NCBI GenBank assembly: GCA_945866505.1
Contig: CAMBHH010000094.1
Location: 1 to 13,254 of the forward strand
Direction of reading: 5' to 3'
Origin: Flavobacterium psychrophilum
GTDB taxonomy: Bacteria; Bacteroidota; Bacteroidia; Flavobacteriales; Flavobacteriaceae
DNA: 13,254 bases
Made by a program: the position numbers and the translations under genes. The stretch's first letter is position 1; every line of letters begins with the position of its first letter. A model generated the notes under the pieces. It worked only from the letters and a program-made list of their open reading frames with translations, was not told the DNA's origin and did no database searches. Of this stretch, positions 1-13,254 are shown piece after piece.

Positions 1-183
1 GCCATTTTCAAAATCCGAAACGAAAAAGGAATCAGTTTCAAAGATAATATTCTAGTCAAACCATTTGAAATTGAAGACCAAAAAGCAACCGCAATTCTTG
101 AAATGGGAAAAACTGCGCAGCATTTTTCAGTTTGCTTTGAAGAAATAGAAGAATTTATGTTGGTTTATGCTTTTGAAATCTGA
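1..183 (+). CDS. C-terminal end of an unrecognised protein (partial)
   Basis: Frame 1 is open from the left edge for 60 codons and stops at TGA 181-183. The visible tail is mixed polar and hydrophobic, ends in FMLVYAFEI, and has no membrane segment, repeat or catalytic motif I can name. Codon use is AT-rich and like the rest of the window, so I take it as a genuine gene end. The start and most of the protein lie outside the window. A hairpin at 229-259 may end its transcript. I do not recognise the family. Confidence 0.55.
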   Translation, partial: AIFKIRNEKGISFKDNILVKPFEIEDQKATAILEMGKTAQHFSVCFEEIEEFMLVYAFEI

Positions 184-228
184 ATTTTCTGCAATATTAA
201 ATCTAGAACACAAACACCCTAAAATCAA

Positions 229-259
229 AAAAGCCATCCCGAGAATCGGGAAAGCTTTT
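229..259. terminator. possible terminator hairpin after the left-edge gene
   Basis: AAAAGC (229-234) pairs with GCTTTT (254-259), and inside it CCCGA (238-242) pairs with TCGGG (246-250) around a GAA loop, with small asymmetric bulges between the two stems. The T tract is short on the plus strand and longer on the minus strand, so it may serve the left-edge gene, act in both directions, or back up the tRNA terminator. Confidence 0.45.
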
Positions 260-341
260 CATTGGTCTAACTACTAAACCGAGCTACGAGTTACAAAGTC
301 GTAGCAAAAACAACACAACTTTCTTAAATGCTTTTTTGGGC

Positions 342-369
342 AAAAAAGCGATTCATCTCTGAATCGCTT
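342..369 (-). terminator. Rho-independent terminator of tRNA-Asp
   Basis: A perfect 10-base-pair stem, 346-355 with 360-369 (AAGCGATTCA on the minus strand), closes a four-base loop. On the minus strand it runs into six Ts. It lies 15 bases beyond the 3' end of the minus-strand tRNA, the right place to end that transcript. Confidence 0.85.
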
Positions 370-383
370 CTTCCCAATTTTAG

Positions 384-457
384 CGGTCTGGACGGGACTC
401 GAACCCGCGACCCCATGCGTGACAGGCATGTATTCTAACCAACTGAACTACCAAACC
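384..457 (-). tRNA. tRNA-Asp (anticodon GTC)
   Basis: The minus strand folds into a standard cloverleaf of 74 bases. The acceptor stem GGTTTGG (457-451) pairs with CCAGACC (391-385) with one T-G wobble. The D arm contains AGTTGGTTAGA, the anticodon loop CTGTCAC gives anticodon GTC, and the T arm is GCGGGTTCGAGTCCCGT. The discriminator base is G at 384. CCA is not encoded (CTA follows), so it must be added after transcription. The gene has its own promoter-like element (476-505) and terminator (342-369) and appears to be a single-gene unit. Confidence 0.96.
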
Positions 458-475
458 TCTGCTTAATTGCGGTTG

Positions 476-505
476 CAAATATACTACAGAATTTTGTTTT
501 CACAA
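476..505 (-). promoter_or_regulatory. Bacteroidetes-type promoter of tRNA-Asp
   Basis: On the minus strand TTG (505-503) is followed, after 19 bases, by TATATTTG (483-476). This matches the -33 TTG and -7 TAnnTTTG consensus of Bacteroidetes vegetative promoters, including spacing. It ends 18 bases before the mature tRNA 5' end, leaving a short leader for RNase P to remove. Confidence 0.75.
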
Positions 506-523
506 TAATTTATTCAAAAAAAA

Positions 524-546
524 ATAATAAAATTTAATCTTATTAT
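524..546 (-). terminator. weak AT-only hairpin at the end of the DUF58 gene
   Basis: On the minus strand ATAATAA and TTATTAT (546-540 and 530-524) can pair around a nine-base loop and are followed by a run of Ts. The stem overlaps the stop codon of the DUF58 gene. Position and T run fit a terminator, but the stem has no G-C pair, so it may be weak or fortuitous. Confidence 0.35.
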
Positions 547-1469
547 CCAAAGTTTTGTTTTTCAACTAAATATGTTGTCAATACTTTCTCAAAACTATCG
601 GAAACCCCAACCGGAACGTACTTAATTTTGTTTTGTGAACAGGTTAAAGCTAGTTTTTTGAAGTATGCATTAACCCCTTTTTCATATTCTTCCTTCACAT
701 TGTCGGCAAAAACGGTAATCTCCTCACCCGTTTCTAAATCAATAAACTTCCTTGGAGCGTTATCAAAGTCGAAATTTAGTTCCGTTTTGTTATCTTTAAC
801 GTGAAATAAAACTACTTTATGCTTGTTGTGTTTCAAATGCTGTAAGGCTGTAAACAGCGCTTCTTCATTGCCAGATTGAAACATATCGGTAAAAAGAATA
901 ATCATTGAGCGACGATGCATTTTCTCAGCGATTTGATGCAAAAATTTTATAGTGTTTGTGGTTTTTTGAACCTTTGGTTTTTCTAAGAGATTTTCGAGAG
1001 CATTCAAAATCATTCGGTGATGACGATCACTCCCTTTTTCAGGCGAGTAATATTCATAAGAATCCGAAAATACGCTCAATCCTATCGCATCTCGCTGCTT
1101 TTTTAAAAGATTCATCAAAACCGCTGAAGCTAAAACTGAAAATCCAATCTTGCTTTGGTAAAACTCATCTTTACCTTGCAACTGTGGATAATGCATCGAT
1201 GACGAATTATCGATAATGATGTGGCAGCGCAAATTGGTGTCTTCCTCGAACCTTTTGGTGTACAATCGGTCTGTTTTAGCAAACAGTTTCCAATCAAGAT
1301 GCTTGGTGCTTTCGCCCGCATTATAGACTTTATGCTCCGCAAATTCAGCCGAAAACCCATGAAAAGGGCTTTTGTGCATTCCTGAAATAAACCCTTCCAC
1401 AATTTGGTTCGCCAACAACTCAAGATGTTGGAAACTAGAAATTTTTTCTATTTGAGATTCAATTTTCAT
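543..1469 (-). CDS. DUF58 / von Willebrand factor A-like domain protein
   Basis: This 308-residue protein is of the DUF58 family. The hallmark segment is at about residues 33-77: KSPFHGFSAEFAEHKVYN, then HLDWKLFAKTDRLYTKRFEE. It runs into a von Willebrand A-like fold whose metal-binding (MIDAS) motif D87-x-S89-x-S91 (DNSSSM) is intact, with a later FTDMF strand that fits the same fold. There is no signal peptide or membrane helix, so it is probably cytosolic. In other bacteria DUF58 proteins are usually encoded with MoxR-type AAA+ ATPases and Bat membrane proteins and are thought to help assemble or activate envelope or metal-dependent complexes. No MoxR or Bat gene is visible here; the tRNA lies downstream and decayed DNA upstream. 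The start at 1467-1469 agrees with the usual N-terminus of this group (MKIESQIEKISSFQHLEL). Exact role unknown. Confidence 0.9.
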   Translation of the reverse strand: MKIESQIEKISSFQHLELLANQIVEGFISGMHKSPFHGFSAEFAEHKVYNAGESTKHLDWKLFAKTDRLYTKRFEEDTNLRCHIIIDNSSSMHYPQLQGKDEFYQSKIGFSVLASAVLMNLLKKQRDAIGLSVFSDSYEYYSPEKGSDRHHRMILNALENLLEKPKVQKTTNTIKFLHQIAEKMHRRSMIILFTDMFQSGNEEALFTALQHLKHNKHKVVLFHVKDNKTELNFDFDNAPRKFIDLETGEEITVFADNVKEEYEKGVNAYFKKLALTCSQNKIKYVPVGVSDSFEKVLTTYLVEKQNFG

Positions 1470-1473
1470 ATTT

Positions 1474-1481
1474 CAAATATA
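1474..1481 (-). promoter_or_regulatory. -7-like element next to the DUF58 start codon
   Basis: On the minus strand TATATTTG (1481-1474) matches TAnnTTTG exactly and ends only four bases before the ATG. If it is used with normal geometry, transcription would begin at or within a base or two of the A of the start codon. No TTG sits at the expected -33 distance, which lowers confidence. Confidence 0.4.
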
Positions 1482-1682
1482 GATAAATATTTTAGGATTT
1501 AAAAATGGTTGAGATCTGGACCAAATCAAAATACTTAACAATTGATTGAAAAAATATATTTAATACGGCAACTACATTGTTTTTAAACCTAAATGTTTTT
1601 TTAGATTCCTTGGATGTGGTGTTTTTTACTTGTTTAAAGAATCTAATACAATTAGAAATGTTGTTAAATGCAAATTTATAAC

Positions 1683-1950
1683 TTATTGCTCGAATGCCTC
1701 ATTCATTCTCCAATATCAATTGAGATTCAAGACTAAATCTAGGTCATCAATTTCGTTATTCTGAATTCCCACAATTCTGCTTCCTTTTTTACCTCCACAA
1801 ATAAAGTTAAGTTCTTATTCGGGATGAAAATGTATAGAGAAATCAATATCATCTTTACCCTTTTGCTCAACCAAAAAAACTATCTTCGCAGATCAGTCTC
1901 GTAATTTCCATGCGAGCATCATTATTCGTGACTAATTTTATATCTAATAA
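1683..1950 (-). pseudogene. decayed AraC-family regulator (cupin sensor fragment)
   Basis: On the minus strand this stretch has no intact gene but reads as a broken protein. The first frame (1950 to about 1873) gives VTNNDARMEITRLICEDSFF. A shift within a seven-base A run (1873-1879, plus strand) leads to VEQKGKDDIDFSIHFHPE, a TAA stop (1815-1817), ELNFICGGKKGSRIVG, DDLDLVLNLN, a TGA stop (1716-1718), then YWRMNEAFEQ and TAA (1683-1685). The order HFHPE, EL, G-RIVG, DLVL, NLPH-like, W-R-NE matches the N-terminal cupin sensor domain of Bacteroidetes AraC regulators that often control sugar loci. The C-terminal double helix-turn-helix is absent; nothing like it is seen in 1470-1682. By position it may once have regulated the susC operon. 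The identity rests on reading by eye. Confidence 0.55.
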
Positions 1951-2265
1951 TTAATGATTCGATAAATTTCATGATTAATAAAAAATTGATTAATAAATGA
2001 CAAAAATTAATTGCAATAAAATTTTCAGCATAATTACTTTTACGAATATTATTAAAATTGGAAGCTTTTTTAAGCAAATGTTAGCTGTTTTTAAAAATAG
2101 AATTGCCATTTTAAAACTTAACATTACCTCAACATTTCGATTATTTTGAATTAATAATTAAACAGGTCGACTGAGTTTGTGGTCATAAAACTCTAGGGTT
2201 TTCAATCGATTTCGTAAAAAAGGAATTGTATAGTTTTTATAAATAATACCAACCGCAAAAGATTT
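1951..2265. other. AT-rich intergenic region upstream of susC, no gene seen
   Basis: No open frame with protein-like content is seen on either strand. The region contains an 11-base direct repeat TGATTAATAAA (1972-1982 and 1987-1997) and a near-palindrome at 2187-2202, and leads into the susC promoter. It is long enough to carry binding sites for a regulator encoded elsewhere. Confidence 0.5.
2187..2202. promoter_or_regulatory. near-palindrome upstream of susC, candidate operator
   Basis: AAAACTCTAGGGTTTT is a 16-base inverted repeat with one mismatch between the half sites AAAACTCT and AAAACCCT. It lies about 63 bases upstream of the susC -7 element, a plausible place for an activator site. 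No second copy was noticed in the window, so operator function is only a suggestion. Confidence 0.3.
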
Positions 2266-2273
2266 TAACTTTG
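2266..2273 (+). promoter_or_regulatory. -7 promoter element for the susC operon
   Basis: TAACTTTG matches the Bacteroidetes TAnnTTTG consensus exactly. With normal geometry the transcript would start near 2278, giving a leader of about 48 bases rich in A and T before the susC ATG at 2326. No TTG is seen 19 bases upstream, which fits a promoter that needs an activator. Confidence 0.6.
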
Positions 2274-2325
2274 TTAGAAGATTAACTTTAAAAAAAAATT
2301 AACAACTAACCAAAATTTTAGAAAA

Positions 2326-5300
2326 ATGAAATTAACAAAAGTATTTATTTTTTGTTTTTTATCCGTTCTATTTTCAGTTTATGCGCAAGCACAAGATGTT
2401 TCGGTAAAAGGGAAAATAGTAGACGAAAACGGATTGCCCATTCCTGGAGCTTCCATTTTAATTAAGGGGACTACGAAAGCTACGTCTTCGGATATGGATG
2501 GAAATTTCCAATTAAAAGCCGATTCCAAAGGCACTTTAGTTTTTAGCTTCGTGGGGTACGGAACACTTCAAGAAGCTATAAAAGGTCGAACAACAATTAA
2601 TGTAAAACTAAGTCCAGAATCACAATCGCTACAAGAAGTAGTTGTTGTAGGATACGGTACTCAAAAGAAACGAGAGGTAACTGGAGCTGTATCGGTTGTA
2701 GACAGCAAGGCTTTAGATATTTTGAAGCCCATTCGAATTGAACAAGCCTTACAAGGTACTGTTTCTGGGGTTAATGTAACCACATCATCTGGATCTCCTG
2801 GCGCTGGACTGGATATAAGAATCAGGGGTATTGCTACTAACGGAGATGCTTCTCCACTTGTAATTATTGATGGTTACATCGGGGAGTTAGGTTTGTTAAA
2901 TCCCAATGATGTCGAGACTTTGACGGTATTAAAAGATGCCCAAGCCGCTATTTATGGTTCCGCTGCTGCCAATGGCGTTATTTTAGTAACGACGAGAACT
3001 GGTAAAAAAAACAGCAAAGGCAAGATTTCATTTAATACTTACACTGGATTTCAAGAAACCGCAAAAACTTTATCTACTTTAAACGCTACGCAATATGCCG
3101 CTTTACTGAATGAAAGTTATGCCAACGGAGGCAAAGCCTTACCTTATCCAATATTAAGTTCAAATCTAGGAAAAGGAACCGATTGGCAAAAAGAAGTATT
3201 CGGTTCAAGTGTACCTGTTATTAGTCACGATTTAACTTTTTCGGGAGGATCTGAGAAAATTTCTTATTCTGTAAGTGGTTCCCATTTGGATCAAGAAGGA
3301 ATTGTAGGTGGTGATAAATCTGGGTTTTTAAGAAATACTGCTAGAGTTTCCTTGAATGCAGATGTTTCGGATAGATTAAAATTAAAATCTAATGTGATTT
3401 ATACTTATTTCAACAGAAAAACTTTATTAGAAAACGGAAACGCATCCGTACTTTTAAATGCTGTTAATGCACCATCAGTTATTAAACCGTACGATGCTGA
3501 CGGTAACTATTCTTTGTTTCCAGGAGGAAATTTAGGAAACGAGATGATTAATCCCTTAGCACAAATTGACAATACCTACAACAATTATAATTTTAAACAA
3601 ATCAGCGGTAACTTCGGATTGGATTACAAATTATTTAAAGATTTTGTTATATCTAGTAATATGGGTTTTAAATCTGCAAACAGCGAAGGAAAATCGTTCT
3701 TACCAATTGTAGATTATGGCAGTGGAAAAGTTTTCAACATCAATAGAAGTTCTGTTTCTCAAAGTGCTGTAAATGATAATAATTATTCTTTTGACCTTTT
3801 TGGAACGTACACAAAAACTATTGCCGAAAATCATAAAATTACAGCTATGGTTGGAAACACTATCTTTAAAGAGTATGGCAACGGATTATTTGCTACTGGT
3901 TATGATGTGCCCAATAATTCTTGGGATTTTGCAGATATAGCATTAACGAAAGGTGCACCACCTGTGGGCATAAATCCAGCAGGATCTTACATTTATGACG
4001 AAAGAAGATTATCGTACTTTACAAGAGTTCAATATGATTACAAAGGAAAATATCTCTTGTCAGGAATGTATCGCCGTGATGCTTCCACCAAATTTGGCCC
4101 AAGTAACAAGGTGGGGTATTTTCCCTCAGTTACTGCGGGTTGGTTAATTTCTGACGAAGGCTTCTTTGGAGAATCAAAAATCATCAATTTTATGAAACTA
4201 AGAGGAAGTTATGGTATCGTTGGTAATGATAGAATACCAAACAATGGCTACATTTCACAGTTGACAGGCGAAGCGACCTATGTTTTCGACAACGCTTTAG
4301 TCAATGGAGTGGCAACAGGACAAATTCCTAATGAAAAACTAAAATGGGAACAAGCTGAGAAAATTGATGTAGGATTGGATATCAATTTATTAAATAATAA
4401 AATTAATATCGTAGCTGATTATTTTATAGATACAAGAAAAGATTTGTTAGTTCCTGGTATCCCCGTATCTGGTACTCTTGGTGGGGCAGCTCCGGGTGCT
4501 TCTAATCCAACAATTAATGCTGGAGAGGTAAGAAACGAGGGTTTTGAGTTTGCTATAAACTATAAAAATAAGTTTTCAGAAAACTTCAGTATGAGTTTAG
4601 GTTATAATGTAACGTTGCTAAAAAATAATGTTACTTACATAAACGGCACCGATTTTCTTGCAGGCGGTACATTTGGTATTGGTCAGCAAGCACCATCCAG
4701 AATGGCAGTGGGTCATTCAATAGGCTATTTTTATGGCTTAAAAACGGATGGGATTTTTCAAAATCAAGCCGAAGTTGATGCTCATCCATCACAATTGGAG
4801 GTTGGAGCAAATGCTTCTCCTGGAGATCTTCGATATGTTGATGTCAACGGAGATGGCAAAATTAGTTTTGATGATAGAACTGATATTGGCGATCCGATTC
4901 CGGAGGCGACAATGGGTTTCAACGTACAGTTAAACTACAAAGGGTTTGATTTTTCTATGTATTCCTTTGCTTCTGTCGGCAACAATATGGTTCGCAATTA
5001 TGAAAGCATTTCAGACGATGCGAATCGATTAACATATGTATTAGACAGATGGACTGGTGAAGGAACAAGCACTACTGTTCCTAAAGTTACCACCGCTGGA
5101 AACACCAATAGAGTATTTTCAGATTATTTTGTAGAAGATGCTTCCTATTTCAGAATACAAAGCGCGCAGCTAGGATATTCCATAAATCCTAATTATATTG
5201 AAAAATCAGGGGTGTCTAAAGTAAGATTGTATGTTGGTGTAAATAATTTGTACACTTTCACAAAATACAAAGGGTATGATCCAGGTGCTTCTAATGGTGC

Positions 5301-5379
5301 TCCTATTGGTGGCGGTATAGACGATGGTTTTTACCCTATACCAAGAACCTACTTACTAGGTTTAAACATTAATTTCTAA
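2326..5379 (+). CDS. susC: SusC/RagA-family TonB-linked outer-membrane transporter
   Basis: This 1017-residue protein imports glycan oligosaccharides across the outer membrane as the barrel partner of SusD. It has a signal peptide (cleavage likely after A22, in QAQDVS), then a carboxypeptidase-regulatory-like beta domain at about 25-98 (VKGKIVDENGLPIPGASI). The conserved QEVVVVGYGTQKK segment is at 103-115, and the plug domain ends near VILVTTRTGKK (218-228). The rest is a beta barrel ending in YLLGLNINF with the terminal aromatic residue typical of outer-membrane proteins. There is no N-terminal STN domain, so direct signalling to a FecR-type anti-sigma factor is not expected. Length is normal for the family. 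It is the first gene of the operon; susD starts 11 bases after its stop. The partner genes point to a beta-glucan substrate, which the sequence of SusC alone cannot prove. Confidence 0.97.
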   Translation: MKLTKVFIFCFLSVLFSVYAQAQDVSVKGKIVDENGLPIPGASILIKGTTKATSSDMDGNFQLKADSKGTLVFSFVGYGTLQEAIKGRTTINVKLSPESQSLQEVVVVGYGTQKKREVTGAVSVVDSKALDILKPIRIEQALQGTVSGVNVTTSSGSPGAGLDIRIRGIATNGDASPLVIIDGYIGELGLLNPNDVETLTVLKDAQAAIYGSAAANGVILVTTRTGKKNSKGKISFNTYTGFQETAKTLSTLNATQYAALLNESYANGGKALPYPILSSNLGKGTDWQKEVFGSSVPVISHDLTFSGGSEKISYSVSGSHLDQEGIVGGDKSGFLRNTARVSLNADVSDRLKLKSNVIYTYFNRKTLLENGNASVLLNAVNAPSVIKPYDADGNYSLFPGGNLGNEMINPLAQIDNTYNNYNFKQISGNFGLDYKLFKDFVISSNMGFKSANSEGKSFLPIVDYGSGKVFNINRSSVSQSAVNDNNYSFDLFGTYTKTIAENHKITAMVGNTIFKEYGNGLFATGYDVPNNSWDFADIALTKGAPPVGINPAGSYIYDERRLSYFTRVQYDYKGKYLLSGMYRRDASTKFGPSNKVGYFPSVTAGWLISDEGFFGESKIINFMKLRGSYGIVGNDRIPNNGYISQLTGEATYVFDNALVNGVATGQIPNEKLKWEQAEKIDVGLDINLLNNKINIVADYFIDTRKDLLVPGIPVSGTLGGAAPGASNPTINAGEVRNEGFEFAINYKNKFSENFSMSLGYNVTLLKNNVTYINGTDFLAGGTFGIGQQAPSRMAVGHSIGYFYGLKTDGIFQNQAEVDAHPSQLEVGANASPGDLRYVDVNGDGKISFDDRTDIGDPIPEATMGFNVQLNYKGFDFSMYSFASVGNNMVRNYESISDDANRLTYVLDRWTGEGTSTTVPKVTTAGNTNRVFSDYFVEDASYFRIQSAQLGYSINPNYIEKSGVSKVRLYVGVNNLYTFTKYKGYDPGASNGAPIGGGIDDGFYPIPRTYLLGLNINF

Positions 5380-5390
5380 AAATAAGAAAA

Positions 5391-6911
5391 ATGAAAAAGT
5401 ATATTTATATAGCAATAACAAGTTTAGTTTTCTTTTCAACGACTGTTATTTCTTGCAGTGATGAATTTGTTAACCGTCCAGTTCAATACTCTATTGACTC
5501 TGAGAATTATTTTAATTCCAAAACAGATTATGAAAATGCCTTACTAGGAGCTTATGATTTATTACATTCCTCCTTTATTAATGTATTGATGGGAGAAATT
5601 GCTTCTGACAATACCTTTGCAGGAGGAAATGGCCCGAATGATGTTCCGGGATACCAATCGGTAGATGACATGATTCATACGCCAGTAAATGCGCAAATTA
5701 AGCAATTGTGGGATTGGATGTTTGCGGGAGTTCAAAGATGCAATTACATCCTTGAATTTCAGGATAAAACTGATTTTGATGGCAAAAACCAAATCATCGC
5801 CCAAGCACGTTTTCTTAGAGCCTATTATCATTTTGAATTGGTAAAATGGTTTGGAGGAATTCCTATGAAAGGTGATAAGCGATTTGCACCAGGTGATGAA
5901 AAATCTATCCCACGATCTTCTGTAAGTGATGTCTATGCTTCAATCGAAGCCGACCTAATTTATGCTTCACAAAATCTTAGTGCTGTAACTCCACAAAAAG
6001 GGAGAGCAACCAGCGGAGCAGCATTGGCTTTGTTAGGAAAAGCGTACTTGTACCAAGGGAAATATGCGCAAGCTGCTTCTACCCTTGAAACTTTAATTTC
6101 TACTGGCAATTATCGTTTGGTAACTAGCGCAGATTTAACCACACAACAAATCACAGATGGTTTAACTCCTTTTGGAAGTATTTTTGAAGAAGCGGGAGAA
6201 AACGGTCCTGAATCCGTTTTTGAAGTACAGTATACCGATGTTGAAGGAGGAAATTATGGTCAACTACAATACCTTGAAGGTAATGTAGCAGTTGGTTTTG
6301 CAGGGCCTTTTGGTTATGAGGGTCCCGTATTTGCAGATGGAAACAATTTTAATCTTCCTACTCCAAAAATAGTGAGTGCTTTTACAACTGGCGACACTAG
6401 AAAGGATGTAACTATTTTGGATATGGCAACTTGGATTCCTGCTAATCCTGGAACCAAATATACTAAGCAACACGAAGATACCGGTTTTTTCAACAGAAAA
6501 TATATCCCGAGAAAAAGAAGACCAGAGGCTGCAGGAGATGTTAAATTAACTAGTCCTAATAATTACCGAGCCATTCGTTACGCTGACGTGCTATTGATGG
6601 CTGCAGAAGCTAATAATAAAAGTGGCAATGATGCTAAGGCGCAACAATATTTAAATCTTGTGAGAGACAGGGCTTTTGGTGATGTAAATCACAGAATTAC
6701 CGCCTCAGGAACTGGGCTATATGATTTTATTTTAGCAGAAAGACGAATAGAACTTGCAGGTGAAGGGCATCGTTTCTTCGATTTAGTAAGAACTGGTAAA
6801 GCAGCACAAGAAATTGATGGATTTGTAGCTGGAAAAAATGAATTATTCCCTATTCCTGTAGAAGAAATTCAATTCTCGGCAGGAAATTGGGCACAAAACC
6901 CTATGTATTAA
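5391..6911 (+). CDS. susD: SusD/RagB-family surface glycan-binding lipoprotein
   Basis: This 506-residue lipoprotein is the lid of the SusCD importer and binds glycan at the cell surface. The signal peptide ends in a lipobox with the lipidated cysteine at C22 (VISC), followed by the acidic SDE expected for surface export. The N-terminal SusD region (YFNSKTDYENALLGAYDLL) and the tetratricopeptide-type helices (IIAQARFLRAYYHFELVKWFGG) are clear. So is the conserved C-terminal RagB/SusD block: YRAIRYADVLLMAAEA, LAERRIELAGEGHRFFDLVR, and NELFPIPVEEI near the end. Length is normal. It starts 11 bases after susC and is followed 12 bases later by the next lipoprotein gene, so all are probably cotranscribed. 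The leader is A-rich without a Shine-Dalgarno site, normal for this phylum. Confidence 0.97.
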   Translation: MKKYIYIAITSLVFFSTTVISCSDEFVNRPVQYSIDSENYFNSKTDYENALLGAYDLLHSSFINVLMGEIASDNTFAGGNGPNDVPGYQSVDDMIHTPVNAQIKQLWDWMFAGVQRCNYILEFQDKTDFDGKNQIIAQARFLRAYYHFELVKWFGGIPMKGDKRFAPGDEKSIPRSSVSDVYASIEADLIYASQNLSAVTPQKGRATSGAALALLGKAYLYQGKYAQAASTLETLISTGNYRLVTSADLTTQQITDGLTPFGSIFEEAGENGPESVFEVQYTDVEGGNYGQLQYLEGNVAVGFAGPFGYEGPVFADGNNFNLPTPKIVSAFTTGDTRKDVTILDMATWIPANPGTKYTKQHEDTGFFNRKYIPRKRRPEAAGDVKLTSPNNYRAIRYADVLLMAAEANNKSGNDAKAQQYLNLVRDRAFGDVNHRITASGTGLYDFILAERRIELAGEGHRFFDLVRTGKAAQEIDGFVAGKNELFPIPVEEIQFSAGNWAQNPMY

Positions 6912-6923
6912 AAAAGTATAAAT

Positions 6924-8540
6924 ATGAAAAATATAAAATTTATTTTTGGTTTCGTATTCTTATTGGCTTTAGCCATAAGCTGTACGGTAGATGGTATAGA
7001 TGATGATACCTCTTTTATAGAAACAGTTGGCGCTCCATCTAATGTGGTTGCTTTTTATAATATTACTCAGGACAATTCAGGTCTGGTAACCATTACTCCA
7101 AATGGTGACGGTGCAGTATCTTATGAGGTTTATTATGGCGATAGTACAACAGCAGCACCTGCTAATGTGGTTCAAGGAAAAAACACTTCCCATATTTATA
7201 AAGAAGGAACCTATACCGTAAAAATTATCGCTATTGGAATTACAGGGTTAAAAACAGAAGCAACACAAAGTTTGGTCGTTTCTTTAAAAGCACCTGAAAA
7301 TTTAGTAGTGACCATTACGAATGACTTACTAGTCTCTAAAAAAGTAAATGTAACGGCAACTGCCAAGTATGCCACTATGTTTGATGTCTATTTTGGTGAA
7401 GCAGGAAGCACTGCTCCAGTTTCTGCCAATATTGGCGAAACAGCTTCTTACGTATATGCAAAAGCAGGCACTTATACTATAAAAGTAGTTTCTAAAAGTG
7501 CTGCCATAAAAACTACAGATTATACAGCTAGTTTTAATGTAACAGCTATTGTACAACCTGTTACATCGGCTCCAATTCCGCCAACTAGACAGGCAGCCAA
7601 TGTAATTTCTATATACGGTTCAAAATACACTAATGTTGTAGGGACAAATTACTTCCCAGATTGGGGACAAGGAGGTCAAGGAAGCAGTTGGGGTGAGTTT
7701 GACCTTAATGGTGATAAAATGTTAAACTACATTAAATTAAGCTATCAAGGAATTGCACTAGCCGACAATGTAACAGTCGATGTATCTGCAATGGAGTTTA
7801 TACACTTGGACGTTTGGACCGCTGACGCGCAAAAAATTGAGACCTCATTGATCAGTAAATCGAACGGCGAAAGACCTGTAGTGAAAGATCTTGTTGCCAA
7901 TGAATGGACAAGTATAGACATTCCCATTTCGGCATTTACCAGTCAAAATGGTTTTAAAGTGGCTGATATTTATCAATTGAAATTTGTTGGTACGCCTTGG
8001 GCTACAGGAACTGTTTATATAGACAATATCTATTTTTACAAAGCTGCTGCTCCATCAAGTGGTTTAGCTGGAACTTGGAAAATTGCCCCTGAAGCGGGTT
8101 CGTTAAAAGTAGGTCCCTCGTCTGGAAGTGGTGAGTGGTTTTCAATTAGTGCACAACAAGTAACTGAAAGAGCTTGTTTTTACGATGATACGTATGTTTT
8201 TTCTTCAAACGGATCTTTCAGTAATGTTTTGGGAACTGAAACTTGGATTGAAGCTTGGCAGGGTGTAGCAAAGGATGCGTGCGGAGCGCCAGTAGCTCCT
8301 CACAATGGACCTGCAGGAGCAACTTATCTGTACGATGCAGTTGCAAAAACTTTAACAATTACGGGTTCGGGATCTTATATAGGAATTCCAAAGGCTAATA
8401 ATGCTGGTGAGTTGCCTAAAACACCAGTACCTAGTTCAATCGTTTACAAAGTTACGCTCACAGACAATAATAATACTATGAATGCTGTTATCGAATCCGG
8501 TTCAGGTGTATTTTGGTCTTTTAAACTAGTGAGAATTTAA
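6924..8540 (+). CDS. multidomain PKD-containing lipoprotein, probable surface glycan-binding protein
   Basis: This 538-residue lipoprotein has its lipid cysteine at C20 (AISC), followed by an acidic stretch (DGIDDD) that fits surface export. Domains in order: two PKD-like immunoglobulin folds (about 38-120 and 121-207; typical ends HIYKEGTYTVKIIA and YVYAKAGTYTIKVVS); a beta-sandwich module resembling a carbohydrate-binding domain (about 220-373; YGSKYTNVVGTNYFPDWGQG, LDVWTADA, GTVYIDNIYFYK); and a C-terminal module (about 380-538) beginning GLAGTWKI and ending FWSFKLVRI. The last module recurs in the next gene. No catalytic residues are apparent. It occupies the SusE/SusF position but does not look like the starch-binding SusE/F proteins. 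From its place between susD and the GH16 gene I infer beta-glucan binding. Confidence 0.85.
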   Translation: MKNIKFIFGFVFLLALAISCTVDGIDDDTSFIETVGAPSNVVAFYNITQDNSGLVTITPNGDGAVSYEVYYGDSTTAAPANVVQGKNTSHIYKEGTYTVKIIAIGITGLKTEATQSLVVSLKAPENLVVTITNDLLVSKKVNVTATAKYATMFDVYFGEAGSTAPVSANIGETASYVYAKAGTYTIKVVSKSAAIKTTDYTASFNVTAIVQPVTSAPIPPTRQAANVISIYGSKYTNVVGTNYFPDWGQGGQGSSWGEFDLNGDKMLNYIKLSYQGIALADNVTVDVSAMEFIHLDVWTADAQKIETSLISKSNGERPVVKDLVANEWTSIDIPISAFTSQNGFKVADIYQLKFVGTPWATGTVYIDNIYFYKAAAPSSGLAGTWKIAPEAGSLKVGPSSGSGEWFSISAQQVTERACFYDDTYVFSSNGSFSNVLGTETWIEAWQGVAKDACGAPVAPHNGPAGATYLYDAVAKTLTITGSGSYIGIPKANNAGELPKTPVPSSIVYKVTLTDNNNTMNAVIESGSGVFWSFKLVRI

Positions 8541-8556
8541 TCTAAAAAAATAAAAT

Positions 8557-9441
8557 ATGAAAACTATAAAATATTTTTTAACATTTCTAATCACGCTAAT
8601 TTTTTTTAGTAGTTGTGAAACAGAGAACTATCAATTTGGGGACATTGTAGCCCCGACCAACTTAACCGTAACACCAGAGATAGTGGGTAAAGATGCCACT
8701 CATCCTTTTGGAGATGGATCTGGAGTAGTAAAAATTACAGCGAAAGCTGATAGTGCTATTTCCTATAAATTTATTTACAATGGATCAGAAACTGTAAAGT
8801 CAGGCGGACAGCTAACGTATAATTTCGGAAATACAGGTACTAATAAATATACAATCACAGTAGTAGCAAGCGGAAAAGGTGGAATAACTTCTAGTACGAC
8901 GATTGAAATTGAGGTTTTAGTGGTATATGTGCCACCAGCAGAATTGGTAACAATTTTAACTGGCAATAGTTCAAGAACTTGGAGGATAAAAGCTGAGGGG
9001 AATGGTCATTTTGGATTAGGTCCTGTAGGTGGTTCTATTCCTACTGAATGGTACGGAGCTCCGGCTAATGCTAAATCCAATTCAGGTATGTATGATGACC
9101 GTTTTACTTTCAAGAAAGACCTAGGCTTCACACATAATACAGGGGCAGACGGAAATGTTTTTGGACGTAAAGTGTTAATTGAACAACTAAACGGACCGGG
9201 AGGAGTTCCGGAAGGAGATGATATTATTCAATATCCTTTTGCTAGTTATTCTGGGCAGTATACACTTTCAGCCCCAAATGGTGTAGAAACTATTTCTCTT
9301 TCTAGCACTTCTTTTATAGGTTATTACACAGGCGGGAATCATCAGTATAGAATCTTTAAAAGAGAAGCAAACGAAATGATTTTAAGTACAGTCGATGGTA
9401 ATAATGGATTTGAATGGTGGTTTATTATAGTGCCTGAATAA
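8557..9441 (+). CDS. PKD-containing lipoprotein, probable second surface glycan-binding protein
   Basis: This 294-residue lipoprotein has C20 as the lipidated residue (FSSC), followed by ETENYQFGD. A PKD-like domain at about 30-125 (LTVTPEIVGKD, GDGSGVVKITA) is strikingly similar to the one in the downstream GH16 enzyme. The C-terminal module at about 133-294 begins SRTWRIKAEGNGHFGLGP and ends GFEWWFIIVPE. It resembles the last module of the preceding lipoprotein: both start with (R/G)TW(R/K)I, share a later YDD.(F/Y).F segment, and end in aromatic strands. No hydrolase motif is seen. It begins 16 bases after the previous gene and is the last gene before a strong terminator. Glycan binding is inferred from architecture and position. 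Confidence 0.8.
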   Translation: MKTIKYFLTFLITLIFFSSCETENYQFGDIVAPTNLTVTPEIVGKDATHPFGDGSGVVKITAKADSAISYKFIYNGSETVKSGGQLTYNFGNTGTNKYTITVVASGKGGITSSTTIEIEVLVVYVPPAELVTILTGNSSRTWRIKAEGNGHFGLGPVGGSIPTEWYGAPANAKSNSGMYDDRFTFKKDLGFTHNTGADGNVFGRKVLIEQLNGPGGVPEGDDIIQYPFASYSGQYTLSAPNGVETISLSSTSFIGYYTGGNHQYRIFKREANEMILSTVDGNNGFEWWFIIVPE

Positions 9442-9460
9442 ATACTAAAATTTAGAACAA

Positions 9461-9489
9461 GGCGTTAAATACTTTAACGCCTTTTTTTT
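9461..9489 (+). terminator. Rho-independent terminator inside the locus
   Basis: A perfect nine-base-pair stem, GGCGTTAAA (9461-9469) with TTTAACGCC (9473-9481), closes a three-base loop TAC and is followed by eight Ts (9482-9489). It begins 20 bases after the stop of the second PKD lipoprotein gene and ends 31 bases before the GH16 start. It should end or reduce transcription of the susC operon. Confidence 0.92.
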
Positions 9490-9519
9490 ATGGGTACTTA
9501 ATTTTAAAAAATATTTTTT

Positions 9520-10593
9520 ATGCAAAATTCAATCTTAAAGAATTTAAAACCACTTATCGTTCTAGTAGCTTTAATATCAATAATTTCATTAAGCTGTTCC
9601 GGCGGAGATTCAACTACTGTAGTAGATCCCACCCCATCTAATCTTGTAATCACGGCTGAAATAATTGGGAAAAGCGTAGAAAAACCAAATGGAGACGGAA
9701 GTGGTATCGTTAAATTTAATATCACCGCAACAAATGCAACCTCATATAAAATTTCATTTGGAGATGGGACCTTACAAAATGCTACAAATGGGATAAATTC
9801 TTATACCTACAAAATAGCAGGGACTTACAGTTATGTCGTCACTGTCACGGCCTATAATGGATCAAAATCAATTAGCTCGTCGGTAAATGTGACCGTAAAT
9901 GTTACATCAGCACCTGTGTGGGCAGACGAATTTAACACAAATGGTGCACCAAGTTCATCAAATTGGGGTTATGATTTAGGTGCTGGTGGTTGGGGGAATA
10001 ATGAGTCTCAAAATTATACTAATCGGTCAGATAATGTTAAAGTAGAGAACGGTGTTTTAAAAATAACTTTAAAAAAAGAAAGTTATCAAGGAAGCAACTA
10101 TACTTCTGCTCGTCTTTTGTCTAAAGGGAAATTTTCTATAAAATATGGAAAAGTAGAATTTAGAGCAAAACTTCCCGTTGGTGGTGGAACTTGGCCAGCA
10201 CTCTGGATGTTAGGTGATAATATTAGCACTGCAGGATGGCCTGCTTGCGGCGAAATTGATATTATGGAGCACGTAGGCAATGATTTAAATAAAATACACG
10301 GAACACTGCATTATTCAGGACGTTCCGGTGGGAATGCTGATACTACAAGCAAAGTTATATCGAATGCTACAACGGAATTTCATATATATACAATCGACTG
10401 GAGAGCCGATTCTATAAAATTTTATATTGATAATCAATTGTTTAAAAATTTTACTAATACATCAAGTTTGCCCTTTAATCAGAAATTTTTCTTGATTATG
10501 AATTGTGCTATTGGAGGAAATTTTGGAGGAGCAATTGACCCAAATTTTGTCTCTTCTACTTTCGAAGTCGATTATGTAAGGGTTTATAATTAA
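9520..10593 (+). CDS. GH16 family beta-glucanase lipoprotein (probable endo-beta-1,3-glucanase)
   Basis: This 357-residue lipoprotein would hydrolyse internal beta-1,3-glucan bonds, as laminarinases do. The lipobox cysteine is C26 (LSLSC), followed by SGGDS. A PKD-like domain (about 40-126) precedes the GH16 domain (about 133-357), which opens with PVWADEFN. The catalytic motif is E245-I-D247-I-M-E250-H, with E245 as nucleophile, D247 assisting and E250 as acid/base. The extra M gives the beta-bulge form typical of laminarinases and not the lichenase form EIDIEF. Other family marks are GGWGNNESQNYT, GKVEFRAKLP, TWPALWMLG and the final FEVDYVRVYN. The gene lies after a terminator, and no clear promoter is seen in the 30 bases before its ATG, so it may depend on read-through. 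Surface display is inferred. Other GH16 substrates (agar, carrageenan) fit the neighbours less well. Confidence 0.92.
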   Translation: MQNSILKNLKPLIVLVALISIISLSCSGGDSTTVVDPTPSNLVITAEIIGKSVEKPNGDGSGIVKFNITATNATSYKISFGDGTLQNATNGINSYTYKIAGTYSYVVTVTAYNGSKSISSSVNVTVNVTSAPVWADEFNTNGAPSSSNWGYDLGAGGWGNNESQNYTNRSDNVKVENGVLKITLKKESYQGSNYTSARLLSKGKFSIKYGKVEFRAKLPVGGGTWPALWMLGDNISTAGWPACGEIDIMEHVGNDLNKIHGTLHYSGRSGGNADTTSKVISNATTEFHIYTIDWRADSIKFYIDNQLFKNFTNTSSLPFNQKFFLIMNCAIGGNFGGAIDPNFVSSTFEVDYVRVYN

Positions 10594-10623
10594 GGTTTTT
10601 GGTTGGTACGTTTTTCACTATTG

Positions 10624-10645
10624 CTTCTGTTTTGCCTAACAGAAG
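10624..10645 (+). other. hairpin between the GH16 and EEP-family genes
   Basis: CTTCTGTT (10624-10631) and AACAGAAG (10638-10645) form a perfect eight-base-pair stem with a six-base loop. No T run follows on either strand, so it is not a classical terminator. It could mark RNA processing or 3' end protection after the GH16 gene. Confidence 0.4.
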
Positions 10646-10718
10646 GAATAATGAAAACAATCATATTTACAATCAACAATTGCTTACTATTTTTTTGAAT
10701 CGCTCTTACGTTATTCTA

Positions 10719-11549
10719 ATGAAACATTTATTGACTGTCATGATTTTATTTTTCCTCTTTGTGGGGAATGCGCAATCATTAAAATTAATGACCTATAACA
10801 TCCGCTTAGATGTTGAAAGTGACGGCGAAAACAAATGGTCTAATCGGAAAGATTTTCTTACCTCACAACTACAGTTTTACGAACCCGATATTTTTGGCGT
10901 TCAAGAAGCGAAACCCAATCAAGTAATTGAAATTGCAACGGTACTCTCTCAATATAATTTTATTGGCATTGGGAGAGATGGTGCAGGTCAGGGCGAATCT
11001 TCGAATATTTATTTTAAAAAAGACCGTTTTAAAATACTGAAAAGCAGTACTTTTTGGCTTTCCGAAACTCCAGATGTTGTTTCAAAAGGTTGGGATGCTG
11101 CTTGCAATAGAGTCTGCACCTATGCTTTATTCAAAGATTTGGAAACAAAAAAGACCTTCTGGGTTTTCAATACACATTTAGACCATATTGGAGAATTAGC
11201 CAAAACAAATGGCATTCTACTCATTCTTTCGAAAATCACAGCGTTAAACATTAATAAGGATTCGGTGTTTTTTATGGGTGATTTTAATTCCAAACCCAAT
11301 GATGAACGAATTATCTCCCTAAAAAAAGTGATGAATGATACTCGAGATATTTCTGAATCAAAGCCTTTTGGACCGTCGGGAACTTTCAATGGTTTTAAAC
11401 ATAATGAACCTGTTACTGAATTGATTGATTATATTTTTATTTCAAAAAAAAGCAACTTCAAGGTCAAGAAATATGCCGTCTTAAGCGATTCAAAAGAGTT
11501 GAAATATCCATCTGATCATTTACCAGTATACATAGAAATGAGTTATTAA
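10719..11549 (+). CDS. secreted endonuclease/exonuclease/phosphatase (EEP) family protein
   Basis: This 276-residue protein has a metal-dependent phosphoesterase fold. I choose the ATG at 10719 because it begins a proper signal peptide (MKHLLTVMILFFLF, cleavage likely after A18 in GNAQS). The frame is open further upstream to 10599, but that stretch is not protein-like. All family motifs are present: MTYNIR (N27), GVQEA (E63), NTHLDH (H153, D155), GDFNSKPND (D188, N190), IDYIF (D237) and SDHLPV (D266, H267). It should therefore be active. The family includes DNases, inositol-phosphate phosphatases and sphingomyelinases; the substrate cannot be read from the sequence. EEP proteins of this kind do occur in Bacteroidota glycan loci with unknown role. 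It lies 125 bases after GH16 and 34 bases before a GH30 relic. Confidence 0.88.
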   Translation: MKHLLTVMILFFLFVGNAQSLKLMTYNIRLDVESDGENKWSNRKDFLTSQLQFYEPDIFGVQEAKPNQVIEIATVLSQYNFIGIGRDGAGQGESSNIYFKKDRFKILKSSTFWLSETPDVVSKGWDAACNRVCTYALFKDLETKKTFWVFNTHLDHIGELAKTNGILLILSKITALNINKDSVFFMGDFNSKPNDERIISLKKVMNDTRDISESKPFGPSGTFNGFKHNEPVTELIDYIFISKKSNFKVKKYAVLSDSKELKYPSDHLPVYIEMSY

Positions 11550-11583
11550 CAGAACAAAAAAGATTACCAAAGTAAAAATATTG

Positions 11584-11963
11584 ATGAAATATTTTCTTTG
11601 ATCGACAATCATTAGTCTTGTCTCGAATTGCTCTTCATATGGGTAAACAACAACAAAAATAATTCCACCTGCATTGGCAACAATTGAAGTGGGTTTTTGG
11701 TTGACAAAAGGATATCAATCGCTATTGCTCATAAAACAGATATTGTTCCAAGCGTTAATTGGCCCTAGCGAAAATTCATTTAGCATAAGTTATTTGCTTT
11801 TCAACATTGGAACTTCGAATCTAAACTCGGCTGAATTTTCTTATGATAATAGATCATTGGTGCAACCTGATGTAAATACAAATGAAATATTCAACATTAA
11901 AAAGAATGGGCGATGATTTATTACTACATTAGCAAGTGGCTGGTTGGAATCTATGTGTTTTAG
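11584..11963 (+). pseudogene. GH30 glycosidase relic with internal deletion
   Basis: The remains of a secreted GH30 enzyme are visible in one frame from ATG 11584: a lipoprotein signal peptide (MKYFL, TGA stop at 11599-11601, STIISLVSNCSS), a TAA stop at 11644-11646, then PALATIEVGFWLTKGYQS. Next comes the GH30 block ISYLLFNIGTSNLNSAEFSY, followed by DN and later TNEIFNI. This matches the pattern ATIEVD..GFGFTLTGGSA...GISYLR.SIGASDL...VFSYDDLP of GH30 endo-beta-1,6-glucanase-like proteins. After TGA 11914-11916 come FITTLASG and, shifted by one base, LVGIYVF and stop (11961-11963), like the end of the GH30 C-terminal beta domain. Both catalytic glutamates and roughly 350 residues are missing. 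It differs from the intact GH30 downstream (IRTNIHSCDFSSDMYTY), so it is not a simple recent duplicate. The family call is firm; the subfamily is inference. Confidence 0.75.
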
Positions 11964-12049
11964 AAAACAACTACCACTCTGAATAAGGTTTAAATCAAAT
12001 TTCAGCAACGAATATTTCGAAAAAAATAAGGATAACTATCAAATAAATT

Positions 12050-13254
12050 ATGAAGACAACAATCTCGGCACTAATTTTACTGATTGCATGTAGCGCATTT
12101 TCGCAGCAAAAAAACAAAATTCCATCTAAACCATTTTCTGTGATTGGCAAAACTGTAATGGTTTACACCTCAGCGGACAGCACCAATCTAAGATTAACAA
12201 ATACTGATAATTTGAAATTTTCAGTTTTAAAACAACCCTTCGAAACTCAAACTTGTGTGTTTGTAGATCCTAACAAAACCTTTCAGACTTTTCTGGGAAT
12301 TGGTGGTGCCATTACTGATGCAAGCGCCGAAGTTTTTGCAAAATTACCACAAAACAAACAACAAGAATTAGTGAACGCTTATTTTAGTAAAGACAAAGGA
12401 ATTGGTTATTCACTCATTCGAACCAACATCCACAGTTGCGATTTTAGCAGCGATATGTACACTTATGTCACAGAAGGTGATGCCGATTTAAAGACTTTTT
12501 CTATAGAACACGATAAAAAATTTAAAATTCCTTTGATCAAAAAAGCAACAGAAACTGCTGGTGGAAAAATAACATTATATGCCAGTCCTTGGAGTCCGCC
12601 TGCGTTTATGAAAGACAATAATAACATGCTAAAAGGGGGGAAATTATTGCCCGAATTTTATCAATCGTGGGCCAATTATTATGCGAAATTCATTAATAGC
12701 TATCAAAAAGAAGGAATTCCCGTTTGGGGAATTACGGTGCAAAACGAGCCAATGGCCAAACAATCTTGGGAATCCTGCATTTATACCGCCGAAGAAGAAC
12801 GTGATTTTTTAAAAAATTATCTTGGCCCTACATTATCCAAAGCTGGACTTGGTGATAAAAAAATTACAGTTTGGGATCACAATAGAGATTTGATGACTCA
12901 AAGAGCAACTACCATTCTCGACGATCCCGAAGCCAATAAATATGTTTGGGGAGTTGGTTTTCATTGGTATGAAACGTGGACAGGTGGAGCGCCAATGTTT
13001 GAAAATGTGGGTGCTGTCAAAGAATTGTATCCCAACAAAAATTTACTTTTTACTGAAGGTTGTAACGAAAAATTCGATCCTACAAAATACCAACTTTGGA
13101 CAAATGGTGAGCGTTACGGTAAATCTATGATCAATGATTTCAATAACGGAACCGTTGGTTGGACAGATTGGAATATCCTTTTAGATGAAAAAGGTGGTCC
13201 AAATCATGTGGGCAATTATTGCTTTGCTCCTATTCACGCTGACACCAAAACTGG
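12050..13254 (+). CDS. GH30 family glycoside hydrolase (glucosylceramidase-like), 3' end outside window
   Basis: The frame from ATG 12050 is open to the right edge (401 codons). The N-terminus is hydrophobic with LIAC at 11-14, which could be a lipobox; cleavage after AFS at 18 is the alternative. The GH30 TIM barrel shows GIGGAITDASAEVF, GIGYSLIRTNIHSCDFS, ASPWSPPAFMK and TVQNEP with acid/base E233. Further on are WGVGFHWYETW and LLFTEGC with nucleophile E336, then VGWTDWNILLDEKGGPNH. Both catalytic residues are present. About 80-100 residues, mainly the C-terminal beta domain, should lie beyond the edge. It resembles the GH30 subgroup containing glucocerebrosidase and bacterial beta-1,6-glucan-active or beta-glucosidase enzymes. 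With GH16 upstream, removal of beta-1,6-linked glucose from a laminarin-like glucan is likely. No clear promoter lies between the relic and this gene. Confidence 0.93.
   Translation, partial: MKTTISALILLIACSAFSQQKNKIPSKPFSVIGKTVMVYTSADSTNLRLTNTDNLKFSVLKQPFETQTCVFVDPNKTFQTFLGIGGAITDASAEVFAKLPQNKQQELVNAYFSKDKGIGYSLIRTNIHSCDFSSDMYTYVTEGDADLKTFSIEHDKKFKIPLIKKATETAGGKITLYASPWSPPAFMKDNNNMLKGGKLLPEFYQSWANYYAKFINSYQKEGIPVWGITVQNEPMAKQSWESCIYTAEEERDFLKNYLGPTLSKAGLGDKKITVWDHNRDLMTQRATTILDDPEANKYVWGVGFHWYETWTGGAPMFENVGAVKELYPNKNLLFTEGCNEKFDPTKYQLWTNGERYGKSMINDFNNGTVGWTDWNILLDEKGGPNHVGNYCFAPIHADTKT

Follow-up and report, generated by a model that had tools for sequence, protein, structure and literature searches.

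Glycan-use loci of the Bacteroidota are usually compared by the presence or absence of their genes. The described systems closest to the locus considered here are BT3312 of Bacteroides thetaiotaomicron, given in the available text of its description as a GH30_3 endo-beta-1,6-glucanase with the catalytic glutamates 238 and 339 (PMC5481569; PDB 5ngk), and FbGH30 (PMC6246565), described as an exo-beta-1,6-glucosidase encoded in a laminarin locus of Formosa. The window, by which we mean the whole 13,254-nucleotide stretch of Flavobacterium psychrophilum DNA that was analyzed, is a SusC/SusD-type glycan locus (Table 1), and the combination of a SusC/SusD pair with GH16 and GH30/GH3 enzymes, as recognized by Pfam, is that expected of a laminarin or beta-glucan polysaccharide utilization locus, so that the window looks laminarin-type with a putative substrate. 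A tRNA gene (Rfam RF00005) is located close to the left border of the locus, at 384-457 on the minus strand. Between the EEP gene and the GH30_1-type gene, both of which are long open frames in the ORF list, there is a gap of 500 bp without a normal gene, and this gap holds what is almost certainly a functionless pseudogene that is decaying neutrally. It would derive from a gene for a surface-lipoprotein GH30_3-type glucanase that once stood complete between EEP and GH30_1.

Table 1. Coordinates of intact genes, gene remnants and lesions in the window
Feature	Position	Strand	Evidence
AraC-type regulator pseudogene beside SusC, with an internal deletion of ~0.5 kb and frame breaks	about 1570-1930	-	
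SusC gene of the window glycan locus	2326-5379		
SusD gene of the window glycan locus	5391-6911		
Lipoprotein-like gene 1	6924-8540		
Lipoprotein-like gene 2	8557-9441		
GH16 gene	9520-10593		
EEP (endonuclease/exonuclease/phosphatase-type) gene, intact left neighbor of the remnant	about 10716..11549	+	Pfam PF03372
GH30_3-type pseudogene, original start codon to original last codon plus TAG	11584..11963	+	alignment with eight intact relatives; blastx versus shuffles
Lesion 1, in-frame TGA in the lipoprotein-type signal peptide	11599..11601	+	sequence and alignment
Lesion 2, in-frame TAA in the linker	11644..11646	+	sequence and alignment
Junction of deletion 1, 153 bp (51 codons) gone	11730..11731	+	alignment
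Junction of deletion 2, 894 bp (298 codons) gone	11868..11878	+	alignment
Lesion 3, TGG-to-TGA nonsense change (W to stop versus intact copies)	11914..11916	+	alignment
Frameshift by loss of 1 bp ahead of the VGIYVF end	11941..11942	+	alignment
GH3 gene remnant, 64 bp from the 3' end, stop TAA at 12044-12046	11983..12046	+	blast scores versus shuffles; alignment
GH30_1-type gene, glucosylceramidase-related, intact up to the window end	12050..13254	+	Pfam PF02055

The ATG at 11584 opens a lipoprotein-like start and the closing TAG is at 11961-11963. The GFWLTKGYQS motif and ISYLLFNIGTSNLNSAEFSY share one frame with this ATG and lie downstream of the TAA at 11644, and TTLASG, which follows the TGA at 11914, is split from the VGIYVF that comes after it by the 1-bp loss near 11941. 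A sequence-only reading of this DNA had described these motifs together with the signal peptide and its stop and the one-base shift, all of which are present in the sequence, and its proposal of a dead GH30 gene that kept both ends, lost about 1 kb internally and gathered point mutations is borne out by a start-to-end alignment with eight intact relatives. The single internal deletion that it assumed is resolved by the alignment into two, one of 153 bp relative to all eight intact relatives and one of 894 bp relative to seven of the eight (888 bp relative to locus L007); both are multiples of three, and together they amount to 1047 bp, or 349 codons. That reading included neither this split nor the GH3 tail just after the remnant nor the dead AraC-type regulator. 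Set against intact orthologues in the same slot, three stops, one frameshift and two deletions mark the stretch as a pseudogene, and because the positions of both catalytic glutamates of BT3312, Glu238 and Glu339, fall inside the 894-bp deletion in a residue-by-residue alignment, the remnant cannot act as a GH30 enzyme. The open stretch that is left comprises 80 codons (11674-11916) and starts with a TTG after the stop inside the old linker.

Imperfect direct repeats flank both deletions, as read by eye from the eight-relative alignment: for deletion 1 they have the sequence TCAAAAA[A/G]CA[A/G], with copies 153 bp apart in L113, and for deletion 2 they are of the type GAYG[T/G]RAAY. It is likely that both deletions arose by slippage or recombination between such short direct repeats at their ends. 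With random lengths the chance that both would be in frame is about 1 in 9, and the in-frame outcome may be explained by the repeats sharing the codon frame.

The remnant is missed by standard profile searches and is found by same-place comparison with relatives. When the 80-82 aa open piece was used alone, no GH30 family was matched in Pfam at E up to 0.001 or up to 10, nothing was matched in NCBIfam up to E 10, and no GH30 was matched among PDB sequences up to E 10, where four chance matches were returned (best E 0.35); a single Pfam match to Med24_N at E 0.16 was also taken as chance. The sequence-only reading had held that the lack of a GH30 hit would speak against it, and a lack of hits is indeed what Pfam, NCBIfam and PDB gave, whereas real relatives are matched clearly. 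The relatives are the best 80 loci found with the intact GH30 protein of the window in one-genome-per-species contigs, and a tblastn search of these fetched loci with the 82-aa piece matched the GH30_3-type genes, the best being that of F. soyangense at E 6.5e-11. In blastx, the interval 11550-11965 scored 75.5 bits against 54 intact GH30_3-type proteins, which were taken from the 80 loci and seven further genome stretches, compared with a maximum of 28.5 bits for 500 dinucleotide-preserving shuffles. Against database proteins, among the best 120 of 8000 candidates scored with an intact relative as query, the best score of the remnant was 90.5 bits. Taken alone, the C-terminal piece has no significant blastx match (best 23.5 bits, E 0.52), and it was placed by collinear DNA alignment and by blastn matches, for example over 89 bp of L005 and 34 bp of L035.

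In 20 of the 80 loci, the 6 kb upstream of the GH30 gene that served as anchor include an EEP gene, and in 19 of these loci a GH30_3-type gene stands between EEP and GH30_1, open in every case and encoding 477-589 aa; in the remaining one, from F. franklandianum (L001), the slot is filled by an intact GH3 gene. An intact GH30_3-like gene between the EEP and GH30 genes of relatives is what the sequence-only reading had proposed to look for, and 19 of the 20 loci provide it. Its suggestion that the role of the fossil was handed to the neighboring GH30 is not supported, since those 19 loci keep both genes and the neighbor is therefore not a replacement. Further genes are inserted between GH30_3 and GH30_1 in L113 and L004, two more in the case of L004. 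In two other loci, L018 (8209-8506) and L102 (1067-1358), the EEP match consists of the C-terminal part only or of overlapping pieces, and EEP may be decaying there. Loci L002 and L013 are from MAG contigs titled Klebsiella pneumoniae and Bifidobacterium breve that carry a Flavobacterium-type GH30 (85% and 73% identity to the window GH30), and they are probably mislabeled or contaminated bins.

The lost gene most likely encoded a surface endo-beta-1,6-glucanase-like enzyme. The best PDB match for the intact orthologues is 5ngk/BT3312, at E 2.2e-83 for L005 (next 1.7e-42) and 4e-84 for L113 (next 6e-49), and the GH30_3 assignment, made by best hit, is that of these two orthologues and not of the remnant itself. 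The L001 relative of the neighboring GH30 has its best matches in 2wnw and human glucosylceramidase, which upholds the earlier view that places the fossil closer than its neighbor to the beta-1,6-glucanase branch. With the NCBIfam endo-1,6-beta-glucanase equivalog model, which has a cut-off of 700, three intact orthologues reach only 344-375 bits, and for this reason the activity and substrate of the lost gene are given here as putative.

The remaining codons of the remnant show neutral-like change and relaxed constraint. Of 265 core columns, 129 are invariant in the eight intact relatives, and the remnant differs at 21 of them, 20 of these differences being at codon positions 1 and 2, compared with 0-8 differences for the intact copies in the same leave-one-out count. 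Amino acid identity of the remnant to the relatives is 49-56%, versus 68-82% for the L113, L114, L005, and L004 rows against other intact copies. The seven remaining genes give dN/dS values of 0.05-0.11, obtained by comparison with L112 for SusC, SusD, the two lipoproteins and GH16 and with F. franklandianum (L001) for EEP (0.10) and GH30_1 (0.05); for GH16 versus L113 the ratio is not computable because dS is saturated. These values indicate purifying selection on the remaining genes and a locus that, in evolutionary terms, is still working.

The substitution pattern also bears on whether a functional role, for example that of a spacer, leader or small protein, has preserved the leftover as the 80-codon ORF or as its RNA, which we consider highly improbable. 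Such retention would be consistent with two in-frame deletions that left an 80-codon frame open, but codon positions 1 and 2 have changed freely, and the ORF begins with its TTG after a stop in the old linker. A conserved short protein was rejected, as a word-based search of ~5.8 billion proteins, which needs shared 5-residue words, returned one candidate and no homologue at E up to 1. Rfam at gathering thresholds has no family at the remnant, and an RNA element there was rejected, the only Rfam match being the distant tRNA. A scan of 11500-12100 detected no terminator (shuffle mean 0.1) and one promoter-like site, compared with a shuffle mean of 3.4.

There is equally the question of whether the GH30_3 gene is in fact intact and the lesions were introduced by assembly or base calling. 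The DNA may come from a metagenome, and no second copy of the exact locus was found, the same fossil being seen in none of 398 Flavobacterium-genus genomes (a subset of a larger group, with two candidates scored per genome, so that copies can be missed). However, 21 changes in a neutral pattern, three stops, a frameshift and an adjoining GH3 remnant are unlike a collapse or a chimera, and the neighboring genes read as long open frames, so that an artefact is scarcely credible as the source of the remnant.

The adjoining GH3 remnant is a second fossil, recognized by its scores against GH3 genes of L111 (genome G117; 61.7 bits, 46 bp), L112 (G225; 56.3 bits, 65 columns), L001 (F. franklandianum; 51.8 bits, 65 columns), L128 (49.1 bits, 41 bp, 88%), L129 (49.1 bits) and L127 (42.8 bits), compared with a maximum of 37.4 bits in 1000 shuffles. 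Its stop is kept in the window three bases before the start of the GH30 gene, as in L111. A GH3 gene that once followed GH30_3 would thus have been removed down to its last 64 bp. GH3 of this type (at least 86% identity; next 61%) is present in six of the same 398 Flavobacterium-genus genomes. The possibility that the GH3-like end in F. franklandianum is a read-through into the spacer was dropped, and the end is taken as true because the GH3 ends of five other genomes are alike. In the fetched stretch, GH30_3 is absent beside GH3 in five of the six genomes with this GH3 type, and the contig of the sixth (L112) starts with GH3, so that its upstream side is unseen. A GH30_3-type gene is located elsewhere in four of the six (G001, G208, G117, and G004), and none was found in the other two (G225 and G144).

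Our preferred reading is that the ancestral order was EEP-GH30_3-GH3-GH30_1, as the succession of the two fossils suggests. None of the six genomes found to carry this GH3 type has this order intact, one of them being cut by a contig end. L001 and L127 would have lost GH30_3, and the window would have lost nearly all of GH3 in addition to the erosion of its GH30_3. Because GH3 is followed in L127 by a gene other than GH30_1, the right end of the proposed order rests on L001 and the window. In trees built from 31 selected loci, the window groups in the EEP tree (20 rows, few well-supported forks) with L001 and L127 (95/90), both of which are loci where this GH3 follows EEP, and in the GH30_1 tree (37 rows, including six GH30_3 rows that form their own group) with L001 (100/98).

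A different history, which we regard as possible though somewhat doubtful, is that the locus is a recombinant. In that case a donor resembling F. franklandianum would have supplied a GH3-GH30_1 segment, and EEP and a dying GH30_3, both from one lineage, would have been fused to it at a breakpoint within the GH3 tail; what is at issue is the joining of the two fossils and not their fossil status. DNA identity between the window and L001 rises from 73% in GH16 and EEP to 87% in GH30_1, the latter being 92% identical at the amino acid level, and dS falls from 1.20 for EEP to 0.77 for GH30_1. A slow gene does not explain this jump, because GH30_1 is not clearly slower than EEP elsewhere, with dN of 0.126 versus 0.142 in comparison with L005 and of 0.177 (over 173 codons only) versus 0.158 in comparison with L113. 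It also speaks for a recombinant that this GH3 type precedes GH30_1 in L001, L111, and L128. Nevertheless, the EEP and GH30_1 trees both put L001 among the nearest kin of the window, so that vertical descent with losses suffices, and the ancestral four-gene order remains the reading that we favor.

The third fossil, the AraC-type regulator beside SusC, has an intact counterpart of 290 aa at the same place in L112 (genome G225), the locus that, of those compared, is most closely related to the window in the SusC-GH16 part (83% DNA identity over 8.4 kb). In L112 a transposase gene (DUF4372 and DDE; 12591-13763 of that locus) follows GH16, where the EEP and GH30 genes would stand, and a truncated DUF58 gene (2271-2831) abuts the GH3 gene on its other side; L112 is a different rearrangement of the same region. 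No EEP and no close GH30_3 (best match 34%) were found in genome G225, which may be incomplete.

The locus combines three dead genes (the AraC-type regulator, GH30_3 and the GH3 tail) with seven strongly constrained ones, the order kept by its two enzyme fossils was seen intact in none of the six genomes with this GH3 type, and related lineages would have lost different parts of the block. We give roughly even chances to the explanation that this represents a stepwise pruning of side-chain-cutting and regulatory functions with the core kept, and not a wholesale decay, in which case the losses would have occurred while SusC, SusD, the two lipoproteins, GH16, EEP, and GH30_1 stayed in use. The pseudogene is real and of an ordinary kind with an unusually complete record, and the set of three fossils is its most interesting part. 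Among the papers that searches on pseudogenes in polysaccharide utilization loci turned up, none deals with such a case, judged from titles and the openings of abstracts. Erosion that can be read base by base indicates which enzymes were dispensable, the probable mechanism of deletion, and a gene order that perhaps survives only as fossils.

The nearest comparators for the remnant are the intact Flavobacterium GH30_3 genes of F. soyangense (L004), F. cellulosilyticum (L005), G232 (L113), and G049 (L114), which have the same slot after EEP and the same start and end. They share with the remnant the N-terminal motifs of the WLTKGDQS and ISYLRxSIxASDLN types, the C-terminal motif of the FNIKYNGRW type and the VGTY end, but the window remnant, unlike these copies, has 349 codons deleted as well as stops and a frameshift. 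BT3312, according to the available text of its description, is likewise a lipoprotein encoded in a SusCD locus with a GH3, as here (PMC5481569), though with equivalog scores below the cut-off it is not certain that the intact orthologues have the same activity. The window locus differs from the BT3312 locus in also containing GH16, and it looks laminarin-type. In this respect it can be compared with the FbGH30 system, in which a GH30 belonging to a cluster of several enzymes is reported to act on laminarin at its beta-1,6 side chains (PMC6246565).
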